Source: Gammaproteobacteria bacterium
GTDB lineage: Bacteria; Pseudomonadota; Gammaproteobacteria; Steroidobacterales; Steroidobacteraceae
Direction: 5' to 3'
Length of the DNA stretch: 64,000 nucleotides
Assembly: GCA_025359205.1 (NCBI GenBank)
Contig: JANYHD010000010.1
Location: 1 to 64,000 of the forward strand
Under the pieces are notes generated by a model. The model was not told where the DNA came from. It saw only the letters and a program-made list of their open reading frames with translations, and made no database searches. Positions 1-64,000 of the stretch are shown piece by piece. Position numbers and translations under genes: made by a program. Positions within the stretch are counted from its first letter, which is position 1. Every line of letters begins with the position of its first letter.

Positions 1-377
1 ATCTTTGAAGCAATTGCAAGCAACACGAGAACGATCATTAATGGCAGTAGGATGCGAGTCGACTTGTCTTCGAAGGTGGAGCGCCCCTGTGAGCTCTGCT
101 CAGGCACCAGCGGGCATACCAAGTCTATGACGAAGCGCACGGCCATCAGAGTCGTGATCGCTAGGACGACCATTAGCGGAAATCGTATGCGTGGTGCCAG
201 GAGCCCGAGTACCAAGGCCGCCGCAATTGGTGCAACGATGCTTTGGAGCAGGAAGGCTCGAGCCGACCATTGAGCCTTACGGCCGCAGTTGGGACAGACC
301 ACAAACTTCGGTGAAAACCCCAGGATTCGCTTCCAAGGAGAGTAGCAAGCCGTTGAGCAGTGCGGGCAGCTGTACAT
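1..377 (-). CDS. Partial first integron cassette gene: zinc-ribbon membrane protein
   Basis: The reading frame is open from an ATG at 377 to the left edge, so 125 residues of the N-terminus are visible and the 3' end is missing. The protein starts MYSCPHC and has a second pair CPNCG at residues 28-32, giving a CxxC-x20-CxxC zinc-ribbon pattern. About three hydrophobic segments follow (roughly 41-62, 66-90 and 109-123), so it should sit in the inner membrane with the ribbon at its N-terminus. The ATG lies three bases after a GTTAGAC integron core site, the usual layout of a first cassette, and the gene points away from the integrase. No clear ribosome binding site precedes it. Base composition is less GC-rich than its neighbours, as expected of a cassette. 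I do not recognise a family; function is unknown. Confidence 0.72.
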   Translation of the reverse strand, partial: MYSCPHCSTACYSPWKRILGFSPKFVVCPNCGRKAQWSARAFLLQSIVAPIAAALVLGLLAPRIRFPLMVVLAITTLMAVRFVIDLVCPLVPEQSSQGRSTFEDKSTRILLPLMIVLVLLAIASK

Positions 378-380
378 GCC

Positions 381-398
381 GTCTAACTACAAGTAGAC
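381..398 (-). other. attI: attI-like recombination site and cassette junction
   Basis: On the minus strand the bases 387-381 read GTTAGAC, an exact fit to the integron core GTTRRRY, followed by GGC and the ATG of the leftward gene. Across a five-base spacer (388-392) lies GTAGAC on the plus strand (393-398), an imperfect inverted partner, giving the L/R simple site bound by an integron integrase. Known cassettes begin the same way, with the ATG a few bases after the core. The predicted exchange point is after the G at 387. Accessory direct-repeat sites were not identified. Confidence 0.7.
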
Positions 399-446
399 AG
401 CCGAAATGGCGGATTGCAAAACGTCATTTGTGCGGGATAGAGTGTG

Positions 447-475
447 TTGGGAAGATGTAACCACTTGAATACACT
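447..475 (+). promoter_or_regulatory. Candidate integrase promoter PintI
   Basis: TTGGGA (447-452) and TACACT (470-475) are 17 bases apart, each 4/6 to consensus, and would start transcription near 482, upstream of the integrase ATG at 516. Its -10 box overlaps that of the leftward candidate Pc, so the two may compete. A weak match. No LexA box fitting CTGT-N8-ACAG was found here. Confidence 0.3.
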
Positions 476-501
476 ACAGCACTGATAATTTAGTACGTCA
501 A
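473..501 (-). promoter_or_regulatory. Candidate cassette promoter Pc
   Basis: Reading leftward, TTGACG (501-496) and TGTAGT (478-473) are separated by 17 bases; they match the sigma-70 boxes at 5/6 and 4/6 positions. It lies between the integrase start and attI and would place the transcript start near 466, about 90 bases before the cassette ATG. In chromosomal integrons Pc often lies in this interval. Prediction only. Confidence 0.5.
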
Positions 502-515
502 TAGCAGAGGGCATC

Positions 516-1505
516 ATGAGCGTCAGCGCCAGCGATGCAAAAGAGACCAAACCGCCTCGCCTCCTGGACCAACTTCGGCACCAAATCCGGTTGCGTCACT
601 ACAGCTACCGGACGGAGCAGGCCTATATCGGGTGGACGAAGCGCTTTATTCGTTTTCACAACCTGAAACATCCGGCCGAGATGGGTGGTCCGGAGGTGGA
701 GTCCTACCTGTCGTACCTGGCGTCCGATCGAAATGTTGCCGCGGCAACACAGAGCCAGGCCTTGTCGGCCGTGATGTTTCTGTACAAAACGGTGCTGAAG
801 ACGGATTTGCCGTGGCTGCAGAATGTGGTACGCGCGACGCGGCCGCGGCGCTTGCCTGTTGTGCTGACGCAGGCGGAAACGCGGGCAGTGCTGTCGCAGT
901 TGGAGGGCGTCCCGTGGTTGGTGGCGAGCCTGCTGTACGGGAGCGGGTTGCGGGTGCTGGAAGCGCTGCGGTTGCGCGTCAAGGACGTCGACCTGAAATA
1001 CCAGCAGCTGACGGTTCGGGATGGCAAGGGGGCGAAGGATCGGGTGACGGTGCTGCCGGCTGCCTTGGTGCAGCCGCTGACCACCCACCTGGCGCGGGTG
1101 CAGGAACGGCACGCGTTGGCGGTCGAGCGCGGATTCGGAGGCGTCGAACTGCCCTTCGCGCTGGTGAGGAAATATCCGCGGGCCGAACTCGATTGGGCGT
1201 GGCAATACCTGTTTCCATCAACCAACGCGTCGGTCGATCCGCGCACCGGGGCAAGGCGTCGGCATCATCTGCTGGAAGCGAATATTCAGCGGGCGGTGCG
1301 GGTGGCGGCGCATCGGGCGGGCGTCCTTAAGCCGGTGTCGCCGCACACCTTTCGGCACAGTTTTGCGACGCACCTGCTGGAAGCCGGCTACGACATCCGT
1401 ACCGTGCAGGAGCTGCTGGGTCACCAGGACGTATCCACCACGCAGATCTACACGCACGTGATGCAGAAGGGTGCGAACGCCGTAGTGAGTCCGCTCGATC
1501 GCTGA
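516..1505 (+). CDS. intI: Integron integrase IntI
   Basis: A 329-residue tyrosine recombinase that would insert and excise gene cassettes at attI. It has the N-terminal SAM-like domain (about 14-100) and a catalytic domain with arginine in [10 protein letters not shown], then HTFRH (His277, Arg280), GHQ (His303) and the nucleophile Tyr312 in QIYTHV. These numbers coincide with those of the class 1 integrase. The segment around [17 protein letters not shown] and RRRHH is the extra helix unique to integron integrases, which separates it from XerC/XerD. The frame is intact and the catalytic residues are present, so it is probably active. AGAGGG lies about seven bases before the ATG. The gene is convergent with glmS, and attI lies on its 5' side. 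Confidence 0.95.
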
Positions 1506-1566
1506 GCGCGCTGCGGGGTGCAGTATGCAGACCGCGACGCGTGGGCGCCAGCGCGCAAGCGACGCG

Positions 1567-3417
1567 CTACTCGACCGTGACGCTCTTGGCGAGATTCCGG
1601 GGCTGGTCAACGTCGGTGCCGCGGAGTATGGCGACGTGGTAAGCCAGCAGCTGCAGCGGGACCGTGTATACGATCGGGGCCTGGAAGTAGCTGACGTGGC
1701 GGGGCATGAGAATCACGTGCACGCCGTCGCTCGATTGGAAGCCGGAGTCGGGGTCAGCGAACACGTACAGCTCGCCGCCGCGGGCGCGTACTTCCATCAG
1801 GTTCGATTTGAGCTTCTCGAGCAGTTCATTGTTCGGGGCAACCGTGATCACGGGCATGTCGGCGTCGACCAGCGCGAGCGGGCCGTGCTTGAGTTCGCCG
1901 GCGGCGTAGGCCTCGGCATGGATGTAGGAAATTTCCTTGAGCTTCAGCGCGCCTTCAAGGGCCACGGCGTGCAGGGCGCCGCGGCCAAGAAACAGGGCAT
2001 GCTGCTTTTCAGCGAAGCGGTGGGCGAGCTGCTTGATCACGGGGTCCAGCTGTAGAGTCTGCTCAACCATGCCAGGTAGCTCGATCAGGCGGTTGACGAG
2101 GCCGCGTTCGCTCTCGGCGTCGGCGCCGTTGTGGCGGGCGAGCGCGATCACGAGCATGCCGAGCGCAGTGAGCTGCGTGGTGAAAGCCTTGGTGGAGGCG
2201 ACACCGATCTCGGGGCCGGCGCGGGTGAGCATCACGAGATCAGCCTCGCGCACGAGCGAGCTTTCGGGGACATTGCAGATCGCGAGCGTGGCCAGGTAGC
2301 CGAGCTGTTTGCCGAGGCGCATCGCGGCGAGCGTGTCGGCGGTTTCACCCGATTGCGAGATGGTCACGAGCAGCGAATTCTTCTGTACCACCGGATTGCG
2401 GTAGCGGTATTCGCTGGCGATCTCGACGCGGCAGGGAATGCGGCAGACCTGTTCAATGAAATACCGTGCGACGATGCCGGCGTGAAAACTCGTGCCGCAG
2501 GCGACGATGTGGACGCTGTCGGTGCGCTGGAATACCTGGGTCGCAGCGGGGCCGAACGCGGCCTCAAGCAGGCGGCCGTTGGCGACGCGTTCCTGAAGCG
2601 TGTTGGCGAGCGCGAGGGGTTGCTCGTGGATCTCCTTGAGCATGAAATGCTGATAAGAGCCCTTCTCGGCGGCGTCGGCGGACAGCGTGCTTTCGCGCAC
2701 TTCGCGCGTGACCTGATTGCCGTCGCGGTCGATGATGCGGACGTTCGTGCGGGTGACCTCGGCGACGTCGCCCTCTTCGAGAAACGTGAAGCGGCGGGTC
2801 ACGGGCAGAAGCGCGGCTACATCTGAGGCGACAAAGTTCTCGTTGTCGCCGAAGCCGACCACGGCGGGACAACCTTCGCGGGCCATGATGATGCGGCTCG
2901 GGTCCTGCTGGCTTATCACGGCGAGCGCGTAGGCGCCTTCGAGCTCGGCGACCGTGGCACGCACGGCCTTATACAGGTCGCCGAGGCGCGCCATATGATA
3001 ATGCACGCGGTGGGCAACAACTTCCGTGTCGGTCTCGGATTCAAACACGTAGCCGCCGGCGCGCAGTTCGCCACGGAGTTCGTCGTGGTTCTCGATGATG
3101 CCGTTGTGCACGATCGCGAGGCCGTCGCGTGAGATGTGCGGGTGGGCGTTGCGTTCGGTGGGGGCGCCGTGCGTGGCCCAGCGGGTGTGAGCGATGCCTA
3201 GCTTGCCGGCGATGAGTGCGCCGGCGCTAGCCGTCGCGGCGATCGCATCTTCGAGGGCCTTGACCTTGCCGACCGTGCGGAGCCGTCCCATAGTGCCGCG
3301 CTCGCCCACCACGGCGATGCCGGCGGAGTCATAGCCGCGGTATTCGAGGCGCTTGAGTCCCTCGATCAGGATCGGCACTACGTCGCGACCAGCGATCGCT
3401 CCGACAATTCCACACAT
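1567..3417 (-). CDS. glmS: Glutamine-fructose-6-phosphate aminotransferase
   Basis: This enzyme makes glucosamine-6-phosphate from fructose-6-phosphate and glutamine, the first step toward UDP-GlcNAc for peptidoglycan and LPS. The protein is 616 residues, close to the usual 609. It begins MCGIVGA, where Cys2 is the glutaminase nucleophile after methionine removal; the class II glutaminase domain fills about 1-240. Two SIS sugar-isomerase domains follow, with CGTSFHAG and SQSGETADT. The C-terminus ends in the typical [11 protein letters not shown]. It follows glmU by 20 bases and is probably the last gene of the atp-glm transcript. Its 3' end is the usual attachment target of Tn7, but here the neighbour is an integron integrase. 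Confidence 0.97.
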
Positions 3418-3437
3418 GCTGCTGCGAAGTCCCTGCG

Positions 3438-4814
3438 CTATTTCTTTACTGGCCGTTGCCAGTGTTCGACCGTTTTCTGGGAGCTACGTTCCAGCGTGAG
3501 TTTGCCGGGAGGCGCGTCCTTGCTAATCGTGGAGCCGGCGCCGATGGTGGCACCGTCGCCGATCTTCACGGGGGCGACCAACATGGTGCCGGAGCCAATG
3601 AACACACCGTCACCGATCTCGGTGCGCCATTTGTTGACGCCGTCGTAGTTGCAGGTGACGGAGCCGGCGCCGATGTTGACGCGGGAGCCCACCGTCGTGT
3701 CGCCGATGTAGGCGAGGTGGTTGGCCTTGCTGCCTTCGCCCACCTCCGATTTCTTCACCTCAACGAAATTGCCGATGTGCACGCCATCGTGCAGCGTGGT
3801 CTCGGGGCGGATGCGGCTGAATGGTCCGATCTCGCAGTCGGATCCAATTTGGGCGCGCTCGATCACGCAGTTGGGTTTGATATGCGTGCCACTGCCTACC
3901 TGCACCTGGCTGAGCACGCAGTTGGCATCGATACGGACGCCGTCGCCGAGCTGCACCGGGCCTTCGAGCACGACGTTGACGTCCAGCACCACATCGCGGC
4001 CGCAGCTCACGCTGCCACGCACGTCGAGCCGCGCGGGATCGATCACCGTGACTCCGGCGCGCATGAGTTCATGCGCGCGGGCGCGGCGATACTCAGCTTC
4101 AAGCGTCGCGAGTTGCAGCTTGTCGTTCGCGCCCAGCAATTCGATCGCGGTGGACGCAACGAGCGGGGCGACGCTGACCTTATCCTTAACGGCCATCGCG
4201 ATGATGTCGGTGAGGTAGTACTCACGCTGCGCATTGGCGGGTTTGAGCTTGCCGAGCCAGCGCTTGAGCAGCTTGGCATTCACGGCGAGCACGCCGGTAT
4301 TGCATTCGCGGATCTTCAGCTCGCGCGCGCTGCAGTCGCGTTGCTCGACGATGCGCAGCACCTGTCCCTTCGCGTTGCGGACGATGCGGCCGTAGCCCTC
4401 GGGGGCGTCGAACTTCGCAGTGAGCAGCGCCATGCTCTTGGGTCCCGTTAGCACGAGCAGGGCACGGAGCGTGTCGGTGCGGATCAGCGGGACGTCGCCG
4501 TAAAGCACCAGCACGGTGTGATCATCGGGAATGCCGGGCAGGGCGCATTGTACGGCGTGGCCAGTGCCGTGCTGCTGGGCTTGTTGCACCCAGCGGAGGT
4601 TCTCGGCGCGTACCGCGAGCCGCACCTGTTCGCCGCCATGGCCATAAACAATGTGGACCAGCGCGGGGTTCAGCGCGGTGGCGGCACCGAGCACGTGGGC
4701 AAGCAGCGGGTGGCCGGCGAGCGGCTGCAGCACCTTGGGCAGGTCGGATTTCATCCGCTTGCCCTGCCCCGCGGCAAGGATCACGACCGATAGCGGCTGC
4801 GTCTTCTTAGGCAT
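3438..4814 (-). CDS. glmU: Bifunctional UDP-GlcNAc pyrophosphorylase / GlcN-1-P acetyltransferase
   Basis: A 458-residue cytoplasmic enzyme that acetylates glucosamine-1-phosphate and then couples it to UTP, giving UDP-GlcNAc. The N-terminal nucleotidyltransferase carries [17 protein letters not shown] at about residues 13-29 and the metal-site region VLYGDVPLI near 103. The C-terminal half is a left-handed beta-helix of hexapeptide repeats (about 255-440), with the acetyltransferase segment [11 protein letters not shown] and [13 protein letters not shown]. Its length matches E. coli GlmU (456). It sits 23 bases after atpC and 20 before glmS, the common arrangement in which the ATP synthase operon reads into amino-sugar synthesis. 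Confidence 0.97.
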
Positions 4815-4837
4815 GGCCTTAGGTCGCGGCCCGCACT

Positions 4838-5260
4838 CTAGCCCCTGATCTTGCGGAGCCGTTGGATGAGCTTGAGCTGGGCCGCAGCGCGGGCCAGTTC
4901 AGCCAGCGCTTCGGCCTGTTCGAGCTTGTCGATCTTGCCGGCGAGCGCTTCCTCAGCGCGTTGGCGCGCGGCGAGCGCGGCGGCTTCATCGAGGTCCGCA
5001 GCGCGCGCGGCGGTATCGGCCAGCACCGTGACCTTCGTGGGCTGCACTTCGAGCGCGCCGCCACCGACGTAGAACGACTGCTCGTCGCCTTCGGGAGGTT
5101 GCACGCGCACCTCGCCGGCCTTGAGGAGCGCGAGCAGGGGAGCATGGCGCGGGGCCACGCCGATCTCGCCTTCGGCCGCCGGCAGGAACACCATCTTCGC
5201 GGGGCCGGAGAAAATCTCGCCCTCGGCGCTGACGATGTCGACGTGTATGGTGTTGGCCAT
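4838..5260 (-). CDS. atpC: ATP synthase F1 subunit epsilon
   Basis: A 140-residue central-stalk subunit that couples rotation to catalysis and can inhibit ATP hydrolysis. The N-terminal beta-sandwich (MANTIHVDIVSAEGEIFSGP, then GEIGVAPRHAPLLA) spans about 1-85, and the C-terminal alanine-rich helical hairpin spans about 90-138. It lies 56 bases after atpD as the last atp gene. The alternative frames here are open only because of high GC content. Confidence 0.95.
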   Translation of the reverse strand: MANTIHVDIVSAEGEIFSGPAKMVFLPAAEGEIGVAPRHAPLLALLKAGEVRVQPPEGDEQSFYVGGGALEVQPTKVTVLADTAARAADLDEAAALAARQRAEEALAGKIDKLEQAEALAELARAAAQLKLIQRLRKIRG

Positions 5261-5316
5261 GTCGCTGTAGTGCTTTTCGTGCGTGCGGTGTTCGTTGCGT
5301 GTCTTGCGGTCCGTTG

Positions 5317-6789
<1,473 letters not shown>

Positions 6790-6801
6790 TCAAATCGTTG
6801 C

Positions 6802-7662
6802 CTAGACTGCCGCCGCGCCGCCGACGATCTCCGCCAGCTCCTTGGTGATCGCCGCCTGCCGCGCCTTGTTGTAGACCAGCTGCAGGTCGCCGATCAGATT
6901 GCCGGCGTTGTCCGACGCGCTCTTCATCGCGACCATGCGCGCCGCCATCTCGCAGGCCACGTTCTCGACCGAACCCTGGTAGACCTGCGACTCGATGTAG
7001 CGCATCAGCAATCCGTCGAGGATGCGCATCGCCTCGGGCTCGTAGATGTAGTCCCAGTGCGAGGGCAATTCCGTATCCTTGATCGAACCCGCGGGCAGCA
7101 ACTGCTGCACCAGCGGTCTTTGCGTCATCGTGTTGACGAACTGTGCGTTGACCATGAACAGCCGGTCGATCTTGCCCTCGCGGTACGCGTCGAGCATGAC
7201 CTTGACCGCGCCGATCAGATCCTTGACGTGCGGACGATCGCCCAGGCCCGTGACACTCCCCAAAATTGGCAGCCCCAACCGCCGGAAGAAGGCCAGGCCT
7301 TTGCTGCCGAGGATGCACAGGTTGACGCTCGCGCCCTTCTGTTGCCACTCGCGCATCAAATAGATGACGTTCTTGAACAGGTTAGTGTTCAGGCCACCGC
7401 ACAGGCCGCGGTCAGTGGAAATAATCACGATCCCGATCGACTTGGGTTCACGCTCCACCAGGAATGAATGCCGGTAATCCGGGTTCGCCTGCGTGAGGTT
7501 GCCGATTACGGAGCGCATCTTGGCGGCATACGGCCGCGCCAGCTTCATCCGATCCTGCGCCCGCCGCATCTTGCTCGCCGCGACCATTTCCATGGCCTTG
7601 GTGATCTTCTGCGTGCTCTTCACGCTCGCGATCTTGGTACGAATCTCTTTAGTACCAGGCAT
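6802..7662 (-). CDS. atpG: ATP synthase F1 subunit gamma
   Basis: The 286-residue rotor shaft of F1. The N-terminal coiled-coil helix ([23 protein letters not shown]) and the C-terminal helix ([21 protein letters not shown]) are typical, with [11 protein letters not shown] in the Rossmann-like middle. AGGG lies about seven bases before the ATG. It should follow atpA closely, but 465 bases of structured non-conserved DNA intervene here (see 7698-8069). Its translation may therefore not be coupled to atpA. Confidence 0.97.
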
Positions 7663-7699
7663 GGGCTAACCCTGTGTGCGCGTAAGCGCGCGCACGTCT

Positions 7700-7762
7700 A
7701 GCGCTGCTGGGTGAGCGCCGTCGCTCCACGATATTCGCTTTGGGCGCTCACCCAGCAGCGCT
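7700..7762. repeat. Hairpin 1 of the atpA-atpG element
   Basis: Arms 7700-7719 and 7743-7762 are a perfect 20-bp inverted repeat (inner edge GAGCGCC/GGCGCTC). The 23-base loop 7720-7742 is exactly complementary to the loop of hairpin 2. In the atp transcript this hairpin lies about 38 bases before the atpG start codon. Confidence 0.85.
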
Positions 7763-8004
7763 CCCCTGCGCGCACTCACGCGCACTGGAACGGTTGGGGC
7801 ACGCCCGCCACGAACGAGATCCGCGCGCGGGTCGCGCGCGCGAAGTGCACGCCGGCCCTCGGGGTCCCGAGGCACCACGGTGAGCGCGGCGCCACCACCC
7901 GCCTTGGCCCAAGCGTGTGCGAAGCCCGGCACGCGCGGAAGCGTGGCCGAGCCGGGCGAGCGCAGCCGCGTGTGCGCCCGCAGCGGGCGCGCGGCGGGCG
8001 CGAG

Positions 8005-8067
8005 AGCGCGCGGGCCCAATTTTCCAAAGCGAATATCGTGGAGCGACGAAAATTGGGCCTGCGCGCT
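8005..8067. repeat. Hairpin 2 of the atpA-atpG element
   Basis: Arms 8005-8024 and 8048-8067 pair over 20 positions (inner edge GGCCCAATTTTC/GAAAATTGGGCC) with one imperfect pair, 8012 with 8060. That pair would be G-U in plus-strand RNA and C-A in the atp transcript. The loop 8025-8047 is the exact reverse complement of 7720-7742. It lies about 60 bases after the atpA stop codon. Confidence 0.83.
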
Positions 8068-8127
8068 AGGCGCGCCCATGGCGCGCCCGCTTCCGCTCAC
8101 CCAGTTGCTCTCTTCCGTCTTCATGCT

Positions 8128-9666
<1,539 letters not shown>

Positions 9667-9705
9667 GAATCTTTCCTCTGTACGAAACTTTTCGGCGGAC
9701 CTGCG

Positions 9706-10242
9706 TTAGCTCGCGGTCGCTGCAGCGAGCTGCGCCAGGCCGGCGCGGACGCTGCCGTCGATCACCAGGTCGTCGGCGCGCACCACGGCGCCGCCGAGCA
9801 GCATCGGGTCAATGTTGCAATGCAATCTCACCTCACGATTGAGTCGTCGCTGCATCGCCTTGGTGTAATTCTGCCGTTGTGCGGCGCTGAGTTCGACCGC
9901 GGAGGTCACCGTGACATCGACGGTGCGCTCGGCGTCGGCGCGCAGCTGTGCGTAGCGCGCCGAGATCTCCGGCAGGAACGCGAGCCGCTTGTTGGCGGCC
10001 AGCGTGCGGATGAAATTCTTCGCGTGCTCATCGAAGGCGGCGCCGCCGACGCTGGTGATCAATGTCACCAGCTGCTCGGCCCTGACGGCCGGATTACCGA
10101 GCAATGCTGCGACGCGCACATCGGTGACCACGCTGGCGGCAACCTGCAGCGCCGTTGACCACTGCGGCAGGCGCTTGCCCGCGAGCGCCAGTGCGAATAC
10201 CGCCTTGGCGTAGGGTCGCGCGATGGTGAGACGTTCGGCCAT
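9706..10242 (-). CDS. atpH: ATP synthase F1 subunit delta
   Basis: The 178-residue peripheral-stalk subunit joining the b subunits to the top of F1. I take the ATG at 10242 (MAERLTIARPYAKAVF), the canonical N-terminus, although the frame is open further upstream through atpF. The N-terminal helical domain covers about 1-105. The C-terminal part contains the usual VDVTVTSAVELS segment and ends with DLVIDGSVRAGLAQL. It starts 11 bases after atpF. Confidence 0.95.
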   Translation of the reverse strand: MAERLTIARPYAKAVFALALAGKRLPQWSTALQVAASVVTDVRVAALLGNPAVRAEQLVTLITSVGGAAFDEHAKNFIRTLAANKRLAFLPEISARYAQLRADAERTVDVTVTSAVELSAAQRQNYTKAMQRRLNREVRLHCNIDPMLLGGAVVRADDLVIDGSVRAGLAQLAAATAS

Positions 10243-10253
10243 GCGTGTGCGCC

Positions 10254-10724
10254 CTAGATCCCGGCCGCGAGCTTGTCGAGCAATTGGGCGTGCGTGCGCG
10301 GGTCGATCTCGCGTTCGATGATCTTCTCCGCGCCGCTCACGGCGAGCGCTGCCACCTGGCCTCGCAGCTCGTCGCGCGCTTTCTGCGTCTCGAGCGCCAC
10401 CTGCGCGTGCGCGGCCTCCAGCAGTCGGGCCGCCTCGGATTGCGCGGTCTGCTTCGCTGCCTCGACGATCTGGTTCGCGCGCGCCTGCGCCTGGTGCTCC
10501 ATCGTCAGCGCGCGCTCGCGCGCGGCCTTGACGAGCTCCTCGACGCGGGCTTCGGCCGCGAGCAGGTCCTTCTGGCCGCGCTCGGCGGCGGCCAGGCCTT
10601 CGGCGATTTTCTTCGCCCGTTCCTGGATCGTGCCAGTGATTTCCGGCCACAGGACTTTCATCGTGACCCAGATCACCAGGCCAAAGATGAGTATCTGCGC
10701 CAGAATCGTTGCGTTCAGATTCAC
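10254..10724 (-). CDS. atpF: ATP synthase F0 subunit b
   Basis: A 156-residue stator subunit, same length as in E. coli. It has one N-terminal membrane helix (about 5-24, MNLNATILAQILIFGLVIWV) followed by a long alanine- and glutamate-rich amphipathic helix that dimerises and reaches delta. It lies between atpE and atpH with short gaps. No second b' gene is present, as expected for a proteobacterial operon of this type. Confidence 0.96.
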   Translation of the reverse strand: MNLNATILAQILIFGLVIWVTMKVLWPEITGTIQERAKKIAEGLAAAERGQKDLLAAEARVEELVKAARERALTMEHQAQARANQIVEAAKQTAQSEAARLLEAAHAQVALETQKARDELRGQVAALAVSGAEKIIEREIDPRTHAQLLDKLAAGI

Positions 10725-10755
10725 GCTGCGTACCTCACGGCTGTATCAGGCTGGT

Positions 10756-11037
<282 letters not shown>

Positions 11038-11072
11038 TTAAACGATACGCAATTTCGGAAACCAGAAAATAC

Positions 11073-11936
<864 letters not shown>

Positions 11937-11973
11937 TTACCTATCCCTGTCAGACCCGACCGAAACGCCCTGC

Positions 11974-12462
11974 TCAGTGCGGACGCAGCAAGCGCCCCAG
12001 CGCCACCCAGTAGGCGACGAAGGTCGCCATATATCCCGCTAGCATCGGGCCCGGCGCAAAGTGCCGGCCGCGCAACGCCAGCACGAACAGCATCACCGTC
12101 ACCGCGATCTTCAGCGCTTCGCCGCGGTAGAAACCGCGCGCGATCGCCCGCGCATCGCCGGCCGTGCTGCGGCGGAAGCCGCTTGCGACCTGCACCAGGC
12201 TCGCCGCCGTGCCGATGCCGCCGCCGATCGCCGCGGCGAATCCCGCCTGCACGCCGATTGACGCGGCGCAAACCAGCGCGACCGCTAGCGCGATCGCCGC
12301 CTGTCCGGCCACCAGCATCAGCGCCTGGCCACGGGCGAGCGCAAAGTCGTAATTCGTCAGCGGATTATCCCGATCGGGCGATGGACCCGAGGCCCGTCGC
12401 GAAGGCGGCGCATTATAGGGAGGACGCCACGGCGCTTCAACGCTCTTAACGCGCCGCAGCAA
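11974..12462 (-). CDS. atpI: ATP synthase assembly protein I
   Basis: A small membrane protein with about four hydrophobic segments that assists c-ring or F0 assembly. The C-terminal half (ARGFYRGEALKIAVTVMLF, then GYMATFVAYWVAL) is the AtpI signature. The open frame gives 162 residues, longer than the usual 110-130. The basic, proline-rich first 45 residues are probably untranslated, and a start near the segment ALARGQALMLVAG (about 12330) is likely. It sits at the head of the atp operon just after parB. Confidence 0.8.
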   Translation of the reverse strand: MLRRVKSVEAPWRPPYNAPPSRRASGPSPDRDNPLTNYDFALARGQALMLVAGQAAIALAVALVCAASIGVQAGFAAAIGGGIGTAASLVQVASGFRRSTAGDARAIARGFYRGEALKIAVTVMLFVLALRGRHFAPGPMLAGYMATFVAYWVALGRLLRPH

Positions 12463-12522
12463 GGCGGCGGCAATGGTACGTCGAGCTCATCGCCCGGACC
12501 TTGGCTGACGCTGGCTGGACCA

Positions 12523-13473
12523 CTATTGAATGTGCGCGAGGATGCCGTCGAGTTCGTCCAGATTGTTGTAGGCGACGACCAGTTTGCCGGCGCCTTTGGC
12601 CGTGTGCTGGATCTGCACCTTGGCGCCGAGCTTCTCCATCAGCTCGTGCTCGAGGCGTTCGACGTTTGGGTCGCGGCCCTTGGCTCCTACACCCTCAGCG
12701 GCCCCTACCTGGCCTTTGCCTGCCGGTTGGTTGAGGCGCCGCACCAGCGCCTCGGTTTCGCGTACAGATAGGTCCTTTTTCACCACTAATAGCGCAAGTT
12801 CGACCTGTTTTCGACGATTTTCTAGCCCAAGTAGCGCACGGGCGTGGCCCATGTCGAGCTCGCGGCGTTCGACCAGTACGCCGACCTCAGGGGCCAACTC
12901 CATGAGCCGCAGCAGGTTGCTGACGGCCGCGCGCGAACGCCCCACGGCCTCGGCAACCTGTTGATGGGTCAGCCCGAATTCCGAGATCAGGCGCTCGAAG
13001 GCGCGGGCCTCCTCCAGTGGATTGAGGTCCTCGCGCTGGATGTTCTCGATGAGCGCCATCGCCACGGCGGCCTCGTCGGGCACAGCGCGGATGATCGCCG
13101 GCACTTCGGTGAGGCCGGCGAGCTGGGCGGCGCGCCAGCGGCGTTCGCCGGCGATGATTTCGTACCGCTGTTCGCCTGCGCCCGCGCTGGCGCCGGCCGC
13201 GCCAACCGGCCTCACCAGTATGGGCTGGATCACGCCTTGCCGGCGGATCGAATCGGCCAACTCGCCCAGCGTGTCGTTGCGCAGGTCCGAGCGCGGCTGG
13301 TAACGGCCGCGTTGCAGCAGCTCGACCGGGAGCCGGGCGAGCTGGTCGCCGCGAGGTGAGCCAGTGGGACTGGCCAGCGTGTCGGCGGTACCGGCCGCTG
13401 GCGGCGGCGTACTGCGCGCCTGGCCGAGCAGGTCCGCGAGTCCGCGGCCGAGCGGGGGCTTCGTCTGGCTCAC
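12523..13473 (-). CDS. parB: Chromosome partitioning protein ParB
   Basis: A 316-residue CTP-dependent DNA clamp that loads at parS and segregates the origin region with ParA. It contains the box GERRWRAAQLAGL (about residues 109-121), the helix-turn-helix around LTHQQVAEAVGRSRAAVSNLLRL, and a C-terminal dimer domain. Its start overlaps the parA stop by four bases, so translation is likely coupled. No parS palindrome was seen in this window. Confidence 0.96.
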   Translation of the reverse strand: MSQTKPPLGRGLADLLGQARSTPPPAAGTADTLASPTGSPRGDQLARLPVELLQRGRYQPRSDLRNDTLGELADSIRRQGVIQPILVRPVGAAGASAGAGEQRYEIIAGERRWRAAQLAGLTEVPAIIRAVPDEAAVAMALIENIQREDLNPLEEARAFERLISEFGLTHQQVAEAVGRSRAAVSNLLRLMELAPEVGVLVERRELDMGHARALLGLENRRKQVELALLVVKKDLSVRETEALVRRLNQPAGKGQVGAAEGVGAKGRDPNVERLEHELMEKLGAKVQIQHTAKGAGKLVVAYNNLDELDGILAHIQ

Positions 13474-14261
13474 GAGGCCACCGCCGGTTGCAGCACGTCT
13501 TCCCGGCGCAGCATTTCGCCGGCGAGCGCGAGGTAGGCGAGCGCGCCGCGCGAGTCCTTGTCGTGCATGAGTGCGGGCAGGCCGAACGAGGGCGCCTCGG
13601 CGAGCCGCACGTTGCGGGGCACGACGGTGCGGAACACCTTGTCGCCGAAGTGCTCGGTGAGCTGCGCGCCGACGGCGATGGCGAGGTTATTGCGCGGGTC
13701 GTACATGGTGCGCAAGATCCCTTCAATCTCGAGCTGCGGATTCGCCGCGCCGCGGATCTGCTCGATGGTCGCGACCAGTGCGGACAGGCCTTCCAGCGCG
13801 TAGAACTCGCATTGCATCGGGATCAGCACGCTGTCGGCAGCAATCAGCGCGTTCACGGTCAATATATTGAGCGAGGGCGGGCAGTCGATCAGCACCACAT
13901 CGTAGCCGCCGCGCACCGGGCGCAACGCCTCGCGCAAGCGCAGTTCGCGGCCGTGCGGGGCCGCGAGCAAGCGCACCTCGGCGGCGGTCAGGTCCTGGTT
14001 GGCTGGGAGCAGCGACATGCCGGCGCTGGCGAGCGGCAGGATCGCGTCCGCGGCCGTGCATTCGCCCAGCAGCACTTCGAGCGTGCCGCGCGCGAGCTGC
14101 GATTTATCGACGCCGCAGCCGGTGGTGGCGTTGCCCTGCGGATCGAGGTCGATGAGCAGCACCTGGCGGCGGGTGGCCGCGAGCGACGCGGCGAGGTTCA
14201 CCGCGGTGGTGGTTTTGCCGACGCCACCTTTCTGATTGGCCACCGCGATGACGCGTTTCAT
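13470..14261 (-). CDS. parA: Chromosome partitioning ATPase ParA
   Basis: A 263-residue Walker-type ATPase of the ParA/Soj family that moves ParB-parS complexes. The deviant Walker A motif QKGGVGKTTTAVNLA starts at about residue 10, with Walker B region VLIDCPPSLN near 124. The short N-terminus without a DNA-binding extension marks the chromosomal type. It lies between rsmG and parB as in many gammaproteobacterial origin regions. Confidence 0.97.
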   Translation of the reverse strand: MKRVIAVANQKGGVGKTTTAVNLAASLAATRRQVLLIDLDPQGNATTGCGVDKSQLARGTLEVLLGECTAADAILPLASAGMSLLPANQDLTAAEVRLLAAPHGRELRLREALRPVRGGYDVVLIDCPPSLNILTVNALIAADSVLIPMQCEFYALEGLSALVATIEQIRGAANPQLEIEGILRTMYDPRNNLAIAVGAQLTEHFGDKVFRTVVPRNVRLAEAPSFGLPALMHDKDSRGALAYLALAGEMLRREDVLQPAVAS

Positions 14262-14299
14262 AGGGCTTTAGTGTAGGGCAGGCGGGGTGCTGGCGGGGA

Positions 14300-14983
14300 T
14301 CATTGAGCGCCGGGAACCGCGCCGGAATGCGCTTCGGGGCAGAATTTCAGGGTCACGAGGCATCTTTCGGCCGCGAGCCCGGGCACCTGCACCGAACGCA
14401 CGCTCAGCAATTCCCAGTCGGGCGGCAGCGCGGCGAGTTCGGCCTCGGGACGTTGTCCCTTGTAGGCCACGAGCAGCGTGCCAGGGCCAGCGAGCGCTCG
14501 GGCGAGCGTGGTGAGCTTGGCAAGCGTGGCCACGGCGCGGGCGAGGATCGTATCGAAGGGCTGTGCTGGCCGCAGGTCCTCGGCGCGCGCGTGCACCGCC
14601 TCGACGTTCTTGAGGCCCAGCGTCCGTGCGGCGTGGGCGACGAAGCGTACTTTCTTCGCGGTGCCGTCGATGAGCGTGAATTGCCGCTCTGGATGCACGA
14701 TCGCGAGCGGGAGGCCCGGAAACCCCGCGCCCGTGCCCAGGTCTGCGATGCGCGTGCCGGCCAGCTCGCCGCTGGCGGCGAGACTGTCGAGCAGGTGAGC
14801 GCTCACCATCGCCTCGCGAGTCGTGATGGCCGTGAGGTTGTAGGCGCGGTTCCATTGCTCCAGCTCGTCGAGCAACCGCAGCAACAGAGTGGCGGCCGCA
14901 GCGTCCAGCGCGACGCCGAGCTCTTTGGCCCGCTCACGCAGATCTTCCACCGCCGCTGCTTGTCCGGCTGTCGCCGCCTGCAT
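14300..14983 (-). CDS. rsmG: 16S rRNA (guanine527-N7)-methyltransferase
   Basis: It methylates G527 of 16S rRNA using S-adenosylmethionine. I start it at the ATG at 14983 (MQAATAGQ), giving 227 residues, near the family's 205-215; a start further upstream at 15022 is also open. The substrate segment WNRAYNLTAI (about residues 44-53) and the SAM-binding motif IADLGTGAGFPGLPLAI (about 78-94) are clear. The usual upstream partner mnmG is absent; a divergent gene starts 66 bases away instead. Confidence 0.94.
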   Translation of the reverse strand: MQAATAGQAAAVEDLRERAKELGVALDAAAATLLLRLLDELEQWNRAYNLTAITTREAMVSAHLLDSLAASGELAGTRIADLGTGAGFPGLPLAIVHPERQFTLIDGTAKKVRFVAHAARTLGLKNVEAVHARAEDLRPAQPFDTILARAVATLAKLTTLARALAGPGTLLVAYKGQRPEAELAALPPDWELLSVRSVQVPGLAAERCLVTLKFCPEAHSGAVPGAQ

Positions 14984-15049
14984 ATGGGTTGCCTTAAATG
15001 CGGCCGCAGGCACAATACCCACGAGTCCACCCGAGGAACGATAGCAAAG

Positions 15050-16897
15050 ATGCGCCGATCGAACGACGCGCGCGCATGTGCGCTTGTGCTCTGCCTGGCC
15101 CTGCTGTGCGCGTACGCGCCGGCCTGGGCTGCGCGCAGCGTGCAGGACGGCGTCGTGCTGGATGGCGTGCCGGCGGTGAACGCCGAGATCAGCGCGAGCC
15201 TCGCGCGCTACCGTGGCGGCAGCGAGTCACGGCTCCTGGACTGGCTGAGCGACGGCTCGCTGCTGGTGGCGGTGCGCCGCGAGGGACACGACCAGCTGCT
15301 GCGGTTGCGCGGCGCGGCCGCCGCGCGCGAACCGATCGGCGTGCCCGGGGACGCTGTGCGCTTGGCCACCGCACCGCCTTTTCACAGTGACACGGTGGCG
15401 CTGCTCAGCGAGAAGCCGAAGAGCGGCGGCAGCGCGCTCTATCTGACCACGCTCGCGACGGGCGGCGCGCGCGTGTTGCTGCCTGCGAGCGCGCATGCGG
15501 GCGCGCCCGCCTGGGCGCACGATGGGCGTCAGCTTGCTTTCAGCGCCGCGCTGGCTGGTGGGCAGGATTCCGGCTTGTTCGTGCTCGACACTGCAAGCAG
15601 CGCCGCGCCGCGGCTCGTCGCCTCGAGCGGCGGAGGCGACGCCGCCGCGGGAATCGCGGCTGGTGCATACACGGCGAGCGGCACGTCCTGGCAGGTGCTG
15701 GCGTGGACCAGCGCAGACCGTTCACTGCTGGTGCGGCATAAAGTCTCCGACGCCGGCGACGAGCTGCTGCTGGTGGATCTGACCAGCGGCGCGCTGCGCC
15801 GCATCGATGCGCCCGGCGAGCGTTCGCCAGGCTACGGCCACATTGGCGCGGCGCGCCTCACCAGCGACGGGCGCGGCGTCTATTTCACCAGCGATCGCGG
15901 CAGCGAGCACGCGCAACTGCGCTACGCCGATTTCTACGCGGGCACTTCGACGCTGGTCGCGTCCGACCTGGAGGTCGAACAGTTCGACGTCAGCGCCGAC
16001 AATCGCACGCTGGCGCTGAGCTGGAACGAATTTGGCTACAGCCGCGTGGCCTTGCTCGATCGCGCGAGCGCGCGGCTGACGATGCTGTCCTCGCTCCCGC
16101 CAGGCGTCGTGGACGCGCTGCGCTTCGATCACGCGGGCGGCCGGCTCGCGCTCGAACTGGCCTCGAGCGCGGGGCCGCGCGATGTGTACGTCCACGAGCT
16201 TAGCTCAGCCACCAGCACGCGCTGGACGGCGAGCCAACTCGGCGTGTTCAGCGCCGCGCAACTGGTCGCGCCACAGACCGTGCGCTTCCCGACCTGGGAC
16301 CGCGTAGGCAGCGGAAACCATCGCATGTTGACCGCGTTGCTGTACAGGCCGCGCCTCGGCGGTCCCTGGCCGGTGGTCGTCATGCTGGGGGACGCGGGCG
16401 CGGGTGCGCGCCCGCAGCTCGACCCCTTCGTGCAGTACTGCGTCAACGAGCTTAGGGTAGCGGTAGTGATACCCGGAGTGCGCGCGGGCGATACGGGCGG
16501 GCTCGACATGGGCGCGCTGCTCGCCTGGCTCGGTGCGCAGCCCGACCTGCGGCGCGAGCGCGTCGCGCTGCAGGGGAGCGGCAGCGGGGGCACGCTCGCG
16601 TTGCTGGCGGTGGGTCTCTACGGCGACCGGCTGCGCGGTGCGGTGGACATCGACGGCCCGGCTAGCGGAGCGCAGCTCGCTTCGCTTCGCTCACCGGTCC
16701 TGCTGGTGCGTGGCCTGCACGAGCCCTCGCTCGATGCCGGCACGGCCGAGCAGCTCCTGTGGCGGTTGCGCAGCGCGGGGGTGGATAGCTGGTTCGTGGC
16801 GCCGCGCGAGCTCGGCGACACGCTGACGGAGGAGGCCGGGCAGGCGGCGGCGCAAGCTGTGATCGCGCAGTTCCTGCGCTCGAAACTCGGCGACTGA
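15050..16897 (+). CDS. S9-like secreted protein with degenerate active site
   Basis: A 615-residue protein with a signal peptide (about 1-25, ending APAWAA) and a beta-propeller-like region of WD40/PD40-type repeats, followed by an alpha/beta-hydrolase-like end. This is the layout of prolyl oligopeptidase-family (S9) proteins. The nucleophile region reads LQGSGSGGTLAL, a poor fit to GGSxGG. The final segment where the catalytic histidine should stand reads APRELGDTLTEE and has no histidine. The hydrolase half is also shorter than usual. I infer a non-catalytic or strongly diverged homologue in the periplasm. It diverges from rsmG and converges with the cytochrome gene. Confidence 0.7.
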   Translation: MRRSNDARACALVLCLALLCAYAPAWAARSVQDGVVLDGVPAVNAEISASLARYRGGSESRLLDWLSDGSLLVAVRREGHDQLLRLRGAAAAREPIGVPGDAVRLATAPPFHSDTVALLSEKPKSGGSALYLTTLATGGARVLLPASAHAGAPAWAHDGRQLAFSAALAGGQDSGLFVLDTASSAAPRLVASSGGGDAAAGIAAGAYTASGTSWQVLAWTSADRSLLVRHKVSDAGDELLLVDLTSGALRRIDAPGERSPGYGHIGAARLTSDGRGVYFTSDRGSEHAQLRYADFYAGTSTLVASDLEVEQFDVSADNRTLALSWNEFGYSRVALLDRASARLTMLSSLPPGVVDALRFDHAGGRLALELASSAGPRDVYVHELSSATSTRWTASQLGVFSAAQLVAPQTVRFPTWDRVGSGNHRMLTALLYRPRLGGPWPVVVMLGDAGAGARPQLDPFVQYCVNELRVAVVIPGVRAGDTGGLDMGALLAWLGAQPDLRRERVALQGSGSGGTLALLAVGLYGDRLRGAVDIDGPASGAQLASLRSPVLLVRGLHEPSLDAGTAEQLLWRLRSAGVDSWFVAPRELGDTLTEEAGQAAAQAVIAQFLRSKLGD

Positions 16898-16948
16898 GCG
16901 CCGCAGGCCAGGCGCCCACGACTGAGCGCTGCAGCGGCGACGCGGGTC

Positions 16949-17569
16949 TTACAGCCAGTTCGGCCGGCGCACGGTCTGCAGCGCCGGACGCTGCCCACTG
17001 TAGTAATCAGCGATCGCCTTCACATCGGCGGCCGACAGCTGGCCGGCGAACGTTCCCATGATCGGGTTCTTGCGATCGCCCTTCTGGTATTCCACCAGTG
17101 CGCGCGCGATGTAGTCGGCATGCTGGCCGGCGAGCGTCGGGTAGTCGCCGGTGATGCCGACGCCGTTGGCGCCGTGACAGGCCGAGCACAGTTCGGTCAC
17201 TTTCTGCGGCGCCGCACCACTGGGCGCCGCGCCCGCCGGCAGCACGGCATCGGCGAGGTAGGCGGCGACGTCCTCCATGTCCTGGTCGCTGAGCGAGCTG
17301 GCCTGGGCGTACATGGTGCCGTGCGAGCGCTGCTTGCCGCGGTAGGCCTTCAGCGCGGCGACGATGTACTCGGGATGTTGGCCGACGAGCTTGGGGACGC
17401 TGTAGGTCGGGTAGACGTTCTTGTAGTTGGCGATGCCGTGGCAACCGAGACAGGTGTAACCGATCACCCTGCCGCGCTGCGCGTCGCCCGCCGCCTGGAC
17501 GGTGCCGGCCAGCGCCAGCGTCATGGTGACCGCGACCAGCCTGACCCAGTGATTCGACATCGAAGGCAT
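16949..17569 (-). CDS. Diheme cytochrome c (c4-like)
   Basis: A periplasmic electron carrier of about 206 residues with two heme sites, CLGCHG in the N-terminal domain and CSACHG in the C-terminal domain, each followed later by methionine residues suited to axial ligation. An N-terminal hydrophobic stretch ending GTVQAAGDA is a Sec signal peptide. The start is placed at 17569; 17560 (MSNHWV) is equally possible and 17587 is open. Two-domain symmetry and length suggest the c4 family, a likely donor to a terminal oxidase. No oxidase genes are nearby. Confidence 0.85.
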   Translation of the reverse strand: MPSMSNHWVRLVAVTMTLALAGTVQAAGDAQRGRVIGYTCLGCHGIANYKNVYPTYSVPKLVGQHPEYIVAALKAYRGKQRSHGTMYAQASSLSDQDMEDVAAYLADAVLPAGAAPSGAAPQKVTELCSACHGANGVGITGDYPTLAGQHADYIARALVEYQKGDRKNPIMGTFAGQLSAADVKAIADYYSGQRPALQTVRRPNWL

Positions 17570-17652
17570 AATCGGACTCCACGACAAGGCCGGCGCGGCG
17601 CGCCGTAAAATGGCGGCAAAGTGTACGGATTCACCAGCGGATTTGCCACTGC

Positions 17653-18102
17653 ATGATCGCCCTCATCCAACGCGTCACGACGGCCCGAGTCACGGTCGAT
17701 GGCCGCGTCTGCGGCGCGATCGGCGCTGGGCTCCTCGCCCTGATCGGCGTGCAGCGCGACGACGGGCCGGCCCAGGTCGCCCGGCTCCTCGAGCGGCTGC
17801 TCGACTACCGCGTGTTCGCGGACGAGGCCGGGCGCATGAACCGTTCGCTCCGTGACACGGGCGGCGCACTGCTGCTCGTACCCCAGTTCACCCTGGCCGC
17901 CGACACGTCTTCCGGCACTCGGCCGGGCTTCTCCACCGCGGCCGAACCGGCGCTGGCGCGCTCGCTGTATGAACAGCTGCTGGAGGCCGCCTGTGGCGCG
18001 CACGGCGAGGTGGCCAGCGGCGAGTTCGGGGCCAATATGGCGGTCGCACTGGTCAATGACGGCCCGGTAACCTTCTGGCTTGAAGCCCCACCAAAAGCGT
18101 GA
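17653..18102 (+). CDS. dtd: D-aminoacyl-tRNA deacylase
   Basis: A 149-residue cytoplasmic proofreading enzyme that frees tRNA from D-amino acids and glycine mischarged on tRNA-Ala. The two signature segments are present: VPQFTLAADTSSGTRPGFS (the SQFTL region) at about 76-94, and NDGPVTFWL with the Gly-cisPro motif near 136. Length matches the family (about 145). It begins a plus-strand run leading to tatABC. Confidence 0.96.
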   Translation: MIALIQRVTTARVTVDGRVCGAIGAGLLALIGVQRDDGPAQVARLLERLLDYRVFADEAGRMNRSLRDTGGALLLVPQFTLAADTSSGTRPGFSTAAEPALARSLYEQLLEAACGAHGEVASGEFGANMAVALVNDGPVTFWLEAPPKA

Positions 18103-18197
18103 CGTGCGGCAGACTGCCGGACTCGCGTTCACGGCTTGGGTGCGAGTTCGCCTATCATTGACGGTCGGACATAAAGGGCCCGGTCCCGGAGGATGCT

Positions 18198-18449
18198 ATG
18201 GATCTGTTTTCACCCCGCCACCTGCTGGTCATCCTGGTGCTCGTGCTGCTGGTATTCGGCACCAAGAAACTGCGCACCATCGGCTCGGACCTGGGCGCCG
18301 CTGTCCGCGGCTTCAAGAAGTCGATGAACGATGGCGATCAGGAAGAACAGCTCGCCCAGAAGCAGCTCCCGCCCACTGGCAAGGACGCCGAGTTTCCCGA
18401 GAACACCCCCGGCGCCGGCAGTCCACGCCAGGACGACCGCCGCGCCTAG
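18198..18449 (+). CDS. tatA: Sec-independent translocase subunit TatA
   Basis: An 83-residue protein forming the translocation pore for folded Tat substrates. It has one N-terminal membrane helix (HLLVILVLVLLVFG), the hinge FGTKKLRTIGSDLG and an amphipathic helix followed by an acidic tail. GGAGG lies six bases before the ATG. First gene of tatABC. Confidence 0.95.
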   Translation: MDLFSPRHLLVILVLVLLVFGTKKLRTIGSDLGAAVRGFKKSMNDGDQEEQLAQKQLPPTGKDAEFPENTPGAGSPRQDDRRA

Positions 18450-18480
18450 CGCGAGCGTCTGAACCCGACCAGCGCCCGCG

Positions 18481-18888
18481 ATGTTCGACATTGGCTTCTC
18501 GGAGGTCCTGCTGATCTTCGGCCTGGCGCTCGTAGTGCTGGGCCCCGACAAGCTCCCGGGCGTGGCCCGCACCATTGGCCGCTGGGCCGGGCGCGCACGC
18601 GCCATGGCCCGTCAGTTCCGCGACCAGCTCGAGACGGAGGCGGACGGACTCAAGGTGGACCTGAACACGCCCCCGCATGCCGCGCCGCTCCCGCATGCCG
18701 CGCCGCCCCCGTACGCCACGCCGCCGCCGCAACCCGATACACCGCCGCACGCGGCAGCGCCAGCCGAGCCCGCAGCACCAAACGCCGCAGCCACCACCGC
18801 TAGCGCACCACCCGCCGCTGAGTTACCCGCGACTCCCGACCCGACCAGCACACCCACACCGCACGGCGAGCATGACCGGCGAGAGTGA
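18481..18888 (+). CDS. tatB: Sec-independent translocase subunit TatB
   Basis: A 135-residue TatB; with TatC it forms the signal-peptide receptor. MFDIGFSEVLLIFGLALVVLGPDKLP is the membrane helix and hinge, followed by an amphipathic helix to about residue 55. The rest is a low-complexity tail of proline, alanine and histidine (PHAAPLPHAAPPPYATPPP and so on) encoded by imperfect repeats around 18670-18760. Its 3' end overlaps tatC by 17 bases. Confidence 0.94.
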   Translation: MFDIGFSEVLLIFGLALVVLGPDKLPGVARTIGRWAGRARAMARQFRDQLETEADGLKVDLNTPPHAAPLPHAAPPPYATPPPQPDTPPHAAAPAEPAAPNAAATTASAPPAAELPATPDPTSTPTPHGEHDRRE

Positions 18889-19645
18889 ACCGCTCCTAGA
18901 GGGCACGCTGATTTCGCACCTGCTGGAGCTGCGCACGCGGCTAATGCGCGCCTTCCTCGCGGTCATCCTCATATTCATCCCCTTTGCGCTCTATTCGAAC
19001 CACCTGTTCGAATGGCTCTCGCATCCGCTGCTGCAACAGCTCCCGCCGCACAGCGTACTGATCTCGACCAGCATCATCGCGCCGTTCACCGCGCCGCTGA
19101 AGTTGGCCTTCGTCGCCGCGCTGGTGGTGGCGATGCCCTACGTGCTCTACGAACTGTGGGCCTTCATCGCACCTGGGCTCTACCGGCACGAGAAAGGGTT
19201 CGCGGTGCCGCTGCTGGTCTCGGCAGTGGTCCTGTTCTACGTCGGTGTGGCCTTCGCCTACTACGTGGTGTTCCCACTGATCTTCAATTTCTTCGTCAAT
19301 ACCACGCCGCGCGGCGTGCAGCTGATGGCCGACATTTCCATGTACATGGAGTTCGTGCTGGTGCTGCTGTTTTCGTTCGGCATCGCCTTCGAAGTGCCGG
19401 TGGCGGTCGTGCTGCTGGTCCTGATGGGCATCGTGAAACTGGAGAAGCTCACGCAGATCCGCGGCTACGTGCTGATCGCCGTGTTCATCATCGCGGCGAT
19501 CCTCACACCGCCGGACGCCATCTCACAGACCGTGATGGCCGTGCCCATGTACCTGCTGTACGAAGGCGGCATCCTGATGGCGCGCCTGATGATGCGCAGC
19601 CGCGGCAAGACAAAACAACAAGCAGAACCCGGGGAGTATGAATGA
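18872..19645 (+). CDS. tatC: Sec-independent translocase subunit TatC
   Basis: A 257-residue protein with six membrane helices that binds twin-arginine signal peptides. I use the ATG at 18872 (MTGESEPLLEGTLISHLLELRTRL), whose first cytoplasmic segment carries the conserved HLLELRTR. The open frame upstream is the shadow of tatB. The conserved glutamate lies in the SISHL/ELR region and in the loop FYVGVAFAYYVVFPL. A Tat substrate candidate in the window is the protein at 62937. Confidence 0.96.
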   Translation: MTGESEPLLEGTLISHLLELRTRLMRAFLAVILIFIPFALYSNHLFEWLSHPLLQQLPPHSVLISTSIIAPFTAPLKLAFVAALVVAMPYVLYELWAFIAPGLYRHEKGFAVPLLVSAVVLFYVGVAFAYYVVFPLIFNFFVNTTPRGVQLMADISMYMEFVLVLLFSFGIAFEVPVAVVLLVLMGIVKLEKLTQIRGYVLIAVFIIAAILTPPDAISQTVMAVPMYLLYEGGILMARLMMRSRGKTKQQAEPGEYE

Positions 19646-21645
19646 TGGCAAGGCCAGCTGCGACGCCGCCGATCGCGCGTGCCGAGCTTACGGTCCGGGG
19701 CCTGGTCCTCGGCGTGCTGATCACCGTGCTGTTCACCGCCGCCAACGTCTACTTCGGCCTCAAGGCCGGGCTCACCTTCGCGACCTCGATTCCCGCGGCA
19801 GTGATCTCGATGGCGGTGCTGCGCGGCTTCAAGGGCATGACCGTGCAGGAGAACAACATCGTGCAGACGGTGGCCTCAGCCGCCGGTACGCTCTCCGCGA
19901 TCATCTTCGTGCTGCCCGGGCTGGTGATGATTGGCTGGTGGACCGGCTTCCCGTACTGGACCTCGTTCGCGATCTGCGCACTGGGCGGGACGCTGGGCGT
20001 GATGTATTCGATCCCGCTGCGGCGCGCGCTGGTGACGCAGTCCGACCTGCCGTACCCGGAGGGCGTGGCCTGTGCCGAGGTGCTCAAGGTCGGCGGCAGC
20101 GAGCACGCCGACGCGACCGCGGTCGCCGAGAGCCGCAACGGGCTGCGCGCCGTGGTTTGGGGTTCGATCGTCTCGGGCGTATTTGCGGTGATCGTGGCCA
20201 CGCGCATCTTCGCCGGCGACGTGGCGCGCACCTTTCGCGTCGGCGAGCGGAGCGTGACGGGCTTCGACTTTTTGCTCTCCTTTGCGCTGTTCGCAGTCGG
20301 GCATTTAGTGGGCCTGTGGGTAGGGCTCGCGATGTTGGCCGGTGCGCTGATCGCCTGGGTCTGGGGCGTGCCGCATTACTCGGCGCTGGTGAGCGGCGAT
20401 GGCGTGAGTCTCGCGCATCTGGCGCAGGGCGTGTGGAGCCACCAGGTGCGCTTCATCGGCGCCGGCGCCATCGGCGCCTCGGCGGTGTGGACGCTTGCCA
20501 AGCTGGTCAAGCCGGTAACGGCAGGGCTCCGTTCGGCGCTGGCGGCCTCGAAGGCGCGCGCGAGTGGTGGCGGCGCGCTGTTGCCGCGCACCGAGCAGGA
20601 CATCCCGATCGGCTGGGTGGCGATGATCTCGCTCGTGTGCATGGTGCCGATCGCGATCTTGCTGACGAACCTGGGCGTGCAAAGTGGCCTTGGCGGCCAG
20701 CTGCTGCTGGTGGTCACGGGTGCAGTCATCTACATCGTGCTGATGGGCTTCTTCGTCTCGGCGGTGTGTGGCTACATGGCCGGGCTTATTGGCGCCTCGA
20801 ATAGCCCGCTGTCGGGCATCGGCATCCTGGCGGTGATCGGTGCGGCGCTGCTGTTGCTGCTGGGCGTACACACGATGCCGGCCGCCGGTCCGCAGGCACT
20901 GGTCGCCTACGCCTTGTTCATCACCTCAGTGGTGTTTGCGGTCGCAACCATTGCCAATAACAATCTGCAGGACCTGAAGACCGGCCAGCTGGTCGATGCG
21001 ACGCCCTGGAAGCAGCAGGTGGCGCTGGTGATCGGCGTGCTGGCTGGAGCTGCGATCATCCCGCCGATCCTCGACCTGGTAAACCACGCCTACGGTTTCG
21101 CTGGCGCGCCCGGTCCCGTGCGCGAGCATCCGCTGCCCGCGCCGCAGGCGGGACTGATCTCGGCGTTGGCGCAGGGGGTGATCCAGCACAATGTGGACTG
21201 GAGCCTGATCCGCATCGGCATGGTCATCGGCGTGGCGACGATCGTCGTCGACGAGACACTGCGGCGCCTGACCAAGTCGGCACACCTGTCGCCGCTGGCG
21301 GTGGGCCTCGGGATCTACCTGCCGACGCAAAGCACGCTGATGGTCGTGGTCGGCGCGGTGGCCGGCTGGCTCTACGACCGGAACGCCGCGCGCACCGCGC
21401 GGCCCGAAGCGACCAAGCAGCTCGGCGTGCTGCTGGCCTCGGGCATGATCGTGGGCGAAGGACTGGTGGGCGTGGTGATCGCCGCCTGCGTCGCCTTCTC
21501 GGGCAAGGATTTTCCGCTCGCGCTCGTCGGCGAGGCATTCGCCGGCAGGCCCGCCGAGCTGATCGGCGGCGGCGTGTTCGCGCTGGTGGTTTACCTGCTG
21601 TACCGCTGGGCGGCGCGGCTGAACAGCCCGGCTGCGAATGGCTAG
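19642..21645 (+). CDS. OPT-family oligopeptide transporter
   Basis: A 667-residue inner-membrane protein with about 15 hydrophobic helices. The N-terminal block (ANVYFGLKAGLTFATSIPAAVISM) and NNIVQTVASAAGTL, together with GASNSPLSGIGI, mark the bacterial branch of the OPT family, which takes up peptides or metal-chelates; the substrate is not readable from sequence. Its ATGA start overlaps the tatC stop by four bases, with GGGGAG just upstream, so it is translationally coupled to the tat operon. It converges with the next gene, overlapping by four bases. Confidence 0.9.
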   Translation: MMARPAATPPIARAELTVRGLVLGVLITVLFTAANVYFGLKAGLTFATSIPAAVISMAVLRGFKGMTVQENNIVQTVASAAGTLSAIIFVLPGLVMIGWWTGFPYWTSFAICALGGTLGVMYSIPLRRALVTQSDLPYPEGVACAEVLKVGGSEHADATAVAESRNGLRAVVWGSIVSGVFAVIVATRIFAGDVARTFRVGERSVTGFDFLLSFALFAVGHLVGLWVGLAMLAGALIAWVWGVPHYSALVSGDGVSLAHLAQGVWSHQVRFIGAGAIGASAVWTLAKLVKPVTAGLRSALAASKARASGGGALLPRTEQDIPIGWVAMISLVCMVPIAILLTNLGVQSGLGGQLLLVVTGAVIYIVLMGFFVSAVCGYMAGLIGASNSPLSGIGILAVIGAALLLLLGVHTMPAAGPQALVAYALFITSVVFAVATIANNNLQDLKTGQLVDATPWKQQVALVIGVLAGAAIIPPILDLVNHAYGFAGAPGPVREHPLPAPQAGLISALAQGVIQHNVDWSLIRIGMVIGVATIVVDETLRRLTKSAHLSPLAVGLGIYLPTQSTLMVVVGAVAGWLYDRNAARTARPEATKQLGVLLASGMIVGEGLVGVVIAACVAFSGKDFPLALVGEAFAGRPAELIGGGVFALVVYLLYRWAARLNSPAANG

Positions 21646-22061
21646 CCCGGCGGCGGCGGATCGTTCGGGTCGCGCGGCTCGATGACGCCGCCGCGCTGGA
21701 TCACGACCGCCACGCGCGGGCGTGGTCCGATGAACCAGGAACCGACCCAGCCGGCGATTCCCACCACGATCGCGCCCAGCAGCGCGGCGCGAAAGCCGCT
21801 GAGCGTGAAGCCCGGCAGCACAGCGGCCACCAACGCGAGCATGCCGGCATTGATCACGAACATGAACATGCCGAGGCTCAGCAGCGTGATCGGCAGCGTC
21901 AGCAGCAGCACCAGCGGTCGCACCAGCGCGTTGACCACGCCGAGCAGGAACACCGCAATAATTAACGCGTTCGGGTCGGCGAAGTGGATGCCATCGACCC
22001 AGCGGCTCGCCAGCCACAGTCCCAGTGCGGCGACGGCGGCACGTAATATGAATCGTGTCAT
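21642..22061 (-). CDS. Phage holin family 4-like membrane protein
   Basis: A 139-residue protein with four membrane helices (for example LLGVVNALVRPLVLLLTLPITLL) and a proline-rich tail. The pattern NALVRPLVLLLTLPITLLSLG is typical of the 'mycobacterial 4 TMS phage holin, superfamily IV' domain, which is widespread in chromosomes unlinked to phage. Real function is unknown. It overlaps the stop of the SRPBCC gene by four bases, so it belongs to that minus-strand run. Confidence 0.85.
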   Translation of the reverse strand: MTRFILRAAVAALGLWLASRWVDGIHFADPNALIIAVFLLGVVNALVRPLVLLLTLPITLLSLGMFMFVINAGMLALVAAVLPGFTLSGFRAALLGAIVVGIAGWVGSWFIGPRPRVAVVIQRGGVIEPRDPNDPPPPG

Positions 22062-22504
22062 GCCGGCTTCGCCTTGGCCTGCCGCTCGACCGCCACTTTC
22101 AAGCGCGCCAGCGCCTGGCCCCAGCCGCCGCGCAGCCGCTGGTAGTACGGATCCCAGGCCTCATCCATCGGGAAGCCGGAACCCAACAACCGAAGCACAG
22201 CCACGCCCTGTTCGGTGTCCAGGATGAAATCATCGATCATCACTGCGTCGTTCGCCGGCAGCTCGCGCGGCGCCATGTAGATGAGGCGCAGGCGCCGTCC
22301 CGGTTCGAACACATCGATGTGCGCTTCGCGCTCCAGGTCGCGATCGGCGCGCACGTAAAAGCTGCCGCCGGCCTTGGCGGTCACGCGCGCGCCTGGCCCG
22401 TACCAGAGCGAGAGCATCTTCGGGTCGATGAGCCCGCGCCACACCATGTCGATGGGCGCGTTCACATCGATGCGGTGCGCGTAGCCGCGCGTGCGCTCAG
22501 CCAC
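22058..22504 (-). CDS. SRPBCC-domain protein
   Basis: A 148-residue protein of the START/AHSA1-like fold (GYAHRIDVNAPIDMVWRGLIDPKMLSLWYGPGA, then WDPYYQRLRGGWGQALARL). Such proteins have a deep hydrophobic cavity for a small ligand, which is not known here. The frame is open further upstream, but that part lies inside dedA. A GTG at 22504, whose GTGGCTGA contains the dedA stop, gives the natural N-terminus, so I use it. Confidence 0.82.
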   Translation of the reverse strand: MAERTRGYAHRIDVNAPIDMVWRGLIDPKMLSLWYGPGARVTAKAGGSFYVRADRDLEREAHIDVFEPGRRLRLIYMAPRELPANDAVMIDDFILDTEQGVAVLRLLGSGFPMDEAWDPYYQRLRGGWGQALARLKVAVERQAKAKPA

Positions 22505-23183
22505 TGTGGCCACCCGTCCCGCCACTGCCGCGCTTTGCCTCACGACCTCGCTCGCTCCACAGCACCCACAGGAGCGGCGCGAGTGAAATGGCGACGATCG
22601 AGAGCGTGACGAGGCCAAAATTGTTCTTCACGAACGGAAGATTGCCAAACAGGAAACCGCCGCACAAGAGCGACGTCACCCAGGCGAGTGCGCCCAGGAT
22701 GTTGAACAGCTGGTAACGCGCCAGCGGCATGCGGCCGACGCCCGCCACGAAGGGCGTGAACGTGCGCACGATTGGCATGAAGCGCGACAGCGCGATCGCG
22801 AGCCCGCCGTGGCGCAGGAAGAAATCCTCGGCGCGCTGCAGGTGCTCGAGCCTGAACAGGCGGCTCGTGCCACTGAAGGCGCGCCGCCCGACGTGGCGCC
22901 CGATCAAGTAGTTGGTGCTGTTGCCGGCGAAGGCCGCGAACACCAGCAGCGGCAGCAGCCAATGCAGGTGCAGCGTACCACTGCTGTCGACGGCGCTCAG
23001 CGCGCCGACACCAAACAGCAGCGAATCGCCCGGCAGGAACGGCATGACGACCAGCCCTGTCTCGCAGAAGATCACCACGAACAGCAGCGCGTAGATCCAC
23101 AGGTCGTAGCGCGCCACGAGCTCCACCAGGTGGCGGTCGAGGTGCAGCAGCATGTCGGCGAGGTACTGCAGCGTTGTCATCAA
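22497..23183 (-). CDS. DedA-family membrane protein
   Basis: A 228-residue inner-membrane protein of the DedA/SNARE-associated family, whose members flip undecaprenyl phosphate or other lipids and support envelope homeostasis. Present are the N-terminal FCETGLVVMPFLPGDSLLF (acidic residue and PGD motif) and RFMPIVRTFTPFVAGVGRM with the conserved arginines. Its ATG overlaps the stop of the S41 peptidase gene by four bases. Confidence 0.92.
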   Translation of the reverse strand: MMTTLQYLADMLLHLDRHLVELVARYDLWIYALLFVVIFCETGLVVMPFLPGDSLLFGVGALSAVDSSGTLHLHWLLPLLVFAAFAGNSTNYLIGRHVGRRAFSGTSRLFRLEHLQRAEDFFLRHGGLAIALSRFMPIVRTFTPFVAGVGRMPLARYQLFNILGALAWVTSLLCGGFLFGNLPFVKNNFGLVTLSIVAISLAPLLWVLWSERGREAKRGSGGTGGHSG

Positions 23184-24508
23184 TAGCGCCGCGGTAGACG
23201 CGTACCGCGCAGTTCGGCGAGCGCTATAGCCACCGGCGCATCGCGCCGTGCGAGCGTCGGCGCGCGGCCCGCGATGTCGATGGCTGCGGGCGACGCCCCG
23301 CCGCTGCCGAGCACGCGATCCGGGACGATGCCGACGCCGTTGATCGAATCGCCCGCGGGCGTGAAATAACGCGAGGTGGTGAGCTTGAGCGCGCGCCCTT
23401 CGGAGAGCGGCATGATGGTCTGCACCGTACCCTTGCCATAGGTGCGTTCACCGAGCAGCAGCGCGCGACCGTTCTGGCGGAGCGCGGCGGCGAGGATCTC
23501 CGCGGCCGAGGCGGACTTGCCATTGACCAGCACCACGATCGGCGCACCGTCGATGAGATCGCCCGGCGTCGCCACCATGCGGAAGCGCGCGTCGCGCAAG
23601 CGACCGTCAGCGCTGACGATGGTGCCGTGATCGAGAAAATCATCGGCGATCGCACCGGCAGCTTCCAGCACGCCGCCGGGATTGTCGCGCAGGTCAATGA
23701 TCAGCCCCCTTAGGTGGCCGCCCGCGGTAGCGCGCAGCCGCTCAACCGCCTCGCTCACTTCGCCGGGGGAGGCGACGGTGAATTCGCGGATGCGCAGGTA
23801 AGCGTAGCCTGGCGCCAGGCTTTCGGCTGCAGTGCTCGGCAGCTCGACCTGCGAGCGTGTCAGCTGAAATTTCAACAGAGAGTCTATAGCTGCGGAGCGC
23901 AGCACGACGAGGCGCACGTTACTGCCGGCCGTGCCGCGCAGCATGGCGGCGGCGCTATCGATGTTGGCGGCACCGACCTCGAGCCCGTCGATGCGCACGA
24001 TCAGGTCGCCGGCGCGCAGGCCGGCCCGCGCCGCCGGCGATTCCGCGATGCTGCGCACAACGCGCAGCCCTTCGGCCGCGCCGTCGACCTCAACGCCGAT
24101 GCCGGCGTAGGAGCCGCTGGTCGCCGCCTGCAGTTGTGCGTAATCGGCGGGTTCCAGCAGCGCGGAATGCGAATCGAGCGCGGCCACCAGCCCGTGCGCG
24201 GCCTGGCGCATGAGCACATGCTCGTCGACCGGATCAACGTAGCCTTCGCGCACGCGCTGCAGCACTTCGCCGAGCAGCCGCGCGTCCTGCGGCGGCAGCG
24301 TGCCGTTCGCGGGCTGCGCGGCGCTGTCCATGCCGGGCGCGTAGCCGGACACGTAACCGGTTGACAGGATCGCCAGTGGAGCCGCGGCGGACGAGGGCGA
24401 ACGATCGGCGCTAACGCCGCGGGCGTTGGCGAGCAGGAATCCCAGCAGGACGCCAGTGGCGAGTATCAGCCACAGTACCCATGCATTCAGTTGTCGCGCC
24501 AGGCTCAT
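23180..24508 (-). CDS. S41 C-terminal processing peptidase
   Basis: A 442-residue periplasmic protease of the CtpA family. It has an N-terminal membrane or signal segment (about 10-28), a PDZ domain (about 125-205, with YAGIGVEVDGA and AGLRAGDLIVRIDG) and a catalytic core. The serine is in VNGKSASAAE and the lysine in GERTYGKGTVQ, the expected Ser/Lys dyad. Its position downstream of envC is a frequent gammaproteobacterial arrangement and suggests a role in cell-wall remodelling. It overlaps dedA by four bases. Confidence 0.93.
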   Translation of the reverse strand: MSLARQLNAWVLWLILATGVLLGFLLANARGVSADRSPSSAAAPLAILSTGYVSGYAPGMDSAAQPANGTLPPQDARLLGEVLQRVREGYVDPVDEHVLMRQAAHGLVAALDSHSALLEPADYAQLQAATSGSYAGIGVEVDGAAEGLRVVRSIAESPAARAGLRAGDLIVRIDGLEVGAANIDSAAAMLRGTAGSNVRLVVLRSAAIDSLLKFQLTRSQVELPSTAAESLAPGYAYLRIREFTVASPGEVSEAVERLRATAGGHLRGLIIDLRDNPGGVLEAAGAIADDFLDHGTIVSADGRLRDARFRMVATPGDLIDGAPIVVLVNGKSASAAEILAAALRQNGRALLLGERTYGKGTVQTIMPLSEGRALKLTTSRYFTPAGDSINGVGIVPDRVLGSGGASPAAIDIAGRAPTLARRDAPVAIALAELRGTRLPRRY

Positions 24509-24519
24509 GCGCGCAAATA

Positions 24520-26781
24520 CTACACGGCTTGAGCGGTCGGCGGCGCCTCACCAAGGACGATGTTCTCGACCGTGCCGTTGGCCACCGCCGCATACAGCGG
24601 CAGCTGCTCGAGCACGTCGTCGATCGGCACTGGCTGCCCGATGGCGAAGCCCTGGCCGTAGTCGACGCCGAGCTGCGCGATGCGATGGCGGATCTCGTCG
24701 GTCTCGACGTACTCGGCCACCGTGATTAGCGACATGGCGCGGGCCAGCTGCGCGATCGCCTGGATAGTGGACTCTGCCTTTGGGTCCTTGAGCACGTCGC
24801 GCACGAAGCTGCCGTCGATCTTCAGCATCGATATCGGGAGCGAGCGCAGGTAGGAGAGCGAGCTCAGGCCAGTGCCGAAATCGTCGAGCGCGATGCCGCA
24901 GCCAAGCTTGCGCAGCCGCCGCATCAGCGTCTCGGCGTGCGTGAGGTTGCCGATCGCGGCGCTCTCGGTGAGCTCGAAGCACAGCGCCTCGGGATTGATG
25001 CCGCTGGCGGCAATCTGCTCGGTCAGGAATTCCGTGAACGCGCCGTCCTTGAGCGACTGGCCCGAACAGTTGATGGTGAACACCACCGGGCTGTCGGCCA
25101 GCAGTTCAGCATGCGGCTGCAACAAGCGCAACGCCTCGCTCACCACCCAGCGATCGATGTCGGGCATCAGCTGGTAGCGGTGCGCGGCCGACATGAAGTG
25201 GTCCGGGCCCATGGTCTGGCCATCGGCGCCGCGCATACGCAGCAGCAACTCGAAATGCGGCCGATGATGTGTGTGGCCGAGCGGCAGCAGCAGTTGCGCA
25301 TTGAGGCGCAGCCGTCCCCCGGTGATCGCCGAGCGCAAGTCGGTGATGACATTGATGTCGGTGAAGCGGCGGATGATGCTCTCGTCCGCTTCCTGGAAGA
25401 CTTCCACGCGGTTGCGGCCGCGGTCGTTCGCGGTCTTGCAGGCGGTCTCGGCAGCGGCGAAGGCGTGCGTGAATTCCTGGGCGCGCGGTTCGACCGCGGC
25501 CACGCCGACGCTGATCGACACGATCAGCGTGCCATCGCCGATGGTCGAGCCGAGCCGCTCGGCGCCCTGGCGGAGCGACTCGGCAAACCGCGCCGCATCG
25601 TCGAGGCCGACCGGCAGCAGCACGGAGAAGCGATCGCCCGAGATGCGCGCCGCAATGGCACCGGGCGGGATGCGCTTGCGGATCAGATCGCCGATTTGCG
25701 CGATGACCTTGTCGCCGACGTGCATGCCGTAGCTGTCGTTGATGACGTGCATGCGGTTGGTGTCGACCGCGATCGCACTCCACCAGCGCTGCACGCTGCT
25801 TTCCTGGCGCAACGTGCTGTGCACGCGCTGCTCGAAAGCCGGCCGGTTGAGAAGTCCGGTGAGTGCGTCGTAGCTGGCCGAGATGACGCTCGCCACGCGG
25901 CGCGCCAGCAGCTCGGCGAGCCGCGCCTGGCGCGGCGTGAACTCGGGCATTGACTCGGGCCGGAACAGCGCCAGCACGCCGATCGCGCGCCCGTCAGTGC
26001 GCTTGACGGCACAGGACAGCAGGCGATACACGTTGTCTTCGTCACTGCCCTGCATGCGCATGCGATTGACGATCACGGCTTCGCTGCGCAGTTGCGCGGT
26101 GGACATCAGGTGGCGGTGTGCGCGCGCCACGAGACTGGCCTCGATGGCGTGCAGCGGGTTGCGCCGCACCAGCACCAGCCCCTTCTCGGGCACGATGATC
26201 GCGGCCAAGCCGCCCTGGATGTGTTCGACCGCGGCACGCAGCACCGCCTTGAGTTCATCGCCGCCACCTTCCTCGCCGGTGGCGTCGTTGCTGCTGACTG
26301 ACAGCAGCATGTCGAGGTCCTGGTCCTGCTCGGCGAGCGAGCCGCTGAGGCCGCTGATCTGCTCGCGGTTCATAAGCTCGCGCGTCAGGATTTCCAGCGC
26401 CGGCCGCACCAGCGCGTGCACGAAAGCCAGCGTACGCTGTTCGCTCTGCGAGCCGCCCTTGCAGCGCACCAGCACGGCGGCAAACGGCGGCGTCGGCGCG
26501 CTGCAGCCCGGGCGCCACAGCCAGAAGATATAGATGGGTTCGCCGTCGGTGATCCACACGCCGGGCACGCCGGGCTCGTCGCAGGCGGCGCGCATTGATT
26601 CGCCCACCAGCCGCGCGAGCGCGGGGTCGGTGACCATGTCGTTCGACCAGATCACTTCGCTCGCGGCATTGAAGATCGACACACCGGTGAGCCGCGGCAG
26701 CAACGCACGCAACAACTGCGTGTAGGGCTCGAACTCGGCGCCGGCCGGGGCGGCAGTTTCTTTTTTGGTGTCGGGAATCAT
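24520..26781 (-). CDS. GAF-GGDEF-EAL protein with degenerate GGDEF
   Basis: A cytoplasmic protein of about 753 residues tied to cyclic di-GMP. A poorly classified N-terminal part is followed by a GAF-like region (about 150-290), a GGDEF domain whose signature reads ARISGDRFSVLLP, and an EAL domain. In the EAL domain the first motif is ELL, but LDDFGTGLSSLSYL, LKIDGSFV and VAEYVET keep the metal and catalytic residues. I infer no cyclase activity and probable phosphodiesterase activity, with GGDEF as a possible GTP sensor. The start is uncertain; an ATG at 26811 is also open. It lies between envC and the S41 peptidase. Confidence 0.85.
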   Translation of the reverse strand: MIPDTKKETAAPAGAEFEPYTQLLRALLPRLTGVSIFNAASEVIWSNDMVTDPALARLVGESMRAACDEPGVPGVWITDGEPIYIFWLWRPGCSAPTPPFAAVLVRCKGGSQSEQRTLAFVHALVRPALEILTRELMNREQISGLSGSLAEQDQDLDMLLSVSSNDATGEEGGGDELKAVLRAAVEHIQGGLAAIIVPEKGLVLVRRNPLHAIEASLVARAHRHLMSTAQLRSEAVIVNRMRMQGSDEDNVYRLLSCAVKRTDGRAIGVLALFRPESMPEFTPRQARLAELLARRVASVISASYDALTGLLNRPAFEQRVHSTLRQESSVQRWWSAIAVDTNRMHVINDSYGMHVGDKVIAQIGDLIRKRIPPGAIAARISGDRFSVLLPVGLDDAARFAESLRQGAERLGSTIGDGTLIVSISVGVAAVEPRAQEFTHAFAAAETACKTANDRGRNRVEVFQEADESIIRRFTDINVITDLRSAITGGRLRLNAQLLLPLGHTHHRPHFELLLRMRGADGQTMGPDHFMSAAHRYQLMPDIDRWVVSEALRLLQPHAELLADSPVVFTINCSGQSLKDGAFTEFLTEQIAASGINPEALCFELTESAAIGNLTHAETLMRRLRKLGCGIALDDFGTGLSSLSYLRSLPISMLKIDGSFVRDVLKDPKAESTIQAIAQLARAMSLITVAEYVETDEIRHRIAQLGVDYGQGFAIGQPVPIDDVLEQLPLYAAVANGTVENIVLGEAPPTAQAV

Positions 26782-26927
26782 GGGTATGCGCCGCGGGCAA
26801 GCATCGGGCAAAGGCCGATAGCCGGCCTTGACCGGGTTCGCGCTTTAGTTAAATGAGTCCCGCATTCACTGACGGGGCGTGCGGGGCGGAATGTGACGCA
26901 GTTCTCAGGCGTTTGCGCGCGCTGTTT

Positions 26928-28100
26928 CTAAGGCCGGCGCTGGTGAAACCAGGGGCGCGGATCGATCGGCTTGCCGCCGCGGCGGATCTCGAAATAGAGC
27001 TCGGGCTCGGGACGCCCGCCACTGTCGCCCGCCGCCGCGATGATCTCGCCCGCACCTACCGCATCGCCGGCCGATTTGCGCAGCTGGTCGTTGTAGCCGT
27101 AGAGGCTGAGATAGCCGCCACCGTGATCGATGATGGCGAGCAGGCCCAGTCCCGGCAGCCAGTCGGCGTAGATCACGCGGCCGGCCGCAATCGCGCGCAC
27201 CGGCGCGGCATGTTCGGTCGCGACCACCATGCCATCCCAGTCGACGCCCGCAGCCCGCGTGTCGCCGTAACTGGCGATGACGCGTCCCGCGACCGGCCAG
27301 TCGAGCCGGCCGCGCAGCCGCCCGAATTCCGTGCCGTCGTCGGCGCGCGGACGCGTGGGCGCGGCGCGCGCCAGCTCGCGCAGCAACCGCTCTAGACTGG
27401 CCTGCTGCGCTCGGAGCCGCGCCAGGCTCGCCGCGCGTGAACGCGCTTCCAGCTGCAGGTTGTCGAGCGCGCTCGCGCGCTGCGCGCGTCCGGCCTCGAG
27501 CTGCGTGAGGCGTTGTGCACGCGCGCTGCGCAATTGCGCCAGCGCGCGCTCCTGGTCGGCGAGTGCTGCATCGAGCGTGTCGATGCGTTGCACCTGCCGC
27601 TGGATGGCCGCGATCTGCGCGGCGCGCGCGCGGCCGAAGTAGCCGTACCAGGCGTACATGCGCGTGGCCGCGGCCGGGTCGCGCTGGTTGAGAAGCAGCT
27701 GCAGCGACTCGTGCGGCCCGATGCGATAGGCGACGCCCAGCTGCGCGGCGAGACTGGCGCGCTCGGCGGCCAGCGCGGCGCTGACCCTGGCGCGCTCGGC
27801 GGCCAGCGTCGCACGCCGTTCGCCATGGGCGGTCTCCTGCGCATGGAGCGAGTCGAGGTCCGCGCGCGTCGCGGCGACCGCCAGTTCCGCGCTGCGCAGG
27901 TTGCGCGCCAGCCGGTCGCGCAGGATGGCATCCTGGCTGACCTCGCGGCTTACCCGCTCGATGCGCTCCTTGAGCGAGCGCAGCTGCGCCTGGGTCTGGC
28001 CCTGGTCGGCAGCGGCCGCGATCAGGGGCCCGAGGACCCCCAGCAGGGCCGGCACCAGCCGCCAAAGACCCTGGAAAATCAGTACTCGCCTCGGTGCCAT
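26928..28100 (-). CDS. envC: Murein hydrolase activator EnvC
   Basis: A 390-residue periplasmic protein with a signal peptide, two long coiled-coil segments (about 33-110 and 160-250) and a C-terminal LytM/M23 domain. The zinc ligands of active M23 enzymes are lost: the first histidine site reads GVDWDGM and the HxH site reads LSLYGYND. This is the known state of EnvC, which activates AmiA/AmiB amidases at the septum instead of cutting peptidoglycan. It is divergent from the rhodanese-grxC-secB run, as in the E. coli envC/yibN neighbourhood. Confidence 0.92.
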   Translation of the reverse strand: MAPRRVLIFQGLWRLVPALLGVLGPLIAAAADQGQTQAQLRSLKERIERVSREVSQDAILRDRLARNLRSAELAVAATRADLDSLHAQETAHGERRATLAAERARVSAALAAERASLAAQLGVAYRIGPHESLQLLLNQRDPAAATRMYAWYGYFGRARAAQIAAIQRQVQRIDTLDAALADQERALAQLRSARAQRLTQLEAGRAQRASALDNLQLEARSRAASLARLRAQQASLERLLRELARAAPTRPRADDGTEFGRLRGRLDWPVAGRVIASYGDTRAAGVDWDGMVVATEHAAPVRAIAAGRVIYADWLPGLGLLAIIDHGGGYLSLYGYNDQLRKSAGDAVGAGEIIAAAGDSGGRPEPELYFEIRRGGKPIDPRPWFHQRRP

Positions 28101-28124
28101 GCGAAAAGTCTAACGCAGCAGGGC

Positions 28125-28130
28125 TATAAT
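28125..28130 (+). promoter_or_regulatory. Candidate -10 box for the rhodanese-grxC-secB-gpsA run
   Basis: A perfect TATAAT lies 57 bases before the rhodanese ATG in the divergent gap with envC. No good -35 box is found 16-18 bases upstream, so the assignment is tentative. Confidence 0.35.
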
Positions 28131-28187
28131 GCGCGGCCGTTTGCTGGCAGGGCCATAACGGCCACCTTTGAGGATCCCGACCCGATC

Positions 28188-28610
28188 ATGCAGCGCCTGC
28201 TCGAATACCTGGCCCATCACCAGTCACTGGCACTGTTCGCCGTGGCTGCCGCCATCGCCGTGCTGGTTTACGAGCTGCGCGAGCGCACCCGCAGCGCAGG
28301 GGCCATTGGCGCGCAAGACGCGGTCCGCCTGATGAACCAGGGCGCGGCCGTGCTGGACCTGCGCAGCGCCGAGGACTACGCCGCCGGCCACATCCGTGGC
28401 GCGCGCAGTATCCCGGCCGGTCAGCTTAGCGAAGGCCTCGACGCACTGAAGCGCTACAAGGACAAGCCGGTCATCGTCTATTGCGAGCAGGGCGTCACGG
28501 CCGCCGCGGCCATGCGGACGCTGGCGCAGCAGGGCTTTGGCCAGGTGGCCAACCTGCGTGGCGGGCTGCGCGCCTGGCGCGCCGAGCAGCTGCCGGTTGC
28601 GCGCGACTAG
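28188..28610 (+). CDS. Membrane-anchored rhodanese-like protein
   Basis: A 140-residue protein with one N-terminal membrane helix (about 13-29, LALFAVAAAIAVLVYEL) and a rhodanese domain: VLDLRSAEDYAAGHIRGARSIP, then the active-site loop VIVYCEQGV with the reactive cysteine. It corresponds to E. coli YibN by position, before grxC and secB. It may carry or transfer sulfane sulfur, but its substrate is unknown. The start at 28188 excludes a long upstream open frame that is an antisense shadow of envC. Confidence 0.9.
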   Translation: MQRLLEYLAHHQSLALFAVAAAIAVLVYELRERTRSAGAIGAQDAVRLMNQGAAVLDLRSAEDYAAGHIRGARSIPAGQLSEGLDALKRYKDKPVIVYCEQGVTAAAAMRTLAQQGFGQVANLRGGLRAWRAEQLPVARD

Positions 28611-28659
28611 CTCGCGGCGCCATTGAGTCTGGCTACACAGTTTCCGCAGCTTGCTGTCG

Positions 28660-28923
28660 ATGGCCGCGCCGACGATTGAGATGTACGCCACCTCCTGGTG
28701 CGGCTATTGCGAGCGGGCGCGCCAGCTTCTGCAACGCAAGGGCGCCGGGTACACGGAGATCAGCGTCGAGGGAGACAGCGCGCGGCGGGCCGAGATGATC
28801 GAACGCAGCGGGCGACGCACCGTGCCGCAGATCTTCATCGGCACGCAGCACATCGGCGGCTCGGACGAACTGGCCGAACTCGACCAGCGCGGCGCGCTCG
28901 ACGCGCTGCTGGCCGGGGAATGA
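28660..28923 (+). CDS. grxC: Glutaredoxin 3
   Basis: An 87-residue dithiol glutaredoxin that reduces disulfides with glutathione. The active site reads SWCGYCERA (CGYC rather than the common CPYC), and the glutathione-binding elements RRTVPQIFIG and GGSDELAEL are present. The ATG at 28660 gives the normal family length; a TTG at 28651 is also in frame. Confidence 0.94.
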   Translation: MAAPTIEMYATSWCGYCERARQLLQRKGAGYTEISVEGDSARRAEMIERSGRRTVPQIFIGTQHIGGSDELAELDQRGALDALLAGE

Positions 28924-28974
28924 GGCCGCGGACCATTTACAATTGACTGCAACACAACTCAAGGAAGACCAGCG

Positions 28975-29451
28975 ATGAGCATCGAAACCCCACAGCCCGT
29001 CACGGCTGGCGCCGCCGGCGCAGCCGGACAGCTCGCACTGCAGGCCGTGTACCTCAAGGACTGTTCCTTCGAGGCGCCGCTGGGCCCGCGCGTGACCCCG
29101 GACTGGAATCCAGCGATCGGCCTCGATTTGAACACCGCGGTCAACGTCATCGAAGGGGACCTGCGCGAGGTGCTGCTCACCGTGACCGTGTCCGCCAAGA
29201 TCGGCGAACAGACGGTGTTCCTGGTCGAAGTGAAGCAGGCCGGGGCGTTCATCATGCAGAACCTCTCGGAAGGTGACTTCCGCCGCGCGGCCGGCATCGT
29301 CTGCCCAGGCGTGTTGTTCCCGTACGTGCGCGCCGTGGTCTCGCAACTGGTCAGCCTCGGTGGCTTCCCGCAGCTGCTGCTGCCACCGGTGAACTTCGAG
29401 GCGCTGTTCGCGGCCAACAATCCCGAGCCGGCCAGCGCCGCCGCCAACTAG
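28975..29451 (+). CDS. secB: Protein-export chaperone SecB
   Basis: A 158-residue tetrameric chaperone that holds precursors unfolded and hands them to SecA. Typical segments are LQAVYLKDCSFEAP, the acidic SecA contact around VIEGDLREVLLTVTV, and the C-terminal CPGVLFPYVRAVVSQLVSLGGFPQLLLPPVNFEALF. AAGGA precedes the ATG. SecB is mainly found in Proteobacteria, which supports the taxonomic reading. Confidence 0.97.
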   Translation: MSIETPQPVTAGAAGAAGQLALQAVYLKDCSFEAPLGPRVTPDWNPAIGLDLNTAVNVIEGDLREVLLTVTVSAKIGEQTVFLVEVKQAGAFIMQNLSEGDFRRAAGIVCPGVLFPYVRAVVSQLVSLGGFPQLLLPPVNFEALFAANNPEPASAAAN

Positions 29452-29493
29452 ACAACCGCGCATGCGTGGCAGCGCCAAATTGCTGGCCTTCGC

Positions 29494-30510
29494 GTGACCG
29501 TCCTCGCGCCGCCTTCGCAGATTGCCGTGCTCGGCGCCGGTTCCTGGGGCACGGCGCTGGCGATCCAGTGCGCGCGCGCCGGTAATGCCGTGCGGCTGTG
29601 GGGCCGCTCGCCGCCGCTGTGCGCGGCAATGGCGGCCGCGCGCTGCAACCAGCGCTACCTGCCGGACGCCGCGTTCCCCGACGGCCTCGAAGTCGCGCTC
29701 GAGCTGGCGGACGCGCTGCGCGGCGCGGACGACGTGCTCGTCGCCGTCCCGAGCCACGCCTTTCGCGAACTGCTGACGGCGATCCACGACCAGCTCACTG
29801 CCGGCCAGCGGCTGTGCTGGGCGACGAAGGGTTTCGAGATCAGCACCGGACGGTTGCCGGACGAAGTGGCGCGCGAAGTGCTCGGCACGGGCCGGCTCAC
29901 CGCGGTGCTCTCCGGTCCCACCTTCGCACGCGAAGTGGGCGCAGGGCTCCCCACGGCGATGACCATCGCCTCGCGCGACGCCGACTACGCCGCGCAGCTC
30001 GCGCACGATTTCTCGACGTCGGTATTCCGCGCCTACACCTCCACCGACATCGTCGGTGTCGAGGTTGGCGGTGCGGTCAAGAACGTGCTCGCAATCGGCG
30101 CGGGTCTTTCCGATGGCCTCGGCTTCGGCGCCAATTCGCGCATCGCGCTGATCACGCGGGGCCTCGTCGAGATGACGCGCCTCGGCGTGGCGCTGGGCGC
30201 GCAGCGCGAGACCTTCATGGGCTTGGCGGGCCTCGGTGACCTGGTGCTCACCTGCACCGACAACCAGTCGCGCAACCGGCGCTTCGGCCTGCTGCTTGCT
30301 AAGGGCCAGGGCGCTGAAGCCGCGCTGGCCGAAATCGGCCAGGTGGTCGAGGGCTACAAGGCGACGCGCGCCCTGCGCGCGGTCGCGCTGCGCGAACGCG
30401 TGACGATGCCGATCTGCGAGGGCATTCACGCCGTGCTTTACGACGGCATGAGTGCCGACCAGGTGGTGCAGGGCCTGATGCTGCGCCCTATTAAGCCAGA
30501 ATTTGACTAA
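29494..30510 (+). CDS. gpsA: Glycerol-3-phosphate dehydrogenase [NAD(P)+]
   Basis: A 338-residue cytoplasmic enzyme that reduces dihydroxyacetone phosphate to sn-glycerol-3-phosphate for phospholipid synthesis. The Rossmann motif is VLGAGSWGTALA near the N-terminus, and the catalytic lysine lies in GGAVKNVLAIGAGL, with NSRIALITRGLVEM following. The start codon is GTG at 29494. It follows secB by 42 bases, as in E. coli, but cysE is missing. Confidence 0.96.
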   Translation: MTVLAPPSQIAVLGAGSWGTALAIQCARAGNAVRLWGRSPPLCAAMAAARCNQRYLPDAAFPDGLEVALELADALRGADDVLVAVPSHAFRELLTAIHDQLTAGQRLCWATKGFEISTGRLPDEVAREVLGTGRLTAVLSGPTFAREVGAGLPTAMTIASRDADYAAQLAHDFSTSVFRAYTSTDIVGVEVGGAVKNVLAIGAGLSDGLGFGANSRIALITRGLVEMTRLGVALGAQRETFMGLAGLGDLVLTCTDNQSRNRRFGLLLAKGQGAEAALAEIGQVVEGYKATRALRAVALRERVTMPICEGIHAVLYDGMSADQVVQGLMLRPIKPEFD

Positions 30511-30552
30511 CCGCCGCCTACAGCGATTCCCTCTTCAAGCAACGGGCGGCCT

Positions 30553-31008
30553 TCAGACAAAACCCAGCTGCCGCCAGGCCTCGTAAACCACCAGCGCCAC
30601 GGCGTTCGACAGGTTCAGGCACCGGTTGCCCGCTCGCATCGGGATGCCCAGGATACGATCCGGTGCGACGCCCGCCAGCACCTCGGGCGGCAGGCCGCGG
30701 CTCTCAGGTCCGAACAGCAGCGCGTCGCCGCGTTGGAAGGCCGCCTCGCTGTATCGACGGGCGCCACCGGTCTCCACCGCGTACAGCCTCGCGCCATCGA
30801 GCGCGCCCAGGCACTCGGCCAGCGTGCGATGCACGCGCACGCTCGCCAGATCGCCATAGTCGAGGCCGGCGCGGCGCAATTCGCGCTGTTCCAGGCCAAA
30901 ACCCAGCGGCTCGACCAGGTGCAGGCGCGAACCCGTATTGGCGCACAGGCGGATGATGTTGCCGGTGTTCGGTGGGATCTCCGGCTGGTAGAGAATCACC
31001 TCGAACAT
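30553..31008 (-). CDS. trmL: tRNA (cytidine/uridine-2'-O)-methyltransferase
   Basis: A 151-residue SPOUT-family enzyme that methylates the ribose of the wobble base in tRNA-Leu isoacceptors. The start MFEVILYQPEIPPNTGNIIRLC and the C-terminal knot GIPMRAGNRCLNLSNAVALVVYEAWRQ are diagnostic. The ATG at 31008 gives normal length; the frame is open far upstream only as a shadow of the divergent gene. It converges with gpsA. Confidence 0.96.
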   Translation of the reverse strand: MFEVILYQPEIPPNTGNIIRLCANTGSRLHLVEPLGFGLEQRELRRAGLDYGDLASVRVHRTLAECLGALDGARLYAVETGGARRYSEAAFQRGDALLFGPESRGLPPEVLAGVAPDRILGIPMRAGNRCLNLSNAVALVVYEAWRQLGFV

Positions 31009-31035
31009 GGCGATTTCAGGCGATAATTGGCGCCC

Positions 31036-32031
31036 ATGAGCGTCGTGTCCGCCGTCCCGCCGTCCTCGCCCGCCACAGCTGCCACGCCTGGGGCAGCCGC
31101 CACGTCCGGCGGCACGCTGGCCACCCGCTTCTGCGGCCTGGAGCTGGCATCGCCGATCGTGCTGCTCTCGGGTTGCGTCGGCTTTGGCGAGGAGTACACG
31201 CGCGTGGCGGGCTTCTCGAACCGCGACGTGGGCGCGATCGTGCTCAAGGGCACCACCGGCAAGCCGCGGCTCGGCAATCCGCCGCACCGGGTCGCAGAAA
31301 CGTACGAGGGCATGCTCAATGCCATCGGCCTGCAGAACCCGGGTGTGGACGTGGTGGTGCGTGAGATCCTGCCGACGCTCGATTTCAGCGAGACGCGCTT
31401 CTTCGCCAATGCCTGCGGCTCGACCATCGAGGAATACGTCGAGGTGACGCGGCGCTTCGATGATTCGCCGATCGATGCCATTGAGATCAACATTTCCTGT
31501 CCCAACGTCAAGGAAGGCGGCGTGCAGTTCGGCAATGTACCGGAGATGTCGGCGCGCGTGGTGGCCGCGTGCCGTGCCGTGACGAAAAAGCCGCTGATCA
31601 CCAAGATGTCGCCCAACCAGACCGACATCCGCGAGAACGCTCGCCGCTGCATCGAAGCTGGCACCGACGCCTTCGCGGTCATCAACACCGTGATGGGTAT
31701 GGCCGTCGACGTGCGCACACGCAAGGCAGTGCTCGGCAATGGGCAGGGCGGACTGTCGGGCCCCGCCATCAAACCGATCGCGCTGCTGAAGGTGCGTGAA
31801 GTGCGCGAGGTCGCTGCCCCGCACAACATTCCGATCATCGGTCAGGGCGGCATCAGCAATGCTACCGATGCGCTGGAATTCCTCATCGCTGGCGCCAGCC
31901 TGGTGGGCGTCGGCACCGCGCTGTTCTACGAACCGCTGGTCTGCACGGACATCAATCGGGGAATCACCGCCTACCTGGCCGAGCGGGGACTGGCGAACGT
32001 GCAGCAACTCATCGGCACTCTGGGGAGTTAA
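31036..32031 (+). CDS. Class 1B-like dihydroorotate dehydrogenase
   Basis: A 331-residue FMN TIM-barrel protein. It has LELASPIVLLSGCVGFG, KGTTGKPRLGNPPHR, the active-site loop INISCPNVKEGGVQFGN with the catalytic cysteine of class 1 enzymes, and the FMN phosphate loops IGQGGISNATDALEFL and VGVGTALF. It looks like the catalytic subunit PyrD of the NAD-linked class 1B enzyme, but no pyrK partner is adjacent. The first 28 residues are a low-complexity Ala/Pro/Ser extension. It may work in pyrimidine synthesis or in a related dihydropyrimidine reaction (PreA-like). Confidence 0.8.
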   Translation: MSVVSAVPPSSPATAATPGAAATSGGTLATRFCGLELASPIVLLSGCVGFGEEYTRVAGFSNRDVGAIVLKGTTGKPRLGNPPHRVAETYEGMLNAIGLQNPGVDVVVREILPTLDFSETRFFANACGSTIEEYVEVTRRFDDSPIDAIEINISCPNVKEGGVQFGNVPEMSARVVAACRAVTKKPLITKMSPNQTDIRENARRCIEAGTDAFAVINTVMGMAVDVRTRKAVLGNGQGGLSGPAIKPIALLKVREVREVAAPHNIPIIGQGGISNATDALEFLIAGASLVGVGTALFYEPLVCTDINRGITAYLAERGLANVQQLIGTLGS

Positions 32032-32037
32032 AGCATC

Positions 32038-32421
32038 ATGAGCGTTACGGATGAACTCGAACGACTGCAGGCCCTGCGCGCGAGCGGCGCGCTCAGCGAA
32101 GCCGAATACGCGCAGGCCAAGGCGCACGCCCTGGGAGGCGGCAACAGCGGCGGCAGCGGCGGCGCAGCTGGCGCGGCCGGCGCGGCGCACAGCGGCTTCC
32201 TGCATCGATTGACCCTGTCGGGTTCGGATCGCGTGATCGGCGGCGTGTGCGGCGGCCTCGGTGCGCACACGGGCCTGCCCTCGTGGGCGTGGCGCGTAAT
32301 CTTCTGCGCCATGGTGTTCTACTTCGGCGTGGGATTGCTGCTCTACATCCTGCTGTGGATCTTCATCCCAACGGAAGCCTCAGCAGCGGCGCCACCTGCC
32401 GATCCACCGCGTACAGGCTGA
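32038..32421 (+). CDS. SHOCT-PspC membrane protein
   Basis: A 127-residue protein. Residues 4-30 (DELERLQALRASGALSEAEYAQAKA) form a SHOCT-like short helix motif. A Gly/Ala/Ser linker follows, and the C-terminal 60 residues are a PspC domain (VIGGVCGGLGAHTGLPSWAWRVIFC, then LLLYILLWIFIP). PspC proteins act in envelope-stress signalling, but no pspA or pspB is here, so the role is open. It starts seven bases after the dehydrogenase gene. Confidence 0.88.
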   Translation: MSVTDELERLQALRASGALSEAEYAQAKAHALGGGNSGGSGGAAGAAGAAHSGFLHRLTLSGSDRVIGGVCGGLGAHTGLPSWAWRVIFCAMVFYFGVGLLLYILLWIFIPTEASAAAPPADPPRTG

Positions 32422-32428
32422 GCGCCTG

Positions 32429-33301
32429 ATGGCGCAAGTCGATCTGCTGCGCTTCCTGTCACTGGCGGCGATCTGGGGCTCGTCCTACATGTTCATGCGC
32501 ATCGCGGCGCCGGGCTTCGGCCCGCTGCCGATGGTGATGCTGCGGCTGGGCGGTGCGGCGCTGTTCTTCCTGCCCTGGCTGCTGCGCGCACCGGTGCGGC
32601 CGCTGCTGCGCCGCAATGTTCCCGCGCTGTTCCTGCTCGCCGCCCTGAACTCGGCGGTGCCCTTCAGCCTGCTGGCATTTTCAATGCTGCGGTTGCAGGC
32701 GGGCTTCTGCGCGATCCTCGGCGCAACCGTGCCGATGTTCGCCGTAGCCATCGACGCACTGTGGTGGCGGCACGCGCTTCAGCCCGGGCGGCTGTTCGGA
32801 CTGGCGCTGGGATTCGCGGGCGTCACCGTGCTCGCTTGGGATCATTTTGACTTCAGCGCGGGCGGCACCGGCTGGGCCGTGCTGGCCACGCTCGGCGCCT
32901 CGGCCTGCTACGCCTGCGCCGCACATTTCGGCAAGCACCGCTTCGCCGGCCAGCCGATGATGCTGCCGGCCGCAGGCAGCATGTTGGCCGCGGCCATCCT
33001 GCTCGTGCCGGGCGGAATCGCGACCTGGCCCGCACATGCACCGCCGCCGCTCGACTGGTTCGCGGTAGGCGTGCTGGCCGTGGTCTGCACGGCCTGCGCC
33101 TATCTCCTCTACTACAAGCTGATCACGCGTATCAGCGCCACGGCGCTGACCGGCGTGACCTTTGTGATACCGGTGTTCGGCGTGCTGTGGGGCGCGCTGT
33201 TCCTGCACGAGGCGATCACGCCGCGCATCATCGCGGGCATGGCGGTAACGCTGCTCGGCACTGCGTTTACCACTGGCATGATCGGCGCACGGCGCACCTA
33301 G
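32429..33301 (+). CDS. EamA-family (DMT) permease
   Basis: A 290-residue membrane protein with ten helices in two EamA repeats (about 5-130 and 145-285); LAAIWGSSYMFMRIAAPGFGPLP is the family's N-terminal pattern. Members export amino acids or other metabolites, and the substrate here is unknown. It follows the PspC gene by seven bases and ends two bases from the ntrC stop on the other strand. Confidence 0.9.
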   Translation: MAQVDLLRFLSLAAIWGSSYMFMRIAAPGFGPLPMVMLRLGGAALFFLPWLLRAPVRPLLRRNVPALFLLAALNSAVPFSLLAFSMLRLQAGFCAILGATVPMFAVAIDALWWRHALQPGRLFGLALGFAGVTVLAWDHFDFSAGGTGWAVLATLGASACYACAAHFGKHRFAGQPMMLPAAGSMLAAAILLVPGGIATWPAHAPPPLDWFAVGVLAVVCTACAYLLYYKLITRISATALTGVTFVIPVFGVLWGALFLHEAITPRIIAGMAVTLLGTAFTTGMIGARRT

Positions 33302-33303
33302 GT

Positions 33304-34710
33304 CTACGCTTCGTCCATGCCGAGCTCGCGGAGCTTGCGGGTCAGCGTGTTGCGACCCCAACCAAGCAGCTTTGCGGCTTCCTGGCGGTGGCCCTGCGTG
33401 TGCGCGAGCGCAACGCGGATCAGCGTACGCTCGAATTCCGGCAGCGCCACATCAAGGATTGGCTTGCCGCCCTGCTGAGTGGCGTGGCGCTGCGCCCAGT
33501 CGGTGAGCAGGCTGGTCCAGTCCGTCGGCGCGGCGCTGGCGTCGGACACGCCGTTGACGACCGCCGGCAGGTCGGCAATGCGGATCTCGCTGCCCGGCGC
33601 GAGCACCGTGGCGCGGCGGCAGAAATTCACCAGTTCGCGCACGTTGCCGGGCCAGTCGTAGGCCACCAGCTTTTCGACCGCCGCGGGCTCGAGCGTCTTG
33701 GACTCGACTCCCAGTTCCTGCGCAGCGACCTGCAGGTAGTGGCGCAGCAGGTCCGGTATGTCCTCACGGCGCGCGCGCAGCGGTGGCAACTCGATGCAGA
33801 TCACGTTCAGGCGATGGAACAGGTCCTCGCGGAACTGCCCGGTGCGCGAACGTTCCTCCAGGTTCTGGTGCGTGGCCGCGATCACGCGCACGTCGACGCG
33901 GATCGGCTGCTGGCCGCCGACGCGGTAGAACTCGCCCTCGGCCAGTACGCGCAGCAAGCGCGTCTGCAGCGAGAGTGACATGTCACCGATCTCGTCAAGG
34001 AACAGCGAACCGCCATCCGCCTGTTCGAAGCGGCCGCGGCGCAGGCTGTCGGCGCCGGTGAACGAGCCCTTCTCGTGGCCGAACAACTCGGACTCGAGCA
34101 GCTCGGCTGGAATCGCCGAGGTGTTGAGCGCGATGAAGGGCTTCTGCGCGCGCGGACTGTGTTCGTGCAGCGCGCGCGCCACCAGTTCCTTGCCGGTGCC
34201 CGACTCGCCCGTGATCAGCACGTTGACGCTGGTCTTCGACAGCCGCCCGATGGCGCGGAACACCTGCTGCATGGCGCTCGCGCGCCCGAGCAGCGGGAGC
34301 GCGGCGCTGCGGCTGCTGGCCTCGCCCGTGGGCCGGTCGGCGGAGTGCGCGGCGCGGCGCACCAGGTCGACGGCGTGGTCGATGTCGAAGGGCTTGGGCA
34401 GGTATTCGAAGGCGCCGCTTTCGTAGGCCGAGACTGTGGTGCCGAGGTCCGAGTGCGCCGTCATCACGATCACGGGGAGCTCGGGATGGCTCGCGTGCAC
34501 GCGCTTCAACAGGTCGATGCCCGATTGCCCGGTCATGCGCACGTCCGTAATCAGCACGTCGGGTGAGCCTGTACGCAACGCCATGAGGACCGGTTCTGCG
34601 GCTTCAAACGCAGTGGTGGACATACCGCCGTTGCGCAGCGCGCGCTCCAGCACCCAGCGGATGGAAGCGTCGTCGTCGACGAGCCAGACCTGCAGCAGTT
34701 CGGCATTCAT
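33304..34710 (-). CDS. ntrC: Nitrogen regulator NtrC (sigma-54 activator)
   Basis: A 468-residue response regulator. The receiver domain (about 1-125) has the phosphorylated aspartate in VLITDVRM. The AAA+ domain (about 145-370) has Walker A GESGTGKELVA, the sigma-54 contact loop ESELFGHEKGSFTGAD and ALNTSAIP. The C-terminal Fis-type helix-turn-helix ends QEAAKLLGWGRNTLTRKLRELG. It overlaps ntrB by four bases. Likely target sites lie upstream of glnA (38122-38166). Confidence 0.96.
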   Translation of the reverse strand: MNAELLQVWLVDDDASIRWVLERALRNGGMSTTAFEAAEPVLMALRTGSPDVLITDVRMTGQSGIDLLKRVHASHPELPVIVMTAHSDLGTTVSAYESGAFEYLPKPFDIDHAVDLVRRAAHSADRPTGEASSRSAALPLLGRASAMQQVFRAIGRLSKTSVNVLITGESGTGKELVARALHEHSPRAQKPFIALNTSAIPAELLESELFGHEKGSFTGADSLRRGRFEQADGGSLFLDEIGDMSLSLQTRLLRVLAEGEFYRVGGQQPIRVDVRVIAATHQNLEERSRTGQFREDLFHRLNVICIELPPLRARREDIPDLLRHYLQVAAQELGVESKTLEPAAVEKLVAYDWPGNVRELVNFCRRATVLAPGSEIRIADLPAVVNGVSDASAAPTDWTSLLTDWAQRHATQQGGKPILDVALPEFERTLIRVALAHTQGHRQEAAKLLGWGRNTLTRKLRELGMDEA

Positions 34711-35810
34711 GCGCTTTCCTCCAACGGTAACAGGATCGAGAACACGGTCAGCCCCGGGCGGCTTTCAAATTCGATGATGCCGCCGTGCCGCGCCACCATG
34801 TCCTGCGCCACCGACAGGCCAAGGCCAGTGCCCTCCGCCTTGCCGGTGACTAGCGGGTAGAACAAGGTTTTGTGCAGATCGGCGGGCACGCCGGGCCCGT
34901 CGTCCTCGATCTGCACGCACACCACCAGGCGATGGCGCGCCGGGCCGATGTTCAAATTCGAGAGCGTGCGCGTGCGCAGCAGCACGCGCCCGTGACCGGC
35001 GAGCGCCTGCAGCGCGTTGCGGCCGATGTTGAGCAGCGCCTGAATGATCTCGTTGCGATCGAAGCGTCCATCCGGCACGCTCGGATCGTAATCGCGCTCA
35101 ATCTGCACTTCCGGCGGTGCTTCACTGCGCAGCAGCTGGTACACGTGCTCGCACAGTTCGTGCACGCTCAGCGCCTGCTTGCGCGGGGGGCCTGCGGGGC
35201 CGAGCATCGTGTCGACCAGCGTGCGCAGCCGGTCGGCCTCGTTGATGATGATCGTGGTGTATTCCTTCAGGCCCGCCTCGTGCAGCTCGCGCTCGAGCAG
35301 CTGCGCCGCGCCGCGCAGGCCGCCGAGTGGATTTCTGATCTCGTGCGCGAGCTGCCGCACCATCAGCCGGTTGCCATCGACGCGCGAGAGCAACTCGGTC
35401 TCGCGCGTGATGCGCTGGCGCGTGCGCGCGTCGGTCAGTTCGAGCAGCAGGTGCATGCCGGTGACCTGGCCGGTGAGCGGCGTGGCGGTGATGTCCACGA
35501 TGATCGGCACGGGCGCGGCCGGGAGCGTCGCGATCGGCGTGAGCGTGAATTCGTGGCCGGCGCAGGTCTCGCCGCTGTCGAGCGCGCGGCGCAGCAACTC
35601 GATCAGCGACTGCGGCGCGGCAAACAGCTCGCTGACCGGATGCCCGCGCGTCTGGCGGAGGCTCAAGCTCAGCAAGTCCTGCGCACTGACGTTCGCGTAT
35701 ACGACGCACAGCTGGCTGTCGAGCACCATGAGGCCGGTGGCCAGCGCATCAAGCATCTCGCGCGCATCGAAATGCCCGAGCGGCGAGGCGTACTGCGCTT
35801 CAGCAGCCAC
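34707..35810 (-). CDS. ntrB: Nitrogen sensor kinase NtrB
   Basis: A cytoplasmic kinase/phosphatase of NtrC, controlled by PII. It has an N-terminal PAS domain (about 15-120), the phospho-histidine in QLAHEIRNPLGGLRGAAQLL, and ATPase boxes NIGRNALQAL, DDGPGVP and GTGLGLSVAQDM. I choose a GTG at 35810 because GGAG stands five bases upstream and the protein then resembles E. coli NtrB (367 residues). The frame is also open to 35870 through an 18-base tandem repeat, and an ATG exists at 35756. Confidence 0.92.
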   Translation of the reverse strand: MAAEAQYASPLGHFDAREMLDALATGLMVLDSQLCVVYANVSAQDLLSLSLRQTRGHPVSELFAAPQSLIELLRRALDSGETCAGHEFTLTPIATLPAAPVPIIVDITATPLTGQVTGMHLLLELTDARTRQRITRETELLSRVDGNRLMVRQLAHEIRNPLGGLRGAAQLLERELHEAGLKEYTTIIINEADRLRTLVDTMLGPAGPPRKQALSVHELCEHVYQLLRSEAPPEVQIERDYDPSVPDGRFDRNEIIQALLNIGRNALQALAGHGRVLLRTRTLSNLNIGPARHRLVVCVQIEDDGPGVPADLHKTLFYPLVTGKAEGTGLGLSVAQDMVARHGGIIEFESRPGLTVFSILLPLEESA

Positions 35811-35844
35811 AGTCGCTCCAAGCGTTGCGCGCACATTGGGCGCC

Positions 35845-35880
35845 GCGCACACGCCGGGCGCTGCGCACACGCCGGGCGCT
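35845..35880. repeat. 18-base tandem repeat upstream of ntrB
   Basis: Two exact copies of an 18-base unit (starting GCGCACACGCC) lie at 35845-35862 and 35863-35880, with a diverged partial copy after them, between the DUF4124 gene and ntrB. Copy number could vary by slippage. Confidence 0.8.
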
Positions 35881-35894
35881 GCGCGCGCTGGAGC

Positions 35895-36476
35895 TCAGTG
35901 CTTGCGGTTGGGGTTGTTGGGATTCTGCGGCGCCAGCTCGGAGCCCTGGCGCACGTGGAAACTGATCGCCGGCGACTGGCAGACGTTCTTGCCATCGCTG
36001 TCGCGGATCGTGGCGGCCACGGTGTGCGTGCCGCGCTCGATGGGCGACACCTGGAATTCTTCCTGGTCCGGATTCGCGGCCTTGATCGCCTGCCCGTCGA
36101 GGCTGACCTCCACGCGATCGGTGCCGCGCTTGGCCGGCCGCGCCTGCACGGCGATGGTTACTGACTGGACGTCGATGAGCACCTGGTCCTCGGCCGGCTG
36201 CACCACCGCGCAGTTGTCGTAGCGGAATAACCCGATGTCGGAGTTGCGCGCACGGCGCGGGCTGCTGCTCGCGCTGTTGCTGCTGCCCTGGCCGTCCGCG
36301 TCGGCACTGCTGTAGGTCTGCGGCGTGCCGAGGATGATCTTCTCCGCGCCCGGGTGCGGCTGGTCGGAGTAATGCACACCGTCGGTGTCCGTCCACCGAT
36401 AGGTCACGGTGGCGCCGGCCGCTACGGAGGCGACCACAACGGCCAGCACGGTCCACAAGATCCTCACGGTACGCAC
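35895..36476 (-). CDS. DUF4124-domain envelope protein
   Basis: A 193-residue protein with a signal peptide (about 1-21, ending VAAGA) followed by the DUF4124 pattern TVTYRWTDTDGVHYSDQPHPGAEKI, found widely in Gammaproteobacteria just before glnL/ntrB genes or alone. The C-terminal half resembles an immunoglobulin-like fold (VEVSLDGQAIKA, then RGTHTVAATIRDSDGKNVC). It is probably periplasmic; function is unknown. It lies between glnA and ntrB on the same strand, behind a hairpin that may end the glnA transcript. Confidence 0.85.
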   Translation of the reverse strand: MRTVRILWTVLAVVVASVAAGATVTYRWTDTDGVHYSDQPHPGAEKIILGTPQTYSSADADGQGSSNSASSSPRRARNSDIGLFRYDNCAVVQPAEDQVLIDVQSVTIAVQARPAKRGTDRVEVSLDGQAIKAANPDQEEFQVSPIERGTHTVAATIRDSDGKNVCQSPAISFHVRQGSELAPQNPNNPNRKH

Positions 36477-36511
36477 AGGCTGACAGCATAGTCCTCCTGC
36501 GTTCCGGCGTA

Positions 36512-36550
36512 CAAACGGGTGACGGTCCTGTGATGACCATCACCCGTTTG
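36512..36550 (-). terminator. Hairpin terminator after glnA
   Basis: Arms 36512-36522 (CAAACGGGTGA) and 36540-36550 (TCACCCGTTTG) pair perfectly over 11 bases. An inner GGTC/GACC pair extends the stem after one mismatch, closing a seven-base loop. It starts 28 bases after the glnA stop. The T-run following it is short (TTTGT), so it may attenuate instead of fully terminate. Confidence 0.65.
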
Positions 36551-36577
36551 CCGTTCACGCCAGGCCGTCTTATGTCT

Positions 36578-37987
36578 CTACACGCTGTAATACATGTCAA
36601 GTTCGCACGGGTGAGTGGACATGCGGAAGCGCGCGACCTCCTGGTTCTTCAGGCCGATGTACGCATCGATGACGTCGTCCGTGAATACGCCGCCGCGCTT
36701 GAGGAACTCGCGGTCCTTGTCCAGGTGCTCGAGCGCCATGTCCAGCGAATGACAAACTTGCGGGATATGCTTGGCTTCCTCAGGCTCCAGGTCGTACAGA
36801 TCCTTGTCGGCCGGATCGCCCGGATGCATCTTGTTCTGGATGCCGTCGAGCCCGGCCATCATCATCGCCGCGAACGCAAAGTACGGGTTTGAGGCTGAAT
36901 CCGGGAAACGCACTTCGATGCGGCGCGCCTTCGGGTTCGACACCCATGGAATACGGATCGAGGCGCTGCGGTTGCGGGCGGAGTACGCCAGCATCACCGG
37001 CGCCTCGAAGCCAGGCACCAGGCGCTTGTAGCTGTTGGTGCCCGGATTGGTGAAGGCGTTGATCGCCTTGGCGTGCTTGATGATGCCGCCGATGTAATAG
37101 AGCGCCGTGTCGGAGAGGCCGCCGTACTTGTCGCCTGCGAACAGCGCGGTGCCGGCCTTCTGGAGCGATTGGTGCACGTGCATGCCCGAGCCGTTGTCGC
37201 CGACCAGCGGCTTCGGCATGAAGGTCGCGCTCTTGCCGTGCAGGTGCGCGACGTTGTGCACGCAGTATTTCAGGATCTGCACCTCGTCGGCCTTTTTCAC
37301 CAAGCCGCCGGCGCCAACGCCGATTTCGCTCTGCCCGCCGGTCGCCACTTCGTGGTGATGCACTTCGACCTTGAGCCCCATCTCCTCGAGCGCCTTGCAC
37401 ATCGCCGCGCGGATGTCCTGGAAGCCGTCGACCGGCGGCACCGGGAAATATCCACCCTTCACGCCCGGACGATGGCCCATGTTGCCTTCCGGGTAGACGG
37501 TGTTGGAATTCCATGCTGCCTGCACAGAATCGATCGCATAGCCGCAGCCATGCATATCGTTGTTCCAGCGCACGCTGTCAAAGATGAAGAATTCGTTCTC
37601 GGGACCGAACAACGCGCCATCGGCGATGCCGGTCGACTTGAGGTAAGCCTCGGCGCGCTTGCCGAGCGAGCGCGGATCGCGCTCGTAGCCTTGCATGGTG
37701 GCCGGCTCGATGATGTCGCAACGGATGATGACGGTGGCGTCGGCGAAGAACGGATCGAGCACCGCGGTGGAGGCGTCCGGCAGCAGGATCATGTCCGACT
37801 CGTTGATGCCCTTCCAGCCGGCGATCGAGGAGCCGTCGAACATCTTGCCTTCGACGAAGAATTCGGGATTCACGTAGCCTGAGGGAATCGTGACGTGCTG
37901 TTCCTTGCCGCGCGTGTCCGTGAAGCGCAAGTCGGCAAATTTCACTTCCTTTTCCTTGATCAGCTTCACTACATCGGTCGGTGTCAT
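36578..37987 (-). CDS. glnA: Glutamine synthetase type I
   Basis: A 469-residue enzyme that makes glutamine from glutamate, ammonia and ATP as a dodecamer. It contains the latch segment [19 protein letters not shown], the ATP-site [19 protein letters not shown], and the adenylylation loop with the modifiable tyrosine in [13 protein letters not shown], so it is the GSI-beta form controlled by GlnE. GGAGG stands four bases before the ATG. A sigma-54 promoter with two NtrC-like sites lies upstream, so nitrogen-limited induction is expected. Confidence 0.98.
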
Positions 37988-38032
37988 ATCGCCTCCGTTG
38001 GAATAATTCGAGTGCGCCGGGTCCCACCACGA

Positions 38033-38048
38033 TGCAGGGCCTGTGCCA
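38033..38048 (-). promoter_or_regulatory. Sigma-54 promoter of glnA
   Basis: On the minus strand TGGCAC (38048-38043) and CTGCA (38037-38033) have the strict ten-base spacing between the GG and GC doublets. This fits TGGCAC-N5-TTGCA with one mismatch. The start site would be near 38022, 35 bases before the glnA ATG. Confidence 0.75.
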
Positions 38049-38121
38049 GACCGCCGTCAATAGGAATTCGTTGTCGAATCATGGAGTTACGCGCAGCTCA
38101 ACCGCGGTTTGGTCCGCATTT

Positions 38122-38136
38122 GCACTAGTATAGGGC
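38122..38136 (-). promoter_or_regulatory. NtrC-like site, proximal
   Basis: GCAC-N7-GGGC fits the NtrC core GCAC-N7-GTGC with one mismatch. Its centre is about 107 bases upstream of the predicted glnA start, close to the -108 site of E. coli glnAp2. Confidence 0.5.
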
Positions 38137-38151
38137 GGAAGCACTGCAGGC

Positions 38152-38166
38152 GCACCATTTCCGTGC
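38152..38166 (-). promoter_or_regulatory. NtrC-like site, distal
   Basis: GCAC-N7-GTGC is an exact fit to the NtrC core. Its centre is about 137 bases upstream of the predicted glnA start, close to the -140 enhancer site of E. coli, and 30 bases from the proximal site. Confidence 0.65.
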
Positions 38167-38266
38167 ATCACAGTTTGGCAGGGTCGCTGGCCCGAGGCCG
38201 GCCAGCACTCCTTCTGTATACTCGCGCGCCAGTTCCTCGTGTGCGCTTCGGGCGGGTCAGCACTTC

Positions 38267-39193
38267 ATGAAAACCGGCAGGATCGGCCCCAGGCCCGCCA
38301 CATTCCAGGAACTGATCGCAGCGTTCCAGCGTTACTGGTCGGAACAGGGCTGCGTGATCCTGCAGCCCTACGACATGGAAGTCGGCGCCGGCACTTTTCA
38401 CACCGCCACTTTCCTGCGCGCGATCGGGCCCGAGCCCTGGGCAGCCGCCTACGTGCAGCCCTCGCGTCGCCCGACCGACGGCCGCTACGGCGACAATCCA
38501 TTCCGGCTGCAGCACTACTACCAGTTCCAGGTGCTGATCAAGCCTTCGCCGGCGGACATGCTCGAGCTCTATCTGGGCAGCCTGAAAGCCGTGGGCTTCG
38601 ATCCGCTCGTGAACGATATCCGCTTCGTCGAAGACAACTGGGAGTCGCCGACGCTCGGCGCCTGGGGCCTCGGGTGGGAGGTATGGCTGAACGGCATGGA
38701 GATCAGCCAGTTCACCTACTTCCAGCAGGTCGGCGGCCTCGACTGCCGTCCCGTGAGCGGCGAGATCACCTACGGGCTCGAACGCCTGGCGATGTACCTG
38801 CAGAACGTCGAGAGCGTGTTCGACATCGTGTGGACCGAGGGGCCGCAGGGCCGCGTGACCTACCGCGATGTGTTCCACCAGAACGAAGTCGAACAGTCGA
38901 AGTACAACTTCGAGCACGCCGACACGGCGGTGCTGTTCCGCCACTTCGATGAATACGAGGCGGCCTGCAACGCGCTGCTCGCGGTGCCGCTCGCGCTCCC
39001 CGCCTACGAGCAGGTGCTCAAGGCTTCGCACACCTTCAATCTGCTGGATGCGCGCCGCGCGATCTCGGTCAGCGAACGCGCGCGTTTCATCCTGCGAGTG
39101 CGCGCGCTGGCGCGCGCCGTCGCGCAGGCTTATTACGCGAGCCGCGAAGCACTCGGCTTTCCGCTGCTGGCCGGCGCCAAGGCGCCGGCATGA
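38267..39193 (+). CDS. glyQ: Glycyl-tRNA synthetase alpha subunit
   Basis: The 308-residue catalytic subunit of the heterotetrameric glycyl-tRNA synthetase. Characteristic segments are [20 protein letters not shown], the class II motif region [14 protein letters not shown] and ENPF-like [20 protein letters not shown]. The start [10 protein letters not shown] is slightly longer than usual. Its stop overlaps the glyS start by four bases. A TATACT box at 38217-38222 is a weak promoter candidate. Confidence 0.97.
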
Positions 39194-41316
39194 ACAGCGC
39201 CGGCACAAACGAGGTCGCGAAGATCGAGCGGCGGGATTTCCTGTTCGAGCTGGGCACCGAGGAGCTGCCGCCCAAGGCGCTTCCGCAGCTCGAGGCCGCG
39301 CTCCGCGACGGGATAGCAGCGAATCTCAAAACCGCTGGCCTGCGCCACGGCGCCATTGAGTCCTTCGCGGCGCCGCGCCGGCTCGCGGTGCGCGTGCGGC
39401 GGCTCGCCGCGCAGCAACCGGACCAGGCGATCCGCCGCCGCGGACCACCACTGCGCGCAGCCTTCGACGGGAGCGGCGCGCCGACGCGCGCGGCGCAGGC
39501 CTTTGCCGCGAGCTGTGGCGTGGCGCTCGAGGCGCTGGGCCGCGAGCGCGACGAGAAGGACAACGAATACCTGTGGTATGGCGGCACGAAGCCTGGTGCC
39601 GCGACCGTGACGCTGCTGCCGCAGCTGGTCAGTGCAGCGCTCGACGCGCTGCCGATCCCGAAGCGCATGCGCTGGGGCGCAGGCGAGGCGCAGTTCGTGC
39701 GCCCGGTGCAATGGCTCGTGATGCTGTACGGCACCGACATTGTGCCGGCCACGATCCTCGAGACCGTGGCGGGACGCAGTACGCGCGGCCACCGATTTCA
39801 CGCGCCGCGCGAGCTGCCGCTGCGCACGCCGGCGGGCTATGAAAAGACGCTTTTGACGCGCGGCAAAGTCGTCGCCAGTTTTGTCGTGCGCCGCGAGCGC
39901 ATCCGCGCGCAGGTCATCGAAGCCGCGACGCTGGCCAACGGGCGCGCGCTCATCAGCGACGAGCTGCTGGATGAAGTGACCGCGCTGGTCGAATGGCCGG
40001 TGGCGGTGGCTGGGCGCTTCGATGAGCGGTTCCTGTCGCTCCCGCGCGAAGTGCTGGTCGCCACGCTCCAGGACCACCAGCGCTATTTCGCGGTGGAGGA
40101 TACGCGGGGCACATTACTGCCCTGGTTCATCACCGTGAGCAACATCGAGAGCCGCGAACCGGCCGTGGTGCGCCGTGGCAACGAGCGCGTGGTGCGCCCG
40201 CGCCTCGCGGATGCCGCCTTCTTCTGGGAGCAGGACCGGCGCGCGCCGCTGGCCTCACGCATCGAGGCGCTGGATCACGTCACTTTCCAGGCGCAGCTCG
40301 GTTCGATCGGCGACAAGGTGCGGCGCGTGGCTGCACTGGCGGCGAAGCTGGCCTCGACCTGCGGCGCGCAGCCCGCACGCGTGGCGCGCGCGGCGCAGCT
40401 CGCCAAGTGCGACCTGCTCTGCGCCATGGTGGGCGAGTTCCCGGAACTGCAGGGCGTGATGGGCGCCTACTACGCGCAGGCCGACGGCGAGGACGCCGAA
40501 GTCGCGACCGCGATCCGCGAGCACTACCTGCCGCGCGGCGCGGGCGATGTGCTGCCCGCGACGCCGAGCGGCATGGCACTCGCACTGGCCGACCGGCTCG
40601 ACACACTGGCCGGCATCTTCGCTACGGGTCAGAAGCCCAGCGGCACGCGCGATCCCTATGGCCTCCGCCGCGCCGCGATCGGCGTGCTGCGCCTCGCGCG
40701 CGAGTGCACGCTGGATTTCGACCTGCGCGCTTTGATCGAGCAGGCGGTCGCCGCGCAGTCAGTCGCGGAGCTGGCGCCGCGCGCCGCTACGGTCGGCGAT
40801 GAGGTCTACGGTTACGTGATGGAGCGGCTCCGTGCGCAGTATCTCGAGGACAAAGCAAGCGCCGTCACCACCGAGATCTTTGACGCCGTGCTCGCGACCG
40901 CGCCGCGCTCACTGCTGGATGCCGACGCGCGCATCGGCGCGCTGGTGAGCTTCCTTGCGCTCCCCGAGGCGGCGAGCCTTGCGGCGGCGAACCGGCGCAT
41001 CGCCAATATCCTGAAGAAGTCGACCGCGGGCGTGGCGGCGATGATCGATGCCTCGCTCCTGCAGGCGGGAGCGGAACGATCGCTCCATGAGGCGTTGCTG
41101 CGCCACCAGTCCACCGTCGAGGCCGCGCTGGCGCGCGCTGACTATCGCGGTGCGTTCACAGTGCTGGCGCGACTCCGGCCCGAGATCGACGCGTTCTTCG
41201 ATGGCGTCATGGTCAACGACCCCGACGCGCGCCTGCGCAACAATCGCCTGGCTATGCTGGGTGAACTGCGCGCGCTGTTCACGCGCATCGCCGACCTGTC
41301 GCGCCTGCCGGGTTAG
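39190..41316 (+). CDS. glyS: Glycyl-tRNA synthetase beta subunit
   Basis: The 708-residue tRNA-binding subunit that works with glyQ. Diagnostic parts are [25 protein letters not shown] at the N-terminus, [24 protein letters not shown], and FARAN-like HD-superfamily segment [24 protein letters not shown]. The C-terminus has the anticodon-binding helix bundle ([22 protein letters not shown]). Overlap with glyQ implies equal-level translation. Confidence 0.97.
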
Positions 41317-41325
41317 CGCGTCCTC

Positions 41326-42027
41326 ATGCAGTGGCTGGCCTCGTTACTATTCACGATCTTCCTGTTTGCCTGGACCGGCTTCTACGCTGTGATGTTCACC
41401 GTCATCGGTCCCTTGATGCCGTTTCGCAAACGCTTTCCGATGGCGCGCGCCTGGGGCGGGGTGCTACTGGCCGTGCTGCGCGTCACCTGCCGCCTCGACT
41501 ACCGCATCGAGGGCGCCGAGAACCTGCCGGCGGGCAACCATATAGCGCTGATCAAGCACTCCTCGGCCTGGGAGACCTTCGCGCAGGTGGTGCTGGGGCC
41601 GCACCACGTGTGGGTGCTCAAGCGTGAACTCACCTGGGTGCCCTTCCTCGGCTGGGCGCTGCGACTCATGCACTGCATCGCGATCGACCGGGGCGCCGGC
41701 AAGAGCGCGGTGCAGAGTGTGCTCGAACAAGGCAAGGCGCGGCTCGCGGAAGGCGAGTGGATCGTGATCTTCCCGGAAGGCACGCGCATGCCGCCCGGCG
41801 AGACGCGCCGCTACGGCGTGAGCGGCACCCTGCTCGCCGCCGAGTCGGGCCGCATGATTGTGCCCGTGGCGCACGATGCGGGCTACTACTGGCCGCGGCG
41901 CGGCCTGTACAAGAAGCCGGGCACCATCCGCGTCGTCATCGGACCGCCGATCGCCGCGGCCGGGCGCGATCCGCGCGCGGTCAACGAGGAAATGCAGGCC
42001 TGGATCGAGGCGCACTCGCGCCACTAG
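41326..42027 (+). CDS. plsC: 1-acyl-glycerol-3-phosphate acyltransferase family protein
   Basis: A 233-residue membrane-associated acyltransferase that adds the second acyl chain to make phosphatidate. It has an N-terminal membrane helix (about 3-28), the catalytic block LIKHSSAWETFA (HX4E form common in this branch), the substrate motif FPEGTRMPPGETRRYG and IVPVAHDAG. It begins nine bases after glyS, a neighbourhood known in Xanthomonadales-like genomes. Confidence 0.9.
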   Translation: MQWLASLLFTIFLFAWTGFYAVMFTVIGPLMPFRKRFPMARAWGGVLLAVLRVTCRLDYRIEGAENLPAGNHIALIKHSSAWETFAQVVLGPHHVWVLKRELTWVPFLGWALRLMHCIAIDRGAGKSAVQSVLEQGKARLAEGEWIVIFPEGTRMPPGETRRYGVSGTLLAAESGRMIVPVAHDAGYYWPRRGLYKKPGTIRVVIGPPIAAAGRDPRAVNEEMQAWIEAHSRH

Positions 42028-42049
42028 CGCCACTCGCGCCACTGGCGCC
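42018..42049. repeat. 9-base tandem repeat at the plsC stop codon
   Basis: Three consecutive copies of GCGCCACTN (42018-42044) and a partial fourth run through the plsC stop codon at 42025-42027. A slippage would shift the protein's C-terminus by a few residues. Confidence 0.75.
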
Positions 42050-42280
42050 CGATCGTCATTCCGCACTGCACAGATTTGTGCACAGCAACGATTCCCGTGA
42101 CATGCCGCACAAGGCCAGCCACGAGCCCGCGCCGCGCTCAATTCCATAATCAACTTGCCGATACAGTCGGCGCGAATGCCGTAGACCTGGTGGCCGCGCC
42201 GCGTGTAATGCACATCGGCCGACCGAGGGGGACGGTGACGCAAGTTGTCCAGCGAGGAGATTTGCGCTTCCAGGATTTGC
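42050..42280. other. Intergenic stretch before the signalling operon
   Basis: About 230 bases between plsC and the hybrid kinase. I see no supported gene, RNA or clear terminator in it. Short palindromic parts are present (for example GTGCACA and CCGGCCG-like stretches). It must hold the promoter of the three-gene signalling run, but no convincing sigma-70 pair was found. Confidence 0.5.
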
Positions 42281-45200
42281 ATGACTCCCGACTTTCGCCA
42301 TTTGTTCGAATCCGCGCCCGGGCTCTACCTGGTCCTGACGAGGGATCTCACGATAGTCGCGGTAAGCGATGCTTACCTTCGGGCCACCATGACCCGGCGC
42401 GAGGAAATACTCGGCCGGCCTCTGTTCGAGGTCTTTCCCGACAATCCCGACGACACGGATGCCACCGGCGTGAGCAATCTGCGCGCCTCGCTGCGGCGGG
42501 TGCTGCAGGATCGCGTCGCCGACGAGATGGCGATACAGAAATACGACATCCGGCGGCCCGAAGCCGAGGGCGGTGGCTTCGAAGAGCGCTACTGGAGCCC
42601 AGGGAATTCTCCCGTCCTCGACGCCGAAGGCGCCGTGGAGTACATCATCCACCGCGTCGAAGACGTCACCGAAGCCGAACGACTCAAACAGCAGGGCAGC
42701 GAACAGAACCGGGTCAACGAGCAGCTCCGGCGGCACGCGGCACAGATCGAGACCGAGGTATTCCGGCGCGCCAACGAAAATCAGCGGCTCAACCGCGAGC
42801 TCAGCGAAGCGAGCCGGCGTTGGGAGCAGGCTGAGAAGAATGCCAAGGCATCGCCATTTCCGCGCTGGCTACTGGCGATGTCGCTGGTGGTGCTGGGCGC
42901 GATGGCGCTAACGCTGGTCTGGAGCGCCGTCAATATATACAGGAATAACTCCGAGGTTCAGCTCGAACTGCGCATCAAAGGGCTGAGCGGCAAGATCAAT
43001 CACTTCGACGATGTCCTGACCATGTCCGTGCGGCTGGCGGTCATCACGGCCGAGCCGGCCTGGGAGGGTCGCTATCGGGACTTCGAACGGCAACTGACAG
43101 ACGCGCTCTACCAGGCCACCACCAACACCGCGGGGTCGGGAATAGCCGTTCCGAGCGCGCAGGCCGCCGCCGCCAGGCGGCAGCTCGCCATCATGGATCA
43201 TCAGATCTTTGCCCTGATCAACAAGGACCAGATTGATCAGGCGGGACAAATATTGACCAGCGAGACGTACCGGACCCAGAGAACACTCTTTTCCCAGGGC
43301 GCCGCTGCCCTGATCGAGCAGGTGGACCTGGGGTTGGCACGCAGCGAGGAGCAGCGAAACTTCGCCACGATTGTCGCCATCATTGTGTTCGGTGCTGCCA
43401 TCGCGCTGCTGTGCGCGATCTGGCAGACGGTATTGCGGCGGGGCACGGAATGGCGCAATGCCCAGCTGGTCAGCTTCGACATGCTGGCCCGTGCGCAGCA
43501 GGTGCTGCACGCGAGCGAAACAACCTTTCGCGGCTTGATGGAGTCGGCCCCCGATGCCATCGTCGTGGTGAACCAGGCGGGCTCGATCGAACTGGTGAAT
43601 GCCCAGGCGGAGCGCATGTTTGGCTATGGCCGCGATGAGCTGCTGGATCACCCCATCGAGGTGCTGATGCCCAAGCGCTTTGCCACTGGGCACATGGCGC
43701 TGCGCGGCAAATTCCATTCGGCTCCGGTCGTGCGCAACATGGGAGGTGCCCTTGAATTGTTCGGCACCCGCAAGGACGGCACGGAATTTCCAGCCGAGAT
43801 CAGCCTGAGTCCGCTGGAGACCGCCAACGGGCGCCGCGTCATCAGTGCGATCCGCGATGTCACGGTACACAAGCAGGAACAGGCGCGGCTCAAGGAACTG
43901 AACGAGACCCTGACCAGCCTGAACCAGGAGCTGGTTGTGGCCAAGGAAGCGGCGATGGCCGCCAACAGCGCCAAGAGTGAATTCCTGGCCAGCATGAGCC
44001 ACGAAATACGCACGCCGATGAATGGCATCATCGGCATGGTCGACGTGCTGACGCAGAGCAGCCTGATGGGCCCGCAGGTCGAGATGGTCGGCCTGATTCG
44101 CGAATCCGCCGATTCGCTGCTGACGATCATCGACGACATCCTCGATTTTTCGAAGATCGAGGCCGGCCGGCTGGACGTCGAGAGCCTGCCTATTTCAATA
44201 TCTGACGTCGTGGACAAGACCTGCGGGTTGTTGAACCGCCTGGCCGAACGCAACGGCGCGACACTGACCGTTTTCGTTGATCCGTCCATTCCGGCCTCAG
44301 TACTCGGGGACGCAGTAAGACTGCGCCAGGTGCTGACCAACCTGACGAACAACGCCATCAAGTTTTCCAGCGGCCTGCAGCGCCCGGGAGTCATATCGGT
44401 ACGCGCCGTACGGGTGAATCCCGATCACGACCGCGTGGTCGTGGAATTTCGCGTGACCGACAACGGCATTGGCATAGACGCGGCGACGCTCGCGAAGCTG
44501 TTCACCTCCTTCACCCAGGCTGACGCCTCGACCACCCGTCGGTATGGTGGCACCGGGCTGGGCCTGGCGATCTCCAAGCAGCTGAGCACGCTGATGGGCG
44601 GGGATATCACGGTGAAAACGCACCCGGACCATGGCTCCACATTCACGGTGCAGATACCTTTCCTGCCAGCGCCGCCGCCGATCGCCGCTGTTGAGCCGCC
44701 GTCAGAAATTGCGGGGTTGGACTGCCTGGTCATTGGTGAGCACGCGGGCCTGGGCAATGACCTCGCGACCTATCTCACCGCCGACACAGCAGCTGTCACG
44801 CATGTGCCGGACCTGACTGCGGCGTGCCAATGGAGCCAGGCGCGCCCGCCCGGGCTCGCAGTGTGGGTCGTGGATGCCGGCAATGCGGCGTCGGCATCCA
44901 GGGAATTGCTGGCCGCCATCAAGGCACGCGCCGATCTCGACCTGCGCGCCGTCCTGGTCGTGGTCGGGCGCGGTCAGCGGCGCAATCCGCGCGTCCAGGC
45001 CGATGGCATCGTCATGATCGATGGCAATGCCCTCAGCCGCCGGTCGCTGGCCAAGGCCGTGGCCATAGCTGCCGGTCGCGCCTCGCCAGAGCCGGTCATT
45101 GATCCTGACCAGCGCAGTGCGATCAAGGTAACGCCACCGACGCGCGCAGTCGCCATCGCGCGGCGCCAGTTGATACTTGTCGCCGAGGACAACGAAATCA

Positions 45201-45952
45201 ACCAGAAAGTCCTCAGGCAGCAGCTGGCGCAGCTCGGCTATGCGGCCGATTTCGCCACCAACGGCCGCGCTGCCCTGCAGCGCTGGAGCAGCGGCGACTA
45301 TGCCCTGCTGCTGACCGACCTGCACATGCCAGAGATGGATGGCTACGATCTCACCCTGGCGGTGCGCGCGCAGGAGAGCGGACGCTCACCCATGCCGATC
45401 ATCGCGCTGACAGCCAATGCACTGCAGGGCGAAGCCGAACGGTGTCGGGCCGTGGGCATGGATGAGTACCTGAGCAAGCCGGCCACGCTGGCGGAACTGG
45501 CCGCCGCTCTGGAGCGATGGCTGTCGACGCCGGTAGCACCTTCATCCGTGACGGCAACATTACCCGCGACGGCAAATTCACCCGTGACGGCGCCCGCAGC
45601 CGTGCAGGTGCGGGTGCTTGCAGCGCTCGTCGGCAGCGATCCACAGGTCATCGCCGAATTGCTGCGCGAATTCCAGGCCAGTGCCGCGCAACTGGGAGCA
45701 GCCCTGCTCGAAGCCGGTGCCGCCGGACGCGCGGCGGAAGCGGCGCGGATCGCGCACAAACTGAAGTCATCGGCGCGCTCGGTCGGGGCCCTCGAGCTCG
45801 GTGAACTCTGCGCCGCGGTTGAAACGGCCGGCACGGCGGGCGAGGCCGCAACGCTGCAGGCGCTGTTGCCGCGATTCAGCGCGGCGCTCGCAGCTGTGAA
45901 TGACTACCTGAGCGATTGGCATTGCGCAGCACCGCAGCCGCAACCCGCGTGA
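42281..45952 (+). CDS. Hybrid histidine kinase (PAS-TM-sensor-TM-PAS-HK-REC-Hpt)
   Basis: A 1223-residue membrane kinase. In order it has a cytoplasmic N-terminal PAS domain (about 5-130), a coiled coil (135-185), membrane helix 1 (about 195-218), a helical periplasmic sensor of about 140 residues, and membrane helix 2 (about 360-384). Then come a second PAS (410-530), HisKA with His574 in SMSHEIRTPMNGI, and HATPase with GGTGLGLAISKQL. A degenerate receiver without a clear acceptor aspartate comes next, then a complete receiver (VAEDNEINQKVL, LLLTDLHMPEMDG) and a C-terminal Hpt domain with His1159 in IAHKLKSSARSVGA. This supports a full phosphorelay within one chain. The start at 42281 is chosen because PAS begins at once; 42245 is also in frame. 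The next gene follows after 11 bases. Confidence 0.92.
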   Translation: MTPDFRHLFESAPGLYLVLTRDLTIVAVSDAYLRATMTRREEILGRPLFEVFPDNPDDTDATGVSNLRASLRRVLQDRVADEMAIQKYDIRRPEAEGGGFEERYWSPGNSPVLDAEGAVEYIIHRVEDVTEAERLKQQGSEQNRVNEQLRRHAAQIETEVFRRANENQRLNRELSEASRRWEQAEKNAKASPFPRWLLAMSLVVLGAMALTLVWSAVNIYRNNSEVQLELRIKGLSGKINHFDDVLTMSVRLAVITAEPAWEGRYRDFERQLTDALYQATTNTAGSGIAVPSAQAAAARRQLAIMDHQIFALINKDQIDQAGQILTSETYRTQRTLFSQGAAALIEQVDLGLARSEEQRNFATIVAIIVFGAAIALLCAIWQTVLRRGTEWRNAQLVSFDMLARAQQVLHASETTFRGLMESAPDAIVVVNQAGSIELVNAQAERMFGYGRDELLDHPIEVLMPKRFATGHMALRGKFHSAPVVRNMGGALELFGTRKDGTEFPAEISLSPLETANGRRVISAIRDVTVHKQEQARLKELNETLTSLNQELVVAKEAAMAANSAKSEFLASMSHEIRTPMNGIIGMVDVLTQSSLMGPQVEMVGLIRESADSLLTIIDDILDFSKIEAGRLDVESLPISISDVVDKTCGLLNRLAERNGATLTVFVDPSIPASVLGDAVRLRQVLTNLTNNAIKFSSGLQRPGVISVRAVRVNPDHDRVVVEFRVTDNGIGIDAATLAKLFTSFTQADASTTRRYGGTGLGLAISKQLSTLMGGDITVKTHPDHGSTFTVQIPFLPAPPPIAAVEPPSEIAGLDCLVIGEHAGLGNDLATYLTADTAAVTHVPDLTAACQWSQARPPGLAVWVVDAGNAASASRELLAAIKARADLDLRAVLVVVGRGQRRNPRVQADGIVMIDGNALSRRSLAKAVAIAAGRASPEPVIDPDQRSAIKVTPPTRAVAIARRQLILVAEDNEINQKVLRQQLAQLGYAADFATNGRAALQRWSSGDYALLLTDLHMPEMDGYDLTLAVRAQESGRSPMPIIALTANALQGEAERCRAVGMDEYLSKPATLAELAAALERWLSTPVAPSSVTATLPATANSPVTAPAAVQVRVLAALVGSDPQVIAELLREFQASAAQLGAALLEAGAAGRAAEAARIAHKLKSSARSVGALELGELCAAVETAGTAGEAATLQALLPRFSAALAAVNDYLSDWHCAAPQPQPA

Positions 45953-45963
45953 ACGTGCAAGCC

Positions 45964-47196
45964 ATGAATACCGCTGATCCACGCAGCGCACGCATCATTC
46001 TCCTGGATGACGACGCGCTCATGCTGCTGCTGCTGGCGCGCATGCTCAAGCAGCTCGGCTATACAAATGTGGTCACCTGCAATCACGGCGAACAGGCACT
46101 GCGGCAGCTTGACGGCCCCGGCGCGCCAGCCGACCTGATCATGCTGGACATCAATATGCCGGAGATGGATGGCATTGAATTCATCCGCCGACTGGCCGCC
46201 TGCCGCTACGCCGGCAGCCTGATATTGGTCAGTGGCGAAGGTGGCCGTGTTTTCGACAGCGTTGCGCGCCTGATTGAAGCGCAGCATCTCAACGCGCTGG
46301 GCCACCTGCACAAACCCGTGCAGCCGGAACAGTTGGCCGCGCTGTTGCGGCGGCTCCAGCCCAATGCCGGAGTTGGCACGCTGCAGCGCGCGACGCCACA
46401 TGCCTACGACGCCGAAGAGCTGCGTGCCGCCATCGTCGGCGGCCAGCTCGTCAATTATTATCAGCCTAAAGTCGCGCTGGAGACCGGCGAATTCGTCGGC
46501 GTGGAGTGCCTGGTGCGCTGGCAGCATCCGCGCGATGGCCTGGTCTTCCCGGATCAGTTCATCGGTCTGGCCACGGAACAAGGACTCATTGCCGAGCTAA
46601 CCAAAGCGGTCGTGACTGCAGCGCTGCAGCAGGCCAAGGCCTGGGGACGCGAGGGTCATCGGGTACCGATCGCGGTCAACGTCACCATGGATGATCTCAC
46701 GGCGCTCGATTTTCCAGACGTGATCGAAGCGTTGACGGCCGCCGCGGACATTGAAACGCAGCTGATTACACTGGAAGTGACCGAAGGGCAGATGCAGCGG
46801 AGCCTGAGCACCGTGCTCGATGTGCTGAGCCGACTGCAGTTGAAGCGCTTCCAGCTGGCGATCGACGATTTTGGCACCGGCCATTCCTCGCTGGCGCAGC
46901 TGCGCGACCTGCCGTTCGATGAACTGAAGATCGACCGCAGCTTTGTCCATGGCGCAACCGAGGACACGACGCGGCAAGCCATCTGTATCGCCAGCATTCG
47001 CATGGCGCACCAGCTGCGGATGCAGGTGGTGGCCGAGGGCATCGAGACGCGGGACGACTGGGATCTGTTGCGGCACCTGGGTTGCGATGCCGGTCAGGGC
47101 TATTTCATCGCCCGGCCAATGCCCGCCGCCGCGCTGATTGAATGGCTCACGAAGTGGCATGCGCAATACGGCGCCGCGGTCCCGCTTCAGGCATGA
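45964..47196 (+). CDS. Receiver-EAL c-di-GMP phosphodiesterase
   Basis: A 410-residue response regulator of the RocR/PvrR type. The receiver (about 8-130) has DDD for metal and the acceptor aspartate in LIMLDINMPEMDG. The EAL domain (about 150-400) has YYQPKVALETGEFVGVECLVRW (ECL instead of EAL), IDDFGTGHSSLAQLRDLPFDELKID and VVAEGIET, so the catalytic residues are kept. It would hydrolyse cyclic di-GMP when phosphorylated, probably by the kinase encoded 11 bases upstream. Confidence 0.93.
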   Translation: MNTADPRSARIILLDDDALMLLLLARMLKQLGYTNVVTCNHGEQALRQLDGPGAPADLIMLDINMPEMDGIEFIRRLAACRYAGSLILVSGEGGRVFDSVARLIEAQHLNALGHLHKPVQPEQLAALLRRLQPNAGVGTLQRATPHAYDAEELRAAIVGGQLVNYYQPKVALETGEFVGVECLVRWQHPRDGLVFPDQFIGLATEQGLIAELTKAVVTAALQQAKAWGREGHRVPIAVNVTMDDLTALDFPDVIEALTAAADIETQLITLEVTEGQMQRSLSTVLDVLSRLQLKRFQLAIDDFGTGHSSLAQLRDLPFDELKIDRSFVHGATEDTTRQAICIASIRMAHQLRMQVVAEGIETRDDWDLLRHLGCDAGQGYFIARPMPAAALIEWLTKWHAQYGAAVPLQA

Positions 47197-47209
47197 GGCG
47201 TTGCGAGAC

Positions 47210-48409
47210 ATGTCCTCCACTGCACGGTCCCAGGCATCGATCCTAGTCGCCTCCGACAGCACGGTCGATGCCACGCTGGTTAAGACCCTGCTCGAGGACG
47301 AATTCGGCACGATTGCCCTGAACGTGGACCCCGACAAGGCGGCGGCGGATTTTCGCGCCCACCAGCCCGATGTGCTGCTGCTGGCCTTCAAGCAGCTGCA
47401 GCGCTGCGAGGATTTCTACCTGGGCCTGTATCGTGTGGTCGACGGGCAGCCTCTGCCCCGGCACCGGGCCGTCATTCTCTGCACCAAGGAAGAAGTCAGA
47501 CACGCCTACCAGTTGTGCCGCCGCGGACTGTTCGACGACTACGTACTGTTCTGGCCCTTTACCCACGATGCGACCCGGCTGCAGCTTTCGGTGCATCACG
47601 CGCTGGCAGCGCTCGAGGCGGCTCCGGGCGATGAGGAATTGGCGGCCACCTGCGCGACCCAGGCGCTGCGCCTGCGGGAACTGGAGGGGCTGCTGTCACG
47701 GCAGTTTGCAAGTGGCCAGGAGCACCTGGCATCCACCGATCGAGCGCTGGCAGGCGCTGAGCGCGACATCGGCGCCGCCCTGGACGGCTTGTCGGCGCGG
47801 GTGCTGCGCGGTGACGCCGCGGGACAACTGCATGCGGATGGTCGCGCCGATGTCGCCGCGGATATTGCCCGCTGCAAGAGCGAGCTGGTACTGCCACAGC
47901 TGCAGAAAGTCGGCGCATCACTGCAGCCGGTCGCGCAGTGGGCTGGAGGCGTGCAGCAGTCCATCGCACCGTACCTGGAGGAAGCCCACGTCCTGGGCGA
48001 CCTTGCCGCACGGACGCCGCCGACCATATGCGTGGTGGATGACGATGAATTTCAACGCAAATTGACGGCGCAGATACTCGAATCGGAAGGTTACCGGATC
48101 AGGGGTGCCGCCAACGGCAGCGAGGCGATCAGCCTGCTGTCCCGAACCAGCGCCGATGTGGTTTTGATGGATTTTCTGATGCCGGACATGAACGGCCTGG
48201 AAGTGCTCGGTCGGTTGAAATCGGACCCGCGGCTCGGCTCGATCCCGGTGATCATGATCACGGGCAATAGCGAGCGCGGCATCGTCCTCGACAGTCGCAG
48301 ACTGGGTGCGGCCGACTTTCTCGTCAAGCCCTTCGACCGACAGACGCTGCTGGGTAAGATCGCGCGGGTGCTGAACAGGCCGCTAAATCGCGCCGCAGCT
48401 GTCCCGTGA
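47210..48409 (+). CDS. Double-receiver protein without output domain
   Basis: A 399-residue protein. The N-terminal part (about 10-130, ILVASDSTVDATLVKTLLED and PDVLLLAFKQLQRCEDF) resembles a receiver that has lost its acidic pocket and acceptor aspartate. A helical middle of about 140 residues follows. The C-terminal receiver (about 275-395) is complete: CVVDDDEFQRKLTAQIL, VVLMDFLMPDMNGLEVL and the lysine in DFLVKPFD. No DNA-binding or enzymatic output is present, so it may relay phosphate or act by protein contact. I start it at the ATG at 47210, 13 bases after the EAL gene. Confidence 0.85.
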   Translation: MSSTARSQASILVASDSTVDATLVKTLLEDEFGTIALNVDPDKAAADFRAHQPDVLLLAFKQLQRCEDFYLGLYRVVDGQPLPRHRAVILCTKEEVRHAYQLCRRGLFDDYVLFWPFTHDATRLQLSVHHALAALEAAPGDEELAATCATQALRLRELEGLLSRQFASGQEHLASTDRALAGAERDIGAALDGLSARVLRGDAAGQLHADGRADVAADIARCKSELVLPQLQKVGASLQPVAQWAGGVQQSIAPYLEEAHVLGDLAARTPPTICVVDDDEFQRKLTAQILESEGYRIRGAANGSEAISLLSRTSADVVLMDFLMPDMNGLEVLGRLKSDPRLGSIPVIMITGNSERGIVLDSRRLGAADFLVKPFDRQTLLGKIARVLNRPLNRAAAVP

Positions 48410-48422
48410 GCGTGAACAGGTC

Positions 48423-49301
48423 CTAGCGGCCGAGCGCCGCGTTCAGCTTGGACAACTCGCTCGCGGCGTCCGCGATGATCGCATCGGGCGCGGCCTTGGC
48501 GAGTCCCAAGCGCTGTGCAGCATGCGAAAGTGGCAAGGATTCGGCCAGCCTTGCGGGCGCGTCGTGATGCCTGTTAATCAGCGCGGCGCAGGCCAGCACA
48601 TCGGCGAGCGGCGGTCCCGGCCGTGCCTCTTGGTTGCGGCGCTCGTAGACCTCCACCGCTTCGATCACGTCCTCGGCGACATGCCAGCTCGCGAGCAGCG
48701 AACGTGCAAATTTGATGTGCCATTCCCGCACGATCGCCTGGTAGGCGAACGCGTCGGCGAGCAGCTGCGGATGGCGGCTGACGCGTGTGAGGATGTAGAC
48801 CTTGCCCACGCCCGCGACCAGTGCCGCGAACAACGCCGTGTCCGGGCTCATGCGCTGGCTGCGGCGGGCGACCACGCTGGCAGTGGAGGCGAAGCTGACG
48901 CTGTCGCGCCAGTTGCGGGTGAGCTGCTGCTCGATGTCGGCGTACTCGGCGCGCGCACGCAGCTGCGCCATCGCGAAACTGACCGCCGCCGCACGCAGAC
49001 TGTCGAAGCCCATGCGTGACACGGCGGTGCGCAAGTCGGTCACCTGGTGGCTGGAGGGATTCATGGCGGCGGAGTTCGCCAGGCTTACCACGCGCGCGGC
49101 GAGCATCGGCTCGGCGCCGACGATCCGCACTACCATCTCGGTGCTGACCGCGTCGTCGGCCAGCACCTGCTGCACGCGCAGCGCCACGTCCGGGTAGCTT
49201 GGCAGCTCGATCGGGCCAATCGACAGGGAGGCCGCGAGCTCACGCGCGAACGCTGAGCCGGCGCTTTCAGCCTGGGCTGCTGGTGCGACCTTGCTATCCA
49301 T
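48423..49301 (-). CDS. HDOD-domain protein
   Basis: A 292-residue protein whose central part is an HDOD domain (about 35-230): LPSYPDVALRVQQVLADD, LAARVVSLANSAAMNPS and FDSLRAAAVSFAM. HDOD is an HD-like fold usually without metal catalysis, often used as an adaptor in signalling and stress. Here the fourth position of classical HD residues is also missing. It converges with the signalling operon, 13 bases from its end, which suggests but does not prove a common theme. Confidence 0.88.
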   Translation of the reverse strand: MDSKVAPAAQAESAGSAFARELAASLSIGPIELPSYPDVALRVQQVLADDAVSTEMVVRIVGAEPMLAARVVSLANSAAMNPSSHQVTDLRTAVSRMGFDSLRAAAVSFAMAQLRARAEYADIEQQLTRNWRDSVSFASTASVVARRSQRMSPDTALFAALVAGVGKVYILTRVSRHPQLLADAFAYQAIVREWHIKFARSLLASWHVAEDVIEAVEVYERRNQEARPGPPLADVLACAALINRHHDAPARLAESLPLSHAAQRLGLAKAAPDAIIADAASELSKLNAALGR

Positions 49302-49370
49302 CCGGCCCTGTATCGGCCGGCGCCGGGCCCTACTGAAGCAGCGCGCTGGCCGCCGGAAATGCGAGCTGCG

Positions 49371-49406
49371 TCACACGGGCTGCATCACACGGGCTGCATC
49401 ACACGG
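49371..49406. repeat. 14-base tandem repeat at the RND gene stop codon
   Basis: TCACACGGGCTGCA occurs at 49371-49384 and 49385-49398 and is followed by a partial third copy. The stop codon of the RND permease (49399-49401) lies in the third copy, so each copy supplies a possible stop in the same position. Confidence 0.8.
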
Positions 49407-52400
49407 CGTCGGCCTGCGCGCCGGACGGGGCGGGCATCGCCGGGTCGGAAGCCGAGTTGTTCATGATGCGGTGCCCGAGCTTGCGGCCCAGCCAGCGTTC
49501 GAAGTCGTCCATCAAAGTGAATCCGGCCGGCACCATCACCAGCGTCAATGCGGTCGAGGTGATCAGCCCGCCGATTACGGCGATCGCCATCTGGCCCTGG
49601 AGAGCGGCGTCGCCGGCCAGACCAAGTGCGAGCGGCAGCATGCCGGCGATCATCGCCACCGACGTCATGACGATCGGACGCGCGCGTTTGTGGCCGGCCT
49701 CGAGGAGTGAAGTCAGCCGATCCTTGCCGGCGCGCATCTCCTCGATCGCGAATTCCACCAACAGGATCGAGTTCTTCGCAACCAGGCCCATCAGCATCAG
49801 GAGGCCCAGCCACGTGCCGATGGAGGCCGGACTGCCGGTAAGGCCAAGGGCGATGACGGTCCCGCCGATCGACAGCGGCAGCGCGGACAGGATGGTGATC
49901 GGCTGGAACAGCCGCGCGAACAGCAGCACCAGCACGGCGAACACCAACATGACGCCCGCGACGATCGCCAGCGCAAAGCCTGTAAGCAGTTCTTGCATGT
50001 ACTGCGCCTGGCCCACGTCCACGATCTGCACGCCGGGCGGCAGGTTCTTGAAAATCGGCAGGTCGCGGATCACCTTCATCGCCGGGCCGAGCTCGGTGTG
50101 GTTCAGGTCGGCCTCGAGCGAGAGGCGGCGGGCCTGGTTGTAGCGGCGAATCTTCGATGGGCCCTGGCCGAAGCCAATATCAGCAACGGCTTTAAGTGGC
50201 ACGGTAGCACCGCTTGCAGTTCGGACCGGTAGATTCTCGAGCGTCGCGAGGTTGCTGCGCGCCGATTCCACCAGGCTCACGCGGATCGGGATCTGCCGGT
50301 CGGCGAGCGAGAACTTCGCTTCGTTCTGCGCGATTTCGCCGAGCGTAGCGACGCGCACGGTATCGCTGATGCTTGCCACGGTGACGCCAAGCTGCGCCGC
50401 CAGGTCGAGCCGCGGATGAATCACCAGCTCCGGGCGCGCCATGTCGCCGTTGATGCGCGGATCGCGCAGCTCCTTGAGCGTGCGCATCTGCTCGATCGCC
50501 GTGCGCGCGGTCTGCTCGACCAGCTCCGGATTGCTGCCGACCACGAACAGCGTCAGGTCGCGCCCGCCACCATCCGCCTGGCTCTGGAAGTTGAGCCGCG
50601 CGTCGGGAATCACCCGCAGTTCCTTGGTGAGCTGCGCCTCGAACTCCTTCTGGCTGAGCTTGCGCTCGCCGGGTGGCACCAGCTGGATGAAGATGTTGCC
50701 CGAGCGCACTTCGCCATCGTCATCCTCGCCCACCGACTCGACCATTGTCTTCACTTCGGCATGCCGGCGCAGGATCTGGTAGGCAGACGCCGACACCTGC
50801 GAGGTCTGGCTCAGCAGCACGCCCGGCGGCAACTCCACCTTGAGCACCGAGGAGGAGCTATCGCTATCCGGGAAGAAGGCCTGCGGCACCATGGCCAGGC
50901 CGAATATCGACAGCACGAAGAACACGACGCCGGCCCCGATCGTCTTCCAGCGATGCGTGACCGTCCAGCGCAGCGCCTTCAGGTACCACTCCATGATCGG
51001 CCCGTCGGCGCTGCGCAGCCCCGCGTGGGGCTTGAGCGTGTAAGCCGCCAACAGCGGAGTGATCAGCCGCGCCACCACCAGCGAAATGAACACCGCCACG
51101 GCGACCGTGAAGCCAAACTGGATGAAGAACTGCCCGACCAGCCCGCCCATGAAGCTTACCGGCAGGAACACCGCGATGATCGCCATCGAGCAGGCGACCA
51201 CCGCCAGGCCGATCTCGTCGGCGGCATCCATAGCGGCCTGGTAGCCGCTCTTGCCCATCTTCATGTGGCGCGTGATGTTCTCGATCTCGACGATGGCGTC
51301 GTCGACGAGCACGCCCGTGATCAGGCACAGCGCCAGCAGGCTCATCTGGTTGAGCGTGAAGCCGAACCACTGCATGAAGGCGAAGGTGGGCAGCGCGGAC
51401 AGCGGAATCGCCAGCGCCGCGATGCCGGTGGCGCGCCAGTCGCGCAGAAACAGGAACACAATCGCCACCGCGAGCAGCGCGCCCTCGATCAGCGCCTCGA
51501 TCGAGGCGTGGTACTGCTGCTTGGTGAAATCGACGGTCGTGAAGACCATCTTGAGCTGGATGCTCGGATTCTCGCTGGTGATCTTGGCGAGCTCGTCCTC
51601 CACGCGCTTGAGCGTGTCGACGTCCGAGGCGCCCTTGGCCTTCAGCACGCCGAAGGTGGTCGCCGGCCGGCCGTCGAGCCGCGAGATGGAGCGCACTTCG
51701 GCGATGCCGTCACGCACCTCGGCGATGTCACCGAGGCGCACAACGCGGCTATCGCCGAGCTGGAGGCGGGTATCGGCAAGGTGCGGCGCGGTGCGCGCGC
51801 TGCCAAGCACGCGGATCGACTGCTCGCTGCCTCCCACCTGCGCGCGGCCACCGGCGGCATCGATGTTGACCTGCCGCAGCTGGTCATTGACCTCGGCGGC
51901 GGTGATGCCGAAAGACTGCATGCGCGCCGGATCGAGGTCGACGCGCATCTCGCGGTCGACGCCGCCCGAGCGATTGACCTGTGCCACGCCTCTGACGGCC
52001 AGGAGTCGCTTGTTGACCGTGTCGTCGACGAACCAGGAGAGTTGCTCTTCGGTCATGCCGGTGGTGCTGACCGCGTAATAGGCAATCGGCCCGCCGTCGA
52101 TTTCCTCGCGGCCGACCTGCGGCTCCATAATCCCGGGCGGCAGGTCGGCGCGCACGCGCGCCACGGCGTCGCGCACGTCGGTGGTGGCGCGGTCGACTGG
52201 CGTACCGATCTGGAATTCCACGAACACCATCGCCTGGCCTTCGGTGGCGCGCGAGATGATGTTCTTGACGTTGCCGATCTTGGAGACCGACCCTTCCACC
52301 TTCTGCAGCACCTGGGTCTCGATTTCCGACGGCGCCGAGCCCGGCACGCCGATGAACACGTGCACGAAGGGCGCGGATATGTCCGGGTTCAGCGTGACCG

Positions 52401-52500
52401 GCATGCGCACAAAGGCGACGATGCCGAACACCGTCAGCACGGTGAACAGCACCAGCGGAAATACCGGGTGGGTGATCGCCCACGCGGAGATGCGCTTCAC
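49399..52500 (-). CDS. RND multidrug-type efflux permease
   Basis: A 1033-residue inner-membrane pump of the AcrB/MexB superfamily with twelve membrane helices and two large periplasmic loops. The proton-relay aspartates are in ITGVLVDDAIVEIENI, and the partner lysine is in GLVAKNSILLVEFA. The start MKRISAWAITHPVFPLVLFTVL is more like the short-loop 'acriflavin resistance' branch than AcrB itself, so substrates cannot be assigned. Its start overlaps the adaptor gene by four bases. No outer-membrane channel or regulator gene is adjacent. Confidence 0.93.
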   Translation of the reverse strand: MKRISAWAITHPVFPLVLFTVLTVFGIVAFVRMPVTLNPDISAPFVHVFIGVPGSAPSEIETQVLQKVEGSVSKIGNVKNIISRATEGQAMVFVEFQIGTPVDRATTDVRDAVARVRADLPPGIMEPQVGREEIDGGPIAYYAVSTTGMTEEQLSWFVDDTVNKRLLAVRGVAQVNRSGGVDREMRVDLDPARMQSFGITAAEVNDQLRQVNIDAAGGRAQVGGSEQSIRVLGSARTAPHLADTRLQLGDSRVVRLGDIAEVRDGIAEVRSISRLDGRPATTFGVLKAKGASDVDTLKRVEDELAKITSENPSIQLKMVFTTVDFTKQQYHASIEALIEGALLAVAIVFLFLRDWRATGIAALAIPLSALPTFAFMQWFGFTLNQMSLLALCLITGVLVDDAIVEIENITRHMKMGKSGYQAAMDAADEIGLAVVACSMAIIAVFLPVSFMGGLVGQFFIQFGFTVAVAVFISLVVARLITPLLAAYTLKPHAGLRSADGPIMEWYLKALRWTVTHRWKTIGAGVVFFVLSIFGLAMVPQAFFPDSDSSSSVLKVELPPGVLLSQTSQVSASAYQILRRHAEVKTMVESVGEDDDGEVRSGNIFIQLVPPGERKLSQKEFEAQLTKELRVIPDARLNFQSQADGGGRDLTLFVVGSNPELVEQTARTAIEQMRTLKELRDPRINGDMARPELVIHPRLDLAAQLGVTVASISDTVRVATLGEIAQNEAKFSLADRQIPIRVSLVESARSNLATLENLPVRTASGATVPLKAVADIGFGQGPSKIRRYNQARRLSLEADLNHTELGPAMKVIRDLPIFKNLPPGVQIVDVGQAQYMQELLTGFALAIVAGVMLVFAVLVLLFARLFQPITILSALPLSIGGTVIALGLTGSPASIGTWLGLLMLMGLVAKNSILLVEFAIEEMRAGKDRLTSLLEAGHKRARPIVMTSVAMIAGMLPLALGLAGDAALQGQMAIAVIGGLITSTALTLVMVPAGFTLMDDFERWLGRKLGHRIMNNSASDPAMPAPSGAQADAV

Positions 52501-53705
52501 GGCGAGCTCACCGCGGCATTCGCGTTCGCGCCAGCCGCGCCGCGCTTGCCGCCTGCGTCACCTCCACCGCCGTTGTTGGCCATGGCGCCAGGCGCGACCT
52601 GCACCTGCTCGCCCGTGCGCAGGAAGGCACCGGCGATCGCGACCACGCGCTCGTTGCCCGTGAGCCCGCTGCTCACCAGCAGCCCTTCCGAATGCGCGCC
52701 CGCTACCGTGACCGCGCGGCGCTCGACCTTGTCGTCAGCGCCGACCACCAGCGTATACGTCCCCTGCTCGTCACTCAGCACCGCAGTCTGCGGCAGGATC
52801 ACGCCCACCGTAGCGCCGGCCTGGATATCGGCGCGCGCAAACGCGCCCGGACGCAGGTTCTGGTCGGCAGCCGGCAGCGCGATGCGCACCGTGCCCTGCC
52901 GTGTAACTGCGTCGATGATCGCGCCGACCTGCCACACCTTGCCGGTGAACGGCCGCGCCACGCCATCGAGCCGCACCAGCGCGGTCTGTCCGACCTTGAG
53001 GCGCGGCATGTCCTGTTCGGCGACCTGGCCACGCATCTCGATTTCGCCACCGCGCGCCATGCGGAACAACGGGGCCGTGCCTGGCAGCGCGATCTGGCCC
53101 ACTTCGGCGGCGCGCGTCAGCACGATGCCGTCGCTCGGCGCGACCACCGTCGTGCGCTGCCAGCGCGTGTGCGCTTCGGCGAGCTGCGCCTCGGCGGCCT
53201 TGACCTTGGCCTGTGCAGTCAGCGCCACAGTGCGACGCCGCTCGAATTCCTCGTTTGAAAATGAATCGCGTGCGCCCTGCGCACGCGCGTACTCGGCCTG
53301 CGAGGCGGCGGCGTTGGCGCGCAGCTCATCGAGCGCGGCTTCGGCGCCGTCGACCTGCGACTGCGCGGTCAACGGATTCAAGCGCGCGAGCACCTGTCCG
53401 CGGCGCACGTGATCGCCGGGCTCCACGAGCACGGCAGCAATGCGTCCGCCATCGCCCTCGACGCCGATCGGCATGTCGTTTTGTGCGCTGATCTCGCCGG
53501 TCAGCGAGACGGTCGAGGTGACGTTGCCGAGCGCGGGCACGACCACGGTGACCAGCGGCGGCGCATTCGCGTCCTTGGCATTAGGGCTCGACGAGTGCCC
53601 AAACCGCCAGGCCAACGCGCCAGCCAGCACCACGCCGATGCCAACACCGATAATCAAGCCGCGGGAGGGCCTGCCGGAGCGCGGGCCGTCGATTTCTTCG
53701 TTCAT
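52497..53705 (-). CDS. RND efflux periplasmic adaptor (MFP)
   Basis: A 402-residue membrane fusion protein linking the RND pump to an outer-membrane channel. It has an N-terminal membrane anchor (about 20-40), a biotinyl-lipoyl-like half (GGRIAAVLVEPGDHVRRGQVLARLN), a helical hairpin (about 110-175) and a second half with APSDGIVLTRAAEVGQ. I use the ATG at 53705; 53720 is also in frame. It precedes the pump gene in one operon. Confidence 0.92.
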   Translation of the reverse strand: MNEEIDGPRSGRPSRGLIIGVGIGVVLAGALAWRFGHSSSPNAKDANAPPLVTVVVPALGNVTSTVSLTGEISAQNDMPIGVEGDGGRIAAVLVEPGDHVRRGQVLARLNPLTAQSQVDGAEAALDELRANAAASQAEYARAQGARDSFSNEEFERRRTVALTAQAKVKAAEAQLAEAHTRWQRTTVVAPSDGIVLTRAAEVGQIALPGTAPLFRMARGGEIEMRGQVAEQDMPRLKVGQTALVRLDGVARPFTGKVWQVGAIIDAVTRQGTVRIALPAADQNLRPGAFARADIQAGATVGVILPQTAVLSDEQGTYTLVVGADDKVERRAVTVAGAHSEGLLVSSGLTGNERVVAIAGAFLRTGEQVQVAPGAMANNGGGGDAGGKRGAAGANANAAVSSP

Positions 53706-53934
53706 AGAGTGGGGCTCCACAAGCCATGGACAGGCGCATCCCCCGCCCGTCGGTGCCTAATTAGACTCAGCAACCGGGCGATTGGTTTCAGGCCCGTCGG
53801 ATCCAGTGGCCGGACCCAGTGGCGGGACCAGGTCCCGAGGGGCCGCATTCTACCGCTCGACAGATGACCGATAGGGGTAGGACTGACCCTAAGGATGGGC
53901 GCTCGGGTCGGGAGCAGACCACGCCACGGCCCGC

Positions 53935-54636
53935 TCAGGCCGCGGCCGGCTGGATGCAACGCTCGCCCTGGTTACGCGGTGCGTTCACGTAGCGGCTGAC
54001 AGGGTAATATTCGAATTCATTCAATGAGTTAGCGACGCAGGCAGCCAGCCTTGCCGAGTGGTCGGTTGGCCATTTGGCTAGCCATTCGTCCCAGGCATTC
54101 TGCCCCAGCACGACCGGCATACGATCGTGAACGGCCTTCAGCGTGGCGGAGGCCGCGCGGGTCAGGATGGCGAAAGTCAGCTGCGCCTCGCCGGCCGGGT
54201 TCTTCCACTCCGACCAGAGGCCGGCGAAGCAGACCCCGGCGAGAGCCGGGGCATGGATGAAATAAGGCACTTTGCCTTCGGGCGTCACCCGCCATTCGTA
54301 CCAGCCGAGCGCGGGCACGAGGCAGCGCGTGTGGCGCACGGCACTGCGCCACATCGGTTTGGCAGCCGCTTCTTCGCTACGCGCATTGATCGTGGATGTC
54401 GGCGCTGCCGGTTGCGACCACCAGCTGGGGATGAGCCCCCAGCGCATCGAGAGCGCTTCACGAGCGCCAGTGACATCCGTTGCTTCCGGGACCGCTGGAT
54501 CGCCGGACTGCGCGCGGATGACGGGCAACAACATCGTGGGCGCGGCGTTGTAGACGCGCTCGAAGGGATTGCGCACCCTGATGTTGTACTCGCGCTCGAT
54601 GGCGGCCTGCTCGCGCGAAACAAAGCGCCCGCACAT
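53935..54636 (-). CDS. SRAP-domain abasic-site protein (YedK/HMCES-like)
   Basis: A 233-residue protein that crosslinks to abasic sites in single-stranded DNA and shields them. The catalytic Cys2 is in MCGRFVS, exposed after methionine removal; INARSE gives the asparagine and glutamate, and HDRMPVVL gives the histidine. All key residues are present. The ATG at 54636 is fixed by Cys2; the longer upstream frame lies inside the next gene. Confidence 0.94.
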   Translation of the reverse strand: MCGRFVSREQAAIEREYNIRVRNPFERVYNAAPTMLLPVIRAQSGDPAVPEATDVTGAREALSMRWGLIPSWWSQPAAPTSTINARSEEAAAKPMWRSAVRHTRCLVPALGWYEWRVTPEGKVPYFIHAPALAGVCFAGLWSEWKNPAGEAQLTFAILTRAASATLKAVHDRMPVVLGQNAWDEWLAKWPTDHSARLAACVANSLNEFEYYPVSRYVNAPRNQGERCIQPAAA

Positions 54637-54655
54637 GTGACGCCTACCCCTCCGC

Positions 54656-55831
54656 CTACACCGAGATGGCGAGGCGTTCCGAGTCGTACACGCGCCGCGT
54701 GAGCATGAACACCGCGGTCGCGGCGAGCAGCGTGACCAGCGCGCTGAGCAACAGCGCGAAGGGCGGCACTGGCTCAGCACGCAGCAGGCGCATGATCGTG
54801 ATCTGCTGGCCGAGCAGCGGCACCGCGTACATCCACAACTGCGCCTTGACCGGCAGTACGCTGAGCACGATCGAGGGAATGAGCGGCACGAGCTGCGCGA
54901 TGCCAAGATAAGTCTGCGCCTCGCGCACGCTGCGTGCGAACGCGGCGATCAGGATCTGGCAGATGCAGAGCAGTGCAACCAGTGGCACCAGCACCGGCAG
55001 TGCCACCGCGAAGAAGTGCGGGCCGAGCGCCAGGCTCATGCCCAGCTCCTCGGTGGGCATGAACATCCCTACCACCAGGAAGGCCAGCAGCCCGAGCGTC
55101 AGGCTCGCGGTGCTGAAGGTCGTGGTGGCCAGGAGCTTGCCGAGCAGGATGCGGTCGCGCGGCACCGGGTTGATCAGCAACGGTTCGAGCGATTGGCGCT
55201 CGCGCTCACCCGCGGTCGAGTCGATCGCCAGCCACAGGCCGCCGATGAAGATGGTCAGTATCAGCATGTAGGGCAGCATCGCGAACAGCAGCGCGCCGCG
55301 CGCCTGCGGCGTGGCGGTGTCGCGGTTCGCGAGCGCCAGCGGCGTGGCGATGCCGGGCGAAAGCCCGCGCGCCAGCAGTCGCAGTGCGCCGTAGTGGTGT
55401 CCGTAGTTGTCGAGCATGTTGCGCAACCGCTCCACATCGCTCCCGCCCTCGCGGCGCGAGGAATCGTAGATCAGCTCGAGCTGCGCGGGCCATCCAGCGC
55501 GCCACGCGGCGCCGAAGTCCGGCGCCACGCGCAGTGCCAGATCGATGCGCTGTTCGCGCACTGCGAGCTCCGGGTCGTCGACCGCGGGTTTCACCTCGAC
55601 GCCCATCTGCCGGAGCGCATCGACCAGCTCCGGCGCGCGCTCGGCGCCGATCACGACCACCGGCAGCGGCTGCTCGGCCTTCTCGAGCTCGCGCCCGACC
55701 ACCAGCCGCATCAGCACCAGGAACAGGACCGGTCCGAGCAAAGGGCCGAGCAGCAGGCTGTTCATCAATACGCGCCGGTCGCGCAGGCTCTCGCGGCATT
55801 CCTTGAGATAGACGATCAGCGCCGTGCTCAT
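54656..55831 (-). CDS. ABC-2 type transporter permease (NatB-like)
   Basis: A 391-residue membrane protein with an N-terminal helix (MNSLLLGPLLGPVLFLVLM), an extracytoplasmic domain of about 150 residues and five more helices near the C-terminus. This is the layout of NatB-type sodium or drug exporters. GERERQSLEPLLINPVPRDRILLGKLLA is a family pattern. It overlaps the ATPase gene by four bases. Substrate unknown. Confidence 0.9.
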   Translation of the reverse strand: MSTALIVYLKECRESLRDRRVLMNSLLLGPLLGPVLFLVLMRLVVGRELEKAEQPLPVVVIGAERAPELVDALRQMGVEVKPAVDDPELAVREQRIDLALRVAPDFGAAWRAGWPAQLELIYDSSRREGGSDVERLRNMLDNYGHHYGALRLLARGLSPGIATPLALANRDTATPQARGALLFAMLPYMLILTIFIGGLWLAIDSTAGERERQSLEPLLINPVPRDRILLGKLLATTTFSTASLTLGLLAFLVVGMFMPTEELGMSLALGPHFFAVALPVLVPLVALLCICQILIAAFARSVREAQTYLGIAQLVPLIPSIVLSVLPVKAQLWMYAVPLLGQQITIMRLLRAEPVPPFALLLSALVTLLAATAVFMLTRRVYDSERLAISV

Positions 55832-56550
55832 GGCACTTCACCGATGAGCTTCATGAAGGCTTCTTCCAGATGCTGCTCGCCGGCCAGCGCGCGCAGCTCC
55901 TCGGCCGTGCCGTCGGCCACCACGCGGCCGTGGGCGATGATGATGATGCGGTCGCACAGCGCCGCGACTTCCTGCATCAGGTGCGTCGAGAGCAGTACGC
56001 AGCGCCCGGCGGCCTTCAGTCCGCGCAGGAACTCGCGCAGGCTCCGGGTCGCCATGACATCCAGGCCATTGGTCGGCTCGTCGAGCAGCACGTTCTTCGG
56101 CCCGTGCACCAATGCGCGTGCGATCGCGGTCTTGACGCGCTCGCCCTGCGAGAACCCCTCGGTGCGGCGGTCGGCGATCTCCTGCATGGCGAGCGTGCCA
56201 ATCAGCGAGTCGCAGGCCGCACGCGCGGTGGGTACATCCATGCCCTGCAGGGCCGCGAAATACTCGATGTTCTCGCGCGCCGTGAGGCGCTTGTAAATTC
56301 CGCGCGCATCGGGCAGCACGCCGATCGTGCGCCGCACGGCCAGCGGCTCGTGCACGGCGTCGATCCCATCGATGAGCACACTGCCGGCGTCGGGGCGCAT
56401 CAGCGTGTAGAGCATACGGAGCGTCGTGGTCTTGCCGGCGCCGTTTGGCCCCAGGAGCCCGGTGATCTCGCCATCGCGCGCGCAAAAGCTCACACCATCG
56501 ACCGCGCGCTTGGCGCCGAAGGATTTGTGCAATCCCCTGACTTCAATCAC
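55828..56550 (-). CDS. ABC transporter ATP-binding protein (NatA-like)
   Basis: A 240-residue ATPase with Walker A GLLGPNGAGKTTTLRML (about residue 33), signature FSQGERVKTAIARALVHGP, Walker B NVLLDEPTNGLD and the switch histidine in LLSTHLMQEV. It forms an exporter with the permease encoded just downstream. The signature reads FSQGE rather than LSGGQ, a variation known in NatA-type subunits. Confidence 0.94.
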   Translation of the reverse strand: MIEVRGLHKSFGAKRAVDGVSFCARDGEITGLLGPNGAGKTTTLRMLYTLMRPDAGSVLIDGIDAVHEPLAVRRTIGVLPDARGIYKRLTARENIEYFAALQGMDVPTARAACDSLIGTLAMQEIADRRTEGFSQGERVKTAIARALVHGPKNVLLDEPTNGLDVMATRSLREFLRGLKAAGRCVLLSTHLMQEVAALCDRIIIIAHGRVVADGTAEELRALAGEQHLEEAFMKLIGEVP

Positions 56551-56569
56551 CGCGGCGCCACCTCATGGA

Positions 56570-58084
56570 TCATGGATTGCTGCCATTGGCGTCGACGAAG
56601 AATGGCGTCTGTGCCAGCACCTCGAGGCAGTGCGCATCGAGACGCTTGGCATCGCCCTGGCGCAGGAACTCATCGAGGAGCCGCGGCATGCAACCTACGG
56701 TGAGCAGTCCATGGCCCTGTCCCTTGACCTGCAGCAGCCGGGCATGCGGGAGCGTCTGTACGATCTGCTGCGCATAGCGGGGCGGCGTGACCGGATCGTG
56801 CTCGCCGGCCAGCACCAGCACCGGCACAGCCGTGCGCAACGGTTCGTTGAAATCCGTGGGGCGCGAGCCATGCGGCCACACCGCGCAGGCCGCCAGCAGC
56901 CATTCGGTGAGGCCGTTGCCCAGAACTGTGCCTGCGTCGGCCAGATTGATCCGCAGCCGATCGGCGTCCTCGGCACAGGTGACCGACAGCGCCATGCCGC
57001 CGGTGAGGCTGTCGGACACGTCGCCGATCACCACCTGCGCCTGCCCAAGCAGCGGCTCGTAGTGACCAGCGTCGGCTTCCTGCAGCACATAAGGCAACAG
57101 CGCGGCCGTGTAGGGACTGTAGGCGTAGAGCCGCACCAGCTGCGCAAGCGCGCCGGCGTCGATGCTCTTCTGCTGCAGACTGAAGGTGTATGGGTCGCGC
57201 AGCGTGAGCTGCTGAGGATGCGCCCGCAGCCGCGCCTGCAGTCGCTGCAGCGTCTGGTAAGGATCGCCGTAGCGCGTGCTGCAGCTGCGCTCAGCGCGGC
57301 AGCGCGCAAACAGTTCCTGCAGCGTCGCCTCGAGATTGCGCGCGTGCTCGCTGCCGAGCACGAGTGTATTGGGCACCGAACTGTCGAGCACGAGCGCGCG
57401 CACCGCCTCCGGATGGCGGCGCGCGTACTGCTGGGCCATGCGCGTGCCGTAGGACACGCCGACCAGATCGAGCCGCGGCGAGCCGAGCGAGCGGCGCACC
57501 GCCTCGAGGTCTTCGACCGCATCGGTGGTGGCGTAGTACTGCGGCGCGGCGCGCGGCGCCAGCTTGGTCACGCAGCCGCGCAGCACTTCAATGGCGCGCG
57601 CCAGCGAGGCGCCTTCCTTATCCTCGCACTCGAGCACGTTCGATCCGCCCGTGCCCCGCTGGTCCACCAGCAGCACGGCGCGCTGCTTGCGCAGGGGCTC
57701 GAAGGCGCCGGCGATCATGGGATAGTCTTCGGTGGCGGCCCCGCCGGGCCCGCCGTCGAGGAAAGTCACGAGGTCAGGCTGCGCCTGCGCAGCTTCGGCA
57801 CGCACCACCGCGACGCGAAGCCGGATGCGGCGGCCACCGGGCGCGGCATGATTCTCCGGCACCTCGAACGCGGTGCAGTAGGCGCGCAACGTGGCCAGCC
57901 CTAAGCCCCGCCGGCCGATCTCACAAGGCTCGAGCGTGAGGCTACCGAGGTGCAGCAGGTCGGGCGCCACGGCGGACACCGCCAGCGCCACATCGCCCTT
58001 GCCGCCGCGATACTGCGCGAAATTCCAGGCCAGCGCCGCGGCCAGCAGCGCGAGGATCACGATGCGGCGCGCGCGCGGATTCAT
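56570..58084 (-). CDS. S33-family secreted alpha/beta-hydrolase peptidase
   Basis: A 504-residue protein with an N-terminal signal or anchor (about 7-22, IVILALLAAALAW). The hydrolase core has FLDGGPGGAATEDY and VDQRGTGGSN (oxyanion region), the nucleophile in VGVSYGTRMAQQYA, aspartate in AGEHDPVTPP and histidine in KGQGHG. This is the tripeptidyl/prolyl aminopeptidase-like S33 group. The catalytic triad is complete. The ATG at 58084 overlaps the next gene's stop; the open frame upstream is not coding. Confidence 0.88.
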   Translation of the reverse strand: MNPRARRIVILALLAAALAWNFAQYRGGKGDVALAVSAVAPDLLHLGSLTLEPCEIGRRGLGLATLRAYCTAFEVPENHAAPGGRRIRLRVAVVRAEAAQAQPDLVTFLDGGPGGAATEDYPMIAGAFEPLRKQRAVLLVDQRGTGGSNVLECEDKEGASLARAIEVLRGCVTKLAPRAAPQYYATTDAVEDLEAVRRSLGSPRLDLVGVSYGTRMAQQYARRHPEAVRALVLDSSVPNTLVLGSEHARNLEATLQELFARCRAERSCSTRYGDPYQTLQRLQARLRAHPQQLTLRDPYTFSLQQKSIDAGALAQLVRLYAYSPYTAALLPYVLQEADAGHYEPLLGQAQVVIGDVSDSLTGGMALSVTCAEDADRLRINLADAGTVLGNGLTEWLLAACAVWPHGSRPTDFNEPLRTAVPVLVLAGEHDPVTPPRYAQQIVQTLPHARLLQVKGQGHGLLTVGCMPRLLDEFLRQGDAKRLDAHCLEVLAQTPFFVDANGSNP

Positions 58085-58581
58085 GCCGACCGTTGCCGCC
58101 GTGCCCGGCCGCGGCGCAACTGGTATACGAGATAGCTCACGATGGTGATATTGAGCACGGTTGCGCCGAGGACGGCAAGAGGCTTGTGGTGGTGTCCGAA
58201 GAACAGCTGCCACAACTCGAAGGGAATGAGTGAGGCGGTGGCGACGACCGTGAGCCATTCTGCCCAGGTCTTGCGCAGCCACAAGCCGATGCCCTCGGTC
58301 AGCAGCACCGCTGTATAGATGGCGGTCACGAGCAGGATGCTGCCGATACGCGTCGAACCCAGCGAATCCAGCCAGTCGAGCGCCCGCTCCAGCAGCCGGC
58401 GCTCGAAGGTATCGGTGAGGGTGTTGAGCCAGTCGTGCAGGTGCTCGACCAGCTGCGGGTTGAGCAGCCGGTAGAGCCCATAGCTCGTCGCCAGCAGCAG
58501 GAACGCCTTGCCGATCTTGAACAGGCCAATGAGGCGCAACCCATCGATGCGCCGGTCAGGGCTTCTTGCGGGTGATCGCAT
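58081..58581 (-). CDS. DUF2127 membrane protein
   Basis: A 166-residue protein with about four hydrophobic helices. LRLIGLFKIGKAFLLLATSYGLYRLL and TEGIGLWLRKTWAEWLTVVATASLIPFE are the conserved parts of the DUF2127 family. Function is unknown. It overlaps the peptidase gene by four bases. Confidence 0.85.
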   Translation of the reverse strand: MRSPARSPDRRIDGLRLIGLFKIGKAFLLLATSYGLYRLLNPQLVEHLHDWLNTLTDTFERRLLERALDWLDSLGSTRIGSILLVTAIYTAVLLTEGIGLWLRKTWAEWLTVVATASLIPFELWQLFFGHHHKPLAVLGATVLNITIVSYLVYQLRRGRARRQRSA

Positions 58582-58590
58582 GCGACTAGT

Positions 58591-59499
58591 TTAGCGTGCC
58601 TTCGCCGTCTGGCGTGCCTGCAGCGCGAAACCCGCGGCGATGGTGGCCAGCATGAGAAAGTACGCGAGCGTGCCGTAGATCGTCAGACCCGGGATGGCCC
58701 ACAGCAGCAGCGAATCGTTGCCGCCGGGCACCAGCGCCGCCCCGCAGCCCATGATCAGCCCGCCGACGGCGCAGCGCAGTCCGCGCCGCCATTCGGGCCG
58801 CTGCAGCCGGAACTTTCCCGACAGCCATGCGCCGGCCAGCGCGCCGGCGAACAGCAGCAGCGCCGACAGATTCGCGCTCCAGTCCATGCGCGAGAGGCGC
58901 CCGTGCGCGAGCGCGTCGAGCACGGTGCCGTAGCTCCAGCCCGGATGGCGCGCATACACCAGGCCGGCGAGGAGCCCGGCGAGTAGCGCCAGCCAACGTG
59001 CCACCGGCCGGGCGCGCCACAACAGCAGGAGCGTGAGCAGCGCGAAAGTCAGCGCGCCGATGCCCCACGTGTAGCCCATCGCGATGCGTGCGCCGGCCGC
59101 GCCGCTCGCCGGCAACAGCGCCAGCGCTTCGGCCGCGCGCGCACCCGCGGCGATACCCGCGAGCGTCAGCAGGAAATTGACGTTGCCGGAACCGAGGTAC
59201 AGGACGCTCCCCAGGTAGCAACCGCCATTCACCAAGGCGCCGAGACCGAGCAGCACACCGCCAGCCACCACGCCGGCATGGAAAGGCACCGCGGATGGCA
59301 GCAGCACCGTGCCCGGCGCGATCCCGGCAAGCACGAGCAGCACGACCCCGGCACCGCTGGCGGCGAGCGCCAGCCGTTGCAGACCGGAGTAGTCACGCGC
59401 ACTCATGGCCCGCTGCACGCCGGCCACCGCGCACAGGCTGACGCGGGCGAGCACCGCGCCCAGCGCGAAGGTCAGCAACAGCAGCAGCGTGTCGATCAT
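58591..59499 (-). CDS. YeeE/YedE-family sulfur-transport-like protein
   Basis: A 302-residue membrane protein with about nine helices. RVSLCAVAGVQRAM near the N-terminus carries the conserved cysteine, GALVNGGCYLGSVLYLGSGN the second, and GGLIMGCGAALVPGGND the third. These cysteines form the relay for thiosulfate or related sulfur compounds in the YeeE/YedE (TsuA) family. No TusA-like partner is adjacent. Ion identity is inferred only from the family. Confidence 0.85.
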   Translation of the reverse strand: MIDTLLLLLTFALGAVLARVSLCAVAGVQRAMSARDYSGLQRLALAASGAGVVLLVLAGIAPGTVLLPSAVPFHAGVVAGGVLLGLGALVNGGCYLGSVLYLGSGNVNFLLTLAGIAAGARAAEALALLPASGAAGARIAMGYTWGIGALTFALLTLLLLWRARPVARWLALLAGLLAGLVYARHPGWSYGTVLDALAHGRLSRMDWSANLSALLLFAGALAGAWLSGKFRLQRPEWRRGLRCAVGGLIMGCGAALVPGGNDSLLLWAIPGLTIYGTLAYFLMLATIAAGFALQARQTAKAR

Positions 59500-59500
59500 G

Positions 59501-59545
59501 GGTGCTGCGGTGGTAGGTGCTGTGGTTGTAGGCGCTGCGGTTGCA
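59501..59545. repeat. 15-base imperfect tandem repeat
   Basis: Three units related to GGTGCTGCGGTGGTA lie head to tail (59501-59515, 59516-59530, 59531-59545), each differing from the others at two to four positions. They fill the gap between the start of the YeeE/YedE gene and the stop of the RNase gene, where the ribosome binding site of the former should be. Confidence 0.75.
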
Positions 59546-59547
59546 GA

Positions 59548-60243
59548 TCAGCGCGCCGCCGGGATGCGCAGCGCAGCGTCGGGACAGGCGTTGCGCACGC
59601 CGCGGCCGCAGGCCGTCGGCACCAGGCCCTGCGTGAGACACACGCGCACTTCGGACAGTTCGGCGCGATTGCAGGCCACGGCCAGCCCGTCTGCGTTCAG
59701 GGCTGGGTTCGCGGCGCGGAACGCGGCGACGATTTCATCCGCGCTCATCGACAGGTTGCTCCGCGGGGCCTCGAAGATCGCCGGGATTTTCACGACCGCA
59801 ATCGCGCGGTCGGCGGTATTGAAGTAAGTCAGCGCATCGAGGCCGGTGCAGCTGCCATGGCGCTGCCACTCATGCTGCATCAGGCGCGGACTCGGAAAGA
59901 GCGTGGCCCCGCGCGCCAACGCTGCCGCCGTGAGCGGCGCGTCGGCAGCGCAGTTCTCGGGGTAACCGCCGTCCGCGTTCTGCGGCCACAGACCGTGCAG
60001 CACGAAGCCATAGCCCTTGCTGCACTGGGCACGGTCTTGCTGGTGCGTGAGGCAATAGCTCGGTGACCAGGACAGCGACAGCAGGAAGTAATCGTATTGT
60101 CCCGCGATCGACGGCGTGGCGGCGGTATCGCGGTGGTGATTGTGATGGCGTGCCTCGGCCACGCTGGCGGCCAGGCCCAATGCCAGGCAATAGACCAGGC
60201 AATTGGCCAGGCACCACCAGGCGGGGGGATTTCGAGTCAGCAT
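59548..60243 (-). CDS. Secreted ribonuclease T2
   Basis: A 231-residue RNase with a signal peptide (about 1-31, ending SVAEA). Both catalytic segments are present: FVLHGLWPQ (CAS1) and HEWQRHGSC (CAS2), with several cysteines for disulfides. It cuts RNA through 2',3'-cyclic phosphates in the periplasm or outside. The ATG at 60243 gives the natural signal peptide; the upstream in-frame start lies in the glucosidase gene. It starts 13 bases after the GH31 gene and is probably co-transcribed. Confidence 0.93.
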   Translation of the reverse strand: MLTRNPPAWWCLANCLVYCLALGLAASVAEARHHNHHRDTAATPSIAGQYDYFLLSLSWSPSYCLTHQQDRAQCSKGYGFVLHGLWPQNADGGYPENCAADAPLTAAALARGATLFPSPRLMQHEWQRHGSCTGLDALTYFNTADRAIAVVKIPAIFEAPRSNLSMSADEIVAAFRAANPALNADGLAVACNRAELSEVRVCLTQGLVPTACGRGVRNACPDAALRIPAAR

Positions 60244-60256
60244 CCGCGCGTTTCCT

Positions 60257-62782
60257 TCAGGTACCGGCCACTGCAGCCGCAGCACCGTGGCGTAGTGTCA
60301 GTTGCGTCGCGCCCACCGGGTCGGCGAACAGCAGCGACACGGATTGGCTCTTCGCGTCGACGCTCGTCGCCACCGCGTGCCCCTGCATGCTGGCATTCGC
60401 CGCGCCCCGCCATCCATGCACCGTCACACGCAGCTGGCTCCACCAGGGATGGAACCCGCCAGCGCGCTTGTCGAAGCTGAGCGTGAGCACCTCATCACGA
60501 AGTTCGCAGTGCAGGTGCTGCCGGAGGTACAGGCCGCGCATGTAGGCCATGCTGTGGCCGTCGTCCTGGTAGATCTCGCCGCGGCAGTCATCGCCCGGAT
60601 ACACATCGAGCGACAGCGGCCCGTGCGGCATCGTAGCGGTGCTCTGCGTGAGCGGCTGCCGCGGCAGGATCGTGCCGCCGCGCACGAACACCGGCAGCTG
60701 ATCGACACGCGGCGTCGCATTGAGGACCAGTCCCGCGCCCGCCACGGCGCTGCCCGCCTCGCCTGCACGGCCCGCCGCCTGCGGGAGCGTCGCGGCATCC
60801 GTGCCGGTCCAGTAGTCGTACCAGCGGCCGGCGGGCAGGCAGATGGTGTAACTCGCCGGCGATTCCAGCACCGGCGGTGGTGCCACCAGCAGGCGCTCGC
60901 CCAGCATGAACGTGGTGTCCTGCCCGCAGGGCGCAGCCAGCGCCTCCGGGAAATCGTAGAACACCGGGCGCACCAGCGGCGCGCCGCTGCGCGCGTTATC
61001 GTCCGCGACGGTGTAAATGTAGGGCAGCAGGCGATATCGTTCCTCTATGAAATGACGGCGAATCGCCGTGTGTTTCGGACCATTGACCCAGGGTTCCTTG
61101 CGCGCGTCGCCCTTGCCATAGTGATCGCGGAATACCGGCATGAACGCACCGAGCTCGATCCAGCGCGTCAGCAGGTCTGGTGAGGGCGCGCCGACGTAGC
61201 CGCCCACGTCAGCCCCGCTGTAGCCGAAGCCGCTCATGCCAAGATTGAGCAGCATGGCCACCGACAGCTTCAGGTGATTCCAGCTCGAGCTGTTGTCACC
61301 CGTCCAGGTGACCGCGTAGCGCTGGCCGCCGGCAAAGCTGGCGCGCGTCATCACGTAAGCCCGCTCGTCGGGCGCGAGGCGCCGCAGGCCCTCGTAGGTG
61401 GCGCGCGAATTCTCCATGCCGTAGATATTGTGGATCTCGGCATGCGTGGCGTTGCGCGCTGCGAAGCCGGGCTCGTCGATGCGGTGCACGGTGTCGAGCG
61501 GCATGGTCTTGCTCGGCGTGTTGAAGATCGCCGGCTCGTTCATGTCGTTCCAGTAACCGGCGATGCCCGCATGCAGCTGCGCCTGGAAAAGATTCCCCCA
61601 CCACTCGCGCGTGACGCCGCGGGTGAAATCGGGGAACACCGCCGGACCTGGCCACACCGGGCCCTCGTAGATCGAGCCGTCGGCGCGCTTCAGGAAATGA
61701 TCGCCGGCGACACCGCTGTCGTAGGGTGTGTACCCTTGGCCTGCTGCGCTGGCGATATGCAGATCGGTAATGGCCACCAGCCGGAAATCCTGCTTTCGCA
61801 ATGCCGCGCTGAGCGCGGCGAGATCCGGGAAAGTCTGCGGGTTCGTGGTGAAGGGGCGATAGCGATCCTGGTAGTCAATGTCGAGCCAAATTGCGTCGGC
61901 TGGAATCCGCTGCGCGCGGAATCGCGTCGCCAGCGCGCGCACCTCCGCCGCACTCATGTAGCTGAAGCGCGATTGCTGGAAGCCGAACGACCACAGCGGC
62001 GCCAGCGGCGCCTTGCCAGTGAGATCGGTGTAGCGCTCGACCACGCGGCGCAGCTCCGGCCCGTAAATAAGGTAGTAGTCGATCGGTCCACCCGCGGCGC
62101 CGAAGGCCAACGTGTCCGGATCCTGCTTGCCGAAATCGAACCAGCTGCGCCAGGTGTTATCGAGGTAGATGCCGTAGCTGGCACCTGGCGTGCCCGTGGC
62201 GATGAAGAAGGGGACGCTCTTGTAGAGCGGATCCGTGGACTCCTGGTACATGTAAGAATCGGTGTTCCAGTTGACGAAGGCCTGGCCGCGCCGATCGAGC
62301 GGCCCTGCTTTGTCGCCCAGGCCGAAGAAATGCTGGTCCGGCGTCAGCTGCTTGCGCAGCGCAAAACTCGCGCCCTGTGTTTCGACCGCGTGCTCGGGCG
62401 CGTCGGCCGAAATCACGTGACCTGCCATGTCGGACACGATCAACCGCAAGCTCGCACGCTCGATGCGCACCGACAAAAGCGCCGTCTCGAACCCTTCGGC
62501 GTCGGGTCTGGACCAGGGCCGCACGCTGACGCCGGCGTGGCGCAATTCCGCGGGTATCACCCAGGACGCGTCTTCGGGAAAATCACCCGCCGGCGCGATG
62601 CGCACACGCAGGATGTCATCCGCGATCGCGGTCACCTGCAGCCGCAGCGTTCCCGATTGCAGGTCCACGCCCGCAGCCGCAGCAGGTAATGCAGTGCCGG
62701 CGGCCAGCGCGGCGCAGGCTGCCAGCGCAAGGGACAGTGCGCGGCGTTCACGGCGGCGGCATCCACGTTGATCGAGTTGCAT
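60257..62782 (-). CDS. Secreted glycoside hydrolase family 31
   Basis: An 841-residue alpha-glucosidase-type enzyme with a signal peptide (about 1-36, ending PAAAAG). It has an N-terminal beta-sandwich (FFGLGDKAGPLDRRG), a TIM barrel with the nucleophile aspartate in YWNDMNEPAIF and the acid/base aspartate in WTGDNSSSW, and C-terminal beta domains. Substrate may be maltose-like, isomaltose-like or xyloside; it is not decided by sequence. The start at 62782 fits the signal peptide. It is divergent from the gene at 62937. Confidence 0.93.
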   Translation of the reverse strand: MQLDQRGCRRRERRALSLALAACAALAAGTALPAAAAGVDLQSGTLRLQVTAIADDILRVRIAPAGDFPEDASWVIPAELRHAGVSVRPWSRPDAEGFETALLSVRIERASLRLIVSDMAGHVISADAPEHAVETQGASFALRKQLTPDQHFFGLGDKAGPLDRRGQAFVNWNTDSYMYQESTDPLYKSVPFFIATGTPGASYGIYLDNTWRSWFDFGKQDPDTLAFGAAGGPIDYYLIYGPELRRVVERYTDLTGKAPLAPLWSFGFQQSRFSYMSAAEVRALATRFRAQRIPADAIWLDIDYQDRYRPFTTNPQTFPDLAALSAALRKQDFRLVAITDLHIASAAGQGYTPYDSGVAGDHFLKRADGSIYEGPVWPGPAVFPDFTRGVTREWWGNLFQAQLHAGIAGYWNDMNEPAIFNTPSKTMPLDTVHRIDEPGFAARNATHAEIHNIYGMENSRATYEGLRRLAPDERAYVMTRASFAGGQRYAVTWTGDNSSSWNHLKLSVAMLLNLGMSGFGYSGADVGGYVGAPSPDLLTRWIELGAFMPVFRDHYGKGDARKEPWVNGPKHTAIRRHFIEERYRLLPYIYTVADDNARSGAPLVRPVFYDFPEALAAPCGQDTTFMLGERLLVAPPPVLESPASYTICLPAGRWYDYWTGTDAATLPQAAGRAGEAGSAVAGAGLVLNATPRVDQLPVFVRGGTILPRQPLTQSTATMPHGPLSLDVYPGDDCRGEIYQDDGHSMAYMRGLYLRQHLHCELRDEVLTLSFDKRAGGFHPWWSQLRVTVHGWRGAANASMQGHAVATSVDAKSQSVSLLFADPVGATQLTLRHGAAAAVAGT

Positions 62783-62859
62783 GGCGGTCCCCTGAATGTG
62801 TACAGGCCCTGAAGTCCGCACGCTTGGCGGCTTGCGGCGGCAAATGTAGCAGGTGCTTT

Positions 62860-62873
62860 GTGTCGTTTGACAC
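62860..62873. promoter_or_regulatory. Operator-like palindrome in the GH31/GMC divergent gap
   Basis: GTGTC-GTTT-GACAC is a perfect five-base inverted repeat. It covers most of the TTGACA of the candidate rightward promoter, so a bound repressor would block it. No regulator gene is adjacent in the window. Confidence 0.4.
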
Positions 62874-62896
62874 TTCCGGCGCGCCGATGCTACAAA
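62867..62896 (+). promoter_or_regulatory. Candidate promoter of the dehydrogenase operon
   Basis: A perfect TTGACA (62867-62872) and TACAAA (62891-62896, 4/6) are separated by 18 bases. Transcription would start near 62903, about 34 bases before the TTG start of the next gene. Confidence 0.5.
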
Positions 62897-62936
62897 CGGG
62901 CGGTTGCATCTATAACAATGAATACGCGGGGCACCC

Positions 62937-63608
62937 TTGGCTGGACAGACCGTCGCTCGCCGTGAAGTCATCCGCCTGCTCGGCATCGCCTCCGTGGCGG
63001 CGACTTTCCCCGGGTTTCGCAATTGGGCCTTCGCCGGCAGCGCTGGGGACGCTGGGGACGCGCCCGTGGCGACGGGCGCGTACCGGCCGCTGTTTTTCAA
63101 GGCGGATGACTACCGTCTCGTCGCGCATCTGGCCGAGCTGATCATCCCCGCGGACGACACGCCGGGGGCGGCCCAGGCGGGTGTCGCGGAATTCATCGAC
63201 TTCATGGTTGCCAACCGCGTGCCGATCAGCGGCGCGGGCCACAGCGAGCCGCCGCGCGACTCCGCTTTGAAGATGGGTTCGGAGCTGCAGGCCCAGTGGG
63301 TCGAGGGGCTGGGTTGGCTCAACGCGCGTTGCCAGTACGATCATGGCCGCGCGTTCATGGATTGCGACAGCGCGCAGCAACTCGCTTTGCTTGGCGCACT
63401 CGCCTACAAGGACAAGTACACAAGCGCGACCGCGGGTGGCCGCGAGTTCTTCCGCCTGGTGCGGGATTACACAGTCACCGGTTACTATACCTCGCGGGTG
63501 GGGCTCGAGGCGCTCGGCTTCCAGGGACTGCGAAATTCCTGGCCTAAGATGCCGGGCTGTCCGCATCCCGAAGACCCCGAACACCTGCACCTGCGAGCCG
63601 TGACATGA
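62937..63608 (+). CDS. Gluconate 2-dehydrogenase subunit 3-family protein
   Basis: A 223-residue protein with a twin-arginine signal (ARREVIRLLGIASVAATFPG) and the subunit-3 fold (AHLAELIIPADDTPGAAQAGVAEFIDFMVAN). Such subunits pair with a GMC flavoprotein and help export it through Tat. The start codon must be TTG at 62937, because in-frame stops stand at 62913 and 62919 and no other start fits. It overlaps the GMC gene by four bases. The tatABC genes at 18198-19645 would supply the export route. Confidence 0.9.
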   Translation: MAGQTVARREVIRLLGIASVAATFPGFRNWAFAGSAGDAGDAPVATGAYRPLFFKADDYRLVAHLAELIIPADDTPGAAQAGVAEFIDFMVANRVPISGAGHSEPPRDSALKMGSELQAQWVEGLGWLNARCQYDHGRAFMDCDSAQQLALLGALAYKDKYTSATAGGREFFRLVRDYTVTGYYTSRVGLEALGFQGLRNSWPKMPGCPHPEDPEHLHLRAVT

Positions 63609-64000
63609 GCGGCAAGATCGCTGCGGTAAAACCGCACATTTTTGACGTGATCGTAGTAGGCACTGGCGCCGGCGGCGGCACAGCGATGAAGATGCTGTGC
63701 GAAGGCGGCCTCAAGGTGCTGGCGCTGAACTCCGGGCCGCGCACTGAGCCCGCCACCGATTACCGGATGCACCGCCAGGTCTTTGACCTCAAGTACCGCG
63801 GCTTCGGCGATCCACTGGCGCTCGCGGGCCGCGCGCACCAGGAGCGCTACTCGGTCGAGGAGAGCGAGTACAACGAGGGCCCGCATCTGTGGGAACACGA
63901 CATCGCCTACTCGAACAGCGCCGGCACCGACTGGTACTGGAAGCGCTGCAAGGGAACCGGTGGCAAGGCGAATTTCTGGGGACGCTCGTCCTGCCGCTAC
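63605..64000 (+). CDS. Partial GMC oxidoreductase
   Basis: The first 132 residues of a flavoprotein; the rest lies beyond the right edge. The FAD-binding motif VIVVGTGAGGGTAMKMLCEGGLKV begins at about residue 16, and RCKGTGGKANFWGRSS near the edge matches the GMC pattern after the dinucleotide fold. With the preceding subunit it probably forms a periplasmic sugar or alcohol dehydrogenase. It has no signal of its own, consistent with piggyback export by the upstream subunit. Confidence 0.9.
   Translation, partial: MSGKIAAVKPHIFDVIVVGTGAGGGTAMKMLCEGGLKVLALNSGPRTEPATDYRMHRQVFDLKYRGFGDPLALAGRAHQERYSVEESEYNEGPHLWEHDIAYSNSAGTDWYWKRCKGTGGKANFWGRSSCRY

Follow-up and report, generated by a model that had tools for sequence, protein, structure and literature searches.

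Extragenic palindromes with a constant, oriented loop and free but complementary arms, present as a pair between atpA and atpG in a gammaproteobacterial genome

The hairpin pair that separates atpA from atpG in the window (the whole 64,000-nt stretch of DNA that was analysed, from the genome designated G000) comes from a family of extragenic DNA palindromes that invert the plan of REPs: the loop is constant and oriented, and the arms are free in sequence but complementary to each other. The family carries this loop in copies that are conserved in position between species, where stems have changed and re-paired; symmetry decays outward from the loop, and one site has a coding end copied in inverted form and another has a flipped loop. 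Judged from the sequences, DNA-level fold-back copying of the arms around a loop recognised in trans would be the best explanation and, with some reservation, the probable one. The family is apparently undescribed, as no publication was recognised as describing it in a search of titles and abstract openings that took in neither subscription papers nor preprints. Printed loop strings gave one match in the literature, to a human cancer paper, which we took as chance.

The atpA–atpG gap in the window and in relatives

The features of the gap are listed in Table 1, where the longer pairing of each hairpin was read from folds with its loop held open. The original prediction had described a 465-nt gap, a 372-nt segment within it bounded by CTAGCGC and GCGCTAG, and two hairpins of 63 nt, and all of these coordinates were confirmed; the loop length of 23 bases was likewise correct, and nothing had been said of the loops being identical and the stems differing. 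A perfect 25-nt inverted repeat (7719–7743/8024–8048) spans both loops, which are therefore exact reverse complements of one another, and the stems of hairpins A and B are unrelated. The loop 24-mer matches the window twice, compared with a mean of 0.00 in 100 shuffles. A 152-codon open frame (7666–8124, minus strand) nearly fills the gap and crosses both hairpins; it is absent from the codon-usage gene calls and may be a product of chance in GC-rich DNA.

Table 1. Coordinates of the atpA–atpG region of the window
Feature	Position	Strand	Details
atpG, F1 gamma subunit	6802–7662	-	NCBIfam NF004144, TIGR01146
atpA–atpG intergenic gap	7663–8127	.	465 nt
Head-to-head pair of constant-loop hairpins	7698–8069	.	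372 nt, bounded by CTAGCGC (7698–7704) and GCGCTAG (8063–8069)
Hairpin A	7700–7762	+	63 nt; 20-bp perfect stem; weaker pairing out to about 7678–7784
Arms of hairpin A	7700–7719/7743–7762		20 nt each, 100% inverted repeat
Constant loop of hairpin A	7720–7742	+	23 nt, GTCGCTCCACGATATTCGCTTTG
Spacer between hairpins A and B	7763–8004	.	GC-rich
Hairpin B	8005–8067	-	63 nt; 20-nt stem, 95% complementary; weaker pairing out to about 7982–8091
Arms of hairpin B	8005–8024/8048–8067		20 nt each, 95% inverted repeat
Constant loop of hairpin B	8025–8047	-	23 nt, same loop in - orientation
atpA, F1 alpha subunit	8128–9666	-	NCBIfam TIGR00962

The segment had been read as extra DNA inside an essential operon, and both parts of this reading stand. 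The element lies within the atp operon, and in the nine other readable members of the genus (G003, G005–G011 and G014) the hairpin is absent and the junction measures 4–48 nt, against 465 nt in G000. Within a second family, f15, the hairpin is absent from G127 of one genus and from G137, G146 and G103 of another, with gaps of 5–41 nt, and is present in one genus, in G163 (gap 120 nt), G116 (131 nt), G221 (124 nt) and G254 (126 nt). G000 carries a pair of hairpins here; in G002 the region is interrupted by a contig end, with the hairpin on its atpA side, and the junction was unreadable in G001, G004, G012, G013, G173, G184 and G213. The hairpins of G116 and G163 have the same orientation as hairpin A and lie about as far from the atpG start (57 nt for hairpin A, 54 nt for G116 and 53 nt for G163). 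Two separate gains at this junction, or a transfer, seem more likely than many losses, a preference that has no tree behind it. G116 has a further copy between atpC and glmU, where G213 also has one, and at the same place in G163 and G221 (loci L295 and L297) there is a different long palindrome (GGGGACAGTTTACTCATTTC...).

Several copies of the hairpin lie at contig ends or beside N, so assembly errors at hairpins do occur. In G002, positions 1–186 of contig C4 (L191) are an inverted fragment near-identical to the window's atpG start plus a hairpin arm, which joins G002's own atpG inside the loop and is probably an assembly chimaera. That the family as such should be an assembly or library artefact, consisting of inverted chimaeras formed at hairpins, is extremely improbable. 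This reading could point to the same G002 contig by atpG, which starts with an inverted G000-like fragment ending in the loop, and to the N at G004 loops, but 21 copies lie in the single-contig genome G116, the atpA–atpG copy recurs in four genomes of one f15 genus, and loop copies are found in records of several accession prefixes.

A constant loop between arms that vary together

At up to three mismatches, the loop 24-mer has eight matches in G000 and its backward control has none, while a slightly degenerate 24-mer has 12, one of them (contig 7) without a stem. In G000 the loop copies have inverted repeats immediately on either side, different ones at different sites. A covariance model was built from 36 chosen copies, and with matches counted at E ≤ 0.01 it found 11 copies in G000, 6 in G001, 13 in G002, 9 in G004, 4 in G012 and 21 in G116, a single-contig genome from another family than the window genome. 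The original prediction that the element is one of a family in its genome is thus upheld; since the same sequence was not found at this site in all relatives, and other copies were found, the idea of a family survives. In the sample of the order, 12 of 396 genomes match the model, and in the sample of the class two of 369 match, these being G000 itself and, weakly, G690. The G690 locus (L254; E 4.6e-5) is a hairpin with a perfect stem of 16 bp and a 16-nt loop that ends in GGAGCGAC, which also ends the constant loop on its other strand, and is possibly distant kin of the family.

An exact scan of genome contigs with the degenerate 24-mer, from which the window's own records may be left out, returned 30 stretches, comprising 29 in MAGs labelled only as Gammaproteobacteria or Pseudomonadota bacterium and one in a Sumerlaeia MAG (L080), which may be a mis-binned contig and stays in the counts. 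Viral contigs gave no exact match to the degenerate 24-mer. Also kept in the counts is G184, a 3785-nt contig that may be mis-binned, with a flank 77% identical to a G004 locus. The loop itself has variants that lean towards being genome-specific, not cleanly so: CCCCGTAACTCG is found in all eight G004 copies and three of the four G012 copies, CCCCGATACACG in four of the six G001 copies, G000 and G002 have two main loop types each, and G116 has 14 types among its 21 copies. The conservation of the loop is partly ascertained, because the copies were found via the loop.

The stems were assessed on 92 distinct loop matches unselected for stem, that is, all fetched loci with up to four mismatches, none having been dropped for lack of a stem. 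Over the first 14 positions, 1134 of 1288 cells are Watson–Crick pairs, and 84 of the 92 matches have at least six of eight inner Watson–Crick pairs. The other eight (L051, L056, L162, L279 and four more) have no good stem, some being longer-loop forms; L162 and its twin L169 are still counted among the loop variants above. Of the 504 cells in the alignment of 36 copies, 97.4% pair, a figure that is inflated because the 36 were drawn from 48 copies with at least seven of eight inner pairs, and 1134 of 1288 is the fairer one. Four more hairpins failed that filter, L051, L052 and L056 were removed manually, and the 12 of the 48 that were not used are the short-stemmed L070 and 11 copies that nearly duplicate the G254 type.

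Changes on both sides of a pair occupy 203 cells of the alignment and touch all 14 stem pairs. The pairing percentage, the covariation score and the number of double-change cells were not reached in any of 500 shuffles, and in slid structures 38–52% of cells pair; the other two of five measures, namely how many pairs show a double change (299 of 500 shuffles as high) and how many pair types occur (201 of 500), were not above shuffles. When arms of different hairpins are combined, they do not pair, with a median score of 1.0 compared with 23.6.

The kinds of pair are also informative. G–U accounts for 3 of 491 paired cells in the 36-copy alignment, compared with 8 of 129 pairs (and no A–C) in a small control of the six tRNAs of the fetched loci (p = 0.0003). 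For wider counts a non-redundant set of 66 hairpins was reduced from 87 by dropping copies with N, cut ends, fewer than six of eight inner pairs and near-duplicates. With its two groups summed, inner positions 1–15 of this set hold 931 Watson–Crick pairs, 7 G–U and 15 A–C, so wobble is not favoured in the inner stem. Over the whole arms of the genus group, A–C outnumbers G–U by 109 to 39 on the loop plus strand, and from this excess, which is inflated by the shared descent of subfamilies, selection for wobble on the opposite strand is possible. Within subfamilies, members have internal-loop motifs in common. As a whole, a pairing pattern with so few G–U would be easier to reconcile with copying of the arms at the DNA level than with selection for an RNA helix.

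Genomic setting and comparison with known elements

Gene calls were our own, based on codon usage and taken from a better-trained second round. Of 38 hairpins in the genus (orthologs counted), three lie inside called genes, and the 37 with genes on both sides comprise 25 between co-directional genes, 12 between convergent genes and none between divergent genes. The loop lies at a median of 48 nt past the nearest gene 3′ end and is sense to it in 26 of the 34 hairpins with a 3′ end within 100 nt (p = 0.003, with orthologs counted separately and orthology uncorrected). The f15 loci hold 30 hairpins, a number that takes in an eight-copy array in G116 in full, with 17 co-directional, 11 convergent and two divergent settings; nine are sense, four are antisense and 17 are without a 3′ end within 100 nt. 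The array itself (L150, 7079–8261) consists of eight alternating hairpin copies with a unit of about 344 nt, and is flanked by convergent FAD- and FMN-dependent dehydrogenase-like genes. The neighbours of the G000 copies include a FabI-like gene (below NCBIfam cut-offs), a SurA-like isomerase gene, lexA, the EF-Tu and S10 genes, clpB, the S12 gene and an M16 peptidase gene adjoining glutamate synthase.

The copies between convergent genes (12 of 37 in the genus and 11 of 30 in f15) would fit ordinary intrinsic transcription terminators, but a T5 run accompanies only one of 66 hairpins and several copies sit between co-directional genes of known operons (atpA–atpG, tuf–rpsJ). A conserved 23-nt loop is not known to be a trait of terminators, and we regard this explanation as very unlikely.

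The main rival to DNA-level copying is a structured RNA, in which the hairpin would be transcribed with its neighbour and the loop bound by a protein or small RNA for processing or protection of the mRNA 3′ end, the stems covarying for RNA folding. We consider it possible, though on balance unlikely. The placement and sense of the genus loops just past 3′ ends, their absence between divergent genes, the strong covariation and the internal-loop motifs of subfamilies would all fit such a role, as would the A–C excess of the genus arms, which amounts to G–U on the other strand. That G–U-richer strand, however, is mostly antisense to the adjacent gene, and G–U is scarce relative to the small tRNA control and does not exceed A–C in the inner stem. 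Both loop orientations also occur within the same atp operon, and the orientation is weaker in f15. Rfam 15 at gathering score gave no match in the window, and from eight loci three tRNAs and nothing else; a permissive search of 7650–8140 (E up to 5) gave 14 matches, all below gathering, the best being mir-3622 at 38.7 bits against 78. The original suggestion of a captured RNA element is weakened by the virtual absence of G–U pairs and by the lack of any Rfam match that attains gathering, and a role in RNA stays the foremost competitor.

Among known palindromes, REPs are described in the parts of PMC3733652 available to us as having stems of 5–13 bp, loops of 2–20 bp and a GTAG/CGTC tag. The family resembles REPs and REPINs, as portrayed in the available portions of PMC3733652 and PMC8266576, in that its members are short palindromes outside genes, lie mostly downstream of genes, often form head-to-head pairs and occur patchily across species. 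It differs in that the 23-nt loop is conserved here, whereas the stems, which range from 7 to about 60 nt, vary, with 14 of 14 stem pairs changed on both sides in the 36 copies. REP tags, sought 10–50 nt from the loop rather than at the exact hairpin foot, are not enriched in the 66 hairpins: GTAG occurs 9 times, CTAC 9, CGTC 18 and GACG 25, against base-shuffled means of 12.3, 13.4, 25.4 and 23.5, respectively. Y1_Tnp (RAYT) was found in none of the 15 genus genomes, carriers included, and in four of the seven carriers outside the genus. Outside the tandem array of G116 there are 12 close head-to-head pairs, all plus then minus, a count that leaves out one minus-then-plus pair around N (G004 contig 29), likely an assembly scar.

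These pairs, arranged as in REPINs, and the presence or absence of the hairpin at atpA–atpG would be consistent with a non-autonomous REP- or REPIN-type mobile palindrome, moved as single-stranded DNA by a Y1 (RAYT-like) or other transposase. Two further observations bear on such mobility. The first is a dispersed MITE in G254 with the terminal repeat CTAGTGTGGCGTYYCGCAA, of which 13 copies were printed (e.g. L245, L098 and L076): two are empty (82 nt) and 11 are filled with a central constant-loop hairpin (150–174 nt), and beyond the boundary after GACCGCCC a second exact CCGCCC is found on the far side in five of the 11 filled copies. The second is that G213 is without one of the G116 hairpins, which is missing exactly between GTTGC repeats. 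The MITE is nevertheless a separate element that carries the hairpin, as empty copies exist and CTAGTGTGGCGTYYCGCAA, at up to three mismatches, has 47 matches in G254 and 0–2 per genome in the remaining 11, being rare in other carriers of the hairpin; within G254 the hairpin seems to have dispersed as a hitch-hiker in the MITE. The absence in G213 looks like a deletion, because G163 keeps an apparently decayed copy. With no Y1_Tnp match in the 15 genus genomes, the tags not enriched and the conservation falling on the loop, where REPs conserve stems, we find a mobile palindrome doubtful. In the filled copies L227, L248 and L252 of G254 the loop is 12 nt longer through one similar insert, and the second copy in L092 has another loop insert.

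A mobile element had originally been proposed, and one with a repeated body was not supported. The spacer has no convincing second copy in G000 (the best places are of 32–37 nt at 81–84%, E 0.014, with 40 of 159 candidate places scored), and only the loop and some adjoining stem bases recur. Nor do the CTAG ends behave as terminal repeats, with CTAG in 11 of 66 hairpins and a shuffled mean of 12.6; on both grounds the window pair does not look like a MITE with common terminal repeats and body. Integron attC sites are folded palindromes of variable sequence with RYYYAAC/GTTRRRY boxes on their arms. The hairpins are similar in being folded palindromes of variable sequence, and an integron integrase gene lies in the window (516–1505, plus strand), adjoining glmS (TIGR02249, 466 bits against a cut-off of 265). 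None of the 66 hairpins has these boxes on two arms, and attC sites were rejected.

Arms changing in concert at matching sites

Symmetry was followed outward from the loop in 20-nt steps from 0–20 to 100–120 nt, with the 99th percentile of crossed arms as the threshold, and it was above chance in 58, 24, 15, 6, 5 and 2 of 81 hairpins, respectively. Many hairpin sites match between species by their flanks, among the matches listed. In 13 sets of matching sites, 364 inner-stem pair comparisons comprise 204 unchanged, 39 with an unpaired member and 121 changed on both sides and still paired, the last being arms that change in concert between matching sites, as in template switching. One of these sets is atpA–atpG, where independent gains are possible, and the f15 set was aligned in opposite orientation to its flanks. 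Not included in the sets are G184, the G116/G213/G221 pairs, G012 at the site of the FabI-like gene, G002 at atpA, and G004 copies that contain N or have truncated ends. One site, at clpB (its product identified as ClpB), has the loop of G012 inverted relative to that of G000, G002 and G004.

The most direct view of an arm being copied comes from a CBS-domain gene, found in 13 of the 15 genus genomes and read at 12 sites. Its coding end is conserved in the 12 species read: the C-terminus is YIHH in three (G000, G001 and G002), YIHHG in two (G004 and G012) and YIHx or YIRS in the remaining seven. Only in G002 does the hairpin's far arm repeat this coding end in inverted form (19 of 20 nt); of the two, the coding end is the native one and the arm its copy. 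At this site a stem of 7 bp flanks the loop in G001, and no loop was seen in the 157 nt past the stop in the other ten species. This is the sole site with an unambiguous copied coding end. Pairing into coding sequence under lenient scoring was mostly at baseline and was discarded save for the separately checked CBS site, and in arm-by-arm comparison of orthologs, gapped alignments of the GC-rich arms gave ∼60–90% throughout, with little discrimination of the native arm.

Quasipalindrome correction by template switching, in the sections of PMC6649704 available to us, likewise involves arms that evolve in concert by copying and long, mainly Watson–Crick stems. Those sections describe no common loop for template-switch inverted repeats, whereas here a single 23-nt loop is found at unrelated loci and across families. 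In the explanation we favour, the replicating strand would fold back at the loop and copy one flank into the other, as in quasipalindrome correction, and such copying would create, extend and repair the arms; this part is supported by the comparisons of arms. A putative trans factor, protein or RNA, would recognise the loop, which would account for the conservation of the loop; we infer it from that conservation, from the orientation of the loop and from the genome-leaning variants. From time to time the loop, or a short hairpin, would insert elsewhere and so found a new site.

A bolder version has the loop as the site of a putative enzyme that nicks or holds the strand and thereby drives self-primed copying of the flank, by analogy with hairpin transfer in rolling-hairpin replication. 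We think this improbable, though if true it would mean a palindrome-writing system around a fixed sequence, with flipping of the loop and with loop and enzyme co-evolving by species. Whichever way the arms are made, the transcript of the atp operon should form two very stable hairpins, and these predicted hairpins may influence the processing or stability of the atp mRNA.

For the study of bacterial palindromic repeats, the classification by tag and stem found in the available parts of the REP papers (PMC3733652 and PMC8266576) could miss families such as this, with a conserved loop and free stems. The family offers natural sites at which to watch the concerted evolution of palindrome arms at matching positions in bacteria. 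Recognition of the loop in trans, if it occurs, would imply that these bacteria possess a factor handling DNA or RNA that is still to be found, and the recurrence of the hairpin at atpA–atpG in two families raises the question of its role inside an essential operon.
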